This document shows, piece by piece, positions 1 to 64,000 of a DNA stretch of 64,000 nucleotides. Under the pieces are notes generated by a model. It searched no databases. It had not been told where the DNA came from and was given only the letters and a program-made list of their open reading frames with translations. The DNA lies in NCBI GenBank assembly GCA_026708685.1, contig JAPOUL010000117.1, positions 1 to 64,000 on the forward strand. The letters are read 5' to 3'. The stretch is from Bacteroidota bacterium (GTDB lineage: Bacteria > Bacteroidota > Rhodothermia > Rhodothermales > Bin80). Made by a program: the position numbers and the translations under genes. Position 1 is the first letter of the stretch. Every line of letters starts with the position of its first letter.

Positions 1-192
1 CCGATAATATCTCTTGCTCATCAACGAACAGAAAGATCAATCTATCACATCATTCCGTGATTTTCAAAGAAAAATCGAAAATATCATGAATCATTTGGCA
101 CCTTTTATACTACAAGAGCGTTCCATAGGACTGTGTAGTAGAGTTGTGTGATCATAACACTGCTAACGTAGTCAACAATTAAACTATCATAC

Positions 193-2154
193 ATGCAAGG
201 TAACGGATTCAAGGTAGGCGCGGTCTTCTTCTTTCTAGCACTTTCAGCCTGGTACTTATTCCCATCATTTCAGGGATTGTCTCTGAACAATCGCCTTGAG
301 GAGATGGAGCCAGAGGAAAGAGTGGAATACGAACGCGATAATTATGCCAGAATTGAATCAATCAAGGAACGGTCTCTTAATCTTGGACTAGATCTACAAG
401 GTGGAATGCATACCACCATGGAAGTCGGATTGAGAGAACTACTGGTTCAATTGGCAGATGAGCGTAGAGATGATACATTCGACGAAGTAATTGCCGCGGC
501 AGATGCTCGCAGTCAAGAACAAGGGATTTCCCTCATTGATGCATTCGTGGAAGAGTTTGAAAATCGCGACTCCGAAGCACGGCTGTCTCGCTACTTTCGT
601 AGTGAAGACATCACCCGTCGGTCAAGCAATGCAGATGTAAGTGATTTTCTGCGTGCCCAAGGTACCGAAGCGATTGAGCGTGCTATGCAGGTCATTCGTA
701 ACCGAGTTGACAGATTCGGGGTGACTGAACCGTCCATTCAGACGCAGGGGAACCGCAGAATCGTTGTGGAACTCCCTGGAATTGATGATCCTGAACGCGT
801 GCGTCGACTCTTGAAAGGGACAGCACGTCTGGAATTTCGCCTCATGTCAGATCCTGGAGAACTCAACTCCTCTCTGCAACGAATCATCAACTACTATGAA
901 ATAGATGTTGCGTCGGCTACCGACACAACGAATGCTGATGAGGAAGAAACGGATCCTGCTCTTACCGAGTCGGAGGAATTGGCCGAATCCGACCCAGCGG
1001 TTGAGGACACCGAAGTGGATACCACGGCTGAAGATTCAGAGGAGGATGAAACCTTTGATGTGAGCCAGTTACTTGCAGATTCGGATCCTTTGGATCAGGT
1101 AGGCAATGCTCTACTGGATGTCTTGATTCCAGCTGGGCAGGGTTCGGTTGTTTTTGGGGAGGTCTCTGTTCAGGATACGGCTACCTTTAATGCTTTGATC
1201 GCCGAACCCGACGTTCAGGCGATGCTTCCAAGAGATATTGAACTCTTGTATGATGCCAATCCCAGTGGTGCTGAGGGAGGTGAGTACTATCCAGTCTTAG
1301 CCGTCAACATGAATGCTGAGTTGACGGGTGATGTCATTACCGATGCCAGATCTGACTTTGATCAAACGACCAATCAACCACTGGTGGATATGGAAATGAA
1401 TTCCGAAGGGGCACGTATATGGTCACGTCTTACGGGAGCAAATGTTGGCAAAAACATTGCGATTGTTCTTGATCGTGTAGTATATTCCTACCCAACCGTT
1501 ATCAATCAGATCAGTGGTGGACGGTCACAGATCACTGGTCTGGCCTCCCAAGAAGAGTCGGATGACATCGTGACCGTCCTCAAAAGTGGTGCACTTCCCG
1601 CTCCCGTCGAAATTGTTGAAGAAAGAACGGTTGGCCCAAGCCTTGGTGTCGTTGCCAGACAGTCGGGATTCACATCCCTCATGGTGGGGCTCACCATTGT
1701 GGCCCTCTTTATGATGATGTACTACCGTGCAAGCGGTATGGTTGCTGATCTGGCTTTGATCATTAATATCATTTTTATTTTAGGCATTCTTGCAGGGTTT
1801 AATGCAACATTGACCCTTCCAGGCATTGCTGGTATCGTTCTTACCATTGGTATGGCAGTGGATGCAAATGTGTTAATTTTTGAACGGATTCGAGAAGAGC
1901 AATCCTCTGGGAAGACACTCAAGGCTTCCATTGATGGTGGATACGGCAAGGCACTCAGTGCCATCATTGATGCAAATATTACAACCTTCTTTGTTGGAAT
2001 TATTCTATATTCATTTGGAGTTGGCCCCATTCAGGGATTCGCTGTCACGCTGATGGCAGGAATCCTTGCATCACTGTTTAGTGCAATTGTATTTACCCGA
2101 ATCATCTTTGACTATCTTGTGATTGGTCGACGAACTTCAGTTAGCTTCGGTTAA
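193..2154 (+). CDS. secD: Protein translocase subunit SecD
   Basis: SecD is an inner-membrane partner of SecYEG that uses the proton gradient to help pull exported proteins across the membrane. The 653-residue product starts with one membrane segment (about residues 7-25). It has the P1-head signature LNLGLDLQGG near residue 57, a large periplasmic domain, and a C-terminal block of membrane segments (about 485-640) with the conserved AVDANVLIFERIREE stretch, whose Asp is the family's proton-path residue. Residues about 233-290 are a very acidic Asp/Glu/Thr-rich insertion not typical of shorter SecD proteins. secF follows after 33 bp, so the two are almost certainly co-transcribed. The first ATG places the membrane segment at the N terminus; no clear Shine-Dalgarno sequence is seen. 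Confidence 0.97.
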   Translation: MQGNGFKVGAVFFFLALSAWYLFPSFQGLSLNNRLEEMEPEERVEYERDNYARIESIKERSLNLGLDLQGGMHTTMEVGLRELLVQLADERRDDTFDEVIAAADARSQEQGISLIDAFVEEFENRDSEARLSRYFRSEDITRRSSNADVSDFLRAQGTEAIERAMQVIRNRVDRFGVTEPSIQTQGNRRIVVELPGIDDPERVRRLLKGTARLEFRLMSDPGELNSSLQRIINYYEIDVASATDTTNADEEETDPALTESEELAESDPAVEDTEVDTTAEDSEEDETFDVSQLLADSDPLDQVGNALLDVLIPAGQGSVVFGEVSVQDTATFNALIAEPDVQAMLPRDIELLYDANPSGAEGGEYYPVLAVNMNAELTGDVITDARSDFDQTTNQPLVDMEMNSEGARIWSRLTGANVGKNIAIVLDRVVYSYPTVINQISGGRSQITGLASQEESDDIVTVLKSGALPAPVEIVEERTVGPSLGVVARQSGFTSLMVGLTIVALFMMMYYRASGMVADLALIINIIFILGILAGFNATLTLPGIAGIVLTIGMAVDANVLIFERIREEQSSGKTLKASIDGGYGKALSAIIDANITTFFVGIILYSFGVGPIQGFAVTLMAGILASLFSAIVFTRIIFDYLVIGRRTSVSFG

Positions 2155-2187
2155 ACCATGTCAATCGATCAAACTTGAACCATTGTA

Positions 2188-3129
2188 ATGCGCATTTTTG
2201 ACAACACTGATTATAATTTAGTCGGAAGCAGGCAGAAAGGATATGTCATCAGTGGAATCCTGCTGACGCTCAGTATTGGAGCCATTCTGTTTCGTGGACT
2301 TGAGCTTGGGATTGACTTTAGAGGAGGCATGGAGTTTGTAGTGGAGAGCGATCAAATTCTTGAAGCAACCGAAATTCGTGCAACCCTGACGCTAGTACTT
2401 GATAGTGCACCCGAGGTGAAAACCTATAGCGATGTTGGCGAAGGGGGACAGGATGCACTCCTGATTCGCACACCCTCCGAAGGGGAAACCACCGAAGTGC
2501 AGACCATGATTGTTCAAGCCATCGGGGCAGAATTTCCAGATGCCAATCCACGTATCGTCAAAACCGATGTGGTCGGGCCAAGATTTGCAGAGGACTTGAA
2601 GCGAGGTTCTTTGTACGCAGTTCTTGGATCCCTACTGGTGATCTTCCTGTATGTGATGCTTCGCTTTGAGTGGAAATTTGGGTTAGGTGCGGTCGCGGCT
2701 CTGTTTCACGATGTATTGATCACCTTGGGAATCTTTGCTCTACTTCAGGGAATCCTGCCTTTTTCTTTACAGATAGATCAGGCTATCATTGCTGCCTTCC
2801 TCACGATTGTTGGTTATTCACTCAACGATACCGTTGTTATCTTTGACCGTATACGTGAGTACACCAACCTATTTAAGACAGAGCCCTATCCAATCGTGGT
2901 AAACCGTTCGGTTAATACAACGTTAAGTCGTACCTTTGTGACATCCGGTACAACCCTGCTGGTTGTAGTAACATTGTTTACATTTGGTGGGGAAGTTTTA
3001 CGAGGGTTTGCTTTTGCGCTTATTATTGGTATAATTATCGGGACATATTCGTCCATTTTCGTAGCCACTCCAGTAGTGGTTGAGTTGAATCAACGGTCTG
3101 CTTCGGCCCGCAAAGCCAGTAGACGCTAA
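2188..3129 (+). CDS. secF: Protein translocase subunit SecF
   Basis: SecF forms the SecDF complex with the upstream gene product and supports the late steps of Sec export. The 313-residue protein has one N-terminal membrane segment (about 20-38), the SecF signature LGIDFRGGMEF near residue 43, a short periplasmic domain, and five C-terminal membrane segments with VGYSLNDTVVIFDRIREY, the SecF counterpart of the SecD proton-path motif. Length is normal for the family. It sits between secD (33-bp gap) and a STAS-domain gene (12-bp gap), so these probably form one transcript. secD and secF are separate here, whereas many Bacteroidetes carry a fused secDF. Confidence 0.97.
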   Translation: MRIFDNTDYNLVGSRQKGYVISGILLTLSIGAILFRGLELGIDFRGGMEFVVESDQILEATEIRATLTLVLDSAPEVKTYSDVGEGGQDALLIRTPSEGETTEVQTMIVQAIGAEFPDANPRIVKTDVVGPRFAEDLKRGSLYAVLGSLLVIFLYVMLRFEWKFGLGAVAALFHDVLITLGIFALLQGILPFSLQIDQAIIAAFLTIVGYSLNDTVVIFDRIREYTNLFKTEPYPIVVNRSVNTTLSRTFVTSGTTLLVVVTLFTFGGEVLRGFAFALIIGIIIGTYSSIFVATPVVVELNQRSASARKASRR

Positions 3130-3141
3130 TCCTAAACGAGC

Positions 3142-3486
3142 ATGAATTTTTCAGTTGACGAACAATATAACGCCGTGATCATTACCCTTAAAGGTAATGT
3201 GATGGGAGGCCCCAACGCGGTTAAATTCCAGGAGACCATCAACAGCCTAAAAGAAGACGGCAAGTTGAATGTGGTCGTCAATTTGGCGAGGGTCAATATC
3301 ATGAACTCCAGTGGTCTGGGAATGCTGATTAGTGCGATGACCTCCATCCGCAATGCTGGAGGAGATCTACGTCTTTCCAAACCAGCTTCCAAGATCAAGT
3401 CTCTACTTGTCATCACCAAGCTCATTACTGTCTTTGAACATTTTGATTCAGATCAGGAAGCCGCTGAGAGTTTCTCTGCATCTTAA
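3142..3486 (+). CDS. STAS-domain anti-sigma factor antagonist
   Basis: This 114-residue protein is a single STAS domain of the SpoIIAA/RsbV type. Such proteins bind an anti-sigma serine kinase and are switched off by phosphorylation of a conserved Ser. The phospho-site motif NSSGLGML is present at about residues 54-61, within the family's usual D/N-S-S/T-G-L-G pattern. It starts 12 bp after secF and ends 75 bp before purA. No partner RsbW-type kinase is in the window, so its target is unknown. It could act in an RsbU-like partner-switching cascade elsewhere; that part is inference. Confidence 0.9.
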   Translation: MNFSVDEQYNAVIITLKGNVMGGPNAVKFQETINSLKEDGKLNVVVNLARVNIMNSSGLGMLISAMTSIRNAGGDLRLSKPASKIKSLLVITKLITVFEHFDSDQEAAESFSAS

Positions 3487-3561
3487 TCCATTCCCTTGCT
3501 TATGTAATCGTGTTTTTTGAAACGATTGGATATCAGATCATGATCTTGTAAGGATACCTTC

Positions 3562-4827
3562 ATGGCGGTAACGGTAGTCGTCGGCAGTCAGTGGGGAGAC
3601 GAGGGAAAGGGAAAAGTTGTTGATATACTTGCACCAGATTTTGATATCGTTGCACGCTATCAGGGAGGTGCCAATGCAGGTCATACCATCAAATGGGGTG
3701 ATCATACCCATGTTCTGCATCTATTGCCCAGTGGTGTATTTTCTGAAGGCGTGGACTGTGTGATCGGTAATGGAGTTGTGATTGAACCCAAGGCACTGGT
3801 GACGGAAATTCAGAATGTCGAGAAGCTGGGGTTTGACTTGACGGGGCGGTTATGGATTTCTGACAATGCTCACTGCATTCTGCCATATCATCAAGCCATT
3901 GAAAGGGTTCAGTCGGCAGATCAGATCGGGACAACCAAAAAAGGAATTGGCCCTGCCTATACCGATAAAGTTGCACGTTTAGGTATTCGGATCAGCGAAC
4001 TGATTGACACTGAGCATTTCTCCGAACGCTTGCAGAATGAGATTCAACGAACCAACTCTATCCTCACTGGAGCCTATGGTGTAGGGGGGCTTGATCCCGA
4101 TGCAATCATTACCGAATATGTTGATCTAGGCCGTGCTCTCTCCAAGTATGTGACCAACACAACACACTTTCTCCATCATGCACTTCAATCAGGAAAGAAC
4201 ATTCTTGCTGAAGGTGCACAGGGTTCACTTTTAGATATAGACTTCGGAACATATCCCTATGTAACTTCCAGTTCTCCTAGTGCAGGTGGGGTATGTACCG
4301 GGTTAGGCATCCCACCTACGGCTATCCGCCGCGTGATTGGAATTACCAAAGCATACTGCACTCGCGTAGGACATGGCCCGTTTCCTACGGAACTCAAAGA
4401 TGAGGTTGGGCAGCATATGGGTAGGGTAGGGGCTGAATTTGGTGCAACAACGGGCCGTCCTCGCCGATGTGGATGGTTGGATTTGGTGGCCCTTCGATAT
4501 AGTTGCAAACTCAATGGATTCACAGAACTGGCCGTGACGAAGCTGGATGTGTTGTCTGGATTGGATGAGATTCGTGTTTGTACTGAATATGAACAGGATG
4601 AAAGACTCCAGTCTCACTTTATCAATGACGCACGAATTCTAGATACCGTGATTCCCCATTATGAAACCTTCCCAGGATGGAACGAGAATATACAGGGATG
4701 CAAACAGATGGAAGATTTACCTTTTGCGGCACGAAATTTGGTGAGTGCTATTGAAGAATTCACTGCTGTTCCTGTAAAGTTTGTCTCTACCGGCCCCAAA
4801 CGTTCCGAAACCATTCACCTGATTTAA
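3562..4827 (+). CDS. purA: Adenylosuccinate synthetase
   Basis: PurA joins IMP and aspartate using GTP to form adenylosuccinate, the first committed step from IMP to AMP in the cytoplasm. The 421-residue sequence has the GTP loop GSQWGDEGKGK at residues 8-18, the IMP-binding signature QGGANAGHTI near 34, and the family blocks GTTKKGIGPAY, AEGAQGSLLDIDFGTYPYVT and TTGRPRRCGWLD. Length is normal. The gene follows the STAS gene on the same strand and precedes the sensor kinase gene by 36 bp, so readthrough into the kinase is plausible. Confidence 0.98.
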   Translation: MAVTVVVGSQWGDEGKGKVVDILAPDFDIVARYQGGANAGHTIKWGDHTHVLHLLPSGVFSEGVDCVIGNGVVIEPKALVTEIQNVEKLGFDLTGRLWISDNAHCILPYHQAIERVQSADQIGTTKKGIGPAYTDKVARLGIRISELIDTEHFSERLQNEIQRTNSILTGAYGVGGLDPDAIITEYVDLGRALSKYVTNTTHFLHHALQSGKNILAEGAQGSLLDIDFGTYPYVTSSSPSAGGVCTGLGIPPTAIRRVIGITKAYCTRVGHGPFPTELKDEVGQHMGRVGAEFGATTGRPRRCGWLDLVALRYSCKLNGFTELAVTKLDVLSGLDEIRVCTEYEQDERLQSHFINDARILDTVIPHYETFPGWNENIQGCKQMEDLPFAARNLVSAIEEFTAVPVKFVSTGPKRSETIHLI

Positions 4828-4863
4828 GGGTGATCCTCTTCTACTTACTGACCCTTATGTACC

Positions 4864-6162
4864 ATGCATGCTCTGATAGCAAAGCTTCACCTTAAGCTGA
4901 TTCTCAGTGTATTTGCGGCTACCATTGCCCTTGCCTCCCTCCTGTATACCAGTAATCTTGTACGCCATTTGCAGGAACGAGAGCGGACCAGTGTCACCAT
5001 ATGGGCATCTGCCATTGAGCAGGTCGCCCTTGCTGCGGCTCAGAATCCTCATGAAGACGATTTTCGACTGATAGCAGAAAGCCTAAACCCAGATGATCCG
5101 ATGACACCAAGACACCGAGCCGCATTGTCTTGGGCAATCAGGCTACCGATGGGCGATCATATCGATTTTATCTTTGATGTGATTTCCAAGTACTCTCCAG
5201 ATGTCCCCGCGGCGATCGTCGCCGAAGATGGAACGCCTATCCGGTGGCAGTACCTTGGAGTTCCCGAAGAGGGAGATCTGACGGATGAAGATTCCATGAA
5301 AATCGCACAGCACATTGCAGAGATGGATCAAAAATTTGAACCGATCGTCATAGAAGTGCGACAGGATTCACTCACGACAGCCTTGAATCAGACGGTGCAC
5401 TATGGTGAGAGCTCCGTGATTCGGGATCTGCGGATCTACCCCTACTTGCAGCTTGCATTTGTGGCGCTATTTATTGGGTTTGCCTATCTTGGCTTTTCGT
5501 ATGCACGCCGTAGCGAACAGAGCAATTTATGGGTTGGGATGGCTCGTGAAACGGCACATCAGCTGGGAACGCCTATTTCAAGTCTAATGGGTTGGGTTGA
5601 GGTCATGCGTACGAATTCCAATACGGACCAAGAACTTTTAAATGAAGTCGATAATGATCTTCGTCGGCTAGAATTGATTACCCATCGATTCAATGATATA
5701 GGATCTCATCCAAGGCTGGAATCTCAAAACTTGGCACCCGTGATTGATGCCACCGCCAGCTATATAAGGAAGCGTTTTCCTAGCCGTGGCATGTCACTGG
5801 AAGTGGAAGTGTCCACCGACTTAGCATCTCCAATCAATGCTGAACTGTTTGAATGGGTCGTAGAAAATCTGCTCAAGAATGCTATGGATGCCATCGAAAG
5901 TGGGCAGGGTCATATTCAGATTACATCAGGATCCGATCGCAACCGCGTCTTCATTGATATTGCCGACAATGGGAAAGGAATTGACCGCAGAGACTGGTCC
6001 AGTATTTTCAAGCCGGGATTCAGTACGAAAACGCGTGGTTGGGGACTTGGATTGAGTCTTGCCAAGAGGATCGTTGAAGACTATCATGGAGGTTCACTCA
6101 CTCTGGTGCAGTCCTCGATTGGGAAGGGATCAACATTTAGGATTTCTCTGCCAAAATCATAA
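4864..6162 (+). CDS. Membrane-bound sensor histidine kinase
   Basis: A 432-residue kinase with an N-terminal membrane segment (about 10-32), an extracytoplasmic sensing region (about 33-190), a second membrane segment (about 191-211), a dimerisation/phosphoacceptor region and a C-terminal ATPase domain. The phospho-accepting His lies in RETAHQLGTPISSLMGW near residue 229. The N box (NLLKNAMDAI), G1 (DNGKGID) and G2 (GWGLGLSLAKRIV) are intact, so it should be active. No clear HAMP domain separates the second membrane segment from the H box. No response regulator is adjacent, so it is an orphan sensor. The ligand is not readable from sequence; the extracytoplasmic domain matches nothing I recognise. 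Confidence 0.92.
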   Translation: MHALIAKLHLKLILSVFAATIALASLLYTSNLVRHLQERERTSVTIWASAIEQVALAAAQNPHEDDFRLIAESLNPDDPMTPRHRAALSWAIRLPMGDHIDFIFDVISKYSPDVPAAIVAEDGTPIRWQYLGVPEEGDLTDEDSMKIAQHIAEMDQKFEPIVIEVRQDSLTTALNQTVHYGESSVIRDLRIYPYLQLAFVALFIGFAYLGFSYARRSEQSNLWVGMARETAHQLGTPISSLMGWVEVMRTNSNTDQELLNEVDNDLRRLELITHRFNDIGSHPRLESQNLAPVIDATASYIRKRFPSRGMSLEVEVSTDLASPINAELFEWVVENLLKNAMDAIESGQGHIQITSGSDRNRVFIDIADNGKGIDRRDWSSIFKPGFSTKTRGWGLGLSLAKRIVEDYHGGSLTLVQSSIGKGSTFRISLPKS

Positions 6163-6331
6163 GAAGAACAGGTATTTTGGCAGGGGGATTGTTTCGATCT
6201 TGTATAAACTGAACCAGTACATAGACTGCTTCTCCGCACCCCAAGTCTTTGATTCTATACGTCAGGGAAGATATCTGAATCTTGGATGGAGTAGCATGAA
6301 TCTACTACACTGGTTTAGGGACGTTTCTATC

Positions 6332-7129
6332 TTAAGGAGAGAGTTGAAGATGGATAGGGCTAGACCTTTGAAGATCTAGATGGGTTGACGCATTTCCTAG
6401 ACAGATGGCTATCTCCAAGAGGTTGTTGGTACTTCCATATAACATCAGCATTTCACCTTCAGGTACATCACTATAGGTAGAATGGATGCCCTGAATGACT
6501 GTATTTCCCATGGAGAACAGTACTGTTTTCTGATCAGAGTACTGTTCAATGAGATCGCGTGAAATATTGGTGATGCAATTGCCAAAGTGGTCAACATGCA
6601 CGACATGTCCAATAATTTCATTGGCATTACATTTCGGTGGTTGCCATTCTAAAGGGTACAGATGCGTCAGTCTGTATCCACATTGTTCAAAAGGTAAACC
6701 ACTGGCAAGATGTGCAGCTACAGGAGCAAAAAGATCTCTCCCGTGGAAAGTCATGGATATCGGTGCAGAATCAGTCTTTATTAATTTTACGATTTGTTCG
6801 GGAGTATCTGTTTCCAAGAGAAGAGTGAATAACCCATTATCGGGTCCAACATAATAGTGTCCTTCATGCTGTATGGCTATGGCTTGACGGATAGACCCAA
6901 CTCCAGGATCTACGACCACTAAATGTACTGTATTTTCGGGGAAATGCCTCAACGATTGTTTGAGTAGAAATGCGGCTCCAACAATATCAAAAGGTTGAAC
7001 ATCATGGGAGACATCAATCAGATTCAAGTGTGGATTAATGCCTAACATGATCCCTTTCATAGCACTAACGTATCCGTCACTCGTACCAAAATCAGTGGTC
7101 AAAGTGACGATGGAAGGACAGAGTTCCAT
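6332..7129 (-). CDS. SAM hydrolase / hydroxide adenosyltransferase (DUF62 family)
   Basis: This family cleaves S-adenosylmethionine with water to adenosine and methionine and is related to chlorinase/fluorinase enzymes. Family blocks are all present: TTDFGTSDGYVSAMKG near the N terminus, VDPGVGS, GPDNGLFTLLL, FHGRDLFAPVAAHLA and VDHFGNCITNI. I start at the ATG at 7129 (265 residues) because this gives the normal N terminus; a longer frame would run into the upstream gene. It begins 7 bp after the stop of the TonB receptor gene, so the two form an operon. No halogenase-specific feature is evident, so plain SAM hydrolysis is the likeliest activity. Confidence 0.9.
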   Translation of the reverse strand: MELCPSIVTLTTDFGTSDGYVSAMKGIMLGINPHLNLIDVSHDVQPFDIVGAAFLLKQSLRHFPENTVHLVVVDPGVGSIRQAIAIQHEGHYYVGPDNGLFTLLLETDTPEQIVKLIKTDSAPISMTFHGRDLFAPVAAHLASGLPFEQCGYRLTHLYPLEWQPPKCNANEIIGHVVHVDHFGNCITNISRDLIEQYSDQKTVLFSMGNTVIQGIHSTYSDVPEGEMLMLYGSTNNLLEIAICLGNASTHLDLQRSSPIHLQLSP

Positions 7130-7136
7130 ATCGTAA

Positions 7137-9158
7137 TCAAAGATTAATTCCAAGCCCAATTTGAAAGGAGCGTCCTTCTGCAGGTTCAAAATAACGCCCT
7201 CCAAAGGCATTCACAACCAAGGATCGTACATACTGGCTATTGAGAATATTTTGAATGCGAACAAACGGGTTCACCGTAACTGTAGCCAATCGCCAATCGG
7301 ATCGTGATAGATATACATCTATGACCATAAATCCATCCGATTGTACGGTATTGGTATTGTTACCCCACATTTTTGAAGCGGCCTCAAGGACGATTTGAGA
7401 AGTCCACCCATTGGAGGAGGAACCATGAAGGGTAAGGTGGGCCTGATGAGCAGGAACACCAGGAAGTTGAAGTCCCTCATCACGCCCATTGAGGAAGCTG
7501 AAAGAACCGTACTGATAGAGGGAATGGATTCTAAATGGTTGCCCAGCGGGCCATTCTAAGGCGATCTCTACACCGTAATGGCGGTTCTTGCCACGGTTGA
7601 AATACCATGTTCGTCCATCCTCTGCCTGCTGAGGAAGAAGACGATCCTGTATACGAAGAAGATAAACCGAAACATCTATATCAAGATTGATTGACTTGAT
7701 CAATCCTCGAACACCTGTCTCCATTCCAATTGTGGTTTGGGGATCAAGATCCGTGTTGAAACCACCCTGCCCTGTGGGGCTATTGATCAGCTCGGTGGTT
7801 GTGGGTGTTTCAAAAGCGGTTCCAACATTAGAATACCATGTTAAAGATGAAGATTGGTAATATACCCCAATGGATGGACTCATGGCAGTGAAATTTCGAT
7901 CGCCACTTTGATCACCATTAGACAGCAGGGCATCCGTCATTTGGAAATGCATCCGATCCAATCGAAGTCCACCCGTTATCCCCCATCGTGAAGAAAATCG
8001 AGTGCTCAACCCGGCAAACAAGGAAAGGCTTTCCACATTTTCTTTTTGATCAAGCAGGAGACGCTGACCAGGACGACCAGACTCATTATTCCACCGGATA
8101 CGATCATCGCTCATGGTTCGTAGATCCAAGCCTGCGGTAAGACTCAATACAGAGTTGAGGTCATTCTGTAATTGTGCATAGATTCCCCCGACAATTCGTT
8201 CAAGATCAATCCATGCAAAAGAGAGAGGGTTATCCAAAGATCGTCGTATGCCATATGCAGTAGCAGTCAGATGACCAAGAGGTGTTCGCGTCAGTAATGT
8301 AACTCCGCTTTGAACATGTATACTTTCCTTTCCTGCAGATTGACGCTCGTTCCGAGCATCGGCCTGTTTTCGATTCATATCAAGTTGTTCAAGAGTCAGT
8401 GAGCCAGGTGATAATACATCCTGAAATGCACTATTGACTGTGAACAAGATTGTAGTATGAGGACGAAGAATGCTTTGGGTCGTTATTCCTGCTCGCAAGA
8501 AGTCCCCTTTGCTATGTGCACGATAGCCAGTTTTTTCCACTCGTGATGCGTAGGCCGTAAGATTATGAACACCAATCTTTAACGAAGAACTGACCAAGGC
8601 ATGGCTCAATCCATAGCTGCCAGTCATATATCGCACTCGTAGGGGAGAGGAATCCTTGCCATTAGCGAGATGCAGAACCCCTCCACTTGCATTTCCCCAA
8701 AACAGTGAACTTGGCCCGCGCAGTAACTCTGATCGCCCGATAAAAACAGGATCAACAATGTCTAGCATACTTTGACCATCGGGCATGGTCAAAGGTACTC
8801 CATTGAGAAATGCTTGGAGTCCACGGACTCCAAATGCTGCTCTATAGCCCATTCCCCGAACAAGAATTCGCTCTCCAAGGGCAAAATGTCCACGTTCAGT
8901 AATTTGAATTCCAGGCAGTCCTCTAAGTGCTCGTTGCAGAGATAAGCCAGGTTCAGATTGAACCATATCATGATCACGTACAAAAATACTGCGTGCCGCC
9001 GTGGAGTAGGTTTCCAATTGGCGAGTGGCCTCCACCGTGATAGTCGGCAGTGAAATCACCGTTGTATCTTGTGCAGTACTTAAATGAGTAATCCATCCAA
9101 GTCCTAACAGAAAGATAACGGAGCGGGTCCAAAGGGACGCAAAGTTCTGCATTTTCAA
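7137..9158 (-). CDS. TonB-dependent outer-membrane receptor
   Basis: A 673-residue outer-membrane receptor with a signal peptide ending near residue 29 (THLSTAQ), a short TonB-box-like stretch (LPTITVEATRQ), a plug domain (LQRALRGLPGIQI, ILVRGMGYR, LLRGPSSLFWGNASGG) and a ~22-strand barrel region ending in QIGLGINL. It imports a substrate across the outer membrane using TonB energy; the substrate (siderophore, vitamin or other) cannot be read. It is followed after 7 bp by the SAM-hydrolase gene, an unusual partner for a receptor. No SusD-like lipoprotein is adjacent, which argues against glycan uptake. Confidence 0.93.
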   Translation of the reverse strand: MKMQNFASLWTRSVIFLLGLGWITHLSTAQDTTVISLPTITVEATRQLETYSTAARSIFVRDHDMVQSEPGLSLQRALRGLPGIQITERGHFALGERILVRGMGYRAAFGVRGLQAFLNGVPLTMPDGQSMLDIVDPVFIGRSELLRGPSSLFWGNASGGVLHLANGKDSSPLRVRYMTGSYGLSHALVSSSLKIGVHNLTAYASRVEKTGYRAHSKGDFLRAGITTQSILRPHTTILFTVNSAFQDVLSPGSLTLEQLDMNRKQADARNERQSAGKESIHVQSGVTLLTRTPLGHLTATAYGIRRSLDNPLSFAWIDLERIVGGIYAQLQNDLNSVLSLTAGLDLRTMSDDRIRWNNESGRPGQRLLLDQKENVESLSLFAGLSTRFSSRWGITGGLRLDRMHFQMTDALLSNGDQSGDRNFTAMSPSIGVYYQSSSLTWYSNVGTAFETPTTTELINSPTGQGGFNTDLDPQTTIGMETGVRGLIKSINLDIDVSVYLLRIQDRLLPQQAEDGRTWYFNRGKNRHYGVEIALEWPAGQPFRIHSLYQYGSFSFLNGRDEGLQLPGVPAHQAHLTLHGSSSNGWTSQIVLEAASKMWGNNTNTVQSDGFMVIDVYLSRSDWRLATVTVNPFVRIQNILNSQYVRSLVVNAFGGRYFEPAEGRSFQIGLGINL

Positions 9159-9470
9159 GGCTAAAAAAATTAGTCTACGAATAGAAGATTAGACGAGTCA
9201 TTGGAAAGGATATGATGATTTCATCCAAATGATCCAACAAACATCTACGGTAATCCTTTTTGATAGAACAGGTATACGATGACGATGATGACTTGTCGCA
9301 TGGGTTGATCAAGTATCGGGGATATGGATGAGGTTTATTATCTTTGAATAACTTTTCATTCAATCATTACCTTCTCTATTGCCAAGGCGGCAATGATGTA
9401 GAAAGAGTGAAGAATTGAGGGTATCTTTACAGTACCTGATAGGTCATCAAGAATTGATTTTTCATGAAGA
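9159..9470. other. Intergenic region between divergent genes
   Basis: This 312-bp gap separates the TonB receptor and tmk, which are transcribed away from each other, so it must hold both promoters. I see no convincing coding sequence, hairpin terminator or repeat in it. Confidence 0.5.
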
Positions 9471-10190
9471 ATGCTCGTTGCAATTGAAGGAATTGATGGG
9501 TCTGGAAAAGGGACTCAGGCCAAAGAGCTCCTGAATCGGCTCCGAAAATTAGGGTATACCTGTGAACTTTTGTCATTTCCCCGTTACGAAGCGACCCATT
9601 CTTCAAAGATGGTGGCACAGTACTTAAATGGTGAGTTTGGTGATTTGTCCCAAGTTCCACCTGCTTTTGCGGCGACTCTATTTGCGTTAGATCGCATGGA
9701 GAGTCGAGCACATCTTGAGGAGATGATCCAGCGGAATGATCTCGTGATAGTAGATCGATATATTTCATCAAATTTAGCTTATCAGAGTGCAAGAGTCTCA
9801 CAGCCGGAGCAGTCCATGTTTATCGATTGGCTTTACGATCTAGAGTTTGAAGTCTACGGGCTACCGAAGCCAGATGTAACGATTCTTTTAGATATTCCAG
9901 TGACTACATCTCAGGAATTGGTCGCCCGAAAGGATGCAAGGACATATACTGAACAAGTTTATGATCTTCACGAGAGGGATTCCGAATACCTCTCCAGAGT
10001 GCGTGAAGCCTATGAAACATTGATTAATACGCGGAGAATGGATCATTGTCAAGTGATTGAATGTCTGGATTCGCAAGGTCATCTTCGGCAAATAGATGAT
10101 CTGAGTGATGAGATTTGTGATCGGGTGATTCAATGTATTCAGCTGTCACATTCAAGGAATCAGGATGATGCTCAAGAGACCGAATGTTGA
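9471..10190 (+). CDS. tmk: Thymidylate kinase
   Basis: Tmk phosphorylates dTMP to dTDP using ATP, an essential step in dTTP synthesis. The 239-residue protein has the P-loop GIDGSGKGTQ at residues 7-16, the DRY motif and dTMP-binding block VDRYISSNLAYQSA near residue 93, and a lid region with Arg (ARKDARTYTEQVYDLHE). It is somewhat longer than the usual 205-215 residues owing to a tail after residue 205. Start is the ATG immediately before the P-loop strand (MLVAIEGIDG). It stands alone between a divergent receptor gene and a non-coding stretch. Confidence 0.95.
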   Translation: MLVAIEGIDGSGKGTQAKELLNRLRKLGYTCELLSFPRYEATHSSKMVAQYLNGEFGDLSQVPPAFAATLFALDRMESRAHLEEMIQRNDLVIVDRYISSNLAYQSARVSQPEQSMFIDWLYDLEFEVYGLPKPDVTILLDIPVTTSQELVARKDARTYTEQVYDLHERDSEYLSRVREAYETLINTRRMDHCQVIECLDSQGHLRQIDDLSDEICDRVIQCIQLSHSRNQDDAQETEC

Positions 10191-10869
10191 GAATGATAGG
10201 TTTGAGGTTGTGATCGATCAACATTGAGAGATTTCCGTAGTGATAGACATTCAATTAGAAAAAGGTTTATGCAAACCTGAAGAGATAAAGATTGAATGAT
10301 GATGCATCTACAAAACCTCTAGGTCAACTCCATAAAAGGGGCCAAGATTTCTACAGGGCATTATTTCTACTAAAATGCGAGGTATTCAATTGCCTCATGA
10401 ATATAGAAATTAAAGATCAAGTCACTTCAAATTGTATACTTTCGAATCTATATCAACTATATCGCCTACATGATCAAGTTTCCTTATTTTAAAGCAAAGG
10501 CCTTCAAGAGGCCATTCCCCTTATACTCAAAGGTGTTGGGGGAGTTGTACTATGAATACACTTGAGATTGATCAATAATGAATCGGTGCAATATTTTTCA
10601 AAGTTGTTCAGTAGCGAAATTTATCATTTCAACTGTATCAGTCTCCTTGCTGTATTATGGTAAACATTTCAAAAGATTCCCAGAAGATATTAATTACAGT
10701 AACCAAAATACTAGCCAAAATAATTGAGAGAGCAACACCCACAGTCTACCGGAACCCCTTATAAAATGGATTGCCCCACCACCGATGCGACAATTTATCG
10801 GAGCCATCTCTTACCTCACTAATATCTTAATCAGAGTTTCTTTTTATATGTGATGGCAGTTTTGATTTT
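10191..10869. other. Non-coding stretch with one repeat copy
   Basis: About 680 bp without a gene I can support. It contains a diverged copy of the dispersed 98-bp repeat at 10301-10396. The rest is AT-rich with frequent stops in all frames. It forms the left edge of the accessory island. Confidence 0.6.
10301..10396 (+). repeat. MITE-like repeat, copy A (diverged)
   Basis: A 96-bp copy of the dispersed repeat, in the same orientation as copies B and C. It keeps CAAAACCT near the left end, the central CCATAAAA...CCAAG block, TATTTCT, and TGCCTC at the right end, but both terminal inverted repeats are eroded. No target duplication is visible. Confidence 0.6.
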
Positions 10870-11448
10870 CTATTCTTCGCCATCTACCTCACTCAATTCT
10901 CGGACTTTACCGATATAGTAAGCTCTTGTGAGCTCATCAGGGATAGGACTGCCGGATGTATATTTGCCATGTTTTCGATGCCATACAATATACCATGGGC
11001 TATCTTTTTGGTGCAGAATATGGACTAAATGTGAAGGTGTTGCATACTTGAATGTTTCCCATAATTGATTGAGAAAATCAGATATACTTTCATCAAAAGA
11101 ATCAAGTTTTCTGGATATATCTGCATAGATTGGTGGGATAATATCAGACTTAAATCCTCCAAACATGTCGAAAACTGAACGAAAAACGGGTCCATATTTC
11201 CATGCTTCTGCAAGCTCTCCATTTGTAATCAATGGGGAATCAAAGTTACCCCAATAATACCCATGGGCAAGATAGAGCAATTTATTTAGCTTCATGCAAG
11301 TTATCCCTTCTTCTTGGGATAATTTCAAAAAGAATCCCGCTATATCCAAAGGCGAGACTTCCATTGTCTCATGAACGAAGCTTGCCGAACCATTTTGGGA
11401 ATGGTCAAAAGCGAGAGAAGTACGTTGATCTAAATTCATAGGAATCAA
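10870..11448 (-). CDS. Panacea (DUF4065/SocA-like) domain protein
   Basis: Panacea domains act as antitoxins or chaperone-like neutralisers in a wide range of toxin-antitoxin pairs and in phage-encoded genes such as gepA. The domain core is clear: SPLDIAGFFLKLS, then ITCMKLNKLLYLAHGYYWG, then GELAEAWKYGPVFRSVFDMF. The frame allows 192 residues, but the domain begins at an internal Met (MEVSPLDIAG, position 11364), which gives 164 residues and is an equally good start. No toxin gene lies directly next to it; the nearest is the Doc-like gene, about 0.9 kb away on the other strand. It sits beside several MITE-like repeats, consistent with an accessory region. Confidence 0.85.
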   Translation of the reverse strand: MIPMNLDQRTSLAFDHSQNGSASFVHETMEVSPLDIAGFFLKLSQEEGITCMKLNKLLYLAHGYYWGNFDSPLITNGELAEAWKYGPVFRSVFDMFGGFKSDIIPPIYADISRKLDSFDESISDFLNQLWETFKYATPSHLVHILHQKDSPWYIVWHRKHGKYTSGSPIPDELTRAYYIGKVRELSEVDGEE

Positions 11449-11612
11449 TTAACAAGAAAGTTAGAGGAGGCTTTGGCAAAACCGATAATTAATTGTAACT
11501 AATTCGTCTCGTAGCTTAAAGAACAGTCTACCAAAATGCTGAGGAATTGCAACGTTTCAGAGTATTTAAATTAATTGAGTCAACACACAAACTACGAATA
11601 AGTTCACATGGG

Positions 11613-11709
11613 GGGGTGTTTGCAAAACCTCTGGTGCAATTCCATAAAACACACCAAGAGTTCTTCTGAAGATTATTTCTGCAAAACGCCGAGATTCTAC
11701 AAATGCCTC
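11613..11709 (+). repeat. MITE-like repeat, copy B
   Basis: A 97-bp copy, clearly related to copy C: TTTGCAAAACCT at the left end, AATTCCATAAAA, CACCAAG, TATTTCTGC and TGCCTC at the right end. The terminal repeats are partly eroded and no 4-bp duplication is visible. Confidence 0.75.
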
Positions 11710-11748
11710 ACAGGAAAAGCTCCAGTGCATGATTGAGCCAAAACTAAG

Positions 11749-11846
11749 GAGCCGTTTGCAAAACCTACCTGCCAATTCTAAAAGATGCACCAAGGGTGCT
11801 CTATGGCAATATTTCTGCTGAAACCCTGAGGTTTTGCAAAAGCCTC
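11749..11846 (+). repeat. MITE-like repeat, copy C (intact)
   Basis: A 98-bp element with imperfect 18-bp terminal inverted repeats (GAGCCGTTTGCAAAACCT and, reversed, GAGGCTTTTGCAAAACCT) and a small internal hairpin GCACC-AAG-GGTGC. It is flanked on both sides by TAAG (11745-11748 and 11847-11850), a 4-bp target duplication. It differs from copy D, 36.5 kb away and inverted, at only 3 of 98 positions. Confidence 0.88.
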
Positions 11847-12181
11847 TAAGATCAGATCATTTCTCCCTCAGAGGAGGGAATTATGTTTAAGAAGTTAATG
11901 TATCTTCCAAATTATCCGAATCATTTGACTTCTGTCCCCCTATATTTGTATGAAAATATATCAGGTTACATCTTTACACTCTTTGTACTCATGATTGAGC
12001 TTATCCTACACCATGGAAGAACCAAAATGATACATCAAGTTTTCTTCGTTAAACTCAGATCTGAAAATGATCATGATCCACTGTTAGGGATTGGTCATTA
12101 GTGGGGATTTAAGTGTATAAAAGAAACCTATCAGACATTGTCATTGTAGAACCAATCTCTTTTATTTACTTGGACATTATC

Positions 12182-12376
12182 ATGACGGTTGAAACCCAGA
12201 AACCGGCCGACGTACTTATAGACAAGGCCAAGCCCACCTCCAAGAATGGTGCTTCCATTCCACATTATTCTCCAACTTTGGGGAAGGTGATCAATGTATG
12301 TCCGATTTCTGAAAAGATTATTAAGGAGACTTCTGTGAAGTGGAGAAAGGCCATGGAGAAGTTGGCAGATCTCTAA
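12182..12376 (+). CDS. Putative antitoxin of a Doc-type pair
   Basis: A 64-residue protein directly upstream of a Doc-family toxin reading frame, which is the usual place for the antitoxin. It begins MTVETQKPADVLIDKAKPTS and ends KWRKAMEKLADL, an amphipathic C-terminal helix of the sort that inserts into or covers a toxin. I do not recognise it as Phd by sequence, so the call rests on position and size. A longer start at 12113 is possible but adds a hydrophobic, non-family leader. Its last codons overlap the reconstructed start of the toxin frame. Confidence 0.65.
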   Translation: MTVETQKPADVLIDKAKPTSKNGASIPHYSPTLGKVINVCPISEKIIKETSVKWRKAMEKLADL

Positions 12377-12758
12377 AACTCATTATCAAATTACGTGGGA
12401 CGATGCGATTCGTGCCCATGACGAGGCACTTTTAGATGGGGGAGCACCTGGAATGCTCAACGAACATGCGGTTCGTTCGGCTATATCCCGTCCCTATTGC
12501 GGCTATTTTGATACGATCTATGATAAAGTCTCCGCTCTCATTCATGGTATTGTTTTCAACCATGGTTTCGTTGATGGAAACAAACGAACTTCTCTCTATC
12601 TGGCTATACTGCTAATTGAGAAGAGTGGGTATTCAATACGTGTTAATCCTGAGGCCATGATTGAGGTCATTCCAGCAGTTGCTCGTGGAGAAATGACGCG
12701 GGAAGAATTAGCAGAATGGCTACAGAATGAAATCATTGTAGAGAGTAATCATAATTGA
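12369..12758 (+). CDS. Doc-family (Fic-like) toxin, apparent start-codon loss
   Basis: Doc toxins are Fic-fold kinases that phosphorylate EF-Tu and stop translation. The catalytic motif HGFVDGNKRTS fits the Doc form (H-x-F-x-D/N-x-N-K-R) rather than Fic AMPylases. The sequence reads as a full-length ~129-residue Doc (ITWDDAIRAHDEALL, HAVRSAISRPY) only if the frame starts at 12369, where the codon is ATC. No ATG, GTG or TTG lies in this frame between the upstream stop (12336) and ATG 12453. If C12371 were G, the codon would be ATG overlapping the antitoxin stop, the normal arrangement. From ATG 12453 the product is 101 residues and lacks about 28 N-terminal residues. The toxin is therefore probably inactivated or poorly expressed. 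Confidence 0.75.
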   Translation: MSKTHYQITWDDAIRAHDEALLDGGAPGMLNEHAVRSAISRPYCGYFDTIYDKVSALIHGIVFNHGFVDGNKRTSLYLAILLIEKSGYSIRVNPEAMIEVIPAVARGEMTREELAEWLQNEIIVESNHN

Positions 12759-13168
12759 TCACTTGTCTATAGAATACTTCAGATTGCGGAAACCCAACCG
12801 ACTAAAGGCCCAATTTGACTTATTCGACAACGAAAGCATTGGCTATTTGGGAACTCAAGTCACATATTATTGCTCTGATTGATTCTGTAAATAATTTCTT
12901 ACAGTATTCCATTGAAAACTGACATGGGGTTTATTCTATCGTATATCTGAGTATATCTCTGATAAACAATCATCAGTTCTTATCATAGCCCCACCTGTGC
13001 AGGTTACTCAACATAACATTTTCCTACACAGTGTGAAATGTTAGGTGATTCAACATGAACAATCTATCTCGAAATTTTATTTCAAGATAGCCCCATCTGG
13101 ATTTGATTACAGATATAATACCATCAAGAAATACCGTAACTTTGTCTATCAGCACATTATCCCAAGTC
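12759..13168. other. Leader region of the VPS10-like gene with two hairpins
   Basis: This 410-bp gap has no gene. Near its right end are two inverted repeats: TAACATTT...AAATGTTA (13014-13043) and a 12-bp stem with one mismatch (13064-13090), the latter 78 bp before the chosen start. They may be operators or a structured leader. Confidence 0.45.
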
Positions 13169-16054
13169 ATGCGAACCTATTTGATTAGTTTTCTTGCCCT
13201 TAGTTTCTTCGCCGTTAACTTGATGGCTCAGGTGCCAGAAATGGTCTCCCATGTGCCATCCACACCAGCGTCTGAACGAATCCAGAGTTTTGATCAGCGT
13301 CTGACCGACGCACAAGAATCATATTTTTCGAATGTGAAGGTTGAAAGTATTGGGCCAACGGTGATGAGCGGACGGATCGTAGATATGGATGTTAATCCAG
13401 AGGATCCAACACAAATGTACATCGCATATGCCTCAGGGGGGCTATGGTATAGTCACACTAATGGTCATTCTTTTGAATCGTTATTTGACCATGAAGCATC
13501 TATGGTACTTGGGGATATTGCTGTAGATTGGATGAACGATCAAACGATCTGGGTGGGTACTGGAGAAAATAATTCAAGTCGCTCATCCTATGCAGGAACC
13601 GGGATCTATCGATCAGTGGATCAGGGAGAATCATGGCAACACATGGGTTTGGAAGAAACGCATAGGATTGGCCGAATTTTAATTCATCCTACCGATCCCA
13701 ATATTGTTTGGGTTGCAGCATTAGGTGCACTCTACTCTCCGAATTCGGAGCGTGGAGTTTATAGGACAAACGATGGTGGAGAAACATGGTCCAAAACTTT
13801 ATTTATCTCCGAAAATGCTGGAGTGATTGATCTGATCATGGATCCATCCAACCCAGATATTCTGTATGCTACGTCATGGCATCGGGAGCGACGTGCATGG
13901 AATTTTGTTGAGAGTGGAGATGGATCAGCTATCTGGAAATCCACAGATGGGGGTGTTTCATGGTCACAACTTTCATCCGAAGGATTCCCAACAGGTGATA
14001 CGGTTGGGCGTATCGGACTGGCTATTTTCCCAGGTGATCCACAGATTCTGTATGCACTGGTTGATAATCAACAGCGTAGAGAAATAGAAGACGAGGAGCA
14101 GGAGCCAACTCTGACGCGTGATGCTCTTGAAGCAATGGATAGAGATGAATTCTTGCTTCTAAATGATGAGGTCATCATTGAGTATTTGGAAGAGAATAAT
14201 TTTGAGGATAAGTATTCGGTTTCTGTCATTCGCACCATGATGGATGAGGGCACCATAGAACCGAAGCATTTAGTATGGTATGTTGAAGATGCCAACCGAG
14301 AACTGTTTGACACTCCCGTTATTGGTGCTGAAGTCTACCGATCGGAAGATGGAGGAGCATCTTGGCGTAAGACGCATTCACAGTACATGGATCGCGTTTA
14401 TTTTTCCTACGGATATTATTTCGGTGAAATCCGTGTAGATGCTCAAGATTCTAACAGAATCTATATTTTGGGCGTACCTCTTCTGACCTCAGATGATGGT
14501 GGGCAATCATGGGAATCCATTGGTGGACCCAGTGTACATGTGGATCATCAGGCACTATGGGTCAACCCCAATCGCTCAGGACACTTGGTGAATGGAAATG
14601 ATGGGGGCATCAACATTACCTATGATAACGGAGAATCATGGTTCAAAGCAAATACACCATCCGTAGGACAATTCTATGCCATCGGTGTGGATGATCAAAT
14701 ACCGTATCATGTTTATGGAGGACTTCAAGATAACGGAGTTTGGGGAGGCCCGCATACCTACACAGAGTCTGCGAGGTGGCATGCGTATGGTAATTATCCA
14801 TATACATCCTATCTGGGAGGTGATGGCATGCAGGTTGAGGTGGACACTCGTACGAATGATATCATCTATACAGGCTCTCAGTTTGGTTCCTATTGGCGTA
14901 TAGAGACAGGCAAGAGAAAGCGTACCTCCATTCGACCACGACATCAACTTGGAGAACGCCCCTTAAGATATAATTGGCAAACTCCGATTCATTTATCCAG
15001 ACACAATCAAGATGTTCTTTACTATGGTTCAAACAAGCTTCACCGCTCGTTTAACCAAGGTGATGATTGGGAAACCCTCTCCAATGATTTAACCCGTGGT
15101 GGTCGTCGTGGGGATGTCCCTTATGGTACATTGACGACTATAGATGAGTCCCCCTTACGCTTTGGGCTCATCTATGTCGGTTCTGATGATGGACTCGTTC
15201 ATGTATCCAAGGATGGTGGGTACACATGGGACAATATAACTGGTGGTGACTGGGGAGAATTTTGGGTGAGTCGGGTAGAGGCATCCAACCATCAACTTGG
15301 GCGCGTTTATGTAACGCTGAATGGATACAGGTGGGATCATTTTGGAGCCTATGTGTATCGCTCCGATAATTTTGGTCAGACATGGGAGTCTTTGCATTCA
15401 AACTTACCAATGGAGCCGGTGAATGTGATTCTTGAAGATCCCGAAAATTCAGATCTTCTCTACATAGGAACTGATCATGGACTCTATGTATCACCAGATG
15501 GTGGAGACACCTATATGGCCATGCAAAATGGATTACCCCATGTTCCTGTCCATGATCTTAAAATTCAACAACGCAAAAAACATCTACTTGTAGGCACGCA
15601 TGGACGATCCATTTATCGAGTAGATATATCCTCCGTCCAGAAATTGACTAACGAGGTCATGGCAAACCCATTCAAAGCCTTTGCACCAGATCCACAGCAG
15701 TATAATGAAAACTGGGGCGATCGGAGAGTGTGGTGGGGAGAGTATTCAGTACCACAAGTTGAGGTTGCCTACTGGTCGTCATTGACGGAATCAGTGACCA
15801 TAAATGTTCAGGATGAAGAGGGGATGACACTTCAGATCTTGACCGATGATGCTGAGCGAGGTCTCAATTTTATGATCTATGATTTATCGATAGATCCAGA
15901 GCTGGGAACCACCATGATGACCGAAGATGGGGAGTCTGTGGAAGCTGGAGAAAATGGAGATGTTTATCTGGTTCCCGGTCACTATCAGATGGAGTTCACG
16001 ATGCAAGACGCTGTTGATCAAGTTTCTTTGCGTATCAATGGATCAGAGCAGTAG
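13169..16054 (+). CDS. Secreted sortilin/VPS10-type Asp-box propeller protein
   Basis: A 961-residue exported protein with a signal peptide (MRTYLISFLALSFFAVNLMAQ). It carries about ten Asp-box (BNR) motifs of the form S-x-D-x-G-x-x-W, for example TNDGGETW, STDGGVSW, SEDGGASW, SDDGGQSW, SKDGGYTW and SDNFGQTW, which cap blades of beta-propellers. Such proteins, annotated as VPS10/sortilin-like or glycosyl-hydrolase-like, are abundant in Bacteroidota and Rhodothermota; their exact role is unknown. A low-complexity acidic helical insertion (about residues 300-365) interrupts the propeller. I chose the internal Met because the signal peptide begins there. There is no T9SS tail. Its 3' end overlaps the convergent M23 gene by 20 bp. 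Confidence 0.88.
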   Translation: MRTYLISFLALSFFAVNLMAQVPEMVSHVPSTPASERIQSFDQRLTDAQESYFSNVKVESIGPTVMSGRIVDMDVNPEDPTQMYIAYASGGLWYSHTNGHSFESLFDHEASMVLGDIAVDWMNDQTIWVGTGENNSSRSSYAGTGIYRSVDQGESWQHMGLEETHRIGRILIHPTDPNIVWVAALGALYSPNSERGVYRTNDGGETWSKTLFISENAGVIDLIMDPSNPDILYATSWHRERRAWNFVESGDGSAIWKSTDGGVSWSQLSSEGFPTGDTVGRIGLAIFPGDPQILYALVDNQQRREIEDEEQEPTLTRDALEAMDRDEFLLLNDEVIIEYLEENNFEDKYSVSVIRTMMDEGTIEPKHLVWYVEDANRELFDTPVIGAEVYRSEDGGASWRKTHSQYMDRVYFSYGYYFGEIRVDAQDSNRIYILGVPLLTSDDGGQSWESIGGPSVHVDHQALWVNPNRSGHLVNGNDGGINITYDNGESWFKANTPSVGQFYAIGVDDQIPYHVYGGLQDNGVWGGPHTYTESARWHAYGNYPYTSYLGGDGMQVEVDTRTNDIIYTGSQFGSYWRIETGKRKRTSIRPRHQLGERPLRYNWQTPIHLSRHNQDVLYYGSNKLHRSFNQGDDWETLSNDLTRGGRRGDVPYGTLTTIDESPLRFGLIYVGSDDGLVHVSKDGGYTWDNITGGDWGEFWVSRVEASNHQLGRVYVTLNGYRWDHFGAYVYRSDNFGQTWESLHSNLPMEPVNVILEDPENSDLLYIGTDHGLYVSPDGGDTYMAMQNGLPHVPVHDLKIQQRKKHLLVGTHGRSIYRVDISSVQKLTNEVMANPFKAFAPDPQQYNENWGDRRVWWGEYSVPQVEVAYWSSLTESVTINVQDEEGMTLQILTDDAERGLNFMIYDLSIDPELGTTMMTEDGESVEAGENGDVYLVPGHYQMEFTMQDAVDQVSLRINGSEQ

Positions 16055-17267
16055 TACTTGATGATTCTACCAGATCAGGACGTAAAGAATGAACGATTTG
16101 GGTAAACTGGGGAAGGAGATCATCGGATAGGGGGTCGGAGGGGGGCATCTCTACTTTCAAGGCATCTACCTGTTTGCCATTCTTCCAGAAACGATAGCAG
16201 ACATGGGGCCCAGTCGCTAATCCTGTACTACCGACATATCCAATGAGCTGCTTTTGATTGACACGAACACCTGGGCGAATACCTGGGGCGATTTTGGACA
16301 TGTGTAAATATCCAGTTGAGAAAGTGTCATTGTGGCGGATTTTGACATAGTTACCGTTCGCTCGGGTGTAGGATGCCGCAATGACGGTTCCAGTGGCTGT
16401 TGCAACAATAGGTGTGCCAGTTGGTGCGGCAAAATCAGTTCCAAGATGTGGGCGATAACGCTTCGTGACCGGATGAAAACGACGAGGACTATATCGTGAA
16501 GAGATGCGAGTAAATTCAATAGGTGCTTTTAAGAATGGTCTTTCTAATGGGCGACCAGCTTCATCAAAATATCCATCAAGACTATCTGCAGAAAAATAGA
16601 AGGCATAGTATTGTTGATCCTTATGTTTCATGCGTGCTGCCTTTACATCTACATCTAAAACTTGTCCATTCACCGATCTTTCTTCAAATACAAGGGAAAA
16701 CTCATCGTCTGGTTGCAGGTAAAAAAACGTGACTTGCCATGCGAAGATCTTACTCAGATCAATAGCGATCTGTGGGGAGAATCCAGCATCTTCAATCGCC
16801 TCATACAGGGAACTTTTAATGATTCCAGATCCTGAACGCTGTACGGTGGAAATGGGAAAAACACCTTCGTGAACCAGTACAGAGTCGCGAAAATCAAAAA
16901 CAAAGTAATTCTGTATACTCGGTTGATAGACTAAGAATGAAGTCTTTCCCGAAGTGGCATCTTTATAGGTATGAACGGGATCACCTCTACGAATCTTGTG
17001 TAAATCAATACGGGGAGATGCTTTGATTGAGGCGAGATGAATGAACTGTTGAGGTACTCCTTGATCTTTCAATATAGAAGCAAATGATTGTCCTGATTTC
17101 ACTGTAAAGGCTTCTTCAATAAAACCATTGACAGGCAAATCAAACTGATTACGTTCGATTTCAGAGGCGGTAGATGTTTTGAAATCTGTAGTAGAGTTGA
17201 TCAGAAGAGAAGACAGGAATAGGAATATACTACTGCAAAACAAAAAACGCTTGATGAATATCATCAT
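16035..17267 (-). CDS. M23-family (LytM-type) murein peptidase
   Basis: Zinc metallopeptidases of this family cut peptide cross-links in peptidoglycan or regulate other murein hydrolases. The 410-residue protein has an N-terminal signal anchor (IKRFLFCSSIFLFLSSLLI), a LysM/OapA-like N-terminal region (FTVKSGQSFASILKDQGV) and a C-terminal M23 domain. The zinc-site elements are intact: HLGTDFAAPTGTPI (H...D), GYLHMSKI (the H-x-H position is L-H-M) and GPHVCYRFWKNG. It resembles MepM/YebA-type proteins. A longer start at 17324 would overlap the upstream adenosyltransferase gene by 13 bp; the ATG at 17267 gives a cleaner signal. The two genes are probably co-transcribed. Confidence 0.92.
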   Translation of the reverse strand: MMIFIKRFLFCSSIFLFLSSLLINSTTDFKTSTASEIERNQFDLPVNGFIEEAFTVKSGQSFASILKDQGVPQQFIHLASIKASPRIDLHKIRRGDPVHTYKDATSGKTSFLVYQPSIQNYFVFDFRDSVLVHEGVFPISTVQRSGSGIIKSSLYEAIEDAGFSPQIAIDLSKIFAWQVTFFYLQPDDEFSLVFEERSVNGQVLDVDVKAARMKHKDQQYYAFYFSADSLDGYFDEAGRPLERPFLKAPIEFTRISSRYSPRRFHPVTKRYRPHLGTDFAAPTGTPIVATATGTVIAASYTRANGNYVKIRHNDTFSTGYLHMSKIAPGIRPGVRVNQKQLIGYVGSTGLATGPHVCYRFWKNGKQVDALKVEMPPSDPLSDDLLPQFTQIVHSLRPDLVESSSTTALIH

Positions 17268-17311
17268 AGGTAATAGAGTGAATATGAAGTAAACCCGAGA
17301 GGTTTTACCAG

Positions 17312-17857
17312 TTATTGTTCCCACCGGACATCTGGAACACCAGAATCATGATTGGCCCTCCGTGCAAGAATGAAGAGCAAATCGGAAAGTCGATTCAAGT
17401 ATTTTAGGGTATACGAATTGGATGAAATAGACTCTAAATTATCAGCCAGGCAACGCTCAGCTCGTCGACAGACCGCACGTGCTAAATGAAGCAGAGAAGA
17501 AGCTTGTGAGCCGCCAGGAAGAATAAAATAGGTTAAACGCTCAAGTTCAGATTCCCACAGATCAATATCTCCTTCAAGACAATCAATGTGTTTTTGTTCA
17601 ATCCTTGGAACTGTTGCTCGTGAATCTTCGGGAGTAGCTAGGTCAGCACCAAGAATAAAACATTCATGTTGCAAGCGTAATAGGAGGGAAGCCATCTGAT
17701 GGGATTGGGGAGGTAACGATGATCGGGCAGCTCCAAGAGCTGCGTTGGTTTCATCAACGGCTCCCATAGCCTGAACACGAGGATGCGACTTAGAAACACG
17801 GTCTCCACCAAATAGCCCGGTTGTGCCATCATCCCCCGTACGAGTATAGATTTTCAT
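17312..17857 (-). CDS. Cob(I)alamin adenosyltransferase, PduO type
   Basis: The enzyme transfers adenosyl from ATP to cob(I)alamin to make coenzyme B12. The 181-residue protein begins with the diagnostic MKIYTRTGDDGTTGLFGG and has the later signatures RAVCRRAER and YLNRLSDLLFILARRAN, which form the ATP and corrin sites of the PduO trimer. The start at 17857 matches the family; an upstream Met adds a Cys-rich leader with no family counterpart. It is followed closely by the M23 gene. With the riboswitch-controlled btuB locus 13 kb away, it points to uptake and activation of external B12 in this organism. Confidence 0.96.
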   Translation of the reverse strand: MKIYTRTGDDGTTGLFGGDRVSKSHPRVQAMGAVDETNAALGAARSSLPPQSHQMASLLLRLQHECFILGADLATPEDSRATVPRIEQKHIDCLEGDIDLWESELERLTYFILPGGSQASSLLHLARAVCRRAERCLADNLESISSNSYTLKYLNRLSDLLFILARRANHDSGVPDVRWEQ

Positions 17858-18074
17858 GGGATCGTTGCAGAGTGATCTGCAATTCTGAGATTCGGATACA
17901 CAAGAACAGCAGGTCCAAGTGCTTACATCCAACCAAAGTTAAGAAACTTTAAGGTTCTAACAAAAAATAACCTCAGAAACACATCAAAGATGTTCGGAAG
18001 ACTTCAGATGTGATGGCCGCAAACGAATCTAAATGGTTCGCCAAGACTCTCGAAAGATGCGAAGGAAGAAAGGT

Positions 18075-21000
18075 TTAGAACCGAACCGAACCATGCATGT
18101 TGAGCCCCAGATCACCCCAAAATGCCTGTCGGTGATGGGCTAATCCTGAGATTGAGAAAGATACATGGCTCCATGGCCGCAATTCTCCACCCAATCGTAA
18201 TAATTGACCGCCTGGAAGTTGTGTGACACCAACGATGGAACGTGCCGTTCCATCATGCATCGGCATTCCATATCCGAGCTCTACTTCGGTACGATGCTGA
18301 TGAGACTGTAAAGGATTATAGTCCAAAATTGTCTGTTGGCGTTGTAATGATTGCACCTGATTGGCTCCCCACGATGGGCGTATTCGCATGGAGAAACCCA
18401 AAGTTGGATCACCCATTTGGATTGATACTGATACGCCCCATTCTGAAAATCCATCCGCACTATGGAGCACTAGCCCTTGAGAACGAATATCGCCAGTAAC
18501 GTTCCCTTCTAGGTAGGACATGCGTACTCCTCCACCGAGCTCCAATCCGATACCCGTCTCAGCATCCCCTCCATCTTGGCGAACATTAGCCTCCAGATAC
18601 GGATGAATTCCCTTGAAGAGTTGAAATGCACTTTCAACTCCAAGCCGTACTCGAATGACTTCTCCGTGGAGTCCTCCAATATCTAGGTTGGCATCAGTGT
18701 AGAGTACGTCCCCAAAGTAACTCATGTGAGTAGAGTTAAGGACTGCAATATTTCCACGGAGTCCCACGGCTCCCAGCCAAGATGTGAGATCTACGCGTAG
18801 ATCGTCCACTTTAATATGACCAGAGCCATATCCTCCACTGAGCCACATTTCCCATCCGGCTGATTCATACAAGAGATAGGGATAGTATCCATTTAACCTT
18901 GATTCAATGTCTTCACGAACGCTAATGATCTGATAAGAACCATCCCCCAAGTTGATGGAAGACATGATGCCGATGAGCCACTGGCTATTCAATCTGTAAT
19001 CTACACCAACGAGCGCTGAGGCCACATTTCCACGCAAGCTAAATGCATCTTCACTACGACCGTGAAACCGTTGAAATGAACCCCTTGCCCAGTACCCAAA
19101 TTCCCCTACAGATGTAGACGAGGTCTTGGAGATTTGACATCCTGAGAGTAATTCGCCCAAGGATGGGGTCCATGAAGAGGTCGTATGCCATAGGCGAGCC
19201 ATGTCAGAACGTTCCGCGACTGAACAGGTAGAGCCAGCGGGCTGAAATCGCTGATGCAACGCATCAATCACAAGTTCAGAAGTGGTCCGCACGAAGCGGG
19301 TAGCATATGCGATCAGGGCATCCTGATCAATGTTGGTTTCTTCTTGAATTACAGCGATTGCTGAGGATTTCGAAATCCGAGCCGGTTCAGATGATTCTAT
19401 ATGAACATAAAATGTTTCCTCGTGCCAGTTGAAATCATTGTGTAATAGAGGCACCACAATACTTTCCAGCATGGCTCCAGGTGCAAATGTGAGCATCCCA
19501 GTAGTTTCCACATAGTCTTTCCCAGCGGAAGCGGTACCATCAATAGTATAATAATGAACTGTAATTGGATGAGGACTTGGATGGGAGAGATGTACAGGGA
19601 AAGAAATCCGTCCATCATCTTCAACAGCAACGGCATCCTCAATAGCAAGAGTGGAGATACCATCATCATCTTTGATCGTTGCGGTTGCGGAGGGATTTCC
19701 AATCACCGCATTGCGAGGACTTCGAAGTTCAATAGTAAATGTCTCAGGATCTTCTACCTCTTCATCATCACGGATCTCAATTTGAATGACACCACGCGTT
19801 CCACCGGGATCAAAGATCACAATCCCTTGTGATGGGATGTAGTCATCCCCAGATAAAGCAGTTCCTTGATTGGTAGCATACTGAACAGTGATCACTTCAT
19901 TCAGTAAAGGGCGATCCAATTCTAAGGGTAAACGGATGGTACCATCACTTTCGATGGCATCATTATCAAAGAGTGTAATCGTGACAGCTCCTGCATCCAA
20001 AATCATAACGGATACATCTTGCTTTTGACCATCATATCCTCCTCCCGTTGCTGTTAATGTCAGCGTAACGGGATCATCATCTAAATCTAAGTCGGCAACT
20101 GATTGTAAATTTACTGTTTGTAGTCTTGACCAGTTGGATCGTGTAAATGTAAGACGATTGGTGGAGGGGGTGAGATCAGTACCCTGAAATCCAGTGATCT
20201 CCACGGACACAGTATTCGTGGGTTCAGCGGTCAAGCGAACCGAAAAGTCCCCGCTTGATTCCTCTTGAATCTGCAATGCGGAGGGTGTTACCTCCATTTT
20301 AGCAACATCGTTGTCAAGAATCGTGACTAGAACTGTTTCCGTCAAGTTATACCCTCCTCCAGATGCCTGAAGTGTCAATGGAACAGGATCATTGATTGAA
20401 TCGTCATCCTCTTTTGCCATTAGGGAAAATCTCTGATAGGCTCCATAGTTTGCAGTCGTAAAAGTAAGACTTGACAGAGATTGCAGTGCTAAATCGGTGG
20501 ACTCATAACCCGTAAGTAGCACGGTTACATCATCAGTAGGCATCTGTGTAAGATGAACATTCAATAGTCCAGATGCTCCTTCATTGACGGTAAGAGTACG
20601 TTGGACGAAAAGGCCAGGCTGATCATCATCAATGATTTCTACGCGGATTTCGTGCTCCACATCGTCAAAGTCATCACCACTGGCATTCAACGTTAAAAGG
20701 ATGTCATCATCATTTTCTGAATCTTCATCCTGACTGGCTGTCAAAAGGATGTCTTGAGTCTGATTCCAGTTTTGAGATGTAAATGGAAGAACAGCAGGAG
20801 TGAAGGACAAGTCATTGTCATCATCCCCAGTTTTAGAGACCCTCACCGATACCGGACCATCAGGCTGTGCAGTCAAAGAAACGCGCACATTTCTGGACTC
20901 CCCCTCGGAAATCACCACGGATGTTTCTGCATCAATCCCTGCCACATCATCACTACGAATGGTGATTTGTACAGAAGATGGAACGCCTTCATTCACCGAC

Positions 21001-24000
21001 GGAGGTAATGGGCCAAGTTCTACGGTAAATCGTTCATCGCCTTCAATGAGATGATCATTTTCGGCCAGAATTCGGATATTTCCGCGAGTTTGTCCACGAT
21101 TAATGATGACTTGGGGTTCAGTACTTTGAATCTCATAATCATCCGGTGTTGCCGTATCTGCAATCAAATTAAGTGGAATCGTTACGTTACTCTCCAGGGC
21201 TCGTGACATAGTTGCTGTGACGCTTGCTTCCTCGCCTTCTTCAATCGTCTCCAGATCTACAGATAAGGTGATGGTGGGTAGATTATCAAGGATTGTAACA
21301 ACAAGGGAGATCGGCCGTCCCCCGTCTACTTCAATTGGGAGTGTGCCAAAAGAAACTGAAAAGGTCTCCGGTTCCTCCACATTATTGTCAATCTTTGTTT
21401 GAATATCACCAGACATGCTTGTCCGTCCAGCAGGAATAACCAAACGCTTCAGTTGGATATAATCAACATCCGATTGAGCAGCAACACCTGGTCCTGTGGA
21501 ATACGCAAAAGGAATCGTCACGGATTTTGAAAGCGCTTTCTGTAAATTCACAGTGATCTTAACGGGATCACCTTCCACTACCGAGCTAGGGTTTAACTCC
21601 ATAGTTATCTCAACAGGAGGGTCAACATCATTGTCCGTGATCGTAATGCGTTCAGAGGATGGTGCACCTAACTTAATTCTAGGGGGTAATCGATTGGGAT
21701 CAATGGCTACGGTAAAGGATTCAATCGGCTCTACAGTGTCATCGTCGTCTGTAATAATATTGATGGATCCACGAGGTTGTCCAGATGGAATCGTCACCTC
21801 GGTTGGGCGAGCTTCAAAATCGGTTAGTTCTATTTCGTGATCCGTATAGTCCAATGTGATCACCGATTCCGTGGTCACTGCACTTGCAAGCTCAATCGTT
21901 ACCGTGATGGGTCTTCCCTCTTCTACAGAGTTGGAACTGACAGACAGGCTAGCCCGTGGACCATCATCAATCACCGTAATGTCAACATTTTTCGGATCGG
22001 CGGATGAGTATTCACCTCCAGATGCCCTGTTCACCAATACGGCTGAATCATTGTTGCCATCATTATCAGGTCCAGCGGAAACGGTTACCCTTTTAGGTTG
22101 ATTCCAGTTTGAAGAATTGAAAGACAGCGGAGATGGATTAGCAGATACTTCTCCAGTTGCTCCCGTCACACGGACCGTCACACTTGTAGTTGGTTGTGTT
22201 TCCAGTTCTACAGTATAGGAGTCACTTTGTCCTTCTTGAATTGTCAATGAAGATGGTTTCACAACAAGAGCTGGCACATCATCGTCGGAAATGTTAATCG
22301 TGACTGGTACTGAAGCATCTGCATACTCCTCTGCACCAGAGGCAGTGTTCCTTAATATGACCGTATCATTCTGCCCATCATCATCCTGCTTTGCGAAGAC
22401 GGTTACGATCTTTTCTCCCCAATCAAGGGAGGTAAAAAGAAGTGTAGATTGGACATTGGGCATATTAAGATCTATATCTACAGACACTTTTGTAGGTGGG
22501 CTATTGACAGTTACTGTAACATCACTGGTTGGCTGAGTTGACAGTTTTACGGTATAGGAACCGCTTGCACCCCCCTCATTCAAAGTGAGAGATGTGGGCA
22601 CAACAGTAAGTTCAGGTGTATCATTGTCCGTCACATTTACCGTAACTTCAACAGCAGTAGCAGATCCGTAACCACCGCCTGATGGCCGATTTGTTAAGGT
22701 AACTTCCTCATTTGCCCCATTATCATCTTGAGCTGCACTCACCGTTACGGTTTGTACATCGCTCCAATTGGTGGTTGTAAAAGTGAGACTTGATGAGGAG
22801 GTAGTGACATCCGAGGTAGCACCTTCAATATTCACGGTGACCGAAGCGGTTGGCTGGGTGGCCAATTTTACAGTGTAGCTGGCACTTCCTCCTTCGGATA
22901 CATTGATGGACTGTGGAGCAACATCAAGACCAATCTCATCATTATCGGTCACGGTTACTTCTACGTTCGCTTCAGTGCCAGAATATTCATCTGCTCCAGA
23001 GGCTGTATTCACGAGGGTAGCAGAATCATCAGCAACATCTCCATCTTCACCTGCACTGACGGTAACGGTTTTTGGACTCCAGTTGGTTGGGGTAAATGTC
23101 CATGAGGTTTGATTTACAGTGATTTCTCCTGATTCGCCAGCAATCGTAACCGTTACATTGCCACTCGGTTGGGAAGAAAGTGCTATGGTATAGGTTTTGG
23201 ATCCTCCCTCGTCAATGCTCAGTTCTGTTGGATCTATAGTGAGCGTTGCCTCATCATCATCCGTCACATTCACGGTTACCTCTTCTTCATCAACGGACCC
23301 ATAGTCGCCTCCAGATGCCTGATGGGTCAAGGTAACCTCATTATCTACCGCGTCATTATCATCAAGGGCATTAACAGTAACAGTTTTGCCATCTTTCCAG
23401 TTCGCATCTGTGAATGTCAATGGAGTAGGATTTGAAATTACATCTGTTGAAGATGAAGTGATTTGAACGGTTACCTGTGCTGTTGGCTGTGTTGCCAGTT
23501 TTACGGTGTAAGTACCAGAACTTCCTTCATTCACATTAAGTGTCAATGGATCTACAATGATCGCTTGGTCATCATCATCAATCACAGTGACTGCCACTTC
23601 TTTTCTTGTAGATACATACTCATCCGCCCCAGATGCCAAATTGATGAGGGTAGCCGTATCATCTTCGCCATCATCGTCTTCGGCCGCAGTCACTGTAATC
23701 GTTTGTGGTGTATTCCAAGTAGATGTGGTAAATGTTAAGGTGTTCTGATCCCCTTGGGTATTGCTATCTGTATCCACGGTGATATCACCAGTGGCACCAG
23801 TAACCTCAACGGTGACGGTTTCGGTAGGCTGGGTGGACAGTTCAATAGTATAGGTATTATTTCCACCCTCTGGCACCTCCAGTTCATCTGTACTTACAAC
23901 CAGCTCAATATCGTCATTATCAATGACAGTTATGTCAACATCCTTAGAGATGTCTGCGTAATCTCCTCCCGAAGCAGTATTGGTGAGCATTGCCGTATCG

Positions 24001-25598
24001 TTCACTCCGTCATCATCCTCCCCAGCACTCACAGTCACCGTCTGTTCAGTATTCCAGTTGGATGTGGTGAATGTTAACGTGTTTTGATCTCCAGAAGTAT
24101 TGCTGTCAGTATCTACGGTGATTTCTCCAGTTGTGCCAGTAACCTCAACAGTGACAGTTGCCGTAGGCTCAGTAGCCAACTTAACGGTATAGGTATTATT
24201 TCCACCTTCTGGTACATCCATTGCATCTTTACTCACCACCAATTCAATATCATCATCATCGGTGACCGTAACTTCAATATTTTTGGAAATGTCAGCATAA
24301 TCTCCACCCGAAGCGGTGTTGGTGAGCGTGGCAGTATCGTTCACTCCATCATTATCTTGCCTAGCACGTACGGTCACCGTCTGTTCTGTATTCCACGAGG
24401 ATGATGTGAAATCAAGTGAGGTTTGATTGCCTGGAGTGTTAGGATCAGTATCCACAGTAACATCTGAGTTGTCACTCCTGATTGAGATGGTCACATCATC
24501 AGTGGGCTTTGTCGAGAGTTTAACAGTGTATTCCTTACTGGATCCTTCATTCATTTTCAAGGATGATGGAGACACGATCAACTCCTGCTCATCGTCATCA
24601 ATGACTTTGACCTTAAAGGTGATAGGATCAAGGAAACCATACCCACCTCCCGAAGCACGGATTGTAAGATCTATCATCTCATCAACTCCATTATCGTCTT
24701 CGAGACCCTCAATCGTTACTGTCTGTGGTTGATTCCAGTTGTCGTTTTCAGGTGTAAAGAAAAAGGATTTGAAGAACTCATCACCATTACTGCTGATGTG
24801 GGAATCAGGGATCGTCACTTTTCCAACAGGCCCTTGGACACTCACCGAAGCCCCAGGTGTCTCGGGTTCTGATGAGATTTTCACCGTAAAGGTTTTTGAT
24901 TCACCCTCATTGACTTCTAAATCTGCGTTAGATAGATCTATGCCTTGGCCTGTATCATTATCATAGACATGTCTAAAAGTAAGATCAAATTCACGGTGGG
25001 CTTTAGCTTCTGGATATGCAGTATCTGCAAGACTTACATTAATTTTAACGCCCTGTAGGGTAGCGTCCACCCTACTGTTGTCGGTGGCGGTAATGGTGAA
25101 AAATTGAAGGATACACCAGTTAGATGGTGTGAATGTAAGACTTGGAACATCGGATACAACCGGTATAGCCAAGCTTGGTTGATCAGTGATATTGACAACT
25201 GCATCTGCAGAGAGTTTCGAGGAAGTCCGAATACCAAAGGTTATAGATTCACCTTCATGAATAGGGCCGTTATAGCCCCCTCTTCCTATAGTCTGATGGC
25301 TTGGTGGAAGAGATGCGTATAATCCTTTTACTTTATTCTCCTCAGCTGTATCACAGTTCTGATCACTTGATGATGATTTCAGGGAGGGCATGGCATCATT
25401 TGGGTCAATGGCCAGAGGAACAAGTGAAATCATTGGACTCAATCCATCTTCTGCGATTAAGTCAAAAGTAGATGAGCTAAGATCTACCGCTTGACCAGTG
25501 ACGTTCAAGACGGAGAAAGGAAGCAGAAGAGAAATGGCACATAGAGTCACACTCAACCAACCAAATCCAGCACAACTGAAAAGACTTTGGATGAGCAT
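18075..25598 (-). CDS. Giant Calx-beta repeat protein with C-terminal autotransporter-like barrel
   Basis: A 2507-residue predicted surface protein. It has a signal peptide (cleavage near NVTGQA, residue 36) and a rod of about 18 repeats of 100-115 residues. Most share N-E-G-x-x-x-Y-T-V-K-L at the start, a W-N-T/W-S block, and end in VTVTDDDD-like acidic Ca-binding linkers. Units about 1209-1545 and 1869-2085 are classical Calx-beta domains. After residue about 2088 comes a helix-like linker (ALIAYATRFVRTTSELVIDALHQRF), then a beta-barrel from about 2165 to the end, finishing in an aromatic residue (GSVRF), as in type V autotransporters. The likely job is Ca-dependent adhesion at the cell surface. 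Adjacent repeats are similar at DNA level. A 12-bp G tract lies 42 bp upstream of the start. Confidence 0.9.
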   Translation of the reverse strand: MLIQSLFSCAGFGWLSVTLCAISLLLPFSVLNVTGQAVDLSSSTFDLIAEDGLSPMISLVPLAIDPNDAMPSLKSSSSDQNCDTAEENKVKGLYASLPPSHQTIGRGGYNGPIHEGESITFGIRTSSKLSADAVVNITDQPSLAIPVVSDVPSLTFTPSNWCILQFFTITATDNSRVDATLQGVKINVSLADTAYPEAKAHREFDLTFRHVYDNDTGQGIDLSNADLEVNEGESKTFTVKISSEPETPGASVSVQGPVGKVTIPDSHISSNGDEFFKSFFFTPENDNWNQPQTVTIEGLEDDNGVDEMIDLTIRASGGGYGFLDPITFKVKVIDDDEQELIVSPSSLKMNEGSSKEYTVKLSTKPTDDVTISIRSDNSDVTVDTDPNTPGNQTSLDFTSSSWNTEQTVTVRARQDNDGVNDTATLTNTASGGDYADISKNIEVTVTDDDDIELVVSKDAMDVPEGGNNTYTVKLATEPTATVTVEVTGTTGEITVDTDSNTSGDQNTLTFTTSNWNTEQTVTVSAGEDDDGVNDTAMLTNTASGGDYADISKDVDITVIDNDDIELVVSTDELEVPEGGNNTYTIELSTQPTETVTVEVTGATGDITVDTDSNTQGDQNTLTFTTSTWNTPQTITVTAAEDDDGEDDTATLINLASGADEYVSTRKEVAVTVIDDDDQAIIVDPLTLNVNEGSSGTYTVKLATQPTAQVTVQITSSSTDVISNPTPLTFTDANWKDGKTVTVNALDDNDAVDNEVTLTHQASGGDYGSVDEEEVTVNVTDDDEATLTIDPTELSIDEGGSKTYTIALSSQPSGNVTVTIAGESGEITVNQTSWTFTPTNWSPKTVTVSAGEDGDVADDSATLVNTASGADEYSGTEANVEVTVTDNDEIGLDVAPQSINVSEGGSASYTVKLATQPTASVTVNIEGATSDVTTSSSSLTFTTTNWSDVQTVTVSAAQDDNGANEEVTLTNRPSGGGYGSATAVEVTVNVTDNDTPELTVVPTSLTLNEGGASGSYTVKLSTQPTSDVTVTVNSPPTKVSVDIDLNMPNVQSTLLFTSLDWGEKIVTVFAKQDDDGQNDTVILRNTASGAEEYADASVPVTINISDDDVPALVVKPSSLTIQEGQSDSYTVELETQPTTSVTVRVTGATGEVSANPSPLSFNSSNWNQPKRVTVSAGPDNDGNNDSAVLVNRASGGEYSSADPKNVDITVIDDGPRASLSVSSNSVEEGRPITVTIELASAVTTESVITLDYTDHEIELTDFEARPTEVTIPSGQPRGSINIITDDDDTVEPIESFTVAIDPNRLPPRIKLGAPSSERITITDNDVDPPVEITMELNPSSVVEGDPVKITVNLQKALSKSVTIPFAYSTGPGVAAQSDVDYIQLKRLVIPAGRTSMSGDIQTKIDNNVEEPETFSVSFGTLPIEVDGGRPISLVVTILDNLPTITLSVDLETIEEGEEASVTATMSRALESNVTIPLNLIADTATPDDYEIQSTEPQVIINRGQTRGNIRILAENDHLIEGDERFTVELGPLPPSVNEGVPSSVQITIRSDDVAGIDAETSVVISEGESRNVRVSLTAQPDGPVSVRVSKTGDDDNDLSFTPAVLPFTSQNWNQTQDILLTASQDEDSENDDDILLTLNASGDDFDDVEHEIRVEIIDDDQPGLFVQRTLTVNEGASGLLNVHLTQMPTDDVTVLLTGYESTDLALQSLSSLTFTTANYGAYQRFSLMAKEDDDSINDPVPLTLQASGGGYNLTETVLVTILDNDVAKMEVTPSALQIQEESSGDFSVRLTAEPTNTVSVEITGFQGTDLTPSTNRLTFTRSNWSRLQTVNLQSVADLDLDDDPVTLTLTATGGGYDGQKQDVSVMILDAGAVTITLFDNDAIESDGTIRLPLELDRPLLNEVITVQYATNQGTALSGDDYIPSQGIVIFDPGGTRGVIQIEIRDDEEVEDPETFTIELRSPRNAVIGNPSATATIKDDDGISTLAIEDAVAVEDDGRISFPVHLSHPSPHPITVHYYTIDGTASAGKDYVETTGMLTFAPGAMLESIVVPLLHNDFNWHEETFYVHIESSEPARISKSSAIAVIQEETNIDQDALIAYATRFVRTTSELVIDALHQRFQPAGSTCSVAERSDMARLWHTTSSWTPSLGELLSGCQISKTSSTSVGEFGYWARGSFQRFHGRSEDAFSLRGNVASALVGVDYRLNSQWLIGIMSSINLGDGSYQIISVREDIESRLNGYYPYLLYESAGWEMWLSGGYGSGHIKVDDLRVDLTSWLGAVGLRGNIAVLNSTHMSYFGDVLYTDANLDIGGLHGEVIRVRLGVESAFQLFKGIHPYLEANVRQDGGDAETGIGLELGGGVRMSYLEGNVTGDIRSQGLVLHSADGFSEWGVSVSIQMGDPTLGFSMRIRPSWGANQVQSLQRQQTILDYNPLQSHQHRTEVELGYGMPMHDGTARSIVGVTQLPGGQLLRLGGELRPWSHVSFSISGLAHHRQAFWGDLGLNMHGSVRF
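21950..24960 (-). repeat. Tandem ~315-340-bp coding repeats in the giant surface protein gene
   Basis: Nine consecutive units of the Calx-beta-like rod lie here in tandem, followed by more divergent units down to about 19330. Units centred near 23850 and 24200 are the most alike, sharing long blocks in the same order. The array is a plausible site of unit gain or loss and of assembly collapse. Confidence 0.8.
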
Positions 25599-26006
25599 GC
25601 TAACCTTAATTGTTAACCGAGAACAAGTGTCCCAGAAAATCCCCCCCCCCCCATTTTTTTGGTATTAATACTGCTCAGAAGGGTGTGAGACGCTTTATTT
25701 GGACAAAGATGTAGGTTCTGCAAATGACTCATGAATTGAGTATTATAATGAGATACACAAATTCACTGAGTGATTGGGGTGTTCATAAATATGTGGCTTT
25801 CTTGAATAATGATAGAACGCCTCAACAATCACAGGCTCTTATATTCAGATGAATGAAAGCGGTTTCATAAAATCACTTTTAAATAATATTTTCACAGAAA
25901 AATGACCGTAAATGATTGGTATGCGTGATTTTTCAAGGGGCATCAATTTGCCCTGAGAAAGAATTGTGATGCTGAATCAAGAACATGGAATTCTTATCGG
26001 GGCTGA
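25599..26006. other. Intergenic region with a homopolymer tract
   Basis: No gene is supported in these 408 bp. The notable element is the C12 run at 25641-25652 followed by A and T7; the remainder is AT-rich. It separates the giant surface protein gene from the ATPase gene, both on the minus strand, so it should contain the promoter of the former. Confidence 0.55.
25641..25652 (-). promoter_or_regulatory. Poly-G tract upstream of the giant surface protein
   Basis: Twelve consecutive C on the plus strand (G on the coding strand) lie 42 bp before the start codon, next to an A7 run. Tracts of this length are slippage-prone and, in promoters of surface-protein genes in other bacteria, switch expression on and off. 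Here that role is inference from position and length only. Confidence 0.5.
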
Positions 26007-26843
26007 TCAGAGTGCACCGAAATAGGTGATCGTGAAGCCTTGATCAGCAGTGATATGGACTTTAGCATTCATTCTAAAAACATCAGCAAGCAACTTGTCA
26101 TCTAAGACATTGGTAGGCGAGCCACTGGTAACCATGCACCCTTGATGCAACACAATCAGATGATCAGAATATTTGGATGCAAGTTCAAGATCATGAAAAA
26201 CCGCCAGAATCGTTTTCCCTTGCTTTCTGAGTCCTTTGATCAATTCAAGAAACTGATATTGATGATTGATATCAAGGTGTGTGGTTGGTTCATCCAACAA
26301 AAGAAGATGAGAATTTTGTACCATTGCCTGAGCTAAATAAGCACGCTGGCGTTCTCCGCCACTCAGCGATCGGATGGACCTTTGATTGTAGCCTGAGAGT
26401 CCTACATCCGAAAGAGCCATGTTTAAGAATTCATGGTCCTTAGGTGTAATATCTTGGAGAAGCGATTTATGAGGTATCAGCCCAAGCAACACAAGTTCTT
26501 CAACGGTAAAATCAAAGGAATGCCAAGGAGCTTGACGCACAAAAGAGACTTGTCGGGCCAGCATCCGCTTATTCCATTGAATAATTTCTTTATTTTTAAG
26601 TACAATAGATCCTGTATAGGGTAAATATCCGCAGATGGCACGAAGCAATGTCGTTTTACCACATCCGTTTGGACCAATCAGGCCTGTGATGGTACCAGAG
26701 GTAAGGGTAAACTGTATCTCTTGTAATATCGTAGTATTTTGAATCTGAACGCTCACATCTTTTCCAACCAGCAGTGCTGGGTCAGGACAATGTTCATGTC
26801 CAGAGTGCGTCTCTATGGTACTCACCGATCTAGGTAGATTCAT
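26007..26843 (-). CDS. ABC transporter ATP-binding protein, FecE/BtuD type
   Basis: A 278-residue ATPase of the family that drives uptake of iron-siderophore, haem or cobalamin. Walker A (GPNGCGKTTLL), Q-loop (FVRQAP), signature (LSGGERQRAYLAQ), Walker B (LLLLDEPTTHLD) and the H-loop (FHDLELA) are intact. No permease or binding-protein gene is adjacent, so it must work with subunits encoded elsewhere; cobalamin is a fair guess given the B12 genes nearby. The first ~22 residues are an extension with His and Cys (ETHSGHEHCPDP) not seen in most relatives. Its start codon shares two bases with the start of the divergent lipoprotein gene. Confidence 0.9.
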   Translation of the reverse strand: MNLPRSVSTIETHSGHEHCPDPALLVGKDVSVQIQNTTILQEIQFTLTSGTITGLIGPNGCGKTTLLRAICGYLPYTGSIVLKNKEIIQWNKRMLARQVSFVRQAPWHSFDFTVEELVLLGLIPHKSLLQDITPKDHEFLNMALSDVGLSGYNQRSIRSLSGGERQRAYLAQAMVQNSHLLLLDEPTTHLDINHQYQFLELIKGLRKQGKTILAVFHDLELASKYSDHLIVLHQGCMVTSGSPTNVLDDKLLADVFRMNAKVHITADQGFTITYFGAL

Positions 26844-27321
26844 GAAGATTCAAGTGATGATCATGTTAACGATGATCCTATGGCTCTGTGCCTGTGATTC
26901 CTCCGAGGATCAGGATACATTTGAGAATCAGGCTTTCTTGGTACCATCAGGATACACCAGAACCAGTCACAACGGTACGGTAGAGTCCATTGACGAAGAT
27001 GACTGGCGCGTTTCGCCAGCGTATGTAGGGCGAATCATTGTGGATCCAGCATTTCCAAATCCGGTTCCATCGGGAGAATCAGTAGCGATTCCAGTTCGCA
27101 TTCGCTTTTCGGACTCTGTTGAAGGCGGACTAGAACTCACGACCTATGACAGCAATGGAATTCCTCGTCGGTTAGATTCTTTACCCAATGCCAGTGATAC
27201 GGGTTCCTATGTATTTCGATTTATGCCTCGGGTCTTAGAGCTTCAGGGACTGGTACGGGTCTATATCGTGGATACGCGTGGGCGGCTTGTTTCGTATGGA
27301 GATCTATTGACGAACGGATAG
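26842..27321 (+). CDS. Putative lipoprotein
   Basis: A 159-residue protein with a lipoprotein signal (MILWLCAC, Cys as lipid site) followed by an acidic linker and a probable immunoglobulin-like beta domain (PAFPNPVPSGESVAIPVRI, VRVYIVDTRGRLVSYG). The PNP-containing start of that domain resembles the folds used as surface sorting domains in Bacteroidota, but the N-terminal Cys shows it is membrane-anchored. No function is recognised. The PAP2 gene follows after 4 bp, so they are co-transcribed. An upstream Met at 26815 lies inside the divergent ATPase gene and is less likely. Confidence 0.75.
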   Translation: MKIQVMIMLTMILWLCACDSSEDQDTFENQAFLVPSGYTRTSHNGTVESIDEDDWRVSPAYVGRIIVDPAFPNPVPSGESVAIPVRIRFSDSVEGGLELTTYDSNGIPRRLDSLPNASDTGSYVFRFMPRVLELQGLVRVYIVDTRGRLVSYGDLLTNG

Positions 27322-27325
27322 ATTT

Positions 27326-28090
27326 ATGCAGAAACGAGTCTATATGATCGTCATTGCTGTCATACTTTCCGTTTCAATTTCTCAAGCACAGTCTTCAACC
27401 TCGCTGAGATTCGTTCAATGGACTATTGGAGACATGACTGCGATTCCCCAGTCCGTGTTGACAGTTCAAACCGGATTAACCATTGGTGCAGTTGCAGGTG
27501 GACTCTTGGCCGTATCCCACTTTGACAAGGATCTCTCCCAACATGCCCAAGAATTTGCCCATTCAACCCCTCGCGGTCTACGCCGAGTCTTCCATGAAAT
27601 GGGCAATGAACGTATTATTCGTCCCATGGCTGGGATCCTATTTCTTGGATCCCTGACAGGTGGGAACACCTATTTTCAGGATGCGGCCTTTACATCCTTC
27701 CAGTCGATCGTGTTTGCCACACTGTTGACCAATGGAATGAAACTCATTGTCGGGCGGTCAAGGCCGAATACTGGCTCAAATCCCAATTCAATTCACCCTT
27801 TCAGCGGACATCGTTCTTTTCCGTCAGGTCATTCAACCACCGTTTTTGCCTTGACAACACCTTGGCTCATGTACTACCCCAGTATAGCAACAGCATCCAT
27901 CTTCGTTTTAGGGGCAGGAACAGCCGTGGCAAGGATGGCGGATGATTATCACTGGTTCAGTGATGTGCTTGCAGGTGTAGTCATTGGGTTCGGAACTGGG
28001 TACTTGCTCTCCAAAAGGCATCAGGGGCTTGCAAGGAAAATGAACCTTAGTTTCAGCTCTCATCATATTTGCCTGACTTGGTTGATGTAG
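27326..28090 (+). CDS. PAP2-family membrane phosphatase
   Basis: PAP2 phosphatases remove phosphate from lipids such as undecaprenyl pyrophosphate or phosphatidate. The 254-residue protein has a signal-like N terminus and the three catalytic motifs: KLIVGRSRP (K-x6-RP), PSGH, and ARMADDYHWFSD (R-x5-H-x3-D form). Several membrane segments surround them. It may help recycle the murein carrier lipid, but substrate is not readable. It shares an operon with the upstream lipoprotein and overlaps the convergent Sua5-type gene by 38 bp at the 3' end. Confidence 0.9.
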   Translation: MQKRVYMIVIAVILSVSISQAQSSTSLRFVQWTIGDMTAIPQSVLTVQTGLTIGAVAGGLLAVSHFDKDLSQHAQEFAHSTPRGLRRVFHEMGNERIIRPMAGILFLGSLTGGNTYFQDAAFTSFQSIVFATLLTNGMKLIVGRSRPNTGSNPNSIHPFSGHRSFPSGHSTTVFALTTPWLMYYPSIATASIFVLGAGTAVARMADDYHWFSDVLAGVVIGFGTGYLLSKRHQGLARKMNLSFSSHHICLTWLM

Positions 28091-29018
28091 CAGCTTTTTC
28101 AAGTCGATCCATCAAGGCACGCCCCAAATCAACAGGCATGACCTGCTCACAATAAATGACCTCAACTCCAGAGCGGTCACATGTACGAAAAAACTCAAAA
28201 AGCCGGTGGCTGTAATCTTCTATATCTTTCGCAATCAGACATTTCCTGAAGGAAGAAACATTGGAAGGCACCCCAAGCCCAATATATCCAGCATTATCTT
28301 CAGGTAATACATTGGACGAAGCGTCAACCAATCGTATTTTGGCATCAGGGGCATAATGGTGGTAGAGCATACCGGGGCTTCGATGTAGATGGATTGCGTC
28401 GGAAGAGAATTCGGAGATGACTGCGGTGAGAGATTCTAAACTGATGGCTCCGGGACGTAATAGGACGGGGACTTGATCCGTACAGTCAACGACGGTTGAT
28501 TCCAGGCCAATCGTCGCTACATCGCCACATAGGATACAATGAACCCGATCATGTAAGTCCTCAGCCGCGGATTCCCATGAAGTTGCACTCGGTCGTCCGC
28601 TTAGATTAGCGGAAGGAGCTGCAATGGGAAGAGCGGCTGTCTTCAGCAGTTCAAGTGCGGTGGGGTGGGATGGTATACGGACAGCAATGGTATCCAGTCC
28701 CCCCGTGACGATCTTGGGTACCGACGGATGGCGTTGAAGAACAAGCGTAAGTGGACCTGGGAAGAATGCTTCCATGAGCAGTTGAGCCGATGGCGGAATT
28801 TCAAGAGCCACCCGTAGAGCTTCCTTTATAGACGCAAGGTGGACAATAAGTGGATTGGAATCTGGGCGCTGTTTTGCATCGTAGATTTGAGAGACAGCCG
28901 CATCATCCAGTGCATTGGCCCCCAGCCCATAGACGGTTTCCGTTGGAAAGACGACCAGTTTTCCGTCTCGGATAAACGATGCTGCTTCAACAGGGTCTTC
29001 AGTATAATGCGTTTTCAT
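28053..29018 (-). CDS. Threonylcarbamoyl-AMP synthase (Sua5/TsaC type)
   Basis: The enzyme makes threonylcarbamoyl-AMP from threonine, bicarbonate and ATP, the first step of the t6A37 modification of ANN-decoding tRNAs. The YrdC domain is clear: FPTETVYGLGANA, the K-R-P-x-x-N-P-L motif as AKQRPDSNPLIVH, FFPGPLTLVL and PSANLSGRPS. At 321 residues it also has the C-terminal Sua5 domain, joined by a linker after PGAISLE and the conserved SPGMLYHHYAP. Its start lies just upstream of the divergent tRNA-Phe gene. It overlaps the PAP2 gene end-to-end. Confidence 0.95.
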   Translation of the reverse strand: MKTHYTEDPVEAASFIRDGKLVVFPTETVYGLGANALDDAAVSQIYDAKQRPDSNPLIVHLASIKEALRVALEIPPSAQLLMEAFFPGPLTLVLQRHPSVPKIVTGGLDTIAVRIPSHPTALELLKTAALPIAAPSANLSGRPSATSWESAAEDLHDRVHCILCGDVATIGLESTVVDCTDQVPVLLRPGAISLESLTAVISEFSSDAIHLHRSPGMLYHHYAPDAKIRLVDASSNVLPEDNAGYIGLGVPSNVSSFRKCLIAKDIEDYSHRLFEFFRTCDRSGVEVIYCEQVMPVDLGRALMDRLEKAATSTKSGKYDES

Positions 29019-29079
29019 TGTGTATATATGAACTCAATAATGAAACCAGTTGATCATGTTTGGGGTTTACGTGTCATCT

Positions 29080-29152
<73 letters not shown>

Positions 29153-29209
29153 CATAAACAATTTTATCATCGTGTGGTTAAATCCATTTATGATAAGATT
29201 TACTTCAAC

Positions 29210-29284
29210 GGTCCGGTAGTTCAGTTTGGTTAGAATGCCGGCCTGTCACGCCGGAGGTCGCGGGTTCGAGTCCCGTCCGGACCG
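29210..29284 (+). tRNA. tRNA-Asp (GTC)
   Basis: A 75-nt cloverleaf with acceptor stem GGTCCGG/CCGGACC, anticodon stem CCGGC/GCCGG, loop CTGTCAC (anticodon GTC) and T-loop GGTTCGAGT. Discriminator base G, as expected for tRNA-Asp; CCA is not encoded. A terminator hairpin follows within 5 bp. Confidence 0.97.
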
Positions 29285-29286
29285 CT

Positions 29287-30135
29287 TCAAGGCACCTCAT
29301 CTGAGGTGCCTTTTTTGTTGTTAAGTTGTGCCATCTCTGAGCGAAACTCTTTGAATTCTTCGTAGAATATATCCACTTTTTTCTCTAAATCATCGGAGTT
29401 ATCTGCTACAAGGGTATCAACAAAGACGGCATTAGCAATGGACAATCCAAAAATTCCACAGATCAATACAGAGAAGGCTACATAGAGGCGTAACCCAAGA
29501 ATATATCCATCGGATGCTCCACGCTCAGCAAGGATTTCGGGAATTTCATACCAGCCTTCCACGGTGAAGATTTTCAGCAGAGAATACATGGAGTAGAAGG
29601 GATTTCCAAAAAACTCTTTTGCTCCCGGAAAATCTCCAAACAAAAGGGTTGCGGCAATAGAAAGAATCAGATTGAGAAAAATCAGAATCAGCAAGATCCC
29701 CAATGAGGCATGCAGAGCACGAATGACTCCCTTGAGTATCTTCGCCCCATCAGGAACCAAACGCAATGGCCGAATCAAGCGGAGGATGCGTGCGAGTCTC
29801 AAAATGGTAATAATGATGGCGTTTTCTGCACCAAAGGGGAAAAAGAGACTAAACAATGCGGGGGTACTCAATGCTACAATGACAAAATCAAAGGTATTCC
29901 AAGGATCATTGAGGTAGTTTTTGAAGGATCCCCAATGGCGGACTTTGATGAAAATTTCTACAAAAAAATAGAATAAAAATACAGTGTCCAGCCACTGAAT
30001 GTATTGTCCAGCAGCGGTATGGATCTCTGGAAAAGCATCCAGAAACAGAGCAATTCCATTGAGGGAAATTATCCACAGCACAACGGGCTCCTGAACGATA
30101 AAAGGTAGAGGTTTGGTTGGATTCATCAAGTGCAT
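29287..30135 (-). CDS. Voltage-gated ion channel (BacNav-like)
   Basis: A 282-residue single-domain six-helix channel subunit that would form a tetramer in the inner membrane. S4 carries regularly spaced arginines (ILRLARILRLIRPLRLVP, about residues 113-130). The pore region between S5 and S6 has the selectivity-filter-like FTVEGWYEIP, close to but not the same as the TLESWS of well-studied bacterial sodium channels. A C-terminal coiled coil (DDLEKKVDIFYEEFKEFRSEM) fits the tetramerisation tail of the family. Ion preference cannot be set from sequence. The final seven codons and the stop lie within the terminator hairpin of tRNA-Asp on the other strand. Confidence 0.9.
   Translation of the reverse strand: MHLMNPTKPLPFIVQEPVVLWIISLNGIALFLDAFPEIHTAAGQYIQWLDTVFLFYFFVEIFIKVRHWGSFKNYLNDPWNTFDFVIVALSTPALFSLFFPFGAENAIIITILRLARILRLIRPLRLVPDGAKILKGVIRALHASLGILLILIFLNLILSIAATLLFGDFPGAKEFFGNPFYSMYSLLKIFTVEGWYEIPEILAERGASDGYILGLRLYVAFSVLICGIFGLSIANAVFVDTLVADNSDDLEKKVDIFYEEFKEFRSEMAQLNNKKGTSDEVP
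29289..29316 (+). terminator. Intrinsic terminator after tRNA-Asp
   Basis: A perfect inverted repeat AAGGCACCTCA/TGAGGTGCCTT with a 2-base loop, followed by a run of T. It begins 5 bp after the tRNA. The same bases encode the C terminus of the ion channel on the minus strand. Confidence 0.9.
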
Positions 30136-30590
30136 CTACAAACCGAAAATATACGAATCAATCGCTGATCAGAGTGCATGTTCGCGAGCAGTTGAAGTGG
30201 AAAAAGGGAACAAATCTTCCCAGAACCACCCCCGTATTCCAACGAACCCTAAAATGATAGACACTGAGCATGGAGGTTTTAGATCGCACAGTAAATGATC
30301 TTCATAACCGTGATATAGGAGAGTGCTCCTATTTCTACGAGCCCAATGATCACCAATCAATCTTCTCATCGTGGGGAATTATGGCAAGGTTCAAAGGGCT
30401 TCTTTAACCATCTGATCGTGAAAGATAGAGACGAAGATGAGATACATTATGGTCATTTGTATTCAGGAACTTGACCTAAGGACTAGATGAGATCATCAAA
30501 GGTTGGCTATTCTGAGAATCATCATTGATCACAAACTCTTTTCGATTTTGTTACAAAATAAAAATTTATGCGTATATTTGTTCATTGCGT
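30136..30590. other. Intergenic region upstream of the riboswitch
   Basis: About 455 bp with no supported gene. It should contain the promoter for the riboswitch-btuB transcript near its right end and that of the channel gene near its left end. No repeats recognised. Confidence 0.5.
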
Positions 30591-30815
30591 CTTCGGTCCA
30601 GGCATGGTGTCTGGATAATAGGGAATCCGGTGCTTCTTGTTGAAGAATAAGCCGGAACTGTACCCGCAACTGTAGGTCGTACGAAAGTAGTTTTACTTTT
30701 AGAGAAGAGGATCAAAGGAGTCGATAGTCACTGTCCTTGTTGATGGGAAGGCTATGACACCACTTCTTCCAGCATATTTCAATGTGCGTACGACGAGTCA
30801 GGAAACCTGCCGAAG
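30591..30815 (+). promoter_or_regulatory. Cobalamin (AdoCbl) riboswitch aptamer
   Basis: Conserved elements appear in the right order: GGGAATCCGGTGC, CCGGAACTGTACCCGCAACTGTA, and the B12 box AGTCAGGAAACCTGCC (30796-30811). CTTCGG at 30591-30596 pairs with CCGAAG at 30810-30815 to close P1. The ~105 nt to the btuB start form the expression platform, with a possible ACCTC/GAGGT stem at 30832-30849. It should repress the btuB operon when cobalamin is plentiful. Confidence 0.96.
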
Positions 30816-30920
30816 GGAAAACGCGCCACCAACCTCCGGGCGTTGAGGTCAGGGTCGGCATCAGCTACCATTTAGCTTGACGCAGCGGCCAAGATCTCAT
30901 GTTGGGGTTTAGGCAACCAT

Positions 30921-32750
30921 ATGCTGCGTATCCTACTTCTCTATTGTGCACTTCAGCCACTGACGGTCATTGCCGTTCAAGTGGCTGATACGACGGTATC
31001 CCTCCCTCCGATTACGGTCACTGCCTCGCGTATTCCTATTTCCGTGGTGCACGCCCCCATCCGAACGCAGGTGCTGGATCGAAATGATATTTTAGAGGCT
31101 GGTACACTAACCGTGGCAGATCTGCTCCGACACCGTTCTGCGTTGTATGTACGCCATTATGTTGGAGGCTTATCAACACTTTCCCAGCGCGGCGGCACTG
31201 CCTCCCAAACGCTTGTTTTACTGGATGGAAACCGAATCGCAAATCCTCAGGCTGGACAATTAGACCTATCCCTATTACCAACGGTTTTATTGAATGCCGT
31301 TGAGGTTACATCGGGTGCAGGCGGGGTTCATTATGGTACAGATGCAATTGGTGGAGTGGTCAACCTTCAAACCACCTCCACTGAAAATCGACTGACTCTC
31401 AATGCACAGTCTGGGGCGTGGGGAAAACGCACTGGTTCTGTGTACGGGAACTGGCATCGGGGTCGTTTCAGGGCCACCATAGCCGGTGAGATCGATCGTT
31501 ATCAAGGAGATTATCCTTACTTGAATCGTGGCTTGTTTCCGCCAGAGGAGTCCCCTCGTATTGGTGGAGATCAACAAAAACATTCCATCTTCGGATCGTT
31601 GGCTTGGAACCGCCCCAATGATGAATGGCGGGCAAGTTTATGGTACAATGATGCAGAGCGGGGGCTACCCAGTATTCATTCCTCACTGCCCTCAGGTGAG
31701 CGTCAGTGGGATGATCATCTACGCATTTGGACCCATTATCAGCGAAAATGGGCATGGGGTTCCATAAAGACGGGGGGGCTTACACAAGCGGGATCACTGC
31801 GTTACCTAAACCCCCGTTCTGAACTTGATAACACTGGCCAGACAACCTTGTCAACCATTCATGCGAATATTGAATTATCACCGGTCCGTTCTTGGCAATT
31901 GAGTGGAGGGGTAGAAGCAGGATTTAGTCATGCAGATCATCCAAGCTTACAAGAGGATAATATGGAGCGTCGATATGCGGTCTATGCCCAAGCAGTCGGC
32001 CGTTGGGGACCAGTATCCGTTTACCCAGCCCTTCGCATAGATCATTATGTTCGCCCCAGTCGGATTACTCCAGTCATTCCCAGTTTAGGAATCAATGTTC
32101 GTCTATGGGAGCAACTGCATGTTAAGGCTTCGGCTTCTTCCGCGTTTAGAGTGCCAACCTTCAATGACCGATTTTGGTTGCCTGGTGGTAATCCTGATCT
32201 TAGCCCTGAACAAGGTGAATCCTACGATACTGGACTGATTTGGCTCTATGAGGGATTGCAGATTGAAATGACCGCTTTCATGGTTCGGATGCGTGATCAA
32301 ATTGTTTGGCAACCCACACCAGCTGGGTATTGGTCGCCTCAAAACGTCAGTAAGGTAACCAATTACGGCTTAGAAACATCCATTGATTACGATCGGGATT
32401 TGACTCCTAATATGAATACAAAGGTTGGTCTAGTGTGGACGCGAGTGGAACAGAAGACCGATTCGTTTTTACGGCTCATTCCACGTAATGCCATCAAGGG
32501 CCATGCATATTTTCGCTGGAGATTTTTGGTAGCCAGTTTTCATGCAAGTTATACGGGTTCATTAGCCATCACCTCGGTCAGTGAATCAATGCCTTTTTTC
32601 TTATTAGATGGCCAAGTAAAAATATATAGAGGCCCTCTTTCTCTGGGTGTCTATGGTGAAAACCTTTTAGATACCCGCTATGAATATCTACCAGCCAATC
32701 CTATGCCACCGAGGCAAATGCGGCTGACTTTAACTCTTCATTTTCACTAA
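30921..32750 (+). CDS. btuB: TonB-dependent cobalamin receptor BtuB
   Basis: A 609-residue outer-membrane receptor for vitamin B12 directly under a cobalamin riboswitch, which fixes the substrate with good confidence. It has a signal peptide (ending near VIAVQ), a TonB-box-like LPPITVTASR, a plug domain (ADLLRHRSALYVR, LSQRGGTASQTLVLLDG, VEVTSGAGGVHYGTDAIGGVVNL) and a barrel ending in QMRLTLTLHFH. The start ATG follows the expression platform; an earlier ATG at 30899 is out of frame. The gene for a secreted propeller protein follows after 8 bp, resembling the BtuB-BtuG arrangement of Bacteroides. Confidence 0.93.
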   Translation: MLRILLLYCALQPLTVIAVQVADTTVSLPPITVTASRIPISVVHAPIRTQVLDRNDILEAGTLTVADLLRHRSALYVRHYVGGLSTLSQRGGTASQTLVLLDGNRIANPQAGQLDLSLLPTVLLNAVEVTSGAGGVHYGTDAIGGVVNLQTTSTENRLTLNAQSGAWGKRTGSVYGNWHRGRFRATIAGEIDRYQGDYPYLNRGLFPPEESPRIGGDQQKHSIFGSLAWNRPNDEWRASLWYNDAERGLPSIHSSLPSGERQWDDHLRIWTHYQRKWAWGSIKTGGLTQAGSLRYLNPRSELDNTGQTTLSTIHANIELSPVRSWQLSGGVEAGFSHADHPSLQEDNMERRYAVYAQAVGRWGPVSVYPALRIDHYVRPSRITPVIPSLGINVRLWEQLHVKASASSAFRVPTFNDRFWLPGGNPDLSPEQGESYDTGLIWLYEGLQIEMTAFMVRMRDQIVWQPTPAGYWSPQNVSKVTNYGLETSIDYDRDLTPNMNTKVGLVWTRVEQKTDSFLRLIPRNAIKGHAYFRWRFLVASFHASYTGSLAITSVSESMPFFLLDGQVKIYRGPLSLGVYGENLLDTRYEYLPANPMPPRQMRLTLTLHFH

Positions 32751-32758
32751 TTTTTCAA

Positions 32759-34123
32759 ATGCACAAGTTTTTTCATTTTTTCATCTTGATCTTTCTGATC
32801 TCTGCACCTGTTTCTGCTCAGCAAATCCACGGCGTTTATATCGCGAATCAAGGGAATTTTTCTGACGGTAACGGCTCAATTACATGGTATGACTTTTCTA
32901 CCAAACAATCAGTAGAAGTAGTGTCCAACTTTGGAACGATTGTCCAAAGCATCACGCTTGATGGAAATTTTGGTTATATCGCATCCAATACATCTAATAA
33001 TGTAGATATTCTTGACTTATCCACCAATATGCGTGTTGGTCAGATTAGAGAGATAGGTCAACCACGCTATATCAGCATAGTCAGTTCTAACAAAGCGTAC
33101 GTAACTGAACATCTTGGATCAGGTAGATTGAGGGTATTGAATCTGCAAACGCGGACGGCATCTGCATCGGATACGATATCTACAGGATTCAAGCCTGAGG
33201 ATATTGCTGTCGTCGGCAGTCGTGCATTCGTTGCTAATCATGGATACGGTCGAGAGTCTACCCTTACCGTGATTAACACTCAGACCGATACGGTTATTGA
33301 GACCATTGATTTGGGGTGTGATGGACCACGCCATCTGGAGGTGGATCAACAAGAGGAAGTTTGGGCATTTTGCACGGGTAAAACAGTTTACAATGCAGAC
33401 TTTACTCAAGTTGTTGAACGAACCAATGGTGCGGCCGTCGTCGTAAACCCACAAACCAGCGAGATCTTAACGACCATTAAATTAAGCCATCAGATTGGAT
33501 CAGATGGGCCAGGGCAAGATTCTTATTATAGTCCTGAGAGTGAAGAAGTATTTCTCATTCGTAGCGATACGTCTATGGTCTTAGTTTTTGATACGGCTAC
33601 CAATACCTATAAAGAGTCGCTTCCTTTTACTGGAGACGAGCGGGTAGGGGGTTTGACGTACGATGCTACTTCACGCCACTTCTATATTGGCAGATTTGAT
33701 CGTAATTTTAGCATTGGTTTTACTCAACCTGGGTTTGTCCAGATAGCTAATCGGGATGATTTGTCAGAGGTTGACCGATTCACTGTGGGCATTGCACCCG
33801 CACATTTGGTATTGCATCAGTCTCCTCGTACTACGGCTGTGGAAGATACGGGCATTCCTCAAGATGTCAGTCTATCGCCAGCCTATCCGAACCCATTCAT
33901 TGATTATACCATGCTCACATTTACGCTTGAACAGTCACAGCACGTAACTCTGGCCATCTTTGACGCTTTAGGGCGTGAAGTTGCACAGCCGATTTCTGAA
34001 TTTCGATCGGCCGGAGAGCATCGCGTTGAATGGGAACCTGGCCATTTGCCAGCAGGCACTTATTTCAGCCGGTTGATGATTGATGGTTACATAACCACGG
34101 GAACCCTTGTACGGAAGCGTTAG
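32759..34123 (+). CDS. BtuG-like surface beta-propeller with T9SS sorting domain
   Basis: A 454-residue exported protein (signal peptide ending PVSAQ) made of YncE/DUF5074-like propeller repeats (for example VYIANQG, GYIASNTSNNVDILDLST, AFVANHGYGRESTLTVINTQTDTV). It ends with a type A T9SS sorting domain (LSPAYPNPFIDYT, DALGREV, LPAGTYFSRL, GTLVRKR). It is 8 bp behind btuB and under the same riboswitch. In Bacteroides the propeller lipoprotein BtuG caps BtuB and captures cobalamin. A similar role here is inferred; anchoring or release would go through T9SS rather than a lipid. Sequence identity to BtuG itself was not measured. Confidence 0.85.
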   Translation: MHKFFHFFILIFLISAPVSAQQIHGVYIANQGNFSDGNGSITWYDFSTKQSVEVVSNFGTIVQSITLDGNFGYIASNTSNNVDILDLSTNMRVGQIREIGQPRYISIVSSNKAYVTEHLGSGRLRVLNLQTRTASASDTISTGFKPEDIAVVGSRAFVANHGYGRESTLTVINTQTDTVIETIDLGCDGPRHLEVDQQEEVWAFCTGKTVYNADFTQVVERTNGAAVVVNPQTSEILTTIKLSHQIGSDGPGQDSYYSPESEEVFLIRSDTSMVLVFDTATNTYKESLPFTGDERVGGLTYDATSRHFYIGRFDRNFSIGFTQPGFVQIANRDDLSEVDRFTVGIAPAHLVLHQSPRTTAVEDTGIPQDVSLSPAYPNPFIDYTMLTFTLEQSQHVTLAIFDALGREVAQPISEFRSAGEHRVEWEPGHLPAGTYFSRLMIDGYITTGTLVRKR

Positions 34124-34721
34124 GAATTACTCATCAACATTCACTTGAGTATCTTTCTCAGATGGAAATCTCTCTTCATTTATATCCCCTCAATTGTTAG
34201 GACTGATTGTAGCCAAGTCAATTCATCTTGGAGTCGTTTGATTTTTACTCTCCCATACCTTAGGGGAGTGCAATTCCATATGATGATGCTATGCTCTGAA
34301 TACTCTTGACAATCGAAACATTCTATTTCATTGCTCTGAGGCACCTCCTTGACTTGATTGATCATCGGTATGACTTTCATTTCACTGGCATTTACTCGCA
34401 AACGGTTTGTTGACAGGGATGTCGGTAAGGTTCGTGAGTCCCTTCAAATTGGATACTTCCAATGAAATAACTCCATCATTGGATTGACTAATTGGCAGGA
34501 TTGTTTTCCTGTTATGGTGGAATACCTTGCATTCTATACCAGATTTAGTCCATTCACGATAGAACCGTTATATTAGAGATCTGCACTCGTACTTGGTAGT
34601 TTTTGTTGATCTACTTCAAATTGATCTATAGATGAAATCGCTCAATATGTACCTTTGCATCTTCGTCATATTCACGGATTGAATGATGAACTCTCGACAT
34701 GATGATTGAGGATTTTGAAAA
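34124..34721. other. Intergenic region without a supported gene
   Basis: About 600 bp. A 73-codon frame on the minus strand (34180-34401) has no recognisable domain or neighbour support and is not called. No repeat or terminator is evident. Confidence 0.45.
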
Positions 34722-35930
34722 ATGAAGCACAAACATACCATTACGATGTTAGGGACTGGCCTCATCGGACTCTTCTACACGATGACTCTCCATGGACAGA
34801 GAAGTCGTGATCATGTGACCTGTGTCTACTCCCGAGATTCAGAGCGTGCTAACGCTTTTGCCAAGAAATGGGACATTGATCATGCTGTAACCGATATGGC
34901 CGAGGCCATCAACCATCTATCCAGTAATGTGGTTGTGATTGGCCTGCCGAATCACTTGCATGAAAAAGCTATACGACTGTGTGCAGATGCCAATAAAGCG
35001 GTTCTTTGCACCAAGCCATTGGCACGAACTGCCGCTGAGGCTAAACGAATTCTTGATATCGTAGAATCCAGCGGGATCTTTGCAGGCTACCTTGAAGATC
35101 TTGTCTATACACCCAAAACGTTTCATGCCCTTCAATCGGTTCATCAGGGTTCACTTGGAGACATTTTATGGGTCCGATCGCGTGAAGCACATAGCGGACC
35201 TCACAGCAGCTGGTTCTGGAACAAGGATCTTGCTGGAGGGGGTGCCATCATAGATTTAGGATGCCATTGTATTGAAATCATTCGAAACTTTGTGGGGAAA
35301 GATATTCGTCCCGTAGAAGTGAGCTGCTGGGTGGATACTCTTGTCCATCCAATTGACGCGGAAGACAATAGCATTGCACTCATTCGATTTGAAAATGGTG
35401 CAGTCGGACAGTTTGAGGTGAGTTGGACCTTCAGAGGGGGGATGGATTTACGTGATGAAGTTGGGGGTACCGAAGGAACCATCTGGCTCAATCACTTTTT
35501 GCGGACTGGGTATGAAATGTTCACCAGCGGGGGTGGAGGGTATGTATCCGAGAAAGTAGAACAAGAATCTGGGTGGCTTTTTCCTGTAGGGGATGAAGTG
35601 CATGAGCTGGGCTATACAAACATGTTTACCGATATGTTTGATGCCATGGATGAAAACCGCCAGCCCAGAGAAACCATTTATGATGGATACGTGGTCAATG
35701 CCGTCATGGATGCCTGTTATCGCTCTGCCGCTTCCAAACAATGGGAACCCGTTGATCTGGATCTATGGCGGGGGCGAACGAATGTAAAAAAAATTCACGG
35801 AGGTCAGAAAATGGTTAACGACTTGGAGCTTGTCAAGCGTGAACGCCTACCTGATGGACAGGTCAAACTCATTTTGAAAAATCCCGTCACTGGGGAAGTC
35901 ACTCAGCAATATGTCCAAGAAGCTGATTGA
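34722..35930 (+). CDS. Gfo/Idh/MocA-family oxidoreductase
   Basis: A 402-residue NAD(P)-dependent dehydrogenase of the family acting on sugars and inositols. The Rossmann motif GTGLIG is at residues 11-16. The usual E-K-P motif is CTKPLA near 95, with Thr replacing Glu. The C-terminal alpha/beta domain has [15 protein letters not shown] with the catalytic His region. An unusual tail after about residue 350 ([21 protein letters not shown]) extends beyond the typical fold. The next gene overlaps it by 20 bp and encodes a lactonase-like hydrolase, which suggests a two-step pathway of oxidation to a lactone and ring opening. Substrate unknown. Confidence 0.9.
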
Positions 35931-36777
35931 GCCCTTTCAAAAAGACGATGTATTTCTTCAAGATCTACGACGACAGCCACAGTCGGAGGATCAGTGGCGT
36001 ATGTGGTGGTTGGGCCAAAGTGGATTTTTGATCCAGTGGAATCAGCAGTACTGCCTACTAGACCCATATCTCTCTGATTCGTTGACCAAGAAATATCATC
36101 ATACCGACAAACCACATATACGAATGACCGAACGGGTGATCAATCCCTATCGACTTGATTGTATTGATGTTGCAACATCTAGCCATAATCATACCGATCA
36201 TTTAGATGCAGAGACGTTGATTCCAATCATGCAGGTGAACCCCACTATGAAGTTGATGATTCCAGAGGCAAATCGCTCATTTGTTATAAATCGATTGCAG
36301 TGTGACTCGTCAAGACTTTTTGGACTCACGAATGGGACAGAAGTAGAAGTTGACGGGTTTCGGTTTTTTGGGATTCCTGCGGCTCACGAGAAATTAGAGA
36401 CCGATGAGCAGGGACAACATCGCTATATGGGTTATATCATTTCTTTTGGATCTTGGTGTTTTTACCATAGTGGTGACACGATTCTATATGATGGAATGGT
36501 AGAACATCTACAACAATGGAGCATTGATGTAGCCTTACTGCCGATCAATGGCAGAATGGCAGAGCGTAGAGTTGCAGGGAATTTAAATGGCAACGAAGCA
36601 GCACAATTAGCAAAAGAAATTGGTGCAAAGATCGTGATTCCATGTCATTACGACATGTTCACATTCAACACCGCATCTCCAGACGCTTTCGTTACCGAAT
36701 GCCATCAACTCCATCAGAAATACTATGTGATGCAAAACGGGGAGGGCATCACGAGTGAAATCCTTCATTTGCAGTGA
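35911..36777 (+). CDS. UlaG-like metallo-beta-lactamase-fold hydrolase
   Basis: A 288-residue hydrolase of the UlaG (ascorbate-6-phosphate lactonase) branch of the metallo-beta-lactamase fold. It has [12 protein letters not shown] at the first strand, the metal motif SHNHTDHLD near residue 90, HSGDT near 190, and a late metal-site His in IPCHYDMF. It overlaps the upstream dehydrogenase by 20 bp, so the two are translationally linked. The likely reaction is hydrolysis of a sugar lactone or similar ester; the exact substrate is not readable. Confidence 0.9.
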
Positions 36778-36831
36778 AAGTTGACACAAACTCTCCACAT
36801 TGTACGAATAGATGACCAACCGAGATTTTTT

Positions 36832-38070
36832 CTACTCGGAGATCCGTAATAGATCCATGACTTCTGCTAAATCGCCATCATTCTCAGCAGGTTCAAGATT
36901 CAGTGCTGCACACAGGAGTTCGTAGATATGAATGAGTGAGAAGCCATCTACGTTAGATTTCTCAATGAATTGAGGTCCCCGTGCAACGAACGCTGCATGC
37001 ATAGACGGCAGGCTTGGATCATAGCCATGGGTGCCCCCCGAATAGTAGTCAGGGTTACGGTCATACAACTCTCTGGTTGACATGAGCCATCCCTCTTCGG
37101 CAAGCCCGATCACGTCAGCAATCCGATCATTTCCAGTATATTTCCATATAGCGGGAAGCTGATCAGGAGAATACCACTGAACATGGTTCATGTGGTTGAG
37201 ACGCTCCAATATGGAATCCAACTGTGATTCATCTTTTAGATTGAAAAATCCCAGAGCATCCAGTCCTCCAATCCGATAGACATCATCCATATCAATATAG
37301 TCATCCACGAATTCAACCCGATCCTTAGATGTGGCTGCCATACCGTGATCCCCGATAACGACAATATTGACTTGATCATAGACATCAATCTCTTGAAGTC
37401 GGTTTACCAGATCTCCAATATGCTGATCAACATCAACAAGGGCACTCCGCGTCTCTTCAGCGAGTGGGCCCGCACGATGACCCTGAGTATCAACCGTGCT
37501 GAAATAGGTGGTGATCAGTGCTGGGCGGGGAGTACGTTTGACTGCTGCCATTACCGAATCAATACGGATCTCATGGGGCAAATCATGATCGTATTCCATG
37601 CGATAGGTGGGTTGCATTCCTTGAATAGAATCAGTATCAGAACCAGGCCAGAAATACGTTGCACTCGTGCGTCCCTGTTTTTGTACCGTCACCCAAAGAG
37701 GCTCGCCGCCCCACCATTCCGACTTAGCAATGATCTCACGATCACTCAGACGGAAAAGCCCCAGATCAGGATCATAGATGGAATTGCTCACAATACCATG
37801 GTTGGCCGGATATAATCCAGTGATGATGCTGTAATGATTCGGGAAAGTTTTTGATGGAAAAACTGGCTCAAGATAAGCAGCATGGACTCCTTCGCTCGCG
37901 AGTTGGAGAATATGCGGGGAGTCTGCTTTATTCAAATAATCAGCACGAAGTCCGTCAACGGAAATCAGAATGACGGTGGGTAATTTATCGTGATGTTCAA
38001 GGTCCGTGGGTTGTGCTGATGAAAACGGAACCGATAGAAGGATCAACCAGACGATCGTAAAGAATTTCAT
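36832..38070 (-). CDS. Ectonucleotide pyrophosphatase/phosphodiesterase
   Basis: A 412-residue exported enzyme (signal peptide ending PFSSAQ) of the alkaline-phosphatase superfamily NPP branch. Catalytic features are intact: ISVDGLRADYL with metal-binding Asp near residue 39, the Thr nucleophile in FPSKTFPNHYSIITGLYP, VDTQGHRAGP, IGDHGM and GTHGYD. It should hydrolyse phosphodiester or pyrophosphate bonds of nucleotides in the periplasm. It overlaps the upstream small membrane-protein gene by 4 bp (ATGA), indicating co-translation. Confidence 0.94.
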   Translation of the reverse strand: MKFFTIVWLILLSVPFSSAQPTDLEHHDKLPTVILISVDGLRADYLNKADSPHILQLASEGVHAAYLEPVFPSKTFPNHYSIITGLYPANHGIVSNSIYDPDLGLFRLSDREIIAKSEWWGGEPLWVTVQKQGRTSATYFWPGSDTDSIQGMQPTYRMEYDHDLPHEIRIDSVMAAVKRTPRPALITTYFSTVDTQGHRAGPLAEETRSALVDVDQHIGDLVNRLQEIDVYDQVNIVVIGDHGMAATSKDRVEFVDDYIDMDDVYRIGGLDALGFFNLKDESQLDSILERLNHMNHVQWYSPDQLPAIWKYTGNDRIADVIGLAEEGWLMSTRELYDRNPDYYSGGTHGYDPSLPSMHAAFVARGPQFIEKSNVDGFSLIHIYELLCAALNLEPAENDGDLAEVMDLLRISE

Positions 38071-38336
38071 GAACGATTTGCAAAAAGATAATAACAGATG
38101 AGACCGAAGAATGGAGCAAAGATAATGAACAAAATCCAGATTAATTTTCCACTTGCTGGCCGGTAACTTCGTAGGATTTCAAGAATCGCCACGATATCTA
38201 AGACGACGAGAATCAGCCCGCACAAAGATAGATTTTGCCATGAACTCACCATGGAAAGAAGTCTTGGTTCACAGCCAGCAACCATGATGGCAAGTGATAC
38301 CACGATGAAGGGGGGAAGGACTTTGTTGATCATCAA
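38067..38336 (-). CDS. Small membrane protein with PLDc_N-type domain
   Basis: An 89-residue protein with a hydrophobic N terminus ending in a lipobox-like VAGC and two further membrane helices. The second half (SGKLIWILFIIFAPFFGLICYYLF) matches the short PLDc_N membrane domain that in cardiolipin synthases precedes the catalytic part; here the catalytic part is missing, as in many stand-alone small proteins. It overlaps the NPP gene by 4 bp and is probably its operon partner. Function unknown. Confidence 0.75.
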   Translation of the reverse strand: MMINKVLPPFIVVSLAIMVAGCEPRLLSMVSSWQNLSLCGLILVVLDIVAILEILRSYRPASGKLIWILFIIFAPFFGLICYYLFANRS

Positions 38337-38438
38337 TTATAAGAGGATAGTTGTTTCATTGGTACGCAAACAGATCAGATTGGATGCACGAATTGTGCAT
38401 CAATGCGTTGGACTCACCAATGAAAATCGTTCTTCAAT

Positions 38439-39455
38439 ATGCGTATTGGTTCCATTGAACTTGGCCAACGCCCTCTGCTATTAGCACCAATGGAGGATGT
38501 TTCTGATCCGCCGTTTAGACAGCTATGTAAACGCTATGGTGCGGATGTTGTCTACACGGAGTTCATCTCCTCTGGGGGGCTGGTCCATGAGGCTAAAGAT
38601 TCACTCATGAAACTAGATATTCGGGAGAATGAACGTCCTGTGGGCATTCAGATATTTGGTGGTGATCTTGATCAAGTCAGATCAGCCACCAGTATTGTTG
38701 ATCAAGCAGAACCCGATATCATTGATATCAATTTTGGATGCCCCGTACGCAAAGTGGTCTGTAAAGAAGCTGGTGCAGGGATCTTACGTAATCTGCCGAA
38801 AATGGAAAAGATCACACGTATCGTCGTAGAGTCCACCGACCGTCCAGTGACGGTCAAGACGCGCCTTGGGTGGGATGATGGAAGCATTGATATTGTCAAT
38901 GTGTCAAAAATGCTGGAGCAATGTGGTATTCAAGCCTTGGCCGTACATGCCCGAACTCGAAAGCAAATGTACAGTGGAACCGCACGGTGGGAATTCCTGA
39001 AGGCGATTCGTCAGGATGGACTCCAGAACATTCCACTCATCGGTAATGGAGATGCCCTCAGCCCACAGTCTGTTCTTGAAATGTTTGAAGAAACCGGCGT
39101 TGATGCTGTGATGATCGGCAGAGGTGCGATCGGAAATCCATGGATTTTTCAGCGTACAAAAGCATGGATTCAAGCAGGAATGGAATTGCCTCCGCCGTCA
39201 TGGGATGAACGGATTAGTGTTGTCGCGGAGCATCTCTCTCTCAAATGTGAATGGTTGGGCGAAGGCAAAGGTGTCAAGGAGATGCGTCGGATGTATGGAG
39301 GATATTTCAAGGGATTTCAGAATGCAAGCAAGTTGCGCACCCGTCTCATGAAAGCCATCACCATGGAGGAAGTGCTGTCGGTACTGCATTCAACGGTTGA
39401 AGTGGCACCGAATGTTATTGAGATGCCATCTTCGCCCCTTGGCGGCGTTTCATGA
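38439..39455 (+). CDS. tRNA-dihydrouridine synthase (DusB-like)
   Basis: Dus enzymes reduce uridines in the tRNA D-loop using FMN and NADPH. The 338-residue protein has LLLAPMEDVSDPPFR at the N terminus, NFGCPVRKVVCKEAGAG with the catalytic Cys near residue 109, AVHARTRKQMYSG, GNGD and MIGRGAIGNPW for FMN phosphate. The sequence is closest in pattern to DusB. Its last 41 bp overlap the convergent DUF445 gene. Confidence 0.94.
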   Translation: MRIGSIELGQRPLLLAPMEDVSDPPFRQLCKRYGADVVYTEFISSGGLVHEAKDSLMKLDIRENERPVGIQIFGGDLDQVRSATSIVDQAEPDIIDINFGCPVRKVVCKEAGAGILRNLPKMEKITRIVVESTDRPVTVKTRLGWDDGSIDIVNVSKMLEQCGIQALAVHARTRKQMYSGTARWEFLKAIRQDGLQNIPLIGNGDALSPQSVLEMFEETGVDAVMIGRGAIGNPWIFQRTKAWIQAGMELPPPSWDERISVVAEHLSLKCEWLGEGKGVKEMRRMYGGYFKGFQNASKLRTRLMKAITMEEVLSVLHSTVEVAPNVIEMPSSPLGGVS

Positions 39456-40614
39456 TCCACAGAATCAGGTAATCCAGAGAAACGATCGTTCCCAGGATCA
39501 TAGCAAGAAGGGGGAGGGCAATCCATTGATCAAAGATAACCAACCCACCAATCGATCCAAGTGCTCCTCCCAAATACTTAATGTAAATCAGTTGATGACT
39601 GGAAGTACTCTTGATTAGATTTTCAAAGCGTCGGTCATCAAATCCACGTAAATTTTTGGAAACCATGTCATAAATATCAAGGGTACTCACAAAGGACATG
39701 ATCGCCTTGGTCAGCCATAACTCAATATCATCAGAGCGTTTTGCAATCTGGGTAGGGAGGGTATGAAAGTTGCGGGTCAGTTCATCCACCACAAAATCAA
39801 CCGTTGTTGGCAAGTCGTCAATGGCCTCTTCAATCTGCCGGCGGAGTCCATCACGATTGAACATCTGGTAGGCCTTCATGGCGACACCTGCCAGTCCTCG
39901 ACTGGCAGCAGAATCAATCATGTCCATTGCGACAGAGATAAATTTCTCCTTGAGCTCTCGGCTGGCAAGTTTTTCCGTCAGGAAATCTCGGATCAGGGAC
40001 TTGATTTCGGTCTGAAAATTTTCATCTAGCAGGAGATTTTCTGTCACCTGTAAAGCCATCTCTCTATATTTTGGAACGACCCCGCTGACGCGAATTCGAT
40101 CAAGAATGACTTCTTCACTAATGAGATCTTTACTAATCGCCAGGGCAATGAGGTCAGCAACTCGATCACGGGATCCTGGAATGATTCCATGTCCAAGCAG
40201 TGGGCGGGGCTGACGAGGATGGAAGAGCATGGTAATGGCCAACCAATTGGTAAAAAACCCAATGAGTCCCGCCGCTGATACAGTGACAATAAGCCCTTCT
40301 AGTTCAAGGATCCGATTAAATTCGGGTAGCCCGAATGCAGAATAACGAATCAGTGCAAAGGCTTGCTCACCATACGAATAGACGTAGGTGCCAGTGGAGT
40401 CCAGAAAAAGACTAATGTGATCAAAATCCCAGAAAAATGAAACGATAAACAGAGCAAACATGCTCCACGGAATGATGCGAAGCAGTTTCAATCCAAGCCT
40501 CAGTTTATGCTCGCTGGCACGGCTGGCAATCGGCACTGAATCGGATTCATCATCAGGCTGCCATGAACGGCTCAGATGATGACTCACAATCTTTCTGAGG
40601 CGATTCTCAGACAT
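39415..40614 (-). CDS. DUF445 family membrane protein
   Basis: A 399-residue protein of the DUF445 family, found widely in bacteria but of unknown role. It has a membrane segment at about 46-64, the family signature GFFTNWLAITMLFHP near 120, the following IPGSRDRVADLIA, a long helical central region, and two C-terminal membrane helices (about 348-390). It is the last gene of the mlaE-mlaF-mlaD-HD run on the minus strand, 20 bp after the HD gene, which links it loosely to envelope maintenance. Its 3' end overlaps dus. Confidence 0.85.
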   Translation of the reverse strand: MSENRLRKIVSHHLSRSWQPDDESDSVPIASRASEHKLRLGLKLLRIIPWSMFALFIVSFFWDFDHISLFLDSTGTYVYSYGEQAFALIRYSAFGLPEFNRILELEGLIVTVSAAGLIGFFTNWLAITMLFHPRQPRPLLGHGIIPGSRDRVADLIALAISKDLISEEVILDRIRVSGVVPKYREMALQVTENLLLDENFQTEIKSLIRDFLTEKLASRELKEKFISVAMDMIDSAASRGLAGVAMKAYQMFNRDGLRRQIEEAIDDLPTTVDFVVDELTRNFHTLPTQIAKRSDDIELWLTKAIMSFVSTLDIYDMVSKNLRGFDDRRFENLIKSTSSHQLIYIKYLGGALGSIGGLVIFDQWIALPLLAMILGTIVSLDYLILWIMKRRQGAKMASQ

Positions 40615-40634
40615 CAGACAAACGATACTGTCGT

Positions 40635-41198
40635 CTACTGGGGAGCAGAGAGTCCAAGGCGCTCTGCCTGTTGGGTCATTGCGGCAATAACATTGGAGAT
40701 ATGCTGCGATAGGTCAATGCCCATTTCCTGAGCCCCCTGATGAATGTCATCACGGCTCACTGCGGCAGCAAAACGCTTGTCCTTTAATTTTTTACGTACG
40801 CTTTTTGGTGTCAGCCCAATCAACTGTGTCGGTCGCACATAGGACACTGCTGTAATGAATCCTGCAAGTTCATCAACGGCAAAAAGTGTTTTTGACAGGA
40901 GTGTTTTGCGGGGTGTATTTGTGTAGTGTGCATGACCGAGAATGGCATCAAGGATGGATTCAGGATATCCGAGTTCTCTCAGGACATTTACTCCGACATA
41001 GGGATGCTCTGAGGCAGTAGGATGCCGTTCATAGTCCATGTCATGGAGCAGACCAGTGATTTTCCACAGATTGATATCTTCATCAAAGATCACAGCATAA
41101 TGCTCCATAGCTGCCTCTACCGCATAGCCATGACGGCGAAGGCTGTCGGACTTCGTCCATTGATGAAAAAGTGCGAGGGATTCTTCGTAGGTGGGCAT
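40635..41198 (-). CDS. HD-domain phosphohydrolase
   Basis: A 187-residue protein of the HDIG-type HD superfamily. Metal-site residues are visible in SLRRHGYAVEAAMEHYA, GLLHDMDYERHP and GHAHYT. Such proteins hydrolyse phosphate esters of nucleotides or lipids; no specific substrate is indicated. I start at MPTYEESLALFHQW, one base after the mlaD stop codon; another ATG four codons upstream is possible. Frames reaching further upstream lie within mlaD and are ignored. It is part of the mla-linked minus-strand operon. Confidence 0.85.
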   Translation of the reverse strand: MPTYEESLALFHQWTKSDSLRRHGYAVEAAMEHYAVIFDEDINLWKITGLLHDMDYERHPTASEHPYVGVNVLRELGYPESILDAILGHAHYTNTPRKTLLSKTLFAVDELAGFITAVSYVRPTQLIGLTPKSVRKKLKDKRFAAAVSRDDIHQGAQEMGIDLSQHISNVIAAMTQQAERLGLSAPQ

Positions 41199-41199
41199 C

Positions 41200-42117
41200 T
41201 TAAAAGACATCAACCAAGCGTAGATGCTCAAGGTACTTTTTTGGATTCTCCTCAAAATCTTCAAGGATTTTCTTGAGCGCCGACGTTGTGCCAAGCAGCT
41301 CAACATAGAGAGAGTCATCCTGAGCAAGCTTTCCAAGCGTCCCCTGGCCACTGTTGATAGAAGTGAGCAGTGCATTTAATTCCATTATTGAGGATTCTAG
41401 GATCATTAGATTCGTGGATAATTGTCTCATGACCAGTTTTACATCCGTAGTGACACTGCCTAGTGAATCTCCTGCAAACGTTTCAAGCGTCTCGGATAGA
41501 TTCTCAATTTCTTCCAGTGCAGACTGCAACCCCCCCTGATCAGCTAGAAGAACAGATTCAAGCGCCCTAGCCGATGCTTCTATGGATGCGAGCGTTTGTT
41601 TCATTTGACCTTCAGGATTTGTGAGGAGTTCGGTGGCGGCATTGATAGCAGAATTGGATCCCGACAGGAAGGTATCTACTTGATCAATAACTCCTGGGGC
41701 ACGATCGGCAAGATCACTCAATATATCAGAATCGGTGGATGCAGGAATCAAAGATCCAGGAGGATAAACTGGAGCATCTGGGGGACCAAGTACAAGATTG
41801 AGTTGGACACTACTAACAATACCGAATCCACCAGAGGATGCCGTCGATCCTTCTGTCAGCACAACATCATCGTGGACGGAAAACGTCACTTGAGCACCTG
41901 TTGAAATTAATCTTACACCTGTAACAGATCCAACAGCAACTCCATTGACGGCAACAACATTCCCCGTCACCAGTCCTTTCGAGTTGGGCAGTTCCGCATG
42001 GTAGATGGTCGCCTGCCCCCAAATGGGCAGATCTCTAAAATAGCGAATCCCTGCGTAAAACACTATAGTAGCAAGGATGACTGCCAATCCAATTTTTACT
42101 TCATTACGAATGTTCAC
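41200..42117 (-). CDS. MlaD-family MCE-domain lipid-binding protein
   Basis: MlaD is the periplasmic lipid-binding part of an inner-membrane ABC system that moves phospholipids between membranes. The 305-residue protein has one N-terminal membrane helix (about 8-26), an MCE domain (NSKGLVTGNVVAVNGVAVGSV, about 45-115) and a long helical C-terminal region (about 140-300), as in other MCE proteins of Bacteroidota. Its gene is 13 bp after the ATPase gene. Together with the permease and ATPase it forms a complete core transporter. Confidence 0.93.
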   Translation of the reverse strand: MNIRNEVKIGLAVILATIVFYAGIRYFRDLPIWGQATIYHAELPNSKGLVTGNVVAVNGVAVGSVTGVRLISTGAQVTFSVHDDVVLTEGSTASSGGFGIVSSVQLNLVLGPPDAPVYPPGSLIPASTDSDILSDLADRAPGVIDQVDTFLSGSNSAINAATELLTNPEGQMKQTLASIEASARALESVLLADQGGLQSALEEIENLSETLETFAGDSLGSVTTDVKLVMRQLSTNLMILESSIMELNALLTSINSGQGTLGKLAQDDSLYVELLGTTSALKKILEDFEENPKKYLEHLRLVDVF

Positions 42118-42130
42118 TTAACTATTGTCT

Positions 42131-42883
42131 TTATGATGAAGATGAGGGACCAATTCTATACTCGTTGGCCGTGATGAATGAACGCAGAATCTCATCGTCA
42201 CTATCTTGTAATTCATCCACTGAACCATTCCAATGCATACGAGAATTATGGATAAAGGCTACATGATCCGCAATGGACAAGACGGAATGCATATCATGGG
42301 TGATGACGACACTGGTAATATCCAGACGATCAGCCAGCCCCTTAATGAGTTGGTTAATCGCGTTGGATGTTTCGGGGTCTAAGCCGCTAGTCGGTTCGTC
42401 ATAGAGAATATAGCGGGGGCGCAGTGCAATGGCACGTGCAAGAGCAACCCGTTTTCGCATTCCTCCTGAAAGCTCATCAGGATTTTTTAATCCAATATTG
42501 GAAAGTTGAACAAGATCAAGGCACTTCTGCACTTCAAGTTGAATTTCTTGATCTGTTTTACGGGTGAAGGTGCGAAGTGGGAATGCCACATTGTCAAAGG
42601 CACTCATGGAATCAAACAATGCTCCTCCCTGAAACAGGACTCCGAATTGTTGGCGAACTTCGCGGAGTTCGGAATAGTTGATTTGTCCAATATCCACTTG
42701 ATTCACTAAAATTCTTCCACGATCTGGCCGGAGTAGTCCGATCAGGTGTTTCATGAGCACGCTTTTCCCCGAGCCACTTTGACCAATGATTGCTTGTGTG
42801 CATCCTTCGGAGATTTCAAGTGAAACATCATGGAGTACGGTACGCCCAGAAAAGGATTTGTACACATGTTCAATTTGGATCAT
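42131..42883 (-). CDS. MlaF-type ABC ATPase
   Basis: The 250-residue ATPase energises the MlaE permease. Walker A (GQSGSGKSVL), Q-loop (FQGGALFDS, typical of MlaF), signature (LSGGMRKRVALARA), Walker B (YILYDEPTSGLDP) and H-loop (THDMHS) are intact. I start at MIQIEHVYKSFSG, the normal family N terminus; a longer frame overlaps the permease gene. It sits between mlaE and mlaD on the same strand. Confidence 0.95.
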   Translation of the reverse strand: MIQIEHVYKSFSGRTVLHDVSLEISEGCTQAIIGQSGSGKSVLMKHLIGLLRPDRGRILVNQVDIGQINYSELREVRQQFGVLFQGGALFDSMSAFDNVAFPLRTFTRKTDQEIQLEVQKCLDLVQLSNIGLKNPDELSGGMRKRVALARAIALRPRYILYDEPTSGLDPETSNAINQLIKGLADRLDITSVVITHDMHSVLSIADHVAFIHNSRMHWNGSVDELQDSDDEILRSFITANEYRIGPSSSS

Positions 42884-42920
42884 AGATCGTAAAAAGTGGA
42901 AGCGAACAAGAGATTGGAGG

Positions 42921-43712
42921 CTATAACAGGAGGACAGCAAGAACGAGATCAGCAATCAAAATCAATACGCAACTCATCACTGCTGCTCTGGTGGTGCTTC
43001 GTCCAACCCCGTCGGCTCCACCATGGGTATAATAGCCAATATAGCACGAAACAGCCGTGATTAAAAACCCGAAGACAAAGGCTTTAATAAGCCCAAAGTA
43101 AGGTCCAAAGTTGTCAAAATGCTCACGAGCCCCTTGAAGAAACTCCCCCGCAGTTACAACGCCCGTTAATTCTGCAGCAAGAATACCTCCGAAGGTGCCA
43201 ACCAGACATGCCGTAATATACAAAACTGGAACCATGACAATGCCCGCCAACACACGGGGTACGATCAGAAAGCCTACAGAATTAAGTCCCATCGCTTCAA
43301 TAGCATCAATCTGTTCGGATACTCTCATGGTACCCAGTTCGGCAGCAATGCGCGCTCCGACACGTCCAGATAGAATAAAGCCGGTGACCACTGCCGCTAG
43401 CTCCATCGTCAGTGATGGGACGACGACAGCACCGATAATCTTGGGTGGAATTAAGGGGGAAACCAATTGATAGGCAGTCTGCACCGTGGTCACTGCACCA
43501 GAGAATGCAGCCGCAAGCGAAACGATGGGGATAGAGTCAATTCCAATCCGAATCAGCTCGGTTTGAAAATTCTCACGATACATTTTCATCTCACGAAGCG
43601 ACTTGAATGCCGACGACATGAGAATTGTGAATCGACCGAGGTTGAACAACGGTTGTGACAAACGTAGAACGAGAGGCGACATTAAAGAATAAGTATCTGC
43701 TAAGTTAATCAC
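42921..43712 (-). CDS. MlaE-family ABC permease
   Basis: A 263-residue integral membrane permease of the phospholipid-transport family. The signature region is intact: SLTMELAAVVTGFILSGRVGARIAAELGTM, followed by SEQIDAIEAMGLN, in which Glu/Arg residues contact the ATPase. Five or so membrane helices are visible. It is the first gene of the minus-strand run mlaE-mlaF-mlaD-HD-DUF445, divergent from radA with 66 bp between starts that must contain both promoters. Confidence 0.94.
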   Translation of the reverse strand: MINLADTYSLMSPLVLRLSQPLFNLGRFTILMSSAFKSLREMKMYRENFQTELIRIGIDSIPIVSLAAAFSGAVTTVQTAYQLVSPLIPPKIIGAVVVPSLTMELAAVVTGFILSGRVGARIAAELGTMRVSEQIDAIEAMGLNSVGFLIVPRVLAGIVMVPVLYITACLVGTFGGILAAELTGVVTAGEFLQGAREHFDNFGPYFGLIKAFVFGFLITAVSCYIGYYTHGGADGVGRSTTRAAVMSCVLILIADLVLAVLLL

Positions 43713-43778
43713 TTTTGAGCATACTTGTTTCGTATCTGATAAGAAAAAACGTATATTCTGTACTGAATCGTATCAACA

Positions 43779-45122
43779 ATGGCAAAAACAAAAACGCGAT
43801 ACTGCTGTCAGGAATGTGGCTACTCCTCTCCTAAATGGCTGGGAAAATGCCCTGGATGCAACTATTGGGATACCATGGTGGAGGAAACGATTGCCGAAAG
43901 GAGCTATCCTTCCAATCAAACCGCACTTGCTCAGCCGATTGATGATGTAGAGATCGGTGAAATGCCCCGCATCGTTACTGGTTCGGTTGAACTGGATCGT
44001 TTGATGGGCGGTGGAATCATGCGAGGATCCATCATTCTGGTTGCTGGAGATCCAGGCATTGGCAAGTCTACCATGATGACGGAGTTAGGACGGTATCTGG
44101 ATCCGCTAACCATTTTATATGTGACGGGGGAAGAGTCTGCCAGACAGGTCAAACTGCGTGCAAAACGTTTAGGTGCTGCAACTTCCAATGTGCTACTCCT
44201 TGCAGAAACCAGTATAGACTCCATCCTAAGCGCGATTGAAGATTCCGTTCCAGATGTGATTGTGATTGATTCCATTCAGACGATGTATGACCCAGAGGTT
44301 TCGAGTGCACCTGGAAGCGTCACACAGATTCGTGAGAGTGCAGCTGCACTCATGCGTCTGACCAAGAAAATGAATGCTGCAACCTTTTTGGTTGGGCATG
44401 TGACCCGATCGGGTTCCATCGCAGGTCCACGCGTCCTTGAGCACTTGGTCGATACCGTTCTCTATTTTGAAGGCGATCGAAATCATGGCTACAGGATTTT
44501 GCGAGCCGTAAAGAATCGGTTTGGATCCACCAATGAAATCGGCGTGTTTGAAATGACCAATAGTGGATTGAAGGAGGTACCCAATCCCAGTGAGATCTTT
44601 CTTTCCGAACGCCAGACGGGGGCTAGTGGATCCAGTGTCATTTGTGCACTGGAGGGAACCCGCTCTTTGCTTATTGAAGTCCAGTCATTGGTCACGAGAA
44701 CTTCTTATGGTACCCCCCAGCGTACATCAACAGGATTTGATCCGAAGCGATTGCAGCTCTTGCTGGCTGTCTTGGAGAAGCGTGAGGGATTGGAGTTAGG
44801 GGGACATGACGTGTTTTTGAATGTTGCTGGCGGGATGCGGGCAGAAGAGCCAGCAGCAGACTTGGGGGTTGCGATAGCGATTGCATCCTCATTGTACGAT
44901 ATTTCGGCGGAGTCATGTGGTGTCCTTATTGGTGAAGTTGGACTGGGCGGGGAGGTCAGGGGAGTCGGTCGTCTGGAACTGCGTCTTGGAGAATGTGCGA
45001 AGCTCGGATTTCAATCGGCAATCGTTCCAAAGCGAAGTCTTCAAGGATTTGTTTCCCCAAGCGGGATTCAAGTCTTAGGAGTTGAGACCGTTAGCGAAGT
45101 GCTGGGAATTCTTCTTCCCTGA
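43779..45122 (+). CDS. radA: DNA repair protein RadA
   Basis: RadA (Sms) is a RecA-like helicase that promotes branch migration during recombination. The 447-residue protein has an N-terminal zinc finger (CCQECGYSSPKWLGKCPGC), the ATPase P-loop GDPGIGKST near residue 91, the RadA-specific KNRFGSTNEIGVFEM near 243, and a C-terminal Lon-like domain (FLNVAGGMRAEEPAADLGVA). Length is normal. It is followed after 54 bp by the ECF sigma factor gene. Confidence 0.98.
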   Translation: MAKTKTRYCCQECGYSSPKWLGKCPGCNYWDTMVEETIAERSYPSNQTALAQPIDDVEIGEMPRIVTGSVELDRLMGGGIMRGSIILVAGDPGIGKSTMMTELGRYLDPLTILYVTGEESARQVKLRAKRLGAATSNVLLLAETSIDSILSAIEDSVPDVIVIDSIQTMYDPEVSSAPGSVTQIRESAAALMRLTKKMNAATFLVGHVTRSGSIAGPRVLEHLVDTVLYFEGDRNHGYRILRAVKNRFGSTNEIGVFEMTNSGLKEVPNPSEIFLSERQTGASGSSVICALEGTRSLLIEVQSLVTRTSYGTPQRTSTGFDPKRLQLLLAVLEKREGLELGGHDVFLNVAGGMRAEEPAADLGVAIAIASSLYDISAESCGVLIGEVGLGGEVRGVGRLELRLGECAKLGFQSAIVPKRSLQGFVSPSGIQVLGVETVSEVLGILLP

Positions 45123-45176
45123 CCGGATGCAATAAACCAGCGGTCTCGTTCGTTTTAATATCAGCGAATCATTGAT

Positions 45177-45812
45177 ATGCGACCATCTCTGCCTGACGAT
45201 CAATTACTGACTGCGTATGCAGAACGGGGAGATCAATTTGCGTTTCAGCAATTGGTGAACCGTCACAAGGATCGCGTTTATGGATTTATTTTAGGGATGG
45301 TCCATGATGCTGAACTGGCCAATGATTTATTTCAGGATACCTTTTTAAAAGTCATTGACGTGATGCACCGGCGTCGGGGTAGTTATACATCACAAGGGAA
45401 ATTTCTAGGCTGGATCTTGATGATTGCCCGAAACGTAGTCTATGATCACCATCGCAGTCGGAAGAAATGGAAGGATGTTGCCAGTGAGAATGAGGATTAC
45501 TGGGATCATCTTCCAGACGATGGACTTCCTCCCGATGATTCCCTGTATTACCGGGAACGAAGTCAGTGGCTGAATGCATGCATCCAGTCTCTTCCCCCTG
45601 CCCAAAGAGAAGTAGTGCTTCTTCGCCAGGATGCCGATTTAACGTTTCGAGAAATCTCCGAAATCACGGGGGTTTCCATTAATACAGCACTGGGAAGGAT
45701 GCGGTATGCTCTCATCAATCTGAAGAGGATGATGGATCAGCAGTCTCAACGATATGCCCCTGTATCCGATCACCCCGAACGTCAACCCATTTCCAAGAGT
45801 ACACATGTCTGA
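45177..45812 (+). CDS. ECF-type RNA polymerase sigma factor
   Basis: A 211-residue sigma-70 family factor with region 2 (FQQLVNRHKDRVYGFILGMV, DLFQDTFLKVID) and region 4 (SLPPAQREVVLLRQDADL, EISEITGVSINTALGRMRYAL). Factors of this kind switch on small regulons in response to envelope or other stress. The next gene starts inside its last codons (ATG in ACATGTCTGA, 8-bp overlap) and encodes a single-pass membrane protein in the anti-sigma position. Two secreted coiled-coil proteins follow and are likely part of the regulon. Confidence 0.93.
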   Translation: MRPSLPDDQLLTAYAERGDQFAFQQLVNRHKDRVYGFILGMVHDAELANDLFQDTFLKVIDVMHRRRGSYTSQGKFLGWILMIARNVVYDHHRSRKKWKDVASENEDYWDHLPDDGLPPDDSLYYRERSQWLNACIQSLPPAQREVVLLRQDADLTFREISEITGVSINTALGRMRYALINLKRMMDQQSQRYAPVSDHPERQPISKSTHV

Positions 45813-46377
45813 AAAACCCAGGACACCGTTTGACTCCAAACTTCTTCTGCTCCAATACCTTTATCATGAGAAAATCAATCCAGAGGGGTTGTACGAGATT
45901 CTCAAGGATCCTATGATGCTCAAAGAATATGAGGCTTTGAAGCTTGTGAAGAACCAATTAGGTAGCAGCTGCTCCCATCGGGAGGCATCTCCCCCAGATG
46001 ACGTTGTAGATCACATCTTGACGAAGGCTCGTCAGAAAGGTGCATATCATCGAGGAAGATCATTTATTTCTGCTACACGTCTTTCTGTGATCGGAAGCAT
46101 TGGGGCAGCAGTTGCCTGTGCTCTCATTTTTTTCTGGATTCCCAATGAGGACAGTGATGAAAGTCCTCCAGAACAGACACAGGCCATTGAGAATTTGGAG
46201 TTACAATGGGATGATACTCAGGACCGGATTGAGATACAGCAAGCTCTTAGAGTCGTTCGTCAACGGACGAGTCCTGAATTATGGGATGAATCTGATGTCA
46301 TGAAATTGGACTCACTTTCTGATCTATCCAATACGACTCCACTAGGGGTTGAAGTTACTAGTTCTACATCTCAATAA
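45805..46377 (+). CDS. Putative membrane-bound anti-sigma factor
   Basis: A 190-residue protein with a cytoplasmic N-terminal part (about 1-85), one membrane helix (LSVIGSIGAAVACALIFFWI, about 88-108) and an acidic periplasmic tail. No zinc-finger anti-sigma motif is visible, so the call rests on topology and on translational coupling with the sigma factor (start overlaps its stop by 8 bp). I chose this start because the upstream Met falls inside the sigma gene. Confidence 0.7.
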   Translation: MSEKPRTPFDSKLLLLQYLYHEKINPEGLYEILKDPMMLKEYEALKLVKNQLGSSCSHREASPPDDVVDHILTKARQKGAYHRGRSFISATRLSVIGSIGAAVACALIFFWIPNEDSDESPPEQTQAIENLELQWDDTQDRIEIQQALRVVRQRTSPELWDESDVMKLDSLSDLSNTTPLGVEVTSSTSQ

Positions 46378-46392
46378 TTATCTGAGCAGCTC

Positions 46393-47232
46393 ATGTTTAG
46401 AAAACGTATTTGTTGTTATTCGTGGATTGTCTTTCTGATTGCATTGACAGGGATCAATGTGCAAGCACAATCAATCCGTTTTGAAAGTAGTGAAGGGGAG
46501 TTGAAGGTCAATGGTAAGGCGATCGTTGTGGATGACCAGATCCAAGATCTAACCCTTGATCAATCTGATTTTAGTTTACAGATGATCGGGAACTTCCCAA
46601 TGCTTGTGGATATCAATGGAGTGCTGTATGAAGTATGGGACGATCGCATCGTCAAGGCAACACGGATCGCAGATCCACATTATCGACTGCTTCTTGAAGA
46701 TGACGGTACCTTCATTGCTGTAGAGTCTTCGGTATCTGGGGATCTTGATGACATCGCTAATCGTTTCTCGGAGTCATTTGAAGATCTATTATCCACGACA
46801 GCTAAGTCTGGACTTTGGGAATCCTTAATGAATCAGGCTTCTCAGATGTCATCCAATGTTGTGTCTCTCACCAGCGAAGCTGCCAATTTGCTAGAATTTT
46901 CTAATTACTTGACGAATGTTCGGGATGGAAGCAGTGAGTTATTTGAGCTTTTGAGGAACGAATGGAAAGCGGAGATTGAGGCTATGAAGATGGCCGCTTC
47001 TATTCAGAGGCTTGAGCCAGGAACGGAGAGAGACGAAGCCATTGAAGAGCTAAGGAAAAAACTTGAAGTGATTTTTTTGATGAAACAAGAGAATCGAAAG
47101 ATTGAAATCAAGCATCTTGAAATGGAGGTTGATCGATTGCAGCAAAGACTAATGGAAAGATCTGAGGCTAAGGATCGTCTAATTGATGCGAGGTTGAATG
47201 AGTTGTTGGCAATGACTCATTCAATATATTGA
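46393..47232 (+). CDS. Secreted coiled-coil protein, sigma operon
   Basis: A 279-residue exported protein (signal peptide ending GINVQAQ) that I do not recognise. It has a beta-rich N-terminal part, a middle section of Ser-rich helices, and a highly charged C-terminal coiled coil (EELRKKLEVIFLMKQENRKI, then KHLEMEVDRLQQRLMERSEA). The C terminus is alike in pattern to that of the next gene product, so the two are partly paralogous. It is 15 bp after the anti-sigma gene. A periplasmic sensor or chaperone role, like the helical CpxP/Spy proteins, is a guess only. Confidence 0.75.
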   Translation: MFRKRICCYSWIVFLIALTGINVQAQSIRFESSEGELKVNGKAIVVDDQIQDLTLDQSDFSLQMIGNFPMLVDINGVLYEVWDDRIVKATRIADPHYRLLLEDDGTFIAVESSVSGDLDDIANRFSESFEDLLSTTAKSGLWESLMNQASQMSSNVVSLTSEAANLLEFSNYLTNVRDGSSELFELLRNEWKAEIEAMKMAASIQRLEPGTERDEAIEELRKKLEVIFLMKQENRKIEIKHLEMEVDRLQQRLMERSEAKDRLIDARLNELLAMTHSIY

Positions 47233-47252
47233 TTATTCTAAACATTTTAGTC

Positions 47253-48164
47253 ATGAAACAAGTTTTTTCATTCTTCAAGCTCACGCTCATTATCCTGATC
47301 TGTACTGTTTACCGAGTTGATGCTCAACCCGACTCACAAAACAGAGTACATGATGTAGAGATCAATACTCAAGGTGTCACCTTGGTTGTCATCTACCACG
47401 ATGGCACAGAGTCAGACAGTACTCATAGGAGACTACGTATTGAGCGAGAGATCACGATTGATGCTGATGGGGATACAACCATTGTGACCGATTTGGTGAG
47501 CCCCCCGCGAATGAGAGGTCGCCGACATAAGGCAGGACCGGGGCGGTATGTTAATCATAAACGTATTCGTCTCCGACATCCATCGGACCATTCTATTTCC
47601 TCAGATGATGTGGAGATCAATTCTCAGGGTGACACTTTGATGATCATCCATCATGGCGATGGAGAGTTCATCATGCCGAAGAGAAGAATGCAGATAGAGC
47701 GAGAGCTCAGGATTGATTCCGATGGTGATACCACCATGGTCACTGAATTGGTGAGACCTTCACGAATGAGAGGTCGTAGGCATCATCAAAGGTATCGTAG
47801 ACACAGGGGATCTTCTCATCAACATGGTCATCCCAGATTTCGGCATCAAATACATCACTCAGATCATCATCCATCTGAAGATGAGATCACGCTTCAGCAG
47901 ATGGAAAAGAAAGCACGGGAGTTAGCCAGTGAGGTACGTGGTGCTGATGAAGATTCCTATGCAGAAAAGCGGGAGGCACTTCGGGTACAACTTCACAAAA
48001 TATTTGATTTTAAGCATGAGATTAAATCCAAGCAATTGACTCGACAACGACTGGAACTGGACACTCAGACTCAATCTATGGAAGAGCGACATAACAACCG
48101 AGAAATCATCATTGAAGATCGTATGAATCAGATCCTTGGTAGAGGATCCTCATACCATTGGTAG
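47253..48164 (+). CDS. Secreted His-rich protein with internal duplication and coiled coil
   Basis: A 303-residue exported protein (signal peptide ending YRVDAQ) with two copies of a ~60-residue unit. Each unit has VEIN-T/S-QG, then IERE and ID-A/S-DGDTT, and ends in RMRGRRH (about residues 33-92 and 118-178). A basic, His-rich stretch follows (HHQRYRRHRGSSHQHGHPR), then a charged coiled coil (REALRVQLHKIFDFKHEIK) resembling the tail of the previous gene product. His clusters suggest metal binding. Start is the Met that gives the signal peptide, 20 bp after the upstream stop. Function unknown. Confidence 0.75.
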   Translation: MKQVFSFFKLTLIILICTVYRVDAQPDSQNRVHDVEINTQGVTLVVIYHDGTESDSTHRRLRIEREITIDADGDTTIVTDLVSPPRMRGRRHKAGPGRYVNHKRIRLRHPSDHSISSDDVEINSQGDTLMIIHHGDGEFIMPKRRMQIERELRIDSDGDTTMVTELVRPSRMRGRRHHQRYRRHRGSSHQHGHPRFRHQIHHSDHHPSEDEITLQQMEKKARELASEVRGADEDSYAEKREALRVQLHKIFDFKHEIKSKQLTRQRLELDTQTQSMEERHNNREIIIEDRMNQILGRGSSYHW

Positions 48165-48292
48165 TGTGATAGAACCATAAATATAGTCTGGGGGGAACTT
48201 AACTCAATGAGGAGCTCCGAATGATCGATACAGTGTTTTTCGGGCAATTTAGCAGCTGGGTATCCTTGATAGGATGAGGTTTGGTAAAGTTC

Positions 48293-48390
48293 GAGGCTTT
48301 TGCAAAACCTCAGCGTTTCAGCAGAAATATTACCATAGAGCACCCTTGGTGCATCTTTTAGAATTGGCCGGTAGGTTTTGCAAACGGCTC
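48293..48390 (-). repeat. MITE-like repeat, copy D (intact)
   Basis: A 98-bp copy in inverse orientation to copies A-C. It matches copy C at 95 of 98 positions, has both terminal inverted repeats, and is flanked by GTTC on each side (48289-48292 and 48391-48394), a 4-bp target duplication. Confidence 0.88.
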
Positions 48391-48435
48391 GTTCTATATT
48401 CAGATAATTTGATGGCTTTTGTTAAAATGAAACCT

Positions 48436-48531
48436 GAGGCTTTTGCAAAACATCAGATTTTCGTAGAAGTATTGCTCTGAAGTACCTGTGACGTATTTTT
48501 TAGAGTTGACAAGGAGGTTTTGCAAAAGGCT
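48436..48531 (-). repeat. MITE-like repeat, copy E
   Basis: A diverged copy 45 bp after copy D in the same orientation. It keeps GAGGCTTTTGCAAAAC at the left end and AGGTTTTGCAAAAGGCT at the right end; the centre is altered and no target duplication is visible. Confidence 0.75.
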
Positions 48532-48605
48532 ACTTATACAATTTATTGGGTTTCAGTGTCAAATATTACCTGATCAACTTGAAAATAGCGATTTCTATTG
48601 GACTA

Positions 48606-48931
48606 TTGGAAAAACATCCTTTTGAGGTAATTTTTGGGTTTCCATATCCCACTCATCCATTTTGGGGATTAAAGGCATTTCTTCCCGATGCTAAGCACTT
48701 GAAAGTTATGAGGGTTGAAGATCGGGGTAGTAAAGTTTTCCTTGAAGATGATTCTGTATGGGACATTTATTTCTTGACTTGGGTAAGACTTCCAATTGGA
48801 TTCCACAGAAAACGAAAGTCGTCATTCGTAAGGGAGATGGCCAGTCCTCGCTCCATGATACTCTCCTATACGAAGTGTATTATGAAGGTAGTGTTGTAAA
48901 TGCACGGAGAATTGAATTGGAAGACCAATGA
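48606..48931 (+). pseudogene. Frameshifted copy of the 108-residue island gene
   Basis: This stretch aligns along its length with the intact gene at 49236-49562, starting at a TTG (GAAAAACATCCT follows) where the other copy has ATG. The first ~57 codons are alike (FEVIFGFPYPTHPFW, DAKHLKVM, SVWDIYF). A one-base deletion near 48773 then shifts the frame; the original frame can be followed again to a stop at 48929-48931 (RIELEDQ). The DNA beyond the stop repeats the start of the FRG gene before diverging. It is a decayed duplicate. Confidence 0.8.
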
Positions 48932-49235
48932 TCAAGTGAAGAGCATATACTTTGAAAATAGTATTTGCTGTCGTTGGACTTAGACAAGAGTGATCATCAA
49001 TGATTACTTAAAATATGAGATCATCAAAATTAGTCAATAAAAATCTTGCCCATCATGGGTGTATTTCTAAGCTACGTTCTGAACTTGTATCCCTTGTTGA
49101 TGGATTAATTTATATTACTCGTATAACCAATAACCTGAAGATCTCGTGTAAAAATGAAACTACTAACAAATTCTGCAGTTATAGTTTTCCGTACAGTCAT
49201 CTTGTCAATTTTATCACAATCATTTTACAAGACGA
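48932..49235. other. Stretch between the duplicated island genes
   Basis: About 300 AT-rich bases. The first ~40 repeat the 5' end of the FRG gene (TTTGAAAATAG...TTTGCT). An 81-codon frame at 49015-49260 (MRSSKLVNKNLAHHG...) runs 25 bp into the next gene; it has no recognised domain and may be a remnant. Confidence 0.4.
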
Positions 49236-49562
49236 ATGGAGAAGGATCCTTTTGAGGTAATTTTTGGATTTCCTTATCCCACTCATCCATTTTGGGGACA
49301 TAAGGCATTTCTTCCCGGTGCTAAGCACTTGCGAGTCATGAAGATTGAACAGCGGGGGCATACAGTTTTCCTTGAAGATGGTTCTGTATGGGACATTTAT
49401 TTCTTTGATTCTGCTAAACCCACAAGATGGATTCCAGAGAAGACGAAAGTTGTCGTTCGAGATGGGGATGGTAGATCCTCATACTATGATACTCTTTTAG
49501 AAGAAGCAGATTATGACGGTAGTGTTGTAAATGCGAGGAGAATTGAATGGAAAGACGAATGA
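49236..49562 (+). CDS. Uncharacterised 108-residue island protein
   Basis: A small soluble protein with no domain I recognise with confidence. It is rich in beta-type patterns: VIFGFPYPTHPFWG, KIEQRGHTVFLEDGSVWDIY, WIPEKTKVVVRDGDG. The central strand-DG-strand pattern is loosely like DUF2442-type antitoxin folds. It lies directly before the FRG-domain gene, whose frame overlaps its end. A frameshifted duplicate lies 630 bp upstream. Position beside a likely toxin or defence gene suggests a neutralising or accessory role, but this is inference. Confidence 0.65.
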   Translation: MEKDPFEVIFGFPYPTHPFWGHKAFLPGAKHLRVMKIEQRGHTVFLEDGSVWDIYFFDSAKPTRWIPEKTKVVVRDGDGRSSYYDTLLEEADYDGSVVNARRIEWKDE

Positions 49563-50424
49563 TCAATTGAAGAACATTCATTTTGAAAATAGCGATTTGC
49601 TATGGGATTATCTCATCAATATGCAAAGACGAGAAAATCGATTTAAAGAGTTAATTTATCGAGGTCATGCTGATGCAGAATGGCTACTTATACCAACAAT
49701 TTACCGATTCAAATATACTAGTGGCTTGAATTTTCCCAAGTATACGACTCAGATAGCTGAACAACAACTAAAGGATGAGTTTTATTTATTGAAACATTTC
49801 ATCTATGGATGTGATGAAGTGGGTGTTTCTGTCCCTAATGACTCTATTGAATTTAGAAATCGTAATCTATCAGATATAAAAATTCAGGAGTATTGTAGAC
49901 AGCCTTCCACATGGCCCAGTGATGAATTAATTGAACCCATGGTCATGGCAAGGTTACATGGGCTTCCCACTAGACTCTTGGATTGGTCAAGAAATCCTTT
50001 TGTTGCAGTTTACTTTGCTGTGACTGATGCTCTTAGAATGCAAAATAGATGGCTTTCTGGGCAGAAAATTGCTATTTTCGTGTTGTCAATAGACAAAGAA
50101 TTTCGAGATTCAAATAATCAATTTAGAATACTTCATGTGCGTGGATCTATTTCTACAAATGTAGTTGCACAGCAGGGTTTATTCACGCTAAACCCCATTA
50201 TTGAGGATAGAAAAGAACCTATGGTCATCAAAAGTTTTGAGGACTTCTTAAACGATCAATCATCCCTTGTCAAACTAACAATACCAATTGAAGAATCTCT
50301 TAATCTGTTCTACCTTTGCAATAAATTTAACTGCAATGCTGCAAGGCTTTTTCCCAATGCTGATGGAGCATGTATGTACTCAATTGATCAGTATCTTTCT
50401 ATGGAGGCATATAGAGTTAGTTGA
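49531..50424 (+). CDS. FRG-domain protein
   Basis: FRG domains (named for a Phe-Arg-Gly motif) occur in phage-defence and toxin-like contexts; their reaction is unknown. The 297-residue protein has the core blocks IYRGHADAEWLLIPTIYR near residue 42, MARLHGLPTRLLDWSRNPF near 138, VAVYFA and the late VVAQQGLFTLN. The frame could start at ATG 49531, overlapping the previous gene by 32 bp, or at TTG 49567, just after that gene's stop; both keep the domain whole. Codon use is more AT-rich than in the core genes around it, and repeats flank the locus, suggesting horizontal acquisition. Confidence 0.87.
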   Translation: MRGELNGKTNDQLKNIHFENSDLLWDYLINMQRRENRFKELIYRGHADAEWLLIPTIYRFKYTSGLNFPKYTTQIAEQQLKDEFYLLKHFIYGCDEVGVSVPNDSIEFRNRNLSDIKIQEYCRQPSTWPSDELIEPMVMARLHGLPTRLLDWSRNPFVAVYFAVTDALRMQNRWLSGQKIAIFVLSIDKEFRDSNNQFRILHVRGSISTNVVAQQGLFTLNPIIEDRKEPMVIKSFEDFLNDQSSLVKLTIPIEESLNLFYLCNKFNCNAARLFPNADGACMYSIDQYLSMEAYRVS

Positions 50425-50915
50425 ATCAGTTATTTTGATTCGTCAGAATTTATCTTATTCTCAACAGAGAATTGCCATCTTTATATTGAATTTTGTCATT
50501 TTGATCAACAGAATCGTTCCAAAATATATCGGCAACTATGGAGGCTTTTGGGAAACCTCTGGTTTATAATAGAATTATTGCCTTAGAGTACTTTTGAGCA
50601 TTTTAACAGTTAACCAAGAGGTTTAGAATATCCACTGTAAAGATAAATGAAGCGTTATGATCAAGTCTGTTTTGAACGGTTCATTCATATGGTTTACTCA
50701 GAGTATACATACAGAAACTGTTCATTTCAAATGAGATGTTTCCAATTTGATCTACGAATATCAATCATGAGTCTCGGTAATTGTCTTACTTGAAACTGAC
50801 TCAATCAGGTAGTTTACAAATTCTTCATGTTTTTAAGTCCGCCCATATGTGATCTTCAATCTTACACACTCTGTCCATGTTTCCAGAATTTAATGGTCAT
50901 CTTGATCATAAGTAG
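50425..50915. other. Right edge of the second island
   Basis: About 490 bp with no supported gene, containing the eroded repeat copy F. The AT-rich remainder precedes the acyl-CoA ligase gene; an in-frame TAG sits directly before that gene's ATG. Confidence 0.5.
50541..50627 (-). repeat. MITE-like repeat, copy F (eroded)
   Basis: A shortened, diverged copy in the orientation of D and E. It keeps GAGGCTTTTGGGAAACCTC at the left end and CCAAGAGGTTT at the right end. The internal hairpin is lost. Confidence 0.6.
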
Positions 50916-52160
50916 ATGAGTTACGATATCACATCAACAGTAGGAATCTGTTTGGATACCAGCTGGATGGCCGTCCACTCCCTATTGAACAACATTCAGA
51001 TAGGAGTTTCAGTCTGCATGATGAGTACTCGTTGGCCTGAATCCAATGTTGATCGGTCGTTGGATGCATTAGGGATTCAGCAAGTGATCACTTATAGAAA
51101 AGATTTAAAGACTCGTACTGTTGAGCCGAACGTAATGGAAACCAACAAAATAGATCATTACGATCTATCAAAAGTCTCAAATCAAGTAGGGACAATGATC
51201 TTTACATCTGGTTCAAGTGCTCAGCCAAAAGCCGTATTCCATTCCATTCGACATCATCTATATAGTGCACTTAGAGTCGCAGAAGAATTGAAACTAGGCC
51301 CACAAGATCGGTGGCTACTCAGTCTTCCTCTATGGCATGTTTCGGGCATTAGTATTGTATTCAGGTGTCTGATCGCTGGTGCAGAAGTAGTCATCCCTGA
51401 TTCTCATATGCCACTTCTTGAATCACTCTCCCAATATAAAATCACGCATGTCTCGTTGGTTTCTACCCAACTGTTACAGGTCATGGATACATCTCCTCCC
51501 GACTGTTTACGCGTTGCTATCGTGGGAGGAGGACCAATTTCACATCAAATGATTGATACAGCAAGATATCATGGATGGCCGATTCTAACCACCTACGGCA
51601 TGACGGAAACCAGTTCAATGGTGACACTCAGCGACGAACAATCAGATCCGAGCTCCTCTGGGAGAGTACTCCAAGGTCATGAACTGATGATTGCATCCGA
51701 TCAGGAAATTCTCGTTCGCAGTCCATCGGTATGTTCTGGTTATCTCTCTGAAAATCGATTGAAAAGCGTCGTAGATGAATACGGATGGTATCATTCAGGA
51801 GATTTAGGAGAAATGGACCAGTCAGGAAACCTTTATCTTCTCGGACGAAAAGATTACATGTTTATTTCGGGTGGAGAGAATATCAGCCCAGAAGAAATTC
51901 AGTCATGGATCAACAACTATCCAGATGTCTTGGAATCCATCGTAATTCCAATACCAGATCCTATATTTGGACACCGTCCTGTAGCATTTATTCGTGGACT
52001 TGTATCTATGGAATCTATTTCTGAGTATCTAGCTAAACATCTGCCAAAATTTAAAGTACCTACTTTGTATCCATGGCCAGAAAATGTCATCTCACACCAT
52101 GGCAAATATGATCGCGAAAGCCTCATCCAATTAGCCAATGATCTTCAAGAAAAAAGTTGA
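50916..52160 (+). CDS. AMP-dependent acyl-CoA ligase, MenE-like
   Basis: A 414-residue member of the ANL superfamily, most like o-succinylbenzoate-CoA ligase of menaquinone synthesis. Core motifs are present: IFTSGSSAQPKAV, TYGMTETSSMV, YHSGDLG, GRKDYMFISGGENISPEEIQ, and the catalytic Lys in HHGKYDRESL. It is short at the N terminus: it begins where relatives are about 40-50 residues in, and an in-frame TAG precedes the ATG, so no longer version exists. No other men genes are nearby, so the substrate may be a different acid. It converges on the GPP34-P450 gene. Confidence 0.8.
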   Translation: MSYDITSTVGICLDTSWMAVHSLLNNIQIGVSVCMMSTRWPESNVDRSLDALGIQQVITYRKDLKTRTVEPNVMETNKIDHYDLSKVSNQVGTMIFTSGSSAQPKAVFHSIRHHLYSALRVAEELKLGPQDRWLLSLPLWHVSGISIVFRCLIAGAEVVIPDSHMPLLESLSQYKITHVSLVSTQLLQVMDTSPPDCLRVAIVGGGPISHQMIDTARYHGWPILTTYGMTETSSMVTLSDEQSDPSSSGRVLQGHELMIASDQEILVRSPSVCSGYLSENRLKSVVDEYGWYHSGDLGEMDQSGNLYLLGRKDYMFISGGENISPEEIQSWINNYPDVLESIVIPIPDPIFGHRPVAFIRGLVSMESISEYLAKHLPKFKVPTLYPWPENVISHHGKYDRESLIQLANDLQEKS

Positions 52161-52275
52161 TAGGCGTATGAGAGCATCTCAAATGGACTACGTTACCATT
52201 AAAGTGCGAACCATGACATCAGTCACTATCTCAGTTTTTAGGATTGTAAATCCCATAAGCACGACCAGTACTTCG

Positions 52276-54426
52276 TCAAGACTGGCCAAACTGTGCACTG
52301 AACGGGCACTGGGGTGGTGGATCTATTGAGAGGTCTTGGTGTGAAGATAGTGGTTTACCTTTGTAGGTTGCAACTACCCTGCGCGACAGCGCGATCTTGA
52401 ATTTTTTTGAAGCAATTGGCACACCATCAAAGATCAATTTCAGGTTGTAGTTTGGAGGATCCATGGATAGATGACGGGAATGGAGAATCATTGCTAAACA
52501 GAAGATCAAATGAATATCCGCAATGCTACTACCCAAGCAACGATGGGTACCAAAGCCATAAGGCATGTAGACCCCAAGCTGACGATGTTCCATCCGATCA
52601 GGGAGATATCGATCAATGTCAAACGTCTCTGGGTTCGGGAAAAATTCTTTGCAATAATGGGGTACACAAAATGGAATCAGAAGTGGTGTTCCTGCCTTAA
52701 TCGTGTAACCACCAAAGTCAAACGTATTAATGGCCGTTCGAAATACGGAGTTAAAAGGATTATACAAGCGGAGAGTTTCCATGATTAACCGGGGGATGAC
52801 ATCCAACTTGCCTAATGTTTGCGGAATTAATTCATCAGGATGTAGAAATAGGTCATCCGCCTCTTTTTGGGCCTCTTTCAGGGTTTCGGGATGCTTCAGC
52901 AGTAGATATAGTGCAGATGTTGCAGTGCTGGCGGTTGTATGCATTCCAGCGAAAATTGGCCCCAAACTGGAAATTCTGACTTCCTGCTCTGGCATAAACT
53001 GAGGCGATTTTCGATGAAATTCCAACAGGGCTTTCAGAACACGACTTTTACGATCATCCTCAGAGGTTTGCAGGTTATGATCTACGGCTGACGAAAAAAT
53101 ACTGAAAAACCCTCTTTTTGCTTTCTGAAGCTTTTTATTTTTTAAGACATAATTATTGAATAGATCTGGAATGAATTGAAGAATGGTCATCGAGACCAAC
53201 CGACGCATGAAAAAATCCAGATCATCAACTTGTTGTGTCGTTGGAGTGTATCCATTGCAGGCAAGTGCAATGGATTTGGCCGTAAGTTGAGTGAACATAT
53301 GACCGACACTATGGGTGCCTGTGGTGGGGACTTCGTCCTGAATCACATTTTGAATCTCAGGGAGTACAGCCAGATATTCCTTCGCAGAAAACCCTGGAGA
53401 CAATCCTTTTCTGAGTTTGAGATGATCCTCCCCATCCATGGATAGAAGAAGTCTTGGTGTATCCATTGCTACTGCGAATGAACCATAGGCATCGTGACTC
53501 CGAAATAAAGACCGTCCTCTTTTTTGGCAAAAAAGATTTGCTTCGGGGCCTGCAAGAACGACAAGTTCATTACGAAAATCACGAATGCGGAAAACAGGCC
53601 CCAGAGAATTATAAAATTTTGCAAGTGGAACGGTAGGGACGGGTCGGATGATGTGGGAGTGTCCAACCAATGGTAATGCTTCAGGAGCGAGCGGAGGTCT
53701 TGAGGTTGTTGTAGAGGTTAGATTACAATAAATCCTCTGGAGAGTGTCCCTCCCTTCATGAATTTTGCGAGATTCAGATATAGATGTTCTAATGGATCGT
53801 CCAATAGAATCCATTTGAGTAATTAGCTGAATCCGATCTGCTCTCTCATTGGAAAGAGATCTTGTGAAGATATGATCCTTAATCCCGGTTGCTTCAACCA
53901 AACCAATCAGCATGACCTCTCTGGGAGACGGTATCTCATCTGTCATTACGATGTTGGTGATTCTTAATAGAGCATCAAGTCCATTGGGAAGGGGGATGTT
54001 AGGGTATCGCCCTGTTAATTCTACATGGTCATCCAAGCTGATGAGTCCACCAGGATCCCGGTGAAAAATGCCCCTCGCAATGAGCCGATCGAGTGAATGA
54101 CGTCGAATGTGATTAATGATTTCCACCGAAGAGAAGTGCTTGACCCATTGGTCAATGGTAGATTTATTGGATTGTTGTTGATCAATGATGTTCAAACAAT
54201 AGTCCAGAATTTCATCGCCCGTTGGACTTGAGTCCATGAGGATGAGATCGCTCAGTGTGGTGTCAATTCGTTGAGCATTGGCAAGATCCATGAGGACTGC
54301 ACCTGCGAACGCACACCGTAGATCAAGATCAGTTGTATCGACTATGCCTCCATGGTGCCGATCAATGAGTAAAAGATGTAACTCTTCAGTCAACAAGAGA
54401 TCATCAGAAGACTTGATAGCAGACAT
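52276..54426 (-). CDS. GPP34-cytochrome P450 fusion protein
   Basis: A 716-residue protein with two domains rarely if ever seen joined. Residues about 1-230 resemble GPP34 (GOLPH3-like; LLLTEELHLLLIDRHHGGIV, LRCAFAGAVLMDLANAQRID), an acidic-lipid-binding fold in eukaryotes. Residues about 250-690 are a cytochrome P450: I-helix FAGMHTTAS (His as in CYP51-type enzymes instead of the usual acidic residue), ExxR motif ETLR, and haem loop YGFGTHRCLG with the Cys ligand near residue 630. A proline-rich tail (SIDPPPQCPFSAQFGQS) ends it. Start is MSAIKSSDDLLLTEE; an upstream Met adds a hydrophobic leader. The P450 probably oxidises a lipid or sterol-like substrate held near membranes by the GPP34 part; that is inference. 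Confidence 0.85.
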   Translation of the reverse strand: MSAIKSSDDLLLTEELHLLLIDRHHGGIVDTTDLDLRCAFAGAVLMDLANAQRIDTTLSDLILMDSSPTGDEILDYCLNIIDQQQSNKSTIDQWVKHFSSVEIINHIRRHSLDRLIARGIFHRDPGGLISLDDHVELTGRYPNIPLPNGLDALLRITNIVMTDEIPSPREVMLIGLVEATGIKDHIFTRSLSNERADRIQLITQMDSIGRSIRTSISESRKIHEGRDTLQRIYCNLTSTTTSRPPLAPEALPLVGHSHIIRPVPTVPLAKFYNSLGPVFRIRDFRNELVVLAGPEANLFCQKRGRSLFRSHDAYGSFAVAMDTPRLLLSMDGEDHLKLRKGLSPGFSAKEYLAVLPEIQNVIQDEVPTTGTHSVGHMFTQLTAKSIALACNGYTPTTQQVDDLDFFMRRLVSMTILQFIPDLFNNYVLKNKKLQKAKRGFFSIFSSAVDHNLQTSEDDRKSRVLKALLEFHRKSPQFMPEQEVRISSLGPIFAGMHTTASTATSALYLLLKHPETLKEAQKEADDLFLHPDELIPQTLGKLDVIPRLIMETLRLYNPFNSVFRTAINTFDFGGYTIKAGTPLLIPFCVPHYCKEFFPNPETFDIDRYLPDRMEHRQLGVYMPYGFGTHRCLGSSIADIHLIFCLAMILHSRHLSMDPPNYNLKLIFDGVPIASKKFKIALSRRVVATYKGKPLSSHQDLSIDPPPQCPFSAQFGQS

Positions 54427-54994
54427 GGATAAGGTGAGGAGAATGAAAAGACGGTCTATGCAAGAGAACCGCAACCGATGAATAATAGTAGGAGCGTGCT
54501 ATATCCAGCAAGCTCATCAATGCGGAGATCACATCTTGGAGAACATGCAATGTTATAGCTACAGCTACATGCCAATAAAGATTGAACAAAATATGAAGAA
54601 GAATGATCTATCATAGCCATAGGGTTTTGAGTTGATTAATCATTCCAATAGAGTTTAATAGTTATAGATTACCGGTGACGTATCCCGATTGAGACGAAAA
54701 ACTCTTGTCATCATTGGAGTTAGAAGTAATGATGGTGAAAAGTTTTGTTCAGTCTATGTTGAAAGATATTCTCATTTGTCAGATAAGATGGTTTTAAGAA
54801 GGCTTTCATCTTCTTTTGATGAAGAGACTGATCAACAAAAAGATATAAATCGTTTGATATCCAATCAAAAGTTTTTGATTGGATCCGCCCATCACAGATA
54901 GAGCACTCTTCATCTGATGAAACAGAAAACAATCATTGCCGTGAAAGAAATAATCTTTTCACCTGTCTGACCAATCTCATTCCAGTCAACCCAC
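54427..54994. other. Intergenic region with a perfect inverted repeat
   Basis: About 570 bp without a supported gene. ATCCAATCAAAA and its complement form a perfect 12-bp inverted repeat with a 2-base loop at 54859-54884. A 70-codon frame overlapping it (54689-54901) has no family resemblance and is not called. Confidence 0.45.
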
Positions 54995-55459
54995 ATGGAC
55001 TCATTACCGCCTAAGGTGGCTCTTATCCAGAAAACTCTGCATACATTGGGAGTAGATTTTGAAGTGAGACAGCTGGATCAATCTACGCGTACTGCAAAAG
55101 AAGCATCCGAAGCATTGGGATGTACGATTGACCAGATTGTAAAATCCTTGGTATTTTGTGCTGGGCAAGCCCCCATTCTTGTTTTAGTGAGCGGCAGTCA
55201 TCGGGTCAACGAAACGCTCTTGTCACAAAGGATCGGCCGTTCCGTGACCCCGGCTAGTGCTGATTTTGTGCGTCAGCATACTGGATTTAGTATAGGCGGA
55301 GTGGCTCCCTTAGGCCATCCAACTCCGATTCCTACGTATGTGGACGAAGGCTTGATGAAGTATGAACAGGTATGGGCAGCTGCTGGAGGTCCCTTTGCTG
55401 TTTTTGGATGTACTCCCGCATTCCTGTGCACCTTGGGACAAGTGGTAAAAGTCACTTAG
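54995..55459 (+). CDS. YbaK/EbsC-family aminoacyl-tRNA deacylase
   Basis: A 154-residue protein of the YbaK/ProX editing family, which removes wrongly attached amino acids (for example Cys or Ala from tRNA-Pro). Family blocks: ARTAKEASEALGC-like RTAKEASEALGCTIDQIVKSL with the conserved Lys, VLVSGSHRVN, and GFSIGGVAPLGHP. Length is typical. It ends in a 4-bp overlap with the convergent coaX gene. Confidence 0.93.
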   Translation: MDSLPPKVALIQKTLHTLGVDFEVRQLDQSTRTAKEASEALGCTIDQIVKSLVFCAGQAPILVLVSGSHRVNETLLSQRIGRSVTPASADFVRQHTGFSIGGVAPLGHPTPIPTYVDEGLMKYEQVWAAAGGPFAVFGCTPAFLCTLGQVVKVT

Positions 55460-56211
55460 GTTGGGTTAAGTTCCATGATCACCCTTAGCCCATCTAAAAC
55501 GAGATGACGGAGAGTCTCATGACGGGGTAATTGACTGGTGAGTAGTGGTGCCCACCCACCCGTCAGGATAATGTCAGTGGGTTCTTCATACGTCTGTTTT
55601 ATGCGTCTCACGACTCCGTTGACTCCATCAATCATGCCGTAGATCAGACCATGCTGGAGCGCAGTGATCGTGGAAAGTCCAATCGTTCCATGTGGTAGCT
55701 GCAAATCGACTTCGGGCAAATTGGATGTATGATTGGACAGAGCATGACCAGACAGTTTTGGTCCCGGCATGATGACCCCACCAATAAAGGTTCCATCTCT
55801 ACTGACAAGATCCACCGTAATCGCGGAACCAGCATCAATAACAATCATGGCTTTTTTGCTAGATGACCATGCTCCACTTGCAGCTGCAATACGATCAAGA
55901 CCTAAACTTTCAATGGGGTCGTAACTGATGCGTATCGGCAAGAACGAATCACTGGTGAGTTCAAAGATTGGAACGTCTGTAAACAATTGAATGTCTGCAA
56001 TCATACGATGAGTACGTTCAGGAACCACACTACATAGACCAATTCTGTCAAACGGTGTCTTTGAGTTCCATGCAGAGATTCGTTCAAGGACATCATTCAT
56101 GGATGGAGTGAATAAGCGTTTCTGAAGCTCGTTTCCAAAATAAAGTCCAATTTTGATGGTGCTGTTACCAATGTCAATGGTCAGCCACACGGAGTGAGAG
56201 GTTGCCGGCAT
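55456..56211 (-). CDS. coaX: Type III pantothenate kinase
   Basis: CoaX phosphorylates pantothenate in the first step of coenzyme A synthesis. The 251-residue protein has the ASKHA-fold motifs LTIDIGNSTIKIG near the N terminus, SLGLDRIAAASGAW, and VIDAGSAITVDLV with the second phosphate loop, plus the GGVIMPG block. It overlaps the 3' end of birA by 38 bp; birA-coaX neighbours are common in bacteria, and the two are likely co-translated. Confidence 0.95.
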   Translation of the reverse strand: MPATSHSVWLTIDIGNSTIKIGLYFGNELQKRLFTPSMNDVLERISAWNSKTPFDRIGLCSVVPERTHRMIADIQLFTDVPIFELTSDSFLPIRISYDPIESLGLDRIAAASGAWSSSKKAMIVIDAGSAITVDLVSRDGTFIGGVIMPGPKLSGHALSNHTSNLPEVDLQLPHGTIGLSTITALQHGLIYGMIDGVNGVVRRIKQTYEEPTDIILTGGWAPLLTSQLPRHETLRHLVLDGLRVIMELNPT

Positions 56212-56953
56212 AAATAATTTGTGGTCCAGAGGTTGTATGTATCGTTAGAGCACCTGAATCGTCAATTCCAGTCAGTATACCCTCTACAGGATGATTCATT
56301 CCATCAATCGTACAGTTCTGTCCAATCCAAACGAGTTTTTCAGTATACAACTGGCGAATCATCCAAGGTGAATGCCTCAGTAGATCAAGAGTTTTTTCAA
56401 GGTGTAAGAGTACGGATGCCATCAAAGATGCCCGGTCCATCTGCTGACCAGTCGATAATAGAATGGATGTAGCAAGGGACTCCAAATCTTTTGGAAAGTC
56501 GGTCTGATTCACATTCACTCCAATTCCCAAGATGATCTGATCCGTGGGTGGGCTCATGACTTGGAGTAAGATACCAGAGATCTTTTGGTCATTCAGTAGA
56601 ATATCATTGGGCCATTTGAACTGGAGTGCATGTGGACAAACGGCCGCTTCAATGGCATCAGCAACTCCCAAACAAGTAGCAAGAGGGAGCAGGCCGATAT
56701 TTTGATCTTCACACGGCTTGTCAATAATGATGCTGAAGGTCAAGTTCAATCCTGCATCTGAAATCCATGTTCTTCCTCGACGACCATATCCTTCGGTTTG
56801 ATCATCTGCTATGAATACAGTCCCATGTTCAGCACCATTCTGAACGGCCTCTAGGGCTAAATGGTTGGTTGAAGACACCTGCTTCTGGTAGTAAAGTGGG
56901 TATCCAAGGGCCTTGGTCGTCAACTGAGCACTAACCTGATGACCGAAGGGCAT
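56174..56953 (-). CDS. birA: Biotin-[acetyl-CoA-carboxylase] ligase
   Basis: The ligase attaches biotin to the carrier domain of acetyl-CoA carboxylase. The 259-residue protein has the catalytic GYGRRGRTWIS loop, KWPNDILLNDQKISGILL, and GIGVNVNQ, followed by the C-terminal SH3-like domain. It lacks the N-terminal DNA-binding domain of E. coli BirA, so it is an enzyme only. The start MPFGHQVSAQL overlaps the upstream lipoprotein gene by 23 bp; an ATG six codons earlier is possible. Confidence 0.93.
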   Translation of the reverse strand: MPFGHQVSAQLTTKALGYPLYYQKQVSSTNHLALEAVQNGAEHGTVFIADDQTEGYGRRGRTWISDAGLNLTFSIIIDKPCEDQNIGLLPLATCLGVADAIEAAVCPHALQFKWPNDILLNDQKISGILLQVMSPPTDQIILGIGVNVNQTDFPKDLESLATSILLSTGQQMDRASLMASVLLHLEKTLDLLRHSPWMIRQLYTEKLVWIGQNCTIDGMNHPVEGILTGIDDSGALTIHTTSGPQIIYAGNLSLRVADH

Positions 56954-57665
56954 AATTGTAGAAGGTGACATGGCGACCGTAGGTCTCCAGTTTTCCGAAG
57001 GGAAGTTGTAAAGACACATTCATACTCACTCGATAGGGTACCCAAACCGTTCCAACGGGGCGAAGCTGAATCTGATAGGAGGATTGTTCCTTTGTTAAGA
57101 TTGTGCTGTGAAAACTTTGATAACGCACATGCACCAGTTGATTGGTAGCCCTGTCGTAGATATACGTTGCAGTGATGAGGTCCTGATCACTGCCAAGTCT
57201 ACTGACAATCTTGATTTTGGTCGCAGGAAGTGACCAGTAACTGGTATCGGATGTTATCTCATAGATGAAATCATCTTTGAAACGCTCCAATAGATAGGGA
57301 GCATCCTCGGGCAAGATGGCACGAATGATATCGGAAAGGCTATCTGAGGCAATAGAGCCAGTGATGAGGAATGGATTCCCCGTAGTATCCATCCGAACGA
57401 GATTTGTAGAGGATAGGTAGTGATTGGATCCAATCGTCTCCGTAAATTCATAACGAGAATAGGACCAGTCCATAAGGCGGTCAAATGCACGGAAAATTTG
57501 CTTATCCTGATGCAAGATCTCAATAGCACGATTCGCTGATTCTTGCTCAGTAGTAGATGGTGGAGAGACAGTAGAAGAGCATGAAACCCAAAAAAGTACA
57601 AGCGGGATCACACCATAGAAGACAAGATGTGCTCTACTCTGGAGAAACGATATTCCTGGCTTCAT
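56931..57665 (-). CDS. Putative DUF4292-like lipoprotein
   Basis: A 244-residue lipoprotein (LVLFWVSCSS, Cys as lipid site) with a mostly beta-strand body (YEITSDTSYWSLPATKIKI, YIYDRATNQLVHVRYQSF, VPYRVSMNVSL), like the LolA/LolB-type fold of DUF4292 and related outer-membrane lipoproteins of Bacteroidota. The match is by pattern only. It overlaps birA by 23 bp. A 28-bp palindrome lies between it and the divergent fabI gene. Confidence 0.7.
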   Translation of the reverse strand: MKPGISFLQSRAHLVFYGVIPLVLFWVSCSSTVSPPSTTEQESANRAIEILHQDKQIFRAFDRLMDWSYSRYEFTETIGSNHYLSSTNLVRMDTTGNPFLITGSIASDSLSDIIRAILPEDAPYLLERFKDDFIYEITSDTSYWSLPATKIKIVSRLGSDQDLITATYIYDRATNQLVHVRYQSFHSTILTKEQSSYQIQLRPVGTVWVPYRVSMNVSLQLPFGKLETYGRHVTFYNYALRSSG

Positions 57666-58000
57666 TCGCAAAGGATAGATCAGCACCTACCTATCTGAAA
57701 GGACAACATTCCAACACGACAGACCAAGAACATAGAACCAAGTACACTCAAAATAGACAGGATCTGAACCAGTAAACGAGATACGCATCATTTTGATGCC
57801 AAGACCATCCAAGAAGAACCTGGACCCTACTTGGCAACGATTGGCATTTTCGGAGGCCAGTGGTTGGAAAGATGCTTGAATGTTCACTGGATCCAGTGAA
57901 CATTCTTCAAAGTTCGGACTTAAATGCCCCAATACATTCCTATAAGATTTCTCCCATCTGAGAATTTGGATACTCAACTATTTTATCGTAACACATTGAT
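57666..58000. other. Divergent promoter region, lipoprotein and fabI
   Basis: This 335-bp gap must hold promoters for both divergent genes. The main feature is the perfect palindrome at 57878-57905. No gene is supported. Confidence 0.5.
57878..57905. promoter_or_regulatory. 28-bp perfect palindrome, candidate operator
   Basis: GAATGTTCACTGGA followed directly by its complement forms a 28-bp perfect palindrome centred on GGATCC, about 95 bp before fabI. Its symmetry suits a dimeric repressor such as a TetR- or FadR-like regulator of lipid genes. It could also fold as a hairpin in either transcript. Confidence 0.5.
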
Positions 58001-58840
58001 ATGGATCACTCTGGATTATTACACCAGAAGAAAGGGATAATTTTTGGTGCATTGAATGAGACCAGTATTGCATGGGCCATTGCAAAATCTGCTCACCGAG
58101 AAGGTGCTCAGTTCGCACTTTCCAATGCTCCCGTTGCCAAACGATTAGGATCGCTTGAATCCCTCGCTAAGCAGGTGGGAAGTCCTGTTTATTGGGCAGA
58201 TGCCACCAGCAATGATGATCTGAAAGTGCTTTTTGAAGATCTCAAAAAGGAGTATGGAAAAATTGATTTCATTGTTCATGCGATTGGAATGGGCATCAAT
58301 GTTCGCAAACGCCGAACGTATGATCAGTTAAATCATCAGTGGTACGCTAAGTCTTTGGACATCTCAGCCATCAGTCTGCACAGGATTGTCCAACTGGCGA
58401 TGGAGAGCGAAGCGATGAACCCGGGAGGATCTATTTTGACCATCTCCTATATCGGGGCACAGCGATCGTTTTCCCATTATTCCGAAATGGGAGATGCCAA
58501 GGCTCTCCTGGAAAGTATTGTCCGCACTTGGGGACCACATCTCGGCAAAGTGGGCATTCGTATCAATTCAATCTCACAAAGCCCCACTCGTACAACGGCT
58601 GGACAAGGGATCTCAGGATTTGATGCTATGTTTGAATTCGGCGAAAAAATGTCTCCACTTGGAAATGCTGATGCCGACAGCTGTGGTGATTATGCAGTGA
58701 CACTATTGAGTGATCTGACCCGAATGGTTACCATGCAGACGCTCTATCATGATGGAGGCTTTAGTAGCATGGGAATTGGTGACGGGATGATTGAACCCTT
58801 GATGGAGATGGCTCAGCAACACTCCTCTGATTTGGATTGA
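58001..58840 (+). CDS. fabI: Enoyl-[acyl-carrier-protein] reductase FabI
   Basis: FabI reduces the trans-2 double bond of enoyl-ACP with NADH, closing each round of fatty-acid elongation. The 279-residue SDR protein has the N-terminal GIIFGALNETSIAWAIAK, the catalytic Tyr/Lys in HYSEMGDAKALLES (Y-x6-K, the FabI spacing), and INSISQSPTRTTAG. Relatives have V-A-S/N at the nucleotide loop where this has ALNE, and a C-terminal extension of ~20 residues. It is followed after 7 bp by the L,D-transpeptidase gene. Confidence 0.93.
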   Translation: MDHSGLLHQKKGIIFGALNETSIAWAIAKSAHREGAQFALSNAPVAKRLGSLESLAKQVGSPVYWADATSNDDLKVLFEDLKKEYGKIDFIVHAIGMGINVRKRRTYDQLNHQWYAKSLDISAISLHRIVQLAMESEAMNPGGSILTISYIGAQRSFSHYSEMGDAKALLESIVRTWGPHLGKVGIRINSISQSPTRTTAGQGISGFDAMFEFGEKMSPLGNADADSCGDYAVTLLSDLTRMVTMQTLYHDGGFSSMGIGDGMIEPLMEMAQQHSSDLD

Positions 58841-58847
58841 TCATACC

Positions 58848-59597
58848 ATGAGACGGTTTGTCATTCTTCTGGGGATCATGATGGTTTTGACTGCAACCGC
58901 TTCCAATGCAGTTCAGACAGACATAGATTCTGTAGATGAGTTGTTTTATGTGACCAGTAAATCGGCCAGACTCTATCGTGATTCCGTACAAACCCAGCCG
59001 TATGTCCGCCTCCATTATCGCGAGCCTGTTTCTCTTTTGAAAAGGGAAGGCAAGATCAAGAAAGTTCGTACAATGGATGGAGCCACTGGATATGTGAAAG
59101 CCGATCAACTTTCCAATATCTGGATTCATGTATCCAAGCGGCGAAAGCTTCTTGTTTTGTACCGAGGGATGGAAGTGATCTCAACATTCAATGCGGATTT
59201 TGGATACAATGGGGTTTCAGATAAGGTCGTTCGGGGTTCGGATGCCCGGCCGGATCACTGGCGTACGCCCGAAGGTGTATTTTATGTGGTGAAGAAAAAT
59301 CCTTACAGTCAATTCTATCGTGCATTCCTGTTGAATTACCCCAATGAGGAAGATGCCAAGCGAGGACTGCACGAAGGACTGATCAGCCGAAGCGAATACA
59401 ATGCGATCATATTGGCTGAAAAACGGGGATTGCCTCCCCCTATGCAGACCTCGCTGGGCGGACTCATAGAGATTCATGGCAATGGAACGGGGGCTTCATC
59501 CAACTGGACGGAAGGATGCGTCGCCGTTCGTGATGCTGATATGGACTTCATGTGGTCTTATGTTCAGGAAGGCACGCCAGTTGTGATTGAGAAATAA
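58848..59597 (+). CDS. L,D-transpeptidase (YkuD) with SH3-like domain
   Basis: A 249-residue exported protein (signal peptide ending TASNAV) that has an SH3-like domain (SARLYRDSV, VRTMDGATGYVKADQL) and then a YkuD catalytic domain. The active-site pattern IEIHGNGTG followed by SNWTEGCVAVRDADMD holds the His and the catalytic Cys. Such enzymes make 3-3 cross-links in peptidoglycan or attach lipoproteins to it. It is in an operon with fabI (7-bp spacing), linking membrane-lipid and wall synthesis. Confidence 0.92.
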   Translation: MRRFVILLGIMMVLTATASNAVQTDIDSVDELFYVTSKSARLYRDSVQTQPYVRLHYREPVSLLKREGKIKKVRTMDGATGYVKADQLSNIWIHVSKRRKLLVLYRGMEVISTFNADFGYNGVSDKVVRGSDARPDHWRTPEGVFYVVKKNPYSQFYRAFLLNYPNEEDAKRGLHEGLISRSEYNAIILAEKRGLPPPMQTSLGGLIEIHGNGTGASSNWTEGCVAVRDADMDFMWSYVQEGTPVVIEK

Positions 59598-60027
59598 AAA
59601 CGATCTTTCAATGTTGTTGCATCTGTTTCCACTGAGAAAGCCCTGATATCAATGTCTTAATGATGTATAGAGACGATTTGATGTCTATAGGTCTCGACAT
59701 AATTCCACGAACTCTCCGGTGAATTGAAGCGGGTTAGAGGATATGTCCTTGAAAATCAATCAACGCACTCATCAAACTTTTTTAGGCCATGATGGTATCC
59801 ACTGTGGTTCACCTGCAGGACGATCGGATGAGTGGAGTGACGATCCAACTCTGGGCATCTTCCAATGGTATGATCATCTCCATGAAGTTTGATATCTTGG
59901 AAACTTGGAGGTAGAATAGCTTCATCATCCTATGATCTGAATGTTGAACATTGATGGATTCCCTGCAACCGATTGAATCCTAATGTTTAGAAAGTGCGTA
60001 AAGTATTGTAAGCCACTATTTGAGAAA
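59598..60027. other. Intergenic region
   Basis: About 430 bp with no supported gene, repeat or clear terminator. It carries the promoter of the NfeD operon. The frame of the downstream gene extends to an earlier ATG (59983), which would add a short Cys-containing leader and is less likely. Confidence 0.45.
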
Positions 60028-61398
60028 ATGAAGAGACTATATTTATTGCTGATAGGACTTCTTTTGATCCCGGCCGCGTTTGCTCTTCAACGAGCACCCA
60101 AGCCACTGGAACTCAGTTCTGATACGACAGGGGGGCCTGTCTTTATCGTTCCGGTTGACGGGATGATTGATAACGGTCTGGCCCGCTATATTGAACGTGC
60201 CGTGAGTGATGCGACCACTCGAGGTGCTGTTCTCACCGTCTTTGAGATTGACACATTTGGTGGACTTGTGGATGCTGCTGACAAGATCCGAAAGACCCTA
60301 CTGGATGCTCAGATGCCTACGGTCGCATTTATCGACAAAAATGCTGCCTCGGCCGGAGCGTTAATTTCGTATGCAGCCGATCGAATTGTCATGGTGCCGG
60401 GTGCTTCCATTGGGGCAGCAACGGTCGTTGAAGGAGGCAGTGGGGATGAGGCACCTGATAAGTATCAGAGTTACATGCGCGGGTTGATGCGGGCAACCGC
60501 AGAGGCCAACGGTCGAGATCCTCAGATTGCTGAATCCATGGTTGATCCCACCCTTGAAGTTGAAGGGGTCTCCGAGAAAGGCAAGGTGTTAACCCTCAGT
60601 GCAACGGAGGCATTGGAGCTGGGGGTTGCCGATCAAATCCTTGAAACCACCGATGACGTGATTTCTGCATTTGGATTGGATACTCCTTCCCTGATCGCTC
60701 ACAGTGAAACGATGGCCGAGCGGGTCCTACGTTTCCTGGGCTCTCCCGTGGTTCAGTCCATCCTTATGTTGATGATGCTGGGCGGCCTCTATTTTGAACT
60801 TCAGACTCCTGGAGTTGGGTTTCCTGGGATCATTGCCCTTCTTGGGATTGCCCTGTTTTTTGCCCCGCACTATTTACTAGGCCTAGTTGAAGTATGGGAA
60901 ATTCTCCTCTTTGCCCTTGGCGTTGGACTGATCATACTTGAATTATTTCTTTTTGCCGGATTTGGGATTGCAGGAATCACTGGCCTTGTGCTGGTTGTTT
61001 TTTCCCTTGTTGCTGCATTGGTTGGGAATGTGGGATTCTCGTTTCCGCCTTTTGATGTAGTTATGCCCAGCGTCTACACCCTTGCCGTCACGCTCATCCT
61101 GTTGGTGATTGGCATGGCCATGACAGCCCGAATGTTTCCTGCCTTTTCCGCTTCAAATATATTGGTGCTATCTCCTGAACTCAAAAGCAGTGAAGGATAT
61201 ACATCGGCCTCAACGCATGATGAATACATCGGTTATGTAGGTCCGACACTCACGGATCTGCGCCCCTCAGGCTCCATGCTCATTCACCAAAAACGTGTGG
61301 ATGTCATTACATCGGGGGAGTATATTGATCGGGGGGTGGATGTTGAAGTCGTTCAGGTCAGTGGAACCCGAGTTGAAGTCAGAATTCACGAGGCCTAA
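60028..61398 (+). CDS. NfeD-family membrane-bound ClpP-class protease
   Basis: A 456-residue protein with a signal peptide (LLLIGLLLIPAAFA), an N-terminal ClpP/SppA-like protease domain, about four membrane segments and a C-terminal OB-like NfeD domain. The Ser nucleophile lies in NAASAGALISYAAD near residue 112, after the family's FEIDTFGGLVDAA. A nearby Lys (EKGKVLTLSATEAL) may serve as base. Homologues cleave stomatin-type partners and contribute to membrane quality control. I start at MKRLYLLLIG because the signal peptide begins there. A second NfeD gene follows one base after its stop. Confidence 0.92.
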   Translation: MKRLYLLLIGLLLIPAAFALQRAPKPLELSSDTTGGPVFIVPVDGMIDNGLARYIERAVSDATTRGAVLTVFEIDTFGGLVDAADKIRKTLLDAQMPTVAFIDKNAASAGALISYAADRIVMVPGASIGAATVVEGGSGDEAPDKYQSYMRGLMRATAEANGRDPQIAESMVDPTLEVEGVSEKGKVLTLSATEALELGVADQILETTDDVISAFGLDTPSLIAHSETMAERVLRFLGSPVVQSILMLMMLGGLYFELQTPGVGFPGIIALLGIALFFAPHYLLGLVEVWEILLFALGVGLIILELFLFAGFGIAGITGLVLVVFSLVAALVGNVGFSFPPFDVVMPSVYTLAVTLILLVIGMAMTARMFPAFSASNILVLSPELKSSEGYTSASTHDEYIGYVGPTLTDLRPSGSMLIHQKRVDVITSGEYIDRGVDVEVVQVSGTRVEVRIHEA

Positions 61399-61399
61399 C

Positions 61400-61882
61400 G
61401 TGGAAACACTCATTCCCATTGCCTGTATTTTAGCAGGGCTACTACTAATTACTGTGGAGGTCTACCTGATCCCTGGATTCAATGTCATTGGTATCCTGGG
61501 AACTCTCTTGATTGGTTTTGCAGTGGTCTACTCCTATTCTGAATCGGGGCTACTTGGAGGTACGATCGCCCTGTCATCTACCTTGGCTAGTATCGTTCTG
61601 CTTTTTATGATCCTGTGGAGATCAGGGGCATGGGATCGATTCATCCTATCAACGACATTGAAAACTGAAGCCGATGCAGCCAGTCGTCGCAGTGATGCAA
61701 GAGCTCAATACCTGGGTAAAACTGGCGTTGCGATTACTCCCCTGCGTCCAACGGGAATTGTACAGATTGAGGGAGAACGTATTGAGGTGTCAACCGAGGG
61801 GGAGTTTATTGCGGTGGGTAGCCAGATCCGTATTGTGGCCATGGATCGGCGCAGGTTTTTTGCGCGTCTTGAAACCGCGTAG
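61400..61882 (+). CDS. Short NfeD-family membrane protein
   Basis: A 160-residue protein with three N-terminal membrane segments (IACILAGLLLITVEVYLIPG, VIGILGTLLIGFAVVY, STLASIVLLFMILW) and a C-terminal OB-fold (LGKTGVAITPLRPTGIVQIE, RIRIVAMDRRR-like end). It lacks the protease domain. The start is GTG, one base after the stop of the long NfeD gene, so the pair is co-translated; the open frame reaches further upstream but lies inside that gene. Its stop is 8 bp from the convergent receptor gene. Confidence 0.88.
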   Translation: METLIPIACILAGLLLITVEVYLIPGFNVIGILGTLLIGFAVVYSYSESGLLGGTIALSSTLASIVLLFMILWRSGAWDRFILSTTLKTEADAASRRSDARAQYLGKTGVAITPLRPTGIVQIEGERIEVSTEGEFIAVGSQIRIVAMDRRRFFARLETA

Positions 61883-61890
61883 AGAGGGAG

Positions 61891-64000
61891 CTACCACTGA
61901 AGCTGTACAGACAGGGTGAGGCTTCGCCCGATCAAATAACTGGTCTCATCGGATAGAACCGTCCGATCAGATCCCCGCTCAGGCCGCTCCACCAAGTACT
62001 TATACGCTGGATTCTGCCGCCCTAACGCATTGAGAAGATCTAACCGAATCTGAAAAGTCCGGGCAAATGAATTACGGGCGATGACTGCAATCCCAATATC
62101 TAACTGGCTAAATGGAGCAAGGTGGTGTCCTGTGGCCGTAGGGTCGTCAAATGAATAGTCATCAAATTCCGCCGCATATTCAATGTCTGAACCCAGTAAG
62201 TCATAGTAGGCACGTTTATAGGCCCACTTGCGCCCCCAAGCCCCATGCCATCGGAACATGCCTTCAATCGCTGGTATCGGAGTCCACATGGCCTTGACCT
62301 GAAATTGTTGAGGAACATTCCAGGGAACCGGGAGCAGGGTAGGTTCCTGACCACGAAACGTATACTTCCTTGTGGATTCACTGCGTTCAAATCGCAGTGC
62401 GAAGTCCAAATGCTCGGTGAGGTAGCGAAGTTCAAGAGAAGTTCCATAGACGAGACCAGTGGTAGGGGTAACGAATTCATCAATCCGAGTAATTGAAGTA
62501 GAATCCACCTCCTGACTCCACAGATTTGAGTAGTCAATTTGGTTCAGATTGCGCTGGATTTTATGATAGTATTCCAGTCCGAACTGCCAGTGATTCCATA
62601 GCTGCGCAGACAGATCAATACTGTAATGATGAGAAAGTGGGGGAGATAGAGTGTCGTCTACGGGCAACCAGAATCGCGAGGAGGGGACGATACTGCTTGG
62701 GCTGATGGTTGCAATTTCAAACTGATTCAAAAATTGATGATAGACCCCGGTCGATAATCGGAGGGAGACACCATAGCCATCCTGATAAAGGGATCTCAGT
62801 AGAAGGGCAACTCGAGGTTCAGCATGCCAGTCGCGACTGATATCAAGCCATGTGAGGCGAAGCCCAGCAGTTATTTCGGCCCATGGTGTCGGATGAAACA
62901 CCTGCTGGAGGAATCCAGATGAGATCTGGGATTTTCGCTCATGGTCAAGGATCCGCGGGAAAACATGCAAAATTCGGAAGTGATGTTGAACCCAGGAAAG
63001 GTTTATCCCCGCCTGAAATTGCCCCCAGCCGTGGTTGTAGCGTACCGACAGATCAAGATCGTTATTGGAGAGACCATTTTCATCACTGGTTTCAATGGAG
63101 TTGTACCGATACAAGTTAAACGCAGCATGAACACTATTTTGACGGTCAAGTCCTCCATAGTTGTGAGAAAAATAGTATTCTCCTTTTCGCCAGGAAATGC
63201 GCCAACTCAACCGATCCGTGAGGGACTGATCAAAATACAATCGGATGCTCCGATTTGTCCATGAGTGACGATCGGGAGGAACGATGCGTGATTCGGAATT
63301 CAGAGGAGCGGTTCGTAGCCGTCCCTCAAATTCACTGTTACCCGAATAGATGGAGGCACCAATCTCATCTCCACCATCCAACTCCAGTTTTGCGGCAGCA
63401 TGAAGGTCATTGAAGCCTATATTCGGGAGGGTTGGTGCAGAAATGGGCTGCAGCCTGCTGACCAGATTATTGTAGCCTTGCTGAAATACACGCTTGAGAG
63501 GATAGATACTGGCCACCATCAGAAATTGATCGGGGCGATTCCATTCTCGCAGTAAATCATTCACGCTTTCGCTACGTAGACTGCTCCACCAGTGGTTCCA
63601 GATACTGGTTCTAAATGCCCCAACCATAGAAAGATGACTGCCTCCAAAATCCATCTTTGAAGTTGCCCGCGCGTTCAGAGAAATGGGATCTAATTGAACC
63701 TCCAAGGCCTTGTCGGAGGTTATGGAGTGTTCAGCACTGATGATGCCAGCGAGATAGCTTCCATGTTCAGCATGAAAGCCAGCTTTTCTGACGGTTACCG
63801 TTTCAATGGCCAGAGGGTTAAAGATTCCAAATAAACCGAGATGTATCGGTTCATAGACGATACTGCCATCCAGCGTAAACTGATGCTCACCGAGTCCACT
63901 GCCCTGGATGTGAATGTCACTGGTACTGACATCAATATAGAGGCCTGCAATATCGGACAGATTACGTACAACATCTGGGGTACCAAGGCCAATCACCTGC
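61891..64000 (-). CDS. TonB-dependent receptor, N terminus outside the window
   Basis: At least 703 codons of an outer-membrane receptor; the frame is still open at the window edge, so signal peptide and TonB box are missing here. The visible plug domain includes VVRNLSDIAGLYIDV, IHIQGSGLGEHQFTLDGS and VTVRKAGFHAEHGSYLAG. The barrel follows, ending in SLTLSVQLQW with a terminal aromatic residue. No SusD-like partner lies downstream. Substrate unknown. The 3' end lies 8 bp from the convergent NfeD gene. Confidence 0.9.
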   Translation of the reverse strand, partial: QVIGLGTPDVVRNLSDIAGLYIDVSTSDIHIQGSGLGEHQFTLDGSIVYEPIHLGLFGIFNPLAIETVTVRKAGFHAEHGSYLAGIISAEHSITSDKALEVQLDPISLNARATSKMDFGGSHLSMVGAFRTSIWNHWWSSLRSESVNDLLREWNRPDQFLMVASIYPLKRVFQQGYNNLVSRLQPISAPTLPNIGFNDLHAAAKLELDGGDEIGASIYSGNSEFEGRLRTAPLNSESRIVPPDRHSWTNRSIRLYFDQSLTDRLSWRISWRKGEYYFSHNYGGLDRQNSVHAAFNLYRYNSIETSDENGLSNNDLDLSVRYNHGWGQFQAGINLSWVQHHFRILHVFPRILDHERKSQISSGFLQQVFHPTPWAEITAGLRLTWLDISRDWHAEPRVALLLRSLYQDGYGVSLRLSTGVYHQFLNQFEIATISPSSIVPSSRFWLPVDDTLSPPLSHHYSIDLSAQLWNHWQFGLEYYHKIQRNLNQIDYSNLWSQEVDSTSITRIDEFVTPTTGLVYGTSLELRYLTEHLDFALRFERSESTRKYTFRGQEPTLLPVPWNVPQQFQVKAMWTPIPAIEGMFRWHGAWGRKWAYKRAYYDLLGSDIEYAAEFDDYSFDDPTATGHHLAPFSQLDIGIAVIARNSFARTFQIRLDLLNALGRQNPAYKYLVERPERGSDRTVLSDETSYLIGRSLTLSVQLQW

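Follow-up and report, generated by a model that had tools for sequence, protein, structure and literature searches.

A GOLPH3-like domain fused to a cytochrome P450 in bacteria of ten named phyla

The fusion gene and its surroundings

The stretch of DNA analyzed here (hereafter the window; 64,000 nucleotides) contains, between positions 54426 and 52276 on the minus strand, an open reading frame (ORF) that translates into a protein of 716 amino acids; the plus-strand translation of the same interval is full of stops. The first-pass annotation had described this interval as a GPP34 domain joined to a cytochrome P450. Its coordinates stand, the strand had to be corrected to minus, and the gene turns out to belong to a large family spread over many phyla. 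The features are as follows.

52276..54426, minus strand: GPP34-P450 fusion gene, 716 aa (P0001), ATG at 54426; homologues known
53779..54393, minus strand: GPP34 (GOLPH3-like) domain, residues 12-216 (PF05719, E=1.3e-23); model matches GOLPH3
53692..53778, minus strand: linker, residues 217-245, containing a low-confidence segment (229-240) in the AlphaFold2 model
52456..53691, minus strand: cytochrome P450 domain, residues 246-657 (PF00067, E=3e-50); nearest solved structures are CYP51
52933..52950, minus strand: I-helix AGMHTT, residues 493-498, read from the sequence
52768..52779, minus strand: ExxR motif, E550-R553, invariant in two homologue alignments
52537..52539, minus strand: haem-ligand Cys630 in YGFGTHRCLG, invariant in two homologue alignments

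Both domains score well above the curated Pfam cut-offs (84.5 vs 29.1 bits for GPP34 and 171.8 vs 22.8 bits for the P450), and no other Pfam domain was found in the protein. The AlphaFold2 model of the full-length protein (pLDDT 85) consists of two well-folded halves, and the GPP34 half modeled alone reaches a pLDDT of 92. Together with the homologues described below, these results confirm that GPP34 and P450 reside in one ORF. In the window genome (3.83 Mb, 99.6% complete), the fusion is the only GPP34 protein found.

The fusion gene stands alone rather than in an operon, with an AMP-ligase, a tRNA-editing protein and a pantothenate kinase as neighbours. The AMP-binding ligase (window 50916-52160, plus strand, 414 aa) converges on the fusion gene; its Pfam match begins at profile position 47, so its N terminus may be short. 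Elsewhere in the window, positions 18075-25598 on the minus strand are occupied by an ORF of 2507 aa.

Spread and origin of the family

A search of 59 genomes, namely the window's own and its relatives, recovered full-length fusions not only from the genus and family of the window bacterium but also from a second family of its order, with 25-56% identity. When 84,980 named species genomes were scanned, 393 relatives came up; among the 80 best of these, which were retained, 78 encode the fusion. In the two others, both from Chloroflexota (L075 and L077), only the last helix of GPP34 remains at the start of the ORF, and in the tree both fall inside the fused clade, beside a fused Gemmatimonadota copy, so that they look like secondary losses of GPP34. 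Altogether, the search for this domain architecture across genomes, which the first-pass annotation had proposed, yielded about 90 distinct GPP34-P450 sequences from 10 named phyla (by record titles, Pseudomonadota, Acidobacteriota, Gemmatimonadota, Chloroflexota, Latescibacterota, Rhodothermota/Bacteroidota, Nitrospirota, Myxococcota, Deinococcota and Binatota), a phylum count that would be too high if contigs had been binned wrongly. That two genes were joined by chance or misassembly, an idea in whose favour one can only point out that the window stems from a draft assembly of 170 contigs, is ruled out because full-length fusions occur in independent assemblies of 10 phyla, including records titled ‘chromosome’, and the same architecture with congruent domain trees is found in dozens of independent assemblies; the fusion is real.

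The names of many of the metagenome-assembled genomes (MAGs) that carry the fusion (RHO, COS, CAR, SB06xx, jk18x, p16x and others) suggest sponge metagenomes as their source. A sponge source of the R. odorabile, C. matthewsi, C. foliascens and A. aerophoba MAGs is consistent with a published report (PMC8163846); the remaining hosts, judged from MAG names alone, are apparently sponge symbionts as well, and the window bacterium, judging by its relatives, apparently also lives in marine sponges. In evenly drawn surveys, GPP34 is rare and not fused to P450 beyond the window's family and the sponge-symbiont centre genome: in the other surveyed Bacteroidota, GPP34 open frames do not exceed 342 aa, apart from a single one of 963 aa in which the domain is fused to a different protein, and those of the other surveyed Pseudomonadota reach at most 348 aa. 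Non-sponge members could be found among the 313 unlisted relatives and in unsurveyed phyla, Actinomycetota above all.

On the full-length tree the phyla interleave, with 23 changes of phylum compared to a mean of 41.6 after shuffling. The tree of the GPP34 domain places the fused copies on one side of a single branch (SH-aLRT 92), and the P450 tree splits the fused and secondarily unfused copies together from the four other P450s tried (support 100), the outgroup sampling being small in these trees; each domain tree recovers both the window group and a second clade, denoted here clade B. Given that both domain trees fit one event and that the phyla interleave, the simplest reading would be a single fusion followed by horizontal transfer among co-resident bacteria. 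A viral origin was considered and rejected, no relative having been detected in the viral contigs searched; a plasmid-borne fusion was rejected as well, because none of the 382 matching plasmid records covers 80% of the query, the best places listed covering the P450 part. Two fusion genes lie close together on the same strand at L096:9971-15612, and a second fusion is also present in L095.

No description of a GPP34-P450 protein was found in the literature searched, where papers on GPP34 mostly concern unrelated insecticidal Gpp34 proteins, in agreement with the first-pass statement that no described enzyme of this kind was known. The architecture appears to be undescribed, though each half is of a known kind, and it defines an enzyme family found in many bacterial phyla whose apparent common trait is life in sponges.

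The two halves of the protein

The model of the GPP34 half matches GOLPH3/Vps74 structures at Z 16.4-19.2, with GOLPH3 9qpq_B at the top (Z 19.2, rmsd 2.8, 200 residues aligned); this structure search found nothing else above Z 4, the next unrelated fold being at Z 3.7. Unlike GOLPH3 and Vps74, with which it shares the same fold over about 200 residues, the window GPP34 is fused to an enzyme, and R90 and most of the other PI4P-pocket residues are not kept in the family. The PI4P-pocket residues of GOLPH3 are W81, R90, R171 and R174 (PMC4414131). In the sequence alignment of 38 homologues, the R90 position is Ala in 36, that of R171 is mostly Asp, Glu or Asn, R174 is Arg in 24, and W81 has no clear counterpart; three of the four residues are accordingly not conserved, a statement about aligned sequences rather than about binding. 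A role as a PI4P reader is not supported by these comparisons, and the earlier suggestion that this half binds a phosphoinositide-like lipid is weakened. Standalone bacterial GPP34 proteins, such as Streptomyces SCO4440, which affects peptidoglycan cross-links by an unknown mechanism, carry the same Pfam domain without the P450 fusion (PMC12402492).

Two other bacterial GPP34 fusions were encountered. In another Bacteroidota family, GPP34 is fused to a molybdopterin oxidoreductase (L110:1-2865, minus strand, genome G093), and in the genome of the clade B member L091, a C-terminal half that is hydrophobic and apparently spans the membrane comes after GPP34 (L147:5228-6421, minus strand), the gene lying directly upstream of one for a multihaem cytochrome. 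The theme common to these fusions and GPP34-P450 is redox-linked proteins, which makes it more likely that the GPP34 half docks to a membrane surface or a partner than that it reads PI4P; these fusions, with the apparently membrane-spanning domain of L147 among them, also agree better with docking than with a pure membrane anchor. The repeated use of a GOLPH3-type domain in redox-linked proteins opens a route to the role of GPP34 outside eukaryotes. The domain might instead serve purely as a module for protein-protein contacts or dimerisation, bringing in a redox partner or the enzyme of the next step (a sulfotransferase or acyltransferase) with no membrane contact, a possibility that we rate a little short of even and that is compatible with either kind of substrate discussed below. 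The poor conservation of the PI4P pocket and the molybdopterin oxidoreductase and L147 fusions are in line with such a module; however, GOLPH3 proteins sit at the membrane surface, the fold is kept in full, and a lipid pocket of different chemistry is conceivable.

The second half is assigned to the cytochrome P450 family by its profile match, the ExxR motif and the haem-ligand Cys; E550, R553 and C630 are invariant in two homologue alignments, as expected of the complete P450 that the first-pass annotation had perceived. Both by sequence profile and by fold, the nearest solved structures are CYP51 enzymes (TM about 0.8 by target length), the closest being that of Methylococcus capsulatus (PDB 7jj1/6mcw), in which a fused ferredoxin is found whereas the window protein has an N-terminal GPP34. 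Other near structures are those of the isoprenoid P450s CYP120 and taxadiene 5-hydroxylase, and there are weak NCBIfam matches to pentalenene and albaflavenone oxygenases. In P450 nomenclature, membership of a family requires 40% identity; the identity to the nearest CYP51 structures is about 22%, below this rule. The CYP51 B'-helix signature YxxFxxxFGxxVxF/Y is seen in none of the 80 loci (the window sequence was read by eye). The I-helix sequence AGMHTT of the window protein fits the CYP51 motif GxH[TS][TS], and its His had been taken as a CYP51-like hint of a sterol- or terpenoid-like substrate; the CYP51-like character of the P450 and the hint hold, but the His by itself is weak evidence, the exact motif occurring in only one of 80 homologous loci. 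Given the rarity of this motif and the missing B'-helix signature, the sterol link rests on genome context. That the fusion is itself a CYP51 was rejected on account of the low identity, the missing signature and the separate true CYP51 encoded in the same genome.

Clade A, to which the window protein belongs, keeps an AGxxT-type I-helix. In clade B (L009-L018, L078-L101), the corresponding sequence is ASIY-LG, one residue fewer and without the acid-alcohol pair, the absence of which suggests that these proteins use different oxygen chemistry and are possibly non-monooxygenase P450s.

Sterol genes, gene neighbourhoods and the likely role

The window genome encodes a complete-looking sterol operon on contig C89 (L119:5031-13203), comprising a 3beta-HSD/epimerase-like protein, an SdmA-like Rieske protein, ERG24, CYP51 and a squalene epoxidase-oxidosqualene cyclase. 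The Rieske protein matches the NCBIfam 4beta-methylsterol monooxygenase with E 5e-117, yet falls below the curated cut-off; the CYP51 is a true one, with both signature motifs and a phmmer E-value of 1e-100; and the epoxidase and cyclase form one protein of 1176 aa with a DCTAE motif. A short sterol methyltransferase fragment lies near the operon on the opposite strand. Because this operon has its own CYP51, the fusion is presumably not the 14-demethylase. The operon is equivalent to the sterol clusters of sponge symbionts (the msb locus, PMC7074536; CSGs, PMC9531527; SMT clusters, PMC10070321), including the squalene epoxidase-cyclase fusion, fused SMO/OSC proteins being already known (PMC10070321). 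In the window genome, the GPP34-P450 gene is not linked to the ERG24-CYP51-OSC operon but lies on another draft contig, C25; term searches of the three papers returned no GPP34 or Golgi-type protein.

Squalene epoxidase is encoded in all 6 genomes of the window-type subclade, which represent four phyla (G000, G004, G005 and those of L023, Gemmatimonadota; L024, Nitrospirota; and L025, Gammaproteobacteria), compared to 3 of 23 other clade A genomes (those of L053, L063 and L069; p 1.8e-4). Clade B genomes with squalene epoxidase include L072, L074, L091, L095, G001, G002 and G029. Within the window's order, sterol methyltransferase is found in 12 of 17 fusion-bearing genomes and strong ERG4/24 matches in 8 of 17, compared to none of the 42 others in either case. 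The p values of co-occurrence take no account of phylogeny or shared habitat; carrying sterol genes is common among sponge symbionts (PMC9531527), and the association may reflect lifestyle and shared ancestry.

Adjacency was counted over 43 dereplicated fusion loci. A sulfotransferase adjoins the fusion on the same strand in 7 loci, including L024 and L025, accounting for 7 of the 9 sulfotransferases found (p 4.6e-5); an acyltransferase-3 is adjacent in 5 of 5 cases and an FAD amine-oxidase-type protein in 4 of 5. Within the window-type subclade, the loci with an adjacent sulfotransferase are L024, L025 and L108 (genome of L004); the enzyme was not among the genes tested beside the window fusion or L107 (genome of L003), and no Sulfotransfer_3 match was found in the window genome. 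The gene order is CysD, fusion, sulfotransferase and CysNC in L027, and CysNC, fusion and sulfotransferase in L034; judged from the annotated genes, sulfate activation sits beside sulfotransfer in both. In four Acidobacteriota loci (L033, L035, L042 and L045), a squalene-hopene cyclase ORF overlaps the start of the fusion by 4 bp. The surroundings in clade B include an RND pump, HlyD, OEP, a KshA-like Rieske protein and a sterol methyltransferase, the adjacency being not significant.

The CYP51-like P450 half, the sterol operon of the genome, the co-occurrence and the linked transferase, cyclase and steroid-type genes make sterol or triterpenoid tailoring the best-supported role of GPP34-P450, to which we give an even chance. 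Under this scheme, a soluble bacterial P450 monooxygenase would tailor a polycyclic triterpenoid lipid, most likely the cell's own sterol, with the GPP34 domain standing in for the helix that anchors eukaryotic P450s to the membrane and keeping the catalytic part at the membrane surface or beside partner enzymes; in relatives, the transferase encoded next to the fusion would sulfate or acylate the new hydroxyl, and one clade would export the product through its RND pump. Several observations count against a sterol role, namely the lack of squalene epoxidase in most other clade A fusion genomes, the position of the window gene outside any operon and the window genome without a Sulfotransfer_3 match; the missing acid-alcohol pair of clade B counts against one shared chemistry, and the clades may differ.

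The main alternative, somewhat unlikely in our estimation, is that the substrate of the P450 is a lipid other than a sterol (for instance a linear terpenoid, a hopanoid or a fatty or amino lipid), which is then sulfated or acylated, the sterol link being a correlation of lifestyle. The scarcity of squalene epoxidase outside the window-type subclade, the clade A neighbours (sulfotransferases, acyltransferases and hopene cyclase rather than sterol genes) and the unlinked window gene all agree with a non-sterol substrate, whereas the presence of squalene epoxidase in all six window-type genomes across four phyla and CYP51 being the closest solved P450 speak for sterols. It is very improbable that the protein is a host-directed, eukaryotic-like effector whose GPP34 domain targets sponge Golgi or PI4P membranes while the P450 modifies host lipids: the family does appear restricted to sponge symbionts, a niche known for eukaryotic-like proteins (PMC9531527), but the PI4P pocket residues are mostly lost, standalone bacterial GPP34 homologues make a host origin unnecessary, and the protein begins almost at the GPP34 domain, with no secretion signal noticed.

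Carried further, sterol or triterpenoid tailoring leads to a speculative and, taken as a whole, unlikely proposal: GPP34-P450 would be a horizontally shared enzyme that supplies the missing oxidative step in the tailoring of sterols by sponge symbionts and, together with the adjacent PAPS-dependent sulfotransferase, makes oxidised or sulfated sterols and triterpenoids for which the sponge has long been given credit, the bacterial GOLPH3 domain serving as a membrane or partner dock. The family bears on whether the oxidised, alkylated and sulfated sterols found in sponges are made by the host or by its symbionts, and on the debate over the 24-isopropylcholestane biomarker (PMC10070321). As a minor observation, a single ORF downstream of the fusion in one locus (L031:12013-13695) combines an acyltransferase-3 domain with ankyrin repeats.
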